Shown: positions 1-12,420 of the stretch, one piece after another
How the letters are laid out: every line of letters begins with the position of its first letter
Position numbering within the stretch: position 1 is the stretch's first letter
Position numbers and translations under genes: made by a program
Notes under the pieces: generated by a model
Seen by the model: the letters and a program-made list of their open reading frames with translations, nothing else
Databases searched by the model: none
Told to the model about the DNA's origin: nothing
Assembly: GCA_013331625.1 (NCBI GenBank)
Contig: DUGC01000074.1
Coordinates: 1-12,420, forward strand
DNA length: 12,420 nucleotides
Source: Candidatus Iainarchaeum sp.
Lineage (GTDB): Archaea > Iainarchaeota > Iainarchaeia > Iainarchaeales > Iainarchaeaceae
Direction: 5' to 3'

Positions 1-1
1 A

Positions 2-124
2 TCAATTCAGAATAGAACGGTAAAGCTGGTATGCAAATTCGCTCAGCCAGAAAAGTAGCGAAAAGATGCAGAACAAAAGGACGAACTTCCAGTCCCGCAC
101 AGCGCCTTCAAAGAGTTTTGCCAT
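2..124 (-). CDS. Small single-span membrane protein, 40 aa, unknown function
   Basis: A complete ORF of 40 codons plus TGA. It begins MAKLFEGAVRDWKF, followed by a hydrophobic stretch at residues about 14-28 (VLLFCIFSLLFWL) that would make one membrane helix, and ends in a short polar tail (YQLYRSILN). The ATG is preceded by AAAGGG at 135-130, five bases away. A TATA-like TTTTAAAC lies about 35 bases upstream, shared with the divergent thioredoxin-fold gene. The promoter, ribosome site and amphipathic-then-hydrophobic pattern together support a real gene despite its size. I recognise no family. It could be a small membrane-anchoring or regulatory peptide, which is inference only. Confidence 0.6.
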   Translation of the reverse strand: MAKLFEGAVRDWKFVLLFCIFSLLFWLSEFAYQLYRSILN

Positions 125-150
125 GTAATCCCTTTCGTACTTTTGCGGTT

Positions 151-165
151 AAAGTGTTTAAAAGG
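151..165. promoter_or_regulatory. Shared divergent TATA region
   Basis: The core TTTAAA at 157-162 is self-complementary. On the + strand it reads as a purine-rich BRE-like AAAG followed by TTTAAAAGG, about 26 bases before the ATG at 186. That spacing would place the transcript start on or next to the start codon (a leaderless mRNA). On the - strand it reads CCTTTTAAAC, predicting a start near 135 and an approximately 10-base leader holding AAAGGG before the ATG at 124. Spacing matches archaeal TBP/TFB promoters; dual use is inferred. Confidence 0.55.
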
Positions 166-185
166 ATTTTTACTGCAATATTTCC

Positions 186-749
186 ATGGCTGTTACACCA
201 TCAGACTATTCAGTACTAAAAAAAGGTGATTTAGCCCCTGGCTTTTCCCTTTCAGGCACTGATGGCAAAAGCCACTCATTGCAAGGGGCTGGGGCAAAAA
301 AAGCCTATCTGGTTATTTTCATGTGCAACCACTGCCCCTACGTGAAGCCAAAGATGAAATACCTCAAAGAACTCAATGATAAATACGCCCCGAAAGGCCT
401 TGCAGTGTTTGGCATCAACAGCAATGACCCGCAAGCGTATGGTGAGGACGATTTTGAAAACATGAAGGCGGTTGCGAGGCAACAGGGTTTTGGTTTCCCT
501 TACCTTCTTGATGGAATCCAGGATGTTGCAAGGGCCTACGGCGCCGCGTGCACCCCTGACCCTTTTCTATTTGATGCGCAGATGAGGCTTGTCTATCACG
601 GAAGGATTGATGACGCGCACATGAAACCACATGAGGCCGCAAAGACTAACGAACTTGAGGAAGCGATTGCACAGGCCCTTGCAGGCAAGGCTGTCAGTGT
701 GAAGGAAGAGCCGTCGTTCGGGTGCAATGTGAAATGGAAAATAAATTGA
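186..749 (+). CDS. Thioredoxin-fold (AhpC/TSA-like) redox protein
   Basis: A 187-residue cytoplasmic protein with no signal peptide. The redox motif C47-N-H-C50-P-Y-V follows the first strand (AYLVIFM). A TP pair at 123-124 fits the cis-proline loop of the thioredoxin fold, and GRIDD at 139-143 is typical of this subfamily. The C-terminal segment PSFGCNVKWK holds a further cysteine (C180), as in close relatives ending GC-x-(I/V)-KWK. Members are peroxiredoxin/TlpA-like thiol-disulfide proteins annotated as thioredoxin family protein; the physiological partner is unknown. The start at 186 is chosen because MAVTPS directly precedes the conserved N-terminal region and the upstream TATA spacing implies a leaderless transcript, which explains the missing ribosome site. 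It is divergent from the small membrane protein and 106 bases before the SDR gene. Confidence 0.88.
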   Translation: MAVTPSDYSVLKKGDLAPGFSLSGTDGKSHSLQGAGAKKAYLVIFMCNHCPYVKPKMKYLKELNDKYAPKGLAVFGINSNDPQAYGEDDFENMKAVARQQGFGFPYLLDGIQDVARAYGAACTPDPFLFDAQMRLVYHGRIDDAHMKPHEAAKTNELEEAIAQALAGKAVSVKEEPSFGCNVKWKIN

Positions 750-782
750 ATTGAAAAATGGCCTGAAACGGAAACAATCATG

Positions 783-850
783 TTAAAATAAGGTAAATAT
801 TATTACAATGGCAAGTATCAGGTTCAATTATTATCTTGGGGCATGGGGGG
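783..850 (+). promoter_or_regulatory. Candidate promoter and ribosome site of the SDR gene
   Basis: Two AT-rich TATA candidates are present, TTAAAATA at 783-790 and AAATATTA at 795-802. The second predicts a transcript start near 824. A G-run at 845-850 sits five bases before the ATG at 856 and can pair with the pyrimidine-rich 3' end of 16S rRNA. This supports the start at 856 over the in-frame ATG at 808, which has no ribosome site and lies too close to the TATA box. Confidence 0.4.
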
Positions 851-855
851 ATTGC

Positions 856-1605
856 ATGGAATTGAGCGGGAAGGTTGCTGTAGTGACGGGCGCTGGCCGC
901 GGGATTGGCGAGGAAATCGCTGTCCAGTTCGCAAAGGAAGGCGCAATAGTCGTTGTAGCGAGCCTGCATGCGCAGGAATGCGACGACACAGTAAAAAAAA
1001 TATCCGCGGCCAGGGGCAGGGCAATACCCTTTCAGTGTGACGTTTCTTGCGCAAAGGACGTGAAAAAACTTTTTGAAAAAACCCTGAAAGAATTCGGGAA
1101 AGTGGACATTCTGGTGAACAACGCAGGGATTTTCCCTTTTGTACAATTCAAGGACATGACCGAAGAGCAGTGGGACAAGGTCATTGACGTCAACCTCAAA
1201 AGTGTTTTTTTGTGCTCTCGGGAAGCGGCATCCTCAATGGTAAAGCAGGGCAGGGGCGGGAAAATAGTGAGCGTTTCATCCATTGCCTCAATAATAGGCT
1301 ATCCGAACCTCGTGCATTACTGCGCCTCGAAAGGCGGGATCAACGCTTTCACTCGCGCGCTTGCGCTCGAGCTGGCACCTAGCAAAATCAGGGTGAATGC
1401 CGTGCTTCCGGGAGGGGTGAAAACCCCGGGCGTTGGCGAGCTTGACGAGAAAGTCCTGAAGGGCATTGAATCAGGCGTGCCGCTCGCAAGGATGGGCCAG
1501 CCGGTTGACATAGCGAACGCGGTGCTTTTCCTGGCCTCGGACAAAGCAGATTATATCACGGGCCAGACTCTTGTCGTTGACGGCGGAAGCACGATAAAGG
1601 ACTGA
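856..1605 (+). CDS. SDR-family oxidoreductase (FabG-like)
   Basis: A 249-residue classical short-chain dehydrogenase/reductase. Visible motifs: cofactor-binding T11-G-A-G-R-G-I-G18, the NNAG motif at 88-91, Asn113 in DVNLKS, catalytic Ser142, Tyr155 and Lys159 (YCASK), the PGG turn at 185-187, and the C-terminal YITGQTLVVDGG. Length and motifs match 3-oxoacyl-ACP reductase and related NAD(P)H-dependent dehydrogenases. The substrate cannot be read from sequence. Cofactor preference is unclear because the strand-2 end (VVVASLHAQE) shows no plain Asp or Arg determinant. Many archaea lack a classical fatty acid synthase, so a sugar or other alcohol substrate is as likely as an acyl-ACP. The gene is convergent with carB. 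An in-frame ATG at 808 would add 16 non-conserved residues and is not preferred. Confidence 0.9.
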   Translation: MELSGKVAVVTGAGRGIGEEIAVQFAKEGAIVVVASLHAQECDDTVKKISAARGRAIPFQCDVSCAKDVKKLFEKTLKEFGKVDILVNNAGIFPFVQFKDMTEEQWDKVIDVNLKSVFLCSREAASSMVKQGRGGKIVSVSSIASIIGYPNLVHYCASKGGINAFTRALALELAPSKIRVNAVLPGGVKTPGVGELDEKVLKGIESGVPLARMGQPVDIANAVLFLASDKADYITGQTLVVDGGSTIKD

Positions 1606-1627
1606 CGGCTTAAGCCAAACAGGCGGG

Positions 1628-1654
1628 ACTGGCATCGGGCCAGTACTGGGTTTT
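1628..1654. terminator. Stem-loop between convergent SDR and carB genes
   Basis: ACTGGC (1628-1633), a five-base loop, then GCCAGT (1639-1644) form a perfect 6-bp stem. A TTTT run follows at 1651-1654 on the + strand. For carB on the - strand a T5 run lies closer to the gene, complementary to 1704-1708. The position between two convergent stop codons fits a terminator, but archaeal termination depends mainly on T-tracts, so the role of the stem is inferred. Confidence 0.4.
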
Positions 1655-1723
1655 GTGGCCTGGAAGCGTTCAATAGGGCGAACATAATGTTTTTCCGTAT
1701 GAACAAAAACTGCAATGGATCTC

Positions 1724-4700
1724 TCATTTGACGTATTCGCTCCACGGCATTATTTCCAGTTCCGTGATTTTCTTTTTAGTGATTGCGCGCACGAATGCGG
1801 AAGCGATCTGCAGGTTCGTAATTAAAGGCACGTTATAATCGATCGCAAAGCGCCGCACATCATACTTTGGGTCGGTTGCGATCTGCTGGAACGGGTCAGG
1901 CACGATGATTGCAAGATCTATTTTTCCCTTCTGGAACAGACCGAGCACGTTTGGCTTTTTGTTTTCATGCATTTTATATATCATTTTGCACCTGACCCTG
2001 TTTTCCTGCAAAAACTGGCAGGTGTGCTCTGTTGCATAAATAATGTACCCTGCTGCACAAAGGCCTGAGAGTTCCGGAAGCATTTTTTCCTTTGCGCTAT
2101 CCCCCGTAATGGAGACAAGGATGCTTTTTTGAGGGATGTTATAGCCGGTGCTCAGGAGCGCTTTGAGGAATGCATCCTCAAAATCACTCCCTATGCATGC
2201 AACTTCACCCGTGGATGCCATTTCAACGCCCGAAACAGGGTCGGCGCCTTTAAGGCGCGAGAAGGAGAACTGCGGGGCCTTGACACCCACATGGTCGAGC
2301 TCTAGGAAATTGTGCTTCCCGCATTCAATTTTCTTTCCCATTATCGCTTTTGTCGCAATATCCAAAAAGTTGGTCCCGGTGACTTTTGAGACAAATGGCA
2401 TCGAGCGCGAGGCGCGCAAATTGCACTCAATCACTTTTAATTCGTTGTTTTTTGCAAGGAACTGGATATTGAACGGGCCGCAGATCCCGAGCTCTTTTGC
2501 AAGCGAGGATGCGATCATTTTCATTTTGCGCACGGTTTCAAGGTAGGTTTTTTGCGGGGGCAGGACCATTGTGGCATCTCCCGAATGCACCCCTGCATTT
2601 TCAATATGTTCTGTCACTGCAAGCGCTGTAATGTTCCCCTTGTCTGCAACCGCATCTATCTCAACTTCGCGGCAATTCAGTATGAACTTGCTGATGACTA
2701 CCGGAAATTCCTTGCTCAGTGATGTTGCATTTTCAAGGTATTGCCCGAGTTCCCTGCCATTAAATGCAACTGCCATAGCCTGCCCGCTAAGGACATATGA
2801 AGGCCTGACAAGCACAGGATATCCTGCCGAATCGGCAAACTCCTTTGCCCTCTCCATTGTGGTGAGTTCCTTCCATTCGGGCTGCGGGATTCCCAATGTA
2901 TCGCAAAGGCTGCTGAACTTGTGTCGGTCCTCTGCCTTGTCAATGCTCAATGGAGATGTCCCGAGCACTTTCAGGCCTGCATTGTGGCATTTTAGCGCTA
3001 AATTGTTTGGTATCTGCCCGCCCATGGAGACTATAAGGCCAAGTGGCTGTTCTAACTCGTAAATGTCAGAAACTGTTTCAAAGCTAAGCTCATCAAAATA
3101 GAGCTTGTCGCATTCATCATAATCTGTTGACACCGTTTCGGGGTTGTAATTCACCATTATCGTGTTGTAGCCAAGGGAGCGCAGCGTTTTCACTCCCGAA
3201 ACGCAGCAATAATCAAATTCGACGCTGCTCCCGATCTTGTACGCCCCCGAACCGAGCATAATTACAGAATTTTCCTCCCCGAATGTTATATCATGGCTTG
3301 AAGCATTATAAGTTAGGTAAAGATAGTTTGTTTTTGCGGGGTATTCTGCAGCCAGCGTGTCGATCTGCTTTACAAACGGGGTAATCTGCAGGGATTTCCT
3401 TTTCTCCCTCACTGCCTGTTCATCAATTTTTGCATCTTTGCCACCTTCCAATACCATTGAAATCTGCTTGTCCGAATACCCCTGCTTTTTCGCTCTGAGC
3501 AGTAGCTCCGGCGCCATGCCTTCAAGTGTTGATGCGGCAATTTCTTTTTTTGTTTCAATGATGTTTTTTATGCGCTGCAAAAACCACCTGTCGATTTTTG
3601 ATGCATTGAATATTTTATTCAGGGAAACCCCCTTCTCAATCGCTTCAGCGACCGCAAAAATCCTTTTATCTGTCGGATACCTCACCTCATGCGCGAGCTT
3701 TGTGAAATAAACCTTGTTCCCCACAACCCCATACATCCCTATATGGAGCATCCTTATCGCTTTTTGCAATGCTTCCTCAAATGTCCTGCCGATTGCCATC
3801 ACTTCGCCGACGCTTTTCATTTCCGATCCTATGCGCTGCGAGACATTCCTGAACTTCTGCAGATCCCAGCGCGGGATCTTCACGACCACATAATCAAGCG
3901 CAGGCTCGAATGCTGCTTTTGTTACTTTTGTGATGGAATTTTGCAGTTCCAAAAGGCTGTACCCCAGCCCGAGCTTTGCCGCAACAAATGCAAGCGGGTA
4001 TCCTGTCGCTTTTGAGGCAAGCGCAGAGCTCCTCGAGAGCCTTGCATTCACTTCTATAACCCTGTACTCTTTGCTTTTGGGGTCGAGGGCGTACTGGATG
4101 TTGCACTCCCCGATAATCCGCAGATGCCTTATCACTTTTATCGAGATTTCGCGCAGCATGTGGTACTCGTCATTATTGAGCGTCTGCGAGGGAGCAACCA
4201 CTATGCTCTCGCCGGTGTGGATCCCGAGCGGGTCGAAGTTTTCCATGTTGCAAACAGTAATGCAATTGTCATGGGCATCCCTTACCACTTCATACTCTAT
4301 TTCCTTCCAGCCTGCAAGGCACTCTTCTATGAGGAGCTGGGGCACTGTCTTGAACGCTTTCTGGCAAAGGTCTTTGAGTTCAGGTTCACTCTTCACGATC
4401 CCGCTTCCCTTTCCCCCCAAGGCAAAGCCCGCGCGCACCATCACAGGATAGCCGATCCTTTTTGCAGCTGCAAGGGCTGGTTTTGACGATGTCACTGCAA
4501 TGGATTTCGGCACATTGACATTGATTTTCCTCAGCTCGATATTGAATAATTCCCTGTCCTCTGTAAGTTCAATGCTCCTGACCGGTGTCCCAAGTGGCTT
4601 TACCCCGTACTTTTGCAAAACTCCGCTCTTTTCAAGGCTAAGGCCGCAATTGAGGGCCGTCTGGCCCCCGAATGAGAGCGCAATCGCATCGGGATTTTCC

Positions 4701-4972
4701 TTTTTTATCACTTCCTCGACAAAATGGGGCGTGACAGGAAGGAAATACACCTCGTCAGCAAAGCCTTTTGAAGTCTGGACAGTAGCAATGTTGGGGTTTA
4801 TGACAATGACCTTTATGCCCTCTTCCTTTAGCGCCTTGATTGCCTGCGAACCGGAGTAGTCGAATAGGCGGCAGTAATAGCATTAATCATATAGCCATAC
4901 ACTGCTTTCGCCGGCCTGTCCGATTTGCAAGGCCCCTGAGCCTAAAAGCAAAACTTTTTTCGGTTTATCCAT
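1724..4972 (-). CDS. carB: Carbamoyl-phosphate synthase large subunit, interrupted by a 42-base BHB intron
   Basis: CarB makes carbamoyl phosphate from bicarbonate, ATP and ammonia passed from CarA, for pyrimidine and arginine synthesis. Exon 1 is 4972-4907 (22 residues, MDKPKKVLLLGSG...GQAGE); exon 2 is 4864-1724, joined at GE|FDYSG. The product is 1068 residues, close to the 1073 of E. coli. Domain order: ATP-grasp half 1 (GGQTALN; RAGFALGGKGSGIV; EVNARLSRSSALASKATG), an oligomerisation region, ATP-grasp half 2 (GSGAYKIGSSVEFDY at about 560-574; VRPSYVLSGQAM; ECNLRASRSMPFVSK), and the C-terminal MGS-type allosteric domain from about residue 930. The start is fixed by a perfect GGAGGTGA at 4989-4982, nine bases before the ATG. 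The orfB stop overlaps this start, implying coupled translation. Read without splicing, TAA at 4885-4883 ends the protein after 29 residues. Family identity is certain; the splicing is predicted. Confidence 0.93.
4865..4906 (-). other. Predicted archaeal BHB intron in carB pre-mRNA (42 nt)
   Basis: On the - strand the parts run: exon-side helix strand GGCG (4912-4909), bulge AAA (4908-4906), GCAGT (4905-4901), GT, ATGGC (4898-4894), a 12-base loop, GCTAT (4881-4877), T, ACTGC (4875-4871), CGCC (4870-4867), bulge TAT (4866-4864). GGCG pairs with CGCC (four GC pairs), GCAGT with ACTGC, and ATGGC with GCTAT (one G-U). Cutting between bulge bases 2 and 3 removes exactly 4906-4865 and joins GGCGAA to TTCGAC, giving G-E-F-D-Y. 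The insert keeps the frame but contains TAA at 4885-4883. No helix adjoins the exon side of the 3' bulge, so this is the relaxed HBh' form. A distant CGGA/TCCG pairing (4922-4919 with 4855-4852) is possible but weak. The likely processing enzymes are the tRNA splicing endonuclease and RtcB ligase, neither seen in this window. Confidence 0.85.
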
Positions 4973-5306
4973 GCAACTGATTCACCTCCATTAATTCCAA
5001 AACCATTGAGTTATTAAGCGATTTCTGACGGCCGCTTGCGTAACTCCTCGCCAATATTTTTTCCAGAGTATCCAATTTAGTGCCGCTGCTAAGATATATT
5101 TCATGATGAAAACTTTTAATGCTTTGGAGTGTAATTGAGGTTCTGACAATTTGCGCCCAGAATTTCATTTTACCTTCAGGCGTCATTTTCATTCTGCGGC
5201 CAGCAATGGAGTTCCGGACGTCATGATATTTCCTGCCAAAATGCGAAGCATTTTTGATACTGCGCAAGGCCAGACTCTCTGCAGATTTAGGTTTTTCGCG
5301 CATCAT
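4965..5306 (-). CDS. Unrecognised 113-aa protein in the car operon (orfB)
   Basis: I do not recognise a family. It is a basic, soluble-looking protein with no membrane segment. Residues 42-58 (TPEGKMKFWAQIVRTSI) match residues 39-55 of the preceding orfA product (SENGRVKFFCRVVRQSI), with further weak similarity on both sides, so the two look like diverged paralogues. The start is at one of two adjacent ATGs (5306 or 5303), behind AGTGATG in the nine-base gap after orfA. Its TAA (4967-4965) overlaps the carB start and its last codons contain the carB ribosome site, which implies cotranscription and coupled translation. Base composition is intermediate, lower in GC than carB by eye. A role in carbamoyl phosphate synthesis is possible only by position. 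Confidence 0.72.
   Translation of the reverse strand: MMREKPKSAESLALRSIKNASHFGRKYHDVRNSIAGRRMKMTPEGKMKFWAQIVRTSITLQSIKSFHHEIYLSSGTKLDTLEKILARSYASGRQKSLNNSMVLELMEVNQLHG
4982..4989 (-). promoter_or_regulatory. Strong Shine-Dalgarno of carB
   Basis: GGAGGTGA on the - strand is a full match to the archaeal anti-SD, with nine bases before the ATG at 4972. It lies inside the 3' end of orfB. It identifies the true carB start upstream of the intron; the in-frame GTG at 4750, at residue 61 of the spliced protein, has no such signal. Confidence 0.85.
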
Positions 5307-5315
5307 TTCATCACT

Positions 5316-5822
5316 TCACACTGAATTTTCTGATATTAATTTTATTGCAGCTCTAAGAGTCCGCCCTATAACAGCAAGATCTCCTTTTGACTGGTGTTTA
5401 AGCATAATAGATGCCGCATCTTGGTCGTCTTCTGTTTTAAAACCTCTGTTATTTTTGACAAATTTCTTAACCACATTAGTAACTTCGTCAAACTGGGCAT
5501 CGACATTTTTAAACTGACTTTCTAAAAATGCGGTTGCCAAGCTTCGGTCTCCATGAAATTTTGACAAAGCAAAGTTTGCGATTTTATTTCGTGCGATAAC
5601 AAAACTAAGATTATGTTTTTTATGGTAAACCAAGATATCTGAGATTTCCCTGTTTCTTATAGATTGTCTCACAACTCTGCAAAAAAACTTTACTCGCCCA
5701 TTCTCAGACATTGTATAACGTGATAATGCCCCATAATTTGCCGATGATGGATATTTTCGGGCATATCTAAAAGCCAACTCAACATATTTTCTGGCCAACT
5801 TTGTATTAGCTGGAACTTTCAT
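5316..5822 (-). CDS. Unrecognised 168-aa protein in the car operon (orfA)
   Basis: I do not recognise a family. The ATG overlaps the carA stop as ATGA (5822-5819) and AAGGTG lies just upstream inside carA, so translation is coupled. The protein is lysine/arginine-rich, mostly helical in appearance and without membrane segments. Residues 42-56 (GRVKFFCRVVRQSIR) share a G-x(7)-R-x-(V/L)-R-x-(S/A)-I pattern with residues 147-161 (GDLAVIGRTLRAAIK), suggesting an internal duplication. The first copy also matches orfB. Hand counts on full 60-base lines inside the gene give about 25-43% GC, against about 50-63% in sampled carA and carB lines. That suggests later acquisition or relaxed codon choice. 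Function is unknown; a nucleic-acid or enzyme-binding role would be speculation. Confidence 0.75.
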   Translation of the reverse strand: MKVPANTKLARKYVELAFRYARKYPSSANYGALSRYTMSENGRVKFFCRVVRQSIRNREISDILVYHKKHNLSFVIARNKIANFALSKFHGDRSLATAFLESQFKNVDAQFDEVTNVVKKFVKNNRGFKTEDDQDAASIMLKHQSKGDLAVIGRTLRAAIKLISENSV

Positions 5823-6898
5823 TTCAGCACCTTCAGGAACTCATCAAACAAGAATCCCGTGTCCACCGGCCCCGGGTTTGCCTCAGGGTGGAACTGCACT
5901 GAAAAGAACGGCTTTGTCTTGTGCCTTATGCCCTCGTTGGTGTCGTCATTCGCGTTCCGCATCCACGGCTCCCAGCCTTTCTGCAGGGTTTTCTCGTTTA
6001 CCGCAAAGCCGTGGTTCTGGCTCGTGATAAAACACCTTTTTTCCCCCACAATATAGGCCGGCTGGTTCTGGCCGCGGTGGCCATACTTGAGCTTGTAGGT
6101 GTCTGCCCCTGAAGCGAGCGCGAGGAGCTGGTTTCCAAGGCAGATGCCAAAAATCGGCCTTTCATCCTCAAGTGCCTTGCGGATATTTGAAATGGTGGCG
6201 GTGCACATCTTCGGGTCCCCGGGGCCGTTGCTCACCATTAAGCCATCAAAATCGAATCTGTTTTCTGCCGAAAGGAAATCATAATCCCAAGGTACCCTTA
6301 TGACCTGCACTCCGCGCTTCAAAAGCGAGTGGATGATGTTATTTTTCGCCCCGCAATCGATCAGCAGAACCTTCTTTTGCCCCTTGCCATACACTATCGG
6401 CTTGTGGATGCTGACATCTGCGGCAAGGTTCGCTGTATTTGGATCGTAGCGCTGTGCATCCTGTTCTTCAACCACTATTTTTCCCAGCATTGTCCCCTTT
6501 TCACGCAGTATTTTTGTCAAGGCGCGCACGTCAATTCCTGCAATTGCAGGTATTTTCTCCTCATTTAGCCACTGCCCAAGCGATTTTGCTGCGCTATAGT
6601 GGGAATAATTGCCTGAATAATAATTCACCACAAGGCCCTGCACCTGTATTTTGTGCGATTCAAAATTTGCGATGAGGCCGTTCTCGACAATTTTTTCGGG
6701 AACACCGTAGTTCCCGGCCAAAGGGTACGTGAGGCAGAGGACCTGCCCTGCATAGCTCGGGTCGGTGAGGCTCTCATTGCAGCCCACCATGCCTGTGTTG
6801 AATACAACTTCGCCTGCAGCAGGGCGCGGATAGCCAAATGAATACCCTTCAAAGCTTGTCCCGTCATCGAGAACAAGCCTTGCTTTCGGGGAGTTCAT
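5819..6898 (-). CDS. carA: Carbamoyl-phosphate synthase small subunit (glutaminase)
   Basis: CarA hydrolyses glutamine and channels ammonia to CarB. The protein is 359 residues from MNSPKARLVLDDG. The N-terminal CPSase_sm domain (residues 1 to about 170) includes GEVVFNTGMVG and TYPLAGNYG. The class I amidotransferase domain carries the nucleophile C253 in GICLGNQLLALASG, LKYGHRGQNQP, the ITSQNHGFAV segment, and H337-P-E339 in VQFHPEANPGP, completing the Cys-His-Glu triad. The start at 6898 is chosen because GGGGTG lies six bases upstream and the conserved domain begins directly after it. An in-frame ATG at 6976 would add 26 non-conserved Cys/Pro-rich residues. It is the first gene of the operon carA-orfA-orfB-carB and has a TATA box upstream. 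Confidence 0.95.
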   Translation of the reverse strand: MNSPKARLVLDDGTSFEGYSFGYPRPAAGEVVFNTGMVGCNESLTDPSYAGQVLCLTYPLAGNYGVPEKIVENGLIANFESHKIQVQGLVVNYYSGNYSHYSAAKSLGQWLNEEKIPAIAGIDVRALTKILREKGTMLGKIVVEEQDAQRYDPNTANLAADVSIHKPIVYGKGQKKVLLIDCGAKNNIIHSLLKRGVQVIRVPWDYDFLSAENRFDFDGLMVSNGPGDPKMCTATISNIRKALEDERPIFGICLGNQLLALASGADTYKLKYGHRGQNQPAYIVGEKRCFITSQNHGFAVNEKTLQKGWEPWMRNANDDTNEGIRHKTKPFFSVQFHPEANPGPVDTGFLFDEFLKVLK

Positions 6899-7013
6899 GA
6901 CGCGCACCCCTCTAAATTGGAAAGGACAAGTGAGTGGGTGGAATTGGGGGGCGCAAGGCCTGCAATAAAAAAGCAAAAATGTTTCATCTAAAAAAAAGGT
7001 TATGCTGGAGAAT

Positions 7014-7023
7014 GTTTATAAGG
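7014..7023 (-). promoter_or_regulatory. TATA box of the car operon
   Basis: The - strand reads CCTTATAAAC, a good archaeal TATA element. The transcript would start near 6992, giving a leader of about 90 bases before the carA ATG. The leader is very T-rich at first (a T8 run at 6987-6980 and T6 at 6972-6967), then C-rich. Early T-runs can act as archaeal attenuation or termination sites, which is inference. Confidence 0.6.
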
Positions 7024-7091
7024 CTTTGGCGCACTGTTCCATATCTTCTGGGGGCATAGGCAAACGTAGCCAGAAAAGCTTCCGCCATATT

Positions 7092-8624
7092 TTATTTTCC
7101 CTTGCACAGCATGCGGTTTAGCATCTTTTCAGTTGCCTTTATTGCCGCCATCACCTGATCTGAGTCTATGCCGGTTGTCACGATCTGCTTCCCGCTGCAC
7201 TTCCAGGTTATTGTGGTCTCCACAATCGCATCTGTCTTCCCTCCGGGGGGGATCCTCACTTCATAATCGACAAGTTCGGGCAGTTCGACCCCTGCATCTT
7301 TTGCCGCCTGCACAAGCGCATTCATGAAAGCGTCATAGCAGCCATTCCCCTGCGCGCTCTTGCTTATCTGCTTTCCATTGAGAATTATTGAAATCTGCGC
7401 AAAAGGCTGTCCCTTGAGCGAGGATGATATTTTGCACTCAGTGATTTTCACACGCCCTTCAAGCGGGGTGTTCAGCACATCCGCAATTATAAACGGCAAA
7501 TCCTCTGATGTCACGGTCTCTTTCTTGTCGCCGAGCATGACCACACGTTCCAGTATAATCTTTTTTTGTTCGGGGGTGAGATCCATTTTGAGTGCTGCAA
7601 GGTTCTGCTCGAGACTTGCCCTGCCGCTCAGTTTCCCAAGGGCATATTCCCTTTTGCGTCCAAAGCGCTCGGCAGTGAGCGGGTTCACATAAAGGTTGCC
7701 TTTCGCGTCCCCGTCAGCATGGATCCCGGCGGTCTGGGTGAATACATCCTCGCCCACGATCGGCTTGTTCGATGGGATTTTCTTGCCCGAAAACCTCTCC
7801 AAAAGCACGCTGATTTTCTGGAGGGCGGCCTCATCGGCACTGCATTTCCTCCCAGCCTTGTCATTGACCGCGGCGATGACTTCTGCAAGGGCCGCATTCC
7901 CCGTCCTCTCCCCAAGGCCGTTTACTGTGCAGTGCAGCCCGCCAATTCCTTCCTGCGCTGCAATAAGGCTGTTGGCGGTTGCAAGCCCATAATCATTGTG
8001 CGCGTGGAAATCGCATTTTTCGAGCGGTATTTTCCTTGCCATTTCCTTTAAATAATTCTGCAGCTGCAACGGGGCCAGTATTCCCAAAGTATCCGGCAAA
8101 AGCAGCCTTTGGAGCCTTGTTGCCTTTAATGATTCCACAAAATCAAATACATATTGGGGCGAATCCTTCATGCCATTGCTCCAGTCCTCAAGATAAACAT
8201 TGACTGCGATGCCATTGTGGCTTGCATAATCCATTACCGCTGCGACATCGGAAAAATGCTGCTGCGGGGTTTTTCGCAGCTGGTGCTCGCAGTGCTTTTG
8301 CGAGCCCTTTGCCAAAATGGATGTTGTGCGGCAGCCCGCTTCATTTGCCCAGTCAATGCTTTCCCTGTTGACAAATGAGAGCACTTCGACCCTTTCAAGC
8401 AGCCCTTCGCCCCCAGCCCACTTTGTAATGGCCTTTACTGTCTCAAGCTCTCCCCTGCTCACGCGCGCCGAGGCAACCTCAATGCGGTCAACATTGACTT
8501 CACCCAGAAGCATTTTTGCAATAGAGAGCTTTTCCTGCAAAGCAAAAGAAATGCCGCGCGTCTGCTCGCCATCGCGCAAAGTGGTATCCATAATCTGGAT
8601 GTGATCAGTCATGTTGCCACCCAT
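7092..8624 (-). CDS. leuA: Alpha-isopropylmalate / citramalate synthase family enzyme (LeuA-like)
   Basis: A 510-residue acyl-CoA:2-oxoacid condensing enzyme of the DRE-TIM (HMGL-like) family. It shows DTTLRDGEQ at 13-21, metal ligands in CDFHAHNDYG (H207, H209), NGLGERTGNA at 235-244, GIHADG at 300-305, and a C-terminal LeuA-type allosteric domain from about 385 to 510. Family members make 2-isopropylmalate, (R)-citramalate or homocitrate; the presence of the regulatory domain favours the first two. The N-terminal signature RIEVASARVSRGE resembles a LeuA-like clade I associate with Bacteroidetes as well as some archaea (from memory), so substrate choice is uncertain and the symbol is by family. 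Two starts are possible: 8624 (GGTGA at 8633-8629) and 8612 (GGTGG at 8621-8617). It is 468 bases upstream of carA's TATA-bearing spacer boundary in the same direction, but carA has its own promoter. Confidence 0.85.
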   Translation of the reverse strand: MGGNMTDHIQIMDTTLRDGEQTRGISFALQEKLSIAKMLLGEVNVDRIEVASARVSRGELETVKAITKWAGGEGLLERVEVLSFVNRESIDWANEAGCRTTSILAKGSQKHCEHQLRKTPQQHFSDVAAVMDYASHNGIAVNVYLEDWSNGMKDSPQYVFDFVESLKATRLQRLLLPDTLGILAPLQLQNYLKEMARKIPLEKCDFHAHNDYGLATANSLIAAQEGIGGLHCTVNGLGERTGNAALAEVIAAVNDKAGRKCSADEAALQKISVLLERFSGKKIPSNKPIVGEDVFTQTAGIHADGDAKGNLYVNPLTAERFGRKREYALGKLSGRASLEQNLAALKMDLTPEQKKIILERVVMLGDKKETVTSEDLPFIIADVLNTPLEGRVKITECKISSSLKGQPFAQISIILNGKQISKSAQGNGCYDAFMNALVQAAKDAGVELPELVDYEVRIPPGGKTDAIVETTITWKCSGKQIVTTGIDSDQVMAAIKATEKMLNRMLCKGK

Positions 8625-8726
8625 TCATTCACCGGCATAAGGACAGAGAGTAGGTAATATTGAAAAAGAGCATTATTGAAGTTGGATTTTGGGGGGAATT
8701 TGTAAATCCCTTCTTTTTGGCATAAA

Positions 8727-8752
8727 AGGTTAAAACCTACAAAATTTTTAAA
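8727..8752 (-). promoter_or_regulatory. Candidate promoter of the LeuA-like gene
   Basis: On the - strand TTTAAAAATT (8752-8743) is a TATA candidate predicting a start near 8722 and a leader of about 100 bases. An inverted repeat AGGTT-AA-AACCT at 8727-8738 lies just upstream of that start, where a repressor could bind. Nearer TATA-like sequence CAATATTA also exists around 8662-8655, so the choice is uncertain. I see no gene in 8625-8809. Confidence 0.35.
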
Positions 8753-8809
8753 TGCAGTGGGGCCGCCTTATAGGGGCGTAAAAGCCGATAGGCAATAAAA
8801 TGCCGTTTT

Positions 8810-10588
8810 TTAGAACCTGCGCAGCTTTTCCTCGTCGCTGACCTTTTCACGCAGGTATTGCATGAATTCAGGTTTGTAGTTGCTTATCTCCTCAATATTT
8901 CCTGTCTGCATGTACTGCATCACCTTTCGCACAAAGAGATTACTTCCAACAACCTGCGGCATCACTACATAATCCGCCCCTGCCTCATAAAGTGCCAGGG
9001 CGTCATGGAAATAATGCGCCCTTGCAAATACGACAAGCTGCGGCCTGCTTTTTTTTACATATTTTATGAGGGAAAGGCACGGTTTTGCAAAGGGCACGGC
9101 AAGGATTATGGCTTTTGATCGTTCCATGTTGAGCTTTTTCCACAGTTCAGGGTTGTCAACCGAGCCATAGAGCGTGTTTGTCCCATGCTCAATGTTATAT
9201 GAAACCACTTTTGGGTCGCAATCAATGACAACGACTTGCGATTCTTCCCTGATCGTTGCCGCGATGCTCTGGCCCACGGTGCCGCCCCCGAAGATGATCA
9301 CATGGTCATTGAGCTGGGCGGGAAGGCTTTCAAGCAGGTTTAGGCTGCGGTGGAGGATTTTTGCGTTTTTGAGCGGTTTGGCATACCTGCAGACGAGTCG
9401 ATCTAAATTTGCGTAAATTGCAGGCGTGTAATTCACCAGGTAAGGGGTCATTGCCATCGAGAGGGCAATTACAAGGATGAGGAATGAGTAAAGGCCGGGT
9501 GTTGCCTGAAGTATTGCGCTCCCCTGGCTTGCAAGGATAAATGAGAACTCGGAAACCTGCGCGAGCGCGAGAGCAACTGAGAGGCTCACCCTCCCGCCAT
9601 AGCCGGCAAGCAGGGTGATTGCATAAATTATGAGGGGCTTGAATACAAATACTATTGCAAGGATTGCAAGCGCGAGCCCTGCTGGAAATGACATAAAAGT
9701 GGGCGTGATCTGTATGCCAAGTGTCACAAAAAATATTGTTGCAAGAAAGTCCCGAACGCCCCTTACTTTCTGCAGCACTTCCATGCTGTAGGGGAGGGTG
9801 GAGAGCGCAACCCCTCCGATGAACGCCCCCACTGAAATGGACAGGCCCATTGCATATGATAGGAAAATGAAAACGAATACCGAGCTCATGGCAGAAAGGA
9901 ACAAAAGCTCCTCACTTTGCGTTGCAAATGAAAAAAGCTTTGGGTAAATGAATCGGTTTAATGCAAATGCGATTGCAAGGATTGCAACGACTTGCAAAAA
10001 TAGCGGGGCAATTGAGGAAAAGGAGAACAATGAGCCGATATTTTGCAATAGCGAAAGGCACAGTATTGCAAGGATGTCCTGCATGAGCAAAAAGCCTATC
10101 ATGATGCGCCCGTGCAAAGTATTGATCTGCCTTGAATCGGAAAGGAGCTTTACAACAATAGTTGTAGAAGAGAACGCGAGTATGAGCCCAAGGTACAGGG
10201 ACTGCTCGAAATTGAGGATTTTCAAAAATGAGTTAAGCGCAAACACAACAAGGGCTGTAAGGCTTATCTGCAGGGCCGTGCCAATGGTTGCAAGCTTTCC
10301 AAATTCAAGTAATTTGCGAAGGTCTGTTTCAATCCCGATTGAAAAAAGGAGGAACGCAACCCCGAGTTCGGAGAGAAGCATTATTTCCTCGCTCGTGGTG
10401 ACACCGATGGGAACTCCGAGCGCGCTAAGGTGCATCGCCCCCAAAAAGAGCGGTCCGACAAAAAGCCCCGCCGCGATGTATGCAAGGAGCGGCGGCTGGC
10501 GCAAAAGCTTTGCGAGAAAATTGAAGAGCGTCGCCGCTATGAGTATGAGCCCTAGGTCAAATAGGAGCGTCAAGCTCCCTATAGCCAT
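8810..10588 (-). CDS. CPA2 (Kef-type) cation/proton antiporter with RCK domain
   Basis: A 592-residue membrane protein. Residues 1-395 hold about twelve hydrophobic segments with CPA2 features: ELGVAFLLFSIGIETDLRKL at 74-93, the FSSTTIVVKLL segment at 139-149, LMQDILAIL at 168-176, and GAFIGGVALS at 254-263. A linker leads to a cytoplasmic RCK_N (TrkA-N) domain from about 428 with the Rossmann glycines GGGTVG at 434-439 and the acidic strand-2 end VVVIDCDP (D456). Such proteins exchange K+ or Na+ for protons under nucleotide control. The tail after the RCK_N domain is short and I see no RCK_C (TrkA-C) domain. The start is set by GGTGA five bases upstream and a TATA box about 37 bases away. 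It appears to be a single-gene unit. Ion specificity cannot be read from sequence. Confidence 0.92.
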   Translation of the reverse strand: MAIGSLTLLFDLGLILIAATLFNFLAKLLRQPPLLAYIAAGLFVGPLFLGAMHLSALGVPIGVTTSEEIMLLSELGVAFLLFSIGIETDLRKLLEFGKLATIGTALQISLTALVVFALNSFLKILNFEQSLYLGLILAFSSTTIVVKLLSDSRQINTLHGRIMIGFLLMQDILAILCLSLLQNIGSLFSFSSIAPLFLQVVAILAIAFALNRFIYPKLFSFATQSEELLFLSAMSSVFVFIFLSYAMGLSISVGAFIGGVALSTLPYSMEVLQKVRGVRDFLATIFFVTLGIQITPTFMSFPAGLALAILAIVFVFKPLIIYAITLLAGYGGRVSLSVALALAQVSEFSFILASQGSAILQATPGLYSFLILVIALSMAMTPYLVNYTPAIYANLDRLVCRYAKPLKNAKILHRSLNLLESLPAQLNDHVIIFGGGTVGQSIAATIREESQVVVIDCDPKVVSYNIEHGTNTLYGSVDNPELWKKLNMERSKAIILAVPFAKPCLSLIKYVKKSRPQLVVFARAHYFHDALALYEAGADYVVMPQVVGSNLFVRKVMQYMQTGNIEEISNYKPEFMQYLREKVSDEEKLRRF

Positions 10589-10618
10589 TCAATTCACCCA
10601 CACAATCACTTCTTTCCG

Positions 10619-10630
10619 TATATTATATGT
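10619..10630 (-). promoter_or_regulatory. TATA box of the antiporter gene
   Basis: The - strand reads ACATATAATATA, centred near 10625. This predicts a start near 10600 and a leader of about 12 bases that still contains GGTGA (10598-10594) before the ATG at 10588. The spacing fits archaeal promoters closely. Confidence 0.6.
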
Positions 10631-10704
10631 TGTGGTGTGCCACCCGGATCGAGTCTGCCATGGCTTGTTTAAAAAGTATTTTTCCCCCGGCGTGCCCTGA
10701 CGCT

Positions 10705-10728
10705 CAAAAGGGCATATTGCCCATTTTG
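10705..10728. repeat. Imperfect hairpin in the divergent intergenic region
   Basis: CAAAAGGGCA (10705-10714), TAT, then TGCCC-A-TTTTG (10718-10728) form a stem of ten pairs with one bulged A. It lies between the antiporter TATA box and the + strand promoter, outside both predicted transcripts. A protein-binding palindrome is more likely than a terminator. Apart from this and the repeat at 10761-10793, I see no gene in the 10589-10829 spacer. Confidence 0.4.
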
Positions 10729-10760
10729 GCCAGAAGGTCACTGGACGCCGTCAATTCGGG

Positions 10761-10793
10761 GGTTTTTGGACAAATGCCAGTCTGCCAAAAACC
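10761..10793. repeat. Perfect 9-bp inverted repeat abutting a promoter
   Basis: GGTTTTTGG (10761-10769) and CCAAAAACC (10785-10793) are exact reverse complements, 15 bases apart. The right arm runs into the BRE/TATA of the downstream small gene (CTTTAATAAG at 10793-10802). The position upstream of and overlapping the BRE suggests an operator or activator site. No regulator gene is identified in the window. Confidence 0.55.
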
Positions 10794-10829
10794 TTTAATA
10801 AGTGGAAAAACTGTATTTTAGCACGGTGA
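10789..10829 (+). promoter_or_regulatory. Promoter and ribosome site of the + strand small-gene cluster
   Basis: BRE-like AAACC leads into the TATA candidate CTTTAATAAG (10793-10802), predicting a transcript start near 10822. GGTGA follows at 10825-10829, six bases before the ATG at 10836. The spacing of all three elements is consistent, which supports the small gene downstream being real. Confidence 0.6.
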
Positions 10830-10835
10830 ATGATA

Positions 10836-11030
10836 ATGAAACCACATTCAATTGCAACCCGAAGGAATGTCAACCGGTTGATGACTAAACTTGCCCAAGA
10901 CTCCACATTAAAAATGCTAAGTGTCCATCAGGGCCCTGCACGCCGCGCATTGCCAATAGAAACGTTCGCAGAACCCCAGCATTCAAAACAGTTTGTGAGG
11001 AAAAGGCCTGACGCCAGATTAATCCGTTAG
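10836..11030 (+). CDS. Small basic protein, 64 aa, unknown
   Basis: Begins MKPHSIATRRNVNRL and ends KRPDARLIR, rich in Arg, Lys and His with no membrane segment or cysteine pair. I recognise no family. The ATG at 10836 is preferred over the in-frame ATG at 10830 because GGTGA at 10825-10829 gives six bases of spacing for the former and none for the latter. A good TATA box precedes it. The gene opens a run of three small basic ORFs on the + strand ending against cysS. The charge pattern would suit nucleic acid binding, which is inference only. Confidence 0.6.
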   Translation: MKPHSIATRRNVNRLMTKLAQDSTLKMLSVHQGPARRALPIETFAEPQHSKQFVRKRPDARLIR

Positions 11031-11078
11031 GGAAGGGGCATTTTTGAAAGAGGGCATGAAAAGGAAATTTAGGGTGCA

Positions 11079-11468
11079 ATGAAGATAATTATTGAGCCAT
11101 GGCAAAAAAGTGTTTTTATGGTGAAAAGGAGCAAAAAATTCAATAAGCCCCATTTTGTAAAGTCGGGAATGGTTTCCGGGCTTGGAAAAGGGGTAATGCG
11201 GCTTGCGCCGGCAACAGGGCATGAGCCATACGCAAAACTGCATAAGAGATTCATTTTTGCTTTTGGTAAAGAGCCGCGCAGCAGGCAGGAGTTATATGAA
11301 AGGCTTGGCATTAATCCTGAAACTGCCAGAACTATTGAGGCGGGAGTTATCCACCATATGACTTACAATGGACTTCCTGCCGCGCTTGTTCAGGAGGCGG
11401 TCGAACACAATTTTTCCCCTGTATCCAAAAGGGACGAAGTAAGCCGCCAGAAAAGGAAATCATTATAG
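11079..11468 (+). CDS. Small basic protein, 129 aa, unknown
   Basis: No recognised family. The N-terminal third is basic (VKRSKKFNKPHFVKSG). Residues about 67-90 (SRQELYERLGINPETARTIE) are reminiscent of a short helix-turn-helix in spacing, but I cannot confirm a domain. The tail is basic (SRQKRKSL). Codon choice (AGG, AAA, GGG-rich) matches neighbouring genes. The ATG at 11079 has AGGGTG only two bases upstream. A nine-codon mini-ORF at 11056-11082 (MKRKFRVQ, TGA) overlaps this start as ATGA and could deliver ribosomes by coupling. An internal Met at 11118 is an alternative start but has no ribosome site. It lies 48 bases after the 64-aa gene. Confidence 0.6.
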   Translation: MKIIIEPWQKSVFMVKRSKKFNKPHFVKSGMVSGLGKGVMRLAPATGHEPYAKLHKRFIFAFGKEPRSRQELYERLGINPETARTIEAGVIHHMTYNGLPAALVQEAVEHNFSPVSKRDEVSRQKRKSL

Positions 11469-11491
11469 ACTGGAAAACAGTTATTGCTAAA

Positions 11492-11715
11492 ATGCCAAAA
11501 AGACCACGAAATCCCCATCTAACTCCGGAGGAAAACCACTCCAGCCAAGACATCAGGGTTATAACGGGATAATAGAAACGAATCCGGCAGTTAAACGAAG
11601 GCAGGTTAATTCGACTGTTATGAATGGCGGATCCATGACCGACCACCCAGTGCCGAGTTGGAAAACTATGGTTTTAGGGCAGGCAAATAAATTCAAAAAA
11701 AATAAAGGTAAATAG
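11492..11715 (+). pseudogene. Possible small basic protein split by a one-base frameshift
   Basis: Read in frame from ATG 11492 the ORF gives MPKRPRNPHLTPEENHSS and stops at 11570. The frame one base earlier is open from 11491 to TAG at 11715 and encodes GYNGIIETNPAVKRRQ and MTDHPVPSWKTM, with a Lys-rich tail. Adding one A to the AAAA run at 11532-11535 would join the two into a basic protein of about 74 residues. This could be a real frameshift, a homopolymer sequencing error, or chance. No ribosome site is clear. The position directly after the 129-aa gene (23 bases) and ending 10 bases before the convergent cysS stop supports a third gene in the cluster. Confidence 0.35.
11694..11703 (-). 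terminator. T-tract terminator of cysS
   Basis: The - strand carries an eight-base T run (complement of 11695-11702) about 22 bases past the cysS stop, with further T-rich sequence around it. Archaeal RNA polymerase terminates at such tracts. Confidence 0.5.
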
Positions 11716-11724
11716 CGCCGTTTG

Positions 11725-12420
11725 CTAAACCTTCTTCCACTTCACTCCGCATGGAGTATCCAAAAGTTCTATCCCGTTTGCCGCAAGATCTTTCCTGATT
11801 TTATCGGCCTGCGCAAAATCCTTTTTCTTGCGATAAAGCTCGCGCTGCTCAATGAGCGCCATGAGTTCTTCAGGAAGCTTCTCGTCCCTTTTCCCGAATT
11901 CAAAAAACCCGAAGATTTCATTCAGCTCTTTCAGGAATGCGATGATGTTTTCGGCATCCCTTTTTGAAATTTTGCCGGCAGAAATGAGTGAATTGGTTTT
12001 CGACTCGAATTCATGCAATTGTGCCCATGCATTGGGCAGGTTGAAGTCCTCATCCATCGCGGCAACAAAGCCCTCACGCGCACTTGAAATTATTTCCTTC
12101 ACCTGCTTGTTTTCCCCTTCACCTGAAACCGCGAGCAATCCCTGGATGAAAGAGTTCCATTTCCCAAGCCCCTTTGCAGCCTGCGCCATGGCTTTTTCAT
12201 TGAAGTCGACCCTTGAGCGGTAATGCAGCCCTGCTATGAAAAACCTGAACACTTTCGGGTCAAACTTTTCGAGCAGCTGCGGGATCGTGATGTAGTTTCC
12301 AAGCGATTTTGACATCTTTTCCCCGTTTATTGTGACCATCCCAACATGCATCCATATTTTTGCGAGGGGTTTTTTTGTAAATGCCTCTGACTGGGCAATC
12401 TCGTTTTCATGGTGCGGAAA
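11725..12420 (-). CDS. cysS: Cysteinyl-tRNA synthetase, C-terminal part (runs off the window)
   Basis: Charges tRNA-Cys with cysteine in the cytoplasm. The visible 231 residues begin FPHHENEIAQSEA, the conserved Zn-site segment of class Ia CysRS, then MHVGMVTINGEKMSKSLGN with the KMSKS loop (12318-12304), which stabilises the adenylate. The DALR-like helical bundle follows (FRFFIAGLHYRSRVDF...), then the anticodon-recognition region with ADKIRKDLAANGI and the usual ending DTPCGVKWKKV. CysRS is about 460-480 residues, so roughly the N-terminal half, with the HIGH motif, lies beyond 12420. It is convergent with the + strand small-gene cluster. Confidence 0.95.
   Translation of the reverse strand, partial: FPHHENEIAQSEAFTKKPLAKIWMHVGMVTINGEKMSKSLGNYITIPQLLEKFDPKVFRFFIAGLHYRSRVDFNEKAMAQAAKGLGKWNSFIQGLLAVSGEGENKQVKEIISSAREGFVAAMDEDFNLPNAWAQLHEFESKTNSLISAGKISKRDAENIIAFLKELNEIFGFFEFGKRDEKLPEELMALIEQRELYRKKKDFAQADKIRKDLAANGIELLDTPCGVKWKKV

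What the first reader, a model, noticed from the sequence alone, without database searches (positions are those of the whole stretch)
4861..4924. A 42-nt bulge-helix-bulge intron in the carB coding sequence
Seen: carB's N-terminus (ATG 4972 with a perfect GGAGGTGA) and its body are in the same frame but separated by 42 bases containing TAA. The edges form 4 GC pairs (GGCG/CGCC) flanked by 3-base bulges AAA and TAT on opposite strands, with a 5+5-bp intron hairpin inside. Known: archaeal splicing endonuclease cuts between bulge bases 2 and 3. Doing so here removes exactly the 42 bases and restores GQAGEFDYSG, the invariant CarB motif, and a normal 1068-residue length. As an internal control, CarB's second half carries the parallel sequence GSGAYKIGSSVEFDY with no insert. 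Introns in archaeal protein genes are very rare (cbf5 in Crenarchaeota is the main case I know); I know of none in carB.
Basis: partly seen in the sequence, partly recalled or inferred. Interest (0 to 1): 0.95.

Follow-up and report, generated by a model that had tools for sequence, protein, structure and literature searches.

The report
Tiny homing introns in archaeal carB
In an uncultured archaeon the essential enzyme gene carB is interrupted by 42 bases that are predicted to be cut out of the RNA by the tRNA-splicing enzymes, and 24 of 124 related carB genes carry such tiny inserts at one or both of two exact spots, mostly beside a homing-endonuclease-like gene (in this genome only its remnant) that likely spreads them.

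Summary
carB (minus strand) is interrupted by 42 nt (4906-4865, in-frame TAA) with a canonical bulge-helix-bulge (BHB) core; removing it gives a full 1068-aa CarB. It is not a one-off: in 124 readable carB genes of two archaeal groups (linked to a Diapherotrites and a Woesearchaeota record), 22 have a 17-42 nt insert at exactly this site and 7 have one at a second site 23 nt upstream (24 genomes). 17 of the 29 inserts are not multiples of three; the BHB cut rule restores the conserved residues in all 29. Exon flanks of carriers pair far better than those of non-carriers. EndA was found in 22 and RtcB in 23 of the 24 genomes. rtcB itself carries 11 such introns (12-41 nt) in 7 genomes. A free-standing homing-endonuclease-type gene (LAGLIDADG or HNH_repeat; in the window a remnant) lies directly upstream of carB in 15 of 22 tested carriers but only 1, possibly 2, of 44 non-carriers. 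My reading: mobile BHB mini-introns in mRNAs, probably spread by collaborative homing. No RNA evidence was available; splicing and homing are inferred.

The parts
4907..4972 (-). carB exon 1 (ATG 4972, 22 codons, ends ...GQAGE)
   Evidence: GGAGGTGA at 4989-4982
4865..4906 (-). 42-nt BHB intron with in-frame TAA
   Evidence: insert at the same site in 22 of 124 carB genes
1724..4864 (-). carB exon 2 (FDYSG... to stop)
4909..4912 (-). central helix H, 5' strand (GGCG)
4867..4870 (-). central helix H, 3' strand (CGCC)
4906..4908 (-). 5' bulge AA^A, predicted cut between 4907 and 4906
4864..4866 (-). 3' bulge TA^T, predicted cut between 4865 and 4864
4977..5126 (-). likely remnant of the C-terminal part of a LAGLIDADG homing endonuclease (inside ORF 4965-5306)
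   Evidence: 43% over 49 aa to residues 333-380 of the G005 ORF, E=1.6e-5 in a search of the window; the LAGLIDADG part itself was not found; no Pfam match of its own
5819..6976 (-). carA (upstream partner gene of carB)
   Evidence: TIGR01368, 445 bits

Best explanation
The 42 bases at 4906-4865 are most likely a bulge-helix-bulge intron of the carB messenger RNA, predicted to be cut out by the splicing endonuclease EndA and the exons joined by the ligase RtcB, and it belongs to a family of mini-introns that are probably mobile. Shown by sequence: recurrence at two exact positions of carB and at two spots of rtcB, the BHB geometry, frame restoration, presence of EndA and RtcB genes, exon-exon complementarity, patchy distribution, and the adjacency of a homing-endonuclease-type gene. 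Inferred: (1) EndA cuts between bulge bases 2 and 3 and RtcB ligates; (2) the neighbouring free-standing endonuclease cuts intron-less carB near the insertion point, repair copies endonuclease gene plus intron, and the intron protects the carrier from the enzyme (collaborative homing); (3) the endonuclease gene decays after fixation, the state in the window, while the intron stays because only a precise deletion would be tolerated; (4) the stop codon in nearly every intron ends translation of unspliced RNA.
For: Same-site inserts in 7 of 28 carB sites of the window's phylum set and 15 of 96 in the Woesearchaeota-record order; second site (GSGA^[L/I]KIG) in 7 of 96, five genes carrying both (counts rechecked). 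At least 3 of 4 central pairs plus inner helix of 3 bp or more in 27 of 29, against 0.25 expected from shuffled introns; at site A the BHB cut rule, not the alignment, yields GSGA[L/I]KIG in 7 of 7. The central helix changes in step (GGCG/CGCC to GGUG/CACC in L184). In-frame stop in 28 of 29 against 12.8 expected. Exon-exon pairing -18.3 vs -10.9 kcal/mol (7 carriers, 20 non-carriers, p=6e-4) and -16.4 vs -9.8 (15, 73, p=5e-8); Ser codon TCC in 18 of 22 carriers vs 14 of 93 non-carriers. EndA in 22 of 24 carriers (one a partial match, G354), RtcB in 23 of 24. Homing-endonuclease gene or remnant upstream: 15 of 22 carriers vs 1 of 44 non-carriers (p=9e-9), or 2 of 44 counting a doubtful case (p=7e-8); Pfam LAGLIDADG_3 and HNH_repeat over cut-off in the six carrier ORFs scanned. 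Mobility: site B needs at least 16 changes on a CarB tree of 73 rows; the G001 and G003 introns are identical over 40 of 40 nt though third codon positions of their carB agree at only 48%.
Against: No RNA or protein data. EndA was not found in two carriers (G087, G191) and RtcB not in one (G361), all drafts. The outer helix lies beyond an internal loop, so the motif is not a textbook hBHBh', which the Haloferax enzyme is described as strictly needing (PMC7714728, passages); what the enzyme of this lineage accepts is unknown. Seven of 22 carriers have no endonuclease gene upstream; G222 has one without an intron and G008 possibly too. The endonuclease queries came from carriers, so other families beside non-carriers could be missed; a Pfam check of 20 of the 22 other upstream ORFs of non-carriers found a homing family only in G222. 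The p-values ignore relatedness. Conserved flanks could reflect helix constraint rather than co-conversion.
Confidence: 0.88

Rival explanations
1. BHB intron as above, but immobile: inherited from an old common ancestor and lost many times, the endonuclease gene being an unrelated neighbour.
For: The same two sites in two archaeal groups; repeated loss of the cbf5 intron is published (PMC2738675, abstract and part of Results).
Against: 40 of 40 identical intron bases in carB genes whose third codon positions agree at only 48%; near-identical 20-21 nt introns in distant carB genes (L174, L182, L183, L187); endonuclease gene in 15 of 22 carriers vs 1 or 2 of 44 non-carriers.
Confidence: 0.2
2. 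Translational bypassing (the ribosome hops over a hairpin, as recalled for phage T4 gene 60 and mitochondrial byp elements) instead of RNA splicing.
For: Short hairpin inserts inside a coding sequence, nearly all holding a stop.
Against: Take-off and landing codons match in 0 of 22 site-B inserts; site-A inserts split a codon; the 4-bp helix between two 3-nt bulges and the exon pairing fit EndA, not hopping; EndA and RtcB genes are present.
Confidence: 0.03
3. Pseudogene, sequencing error or assembly artefact.
For: Nearly all genomes used are drafts; no raw reads were at hand.
Against: Independent occurrence in 24 genomes at two exact sites with the same geometry; the rest of carB is intact and conserved in the window.
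Confidence: 0.01

Closest known systems
cbf5 pre-mRNA intron of Crenarchaeota (PMC2738675)
   Same: BHB intron in an archaeal protein gene, cut between bulge bases 2 and 3, gained and lost
   Different: Other gene, other archaea; cbf5 structures are mostly unconventional BHBs cut by a hetero-oligomeric enzyme, here canonical cores with a single-domain EndA; two sites per gene, lengths down to 17 nt in carB and 12 nt in rtcB, endonuclease neighbour
Archaeal tRNA BHB introns
   Same: 4-bp helix between two 3-nt bulges; EndA and RtcB
   Different: In mRNA, with exon pairing supplied by coding sequence
Collaborative homing of F-CphI and the psbA group I intron (PMC6083498, passages)
   Same: Free-standing homing endonuclease gene beside an intron-bearing gene; there the intron blocks self-cleavage
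   Different: Group I ribozyme in a phage there; protein-spliced BHB mini-intron in archaea here; cleavage not tested here
BHB intron in the 5' UTR of Haloferax HVO_1309 (PMC7714728, passages)
   Same: EndA substrate in an mRNA
   Different: Non-coding leader, no reading frame to restore
Archaeal rRNA introns with LAGLIDADG genes (recalled, no call)
   Same: BHB intron mobilised by a LAGLIDADG enzyme
   Different: There the gene lies inside the intron, here outside it

Membership tests
EndA-dependent BHB introns | 4-bp helix flanked by two 3-nt bulges on opposite strands (definition as in PMC6379350, passages) | tested here: met
   4 of 4 pairs in the window and in 19 of 22 site-B introns (3 of 4 in the other three); site A 4 of 4 in one, 3 of 4 in six
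EndA-dependent BHB introns | cut between bulge bases 2 and 3 restores the gene product | tested here: met
   29 of 29 carB introns; 11 of 11 rtcB introns
Strict hBHBh' subtype | outer helix h directly next to the bulge | tested here: not met
   first outer pair absent in the window; the exon helix lies beyond an internal loop. Relaxed BHBs are known (PMC6379350, passages)
EndA-dependent BHB introns | EndA and RtcB encoded in the genome | tested here: met
   (170 aa, positions 3-169 match 1a79, E=1.6e-25); rtcB in G000
EndA-dependent BHB introns | spliced RNA observed | not testable with these tools
   no RNA data held
Collaborative homing pair | free-standing homing endonuclease gene beside the intron-bearing gene, missing beside intron-less ones | tested here: met
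   15 of 22 vs 1 (possibly 2) of 44; in the window only a remnant
Collaborative homing pair | enzyme cuts the intron-less allele at the insertion site and not the intron-bearing one | not testable with these tools
   needs purified enzyme
Group I / group II introns | ribozyme core recognised by Rfam | tested here: not met
   no Rfam match in the window at the gathering threshold; inserts of 17-42 nt are too short
Translational bypass elements | matching take-off and landing codons | tested here: not met
   0 of 22

The most novel reading that the evidence does not exclude
A new class of mobile genetic element: BHB mini-introns of 12-42 nt in archaeal protein genes, spliced by the tRNA enzymes and spread by free-standing LAGLIDADG or HNH_repeat homing endonucleases next door, with the intron serving as the immunity tag; they have even entered rtcB, so that the ligase must splice its own messenger.
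Probability: 0.6. Interest if true: 0.95.

Novelty: new variant of a known kind. Interest (0 to 1): 0.92.

Why it matters
A 2020 paper still counted cbf5 as the only other BHB mRNA intron reported in archaea besides its own 5' UTR case (PMC7714728, passages). Here two genes carry them in 25 draft genomes, some introns as short as 12-17 nt, so annotation is likely to misread such genes as broken or truncated. They show a plausible route by which protein-spliced introns spread through coding genes, and the rtcB introns suggest a self-dependent splicing loop. Each step can be tested with recombinant EndA, RtcB and endonuclease.

Tried and rejected
A de novo BHB-plus-ORF scan of 227.8 kb of the window's own genome (19 of 123 contigs, three of them cut at 20 kb) gave 375 candidates; the top ones looked like chance hits, mostly at gene ends; it recovered the carB and rtcB introns and I saw no other convincing one, but only the listed top rows were looked at and none was checked against profiles. 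Class I aminoacyl-tRNA synthetases: no clear break in the Ile, Leu and Val rows (one LeuRS-type gene in G197, C77, lies in two frames and was not resolved); metG looked split, but a splice-aware alignment of six loci showed no BHB-type insert in the body of the gene, only noise near the ends, plus a stop in L314 and 1-nt slips in L315. ARAGORN found two tRNAs in 19 loci of the own genome. Rfam found nothing in the window and one chance-level hit in the endonuclease loci. The 80-locus search of genome contigs gave mostly bacterial carB; of 79 readable sites only L033 has the insert.

Rows dropped before counts: of 99 loci tried in the second group, L176 and L188 (no site found) and L177 (contig ends at the site) are not in the 96. 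9 of the 124 sites did not match the motif used, leaving 115; the upstream test used the 64 of these with at least 600 nt, plus L161 and L168 from the nine, added (66). L187 (418 nt upstream, endonuclease match) and L189 (280 nt, none) are carriers outside that test. The tree used 73 rows with at least 400 aa. rtcB: the splice-aware alignment was run on 20 loci of 18 carriers and on G045; it is noisy on divergent or intein-bearing copies; five other carriers match unbroken and were not aligned; so no frequency is claimed. Library searches for earlier reports; I saw titles and abstract starts, and none named a carB or rtcB intron in archaea; preprints and most subscription journals are not held.

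Full report
Observation. On the minus strand of the window, carB starts at ATG 4972 behind GGAGGTGA (4989-4982), runs 22 codons to ...GQAGE, is interrupted by 42 nt (4906-4865) with an in-frame TAA, and continues as FDYSG... to 1724. Joined, it encodes 1068 aa; the TIGR01369 score rises from 1391.7 to 1510.4 bits, profile positions 5-1052 of 1052. The insert has a GGCG/CGCC helix between bulges AA^A and TA^T and a 6-bp inner helix; 4 of 200 shuffles of the region fold at least as well.

Host. The window is contig C115 of a 1.43-Mb, 86.75%-complete draft archaeal genome, G000. G022, in the same order, shares carB DNA with the record of a Diapherotrites archaeon, RIFCSPLOWO2_01_FULL_58_19. G000 has an EndA of 170 aa that matches the M. 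jannaschii enzyme 1a79 at positions 3-169 (E=1.6e-25) and an rtcB gene. That it forms a homotetramer is my inference from the single domain.

Recurrence. I examined carB in 87 genomes of the phylum (31 with a match) and in 352 genomes of the order of G087, the genome of a Woesearchaeota record (130 with a match, not all of them carB). Of 28 readable sites in the first set 7 have an insert at exactly E^F (33, 34, 34, 40, 40, 42, 42 nt); of 96 in the second, 15 do (17-32 nt) and 7 have an insert at a second site, GSGA^[L/I]KIG, 23 nt upstream (29-36 nt), five genes carrying both. In all, 24 of 124 genes. G006, G004 and G002 (same family, 74-78% identity) have the empty site. Twelve of 22 site-B and 5 of 7 site-A inserts are not multiples of three.

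Geometry. At site B all 22 inserts show at least 3 of 4 central pairs (19 show four), and the BHB cut falls on E^F without any shift. At site A the BHB cut shifts the boundary by 1-2 nt from the alignment and thereby yields Leu or Ile, the residue usual in the intron-less genes, in 7 of 7. Shuffled introns would give 0.25 cases with at least 3 central and 3 inner pairs; 27 of 29 have them. The helix changes in step in L184 (GGUG/CACC). The coding sequence on either side pairs with itself: carriers have exon-exon duplex energies of -18.3 and -16.4 kcal/mol in the two groups against -10.9 and -9.8 in non-carriers, largely through synonymous choices (Ser TCC 18 of 22 vs 14 of 93; Gly GGC before the site 20 of 22 vs 22 of 93). 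Relatedness is not corrected for. 28 of 29 introns hold a stop in the exon-1 frame where shuffles give 12.8.

Machinery. EndA (PF01974) was found in 22 of the 24 carriers (a partial match in G354; none in G087 and G191), RtcB (PF01139) in 23 (none in G361). rtcB is itself split: 41 nt in G000 and G045 at DAHWG^YG, 29-33 nt at or near the same spot in G359, G368, G208, G197 and G201, and a second insert of 30, 32, 12 and 12 nt next to GGIG in G359, G368, G197 and G201. That is 11 introns in 7 genomes, 10 with all four central pairs. The 12-nt ones have hardly an inner helix, only a loop closed by GAGG/CCUU. In the phylum 79 of 87 genomes have an rtcB match, and rows split by a stop appear only in G000 and G045. 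Class I aminoacyl-tRNA synthetases gave no such insert, with one unresolved frame change in G197.

Mobility. On a CarB tree of 73 rows the site-B insert needs at least 16 changes and site A at least 5. The introns of G001 and G003, two genera, are identical over 40 of 40 nt while the third codon positions of their carB agree at 48%; identity is 100% in the 30 nt before and 93% in the 30 nt after the intron and lower beyond. Directly upstream of carB exon 1 lies a free-standing gene of homing-endonuclease type: LAGLIDADG type in 9 genomes, HNH_repeat type with a nuclease-like tail (read by eye) in 5, and in G000 only a C-terminal remnant at 5126-4977. Pfam confirms three of each; the rest rest on similarity to these. 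Counting sites with at least 600 nt upstream, 15 of 22 carriers have it against 1 of 44 non-carriers (p=9e-9). Because the queries came from carriers, I listed the other upstream ORFs of the 44 non-carriers: 39 have carA within 1.7 kb, 22 have another ORF of 110 aa or more. Pfam on 20 of these 22 found a homing family only in G222, already counted; a 479-aa ORF in G008 has two LAGLIDADG-like motifs by eye but no Pfam match. Counting G008 too gives 2 of 44, p=7e-8. G222 reads GQGGE instead of the common GQAGE, so its target may be altered (inference). LAGLIDADG neighbours go with site B in 9 of 9; HNH_repeat neighbours go with site A in 3 of 5 (4 of 6 with the truncated G354), so the two enzymes may prefer different sites (inference).

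Mechanism proposed. EndA cuts at 4907/4906 and 4865/4864 and RtcB joins the exons (inferred). The neighbouring enzyme would cut intron-less carB in the GSGA...FDYSG stretch, and repair from a carrier would copy gene, exon 1 and intron together; the intron would then block further cutting. This is the logic of collaborative homing described for F-CphI and psbA (PMC6083498, passages), with a protein-spliced intron in place of a ribozyme. [quoted passage not shown]

Known or new. The cbf5 intron of Crenarchaeota is the precedent (PMC2738675, abstract and part of Results); a 2020 paper knew of no additional BHB mRNA intron than cbf5 besides its own 5' UTR case (PMC7714728, passages). Ten library searches (listed under tried and rejected) showed no carB or rtcB intron in archaea in their titles and abstract starts. 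I therefore file it as a new variant of a known kind. Splicing has not been seen, and the outer helix is displaced by an internal loop, which the strict Haloferax enzyme would not be expected to accept; this is the main open point.

Noticed in passing
L290 (G000:C102), about 5313-8182: rtcB of the window's own genome has, besides the 41-nt intron, a 1515-nt in-frame insert at GFDI^NCG (intein-like), 27 codons downstream; an insert of the same length at the same place is in L281 (G036), whose rtcB start is unbroken.
   Followed up: partly
L336 (G359) and L335 (G363): The endonuclease ORF runs in frame through carB exon 1 and ends at the stop codon inside the intron, so unspliced RNA would encode the endonuclease with a CarB tail.
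   Followed up: no
L333, L336, L335, L341, L332, L331, L340, L334, upstream of the endonuclease start: Similar leaders with TATA-like boxes, and in some hairpins, precede both unrelated endonuclease types; no Rfam match worth naming.
   Followed up: partly
window 5316-5822 and 4965-5306: Two small ORFs between carA and carB share a 52-aa similar stretch (35%); no Pfam or NCBIfam match.
   Followed up: partly
L274 and L276 (rtcB of G197 and G201): 12-nt introns with hardly an inner helix, closed by GAGG/CCUU, the shortest seen here.
   Followed up: partly
L185 (G201 carB): Besides both introns there is a disturbed stretch with a 1-nt frame slip near residue 102 of the query; possibly an assembly error.
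   Followed up: no
L161 (G222): HNH_repeat endonuclease gene upstream of carB but no intron; site reads GSGALSIGQGGEFDYSG.
   Followed up: partly
L131 (G008), ORF ending 62 nt before the end of carB exon 1: 479-aa ORF upstream of intron-less carB with two LAGLIDADG-like motifs by eye and no Pfam match.
   Followed up: partly
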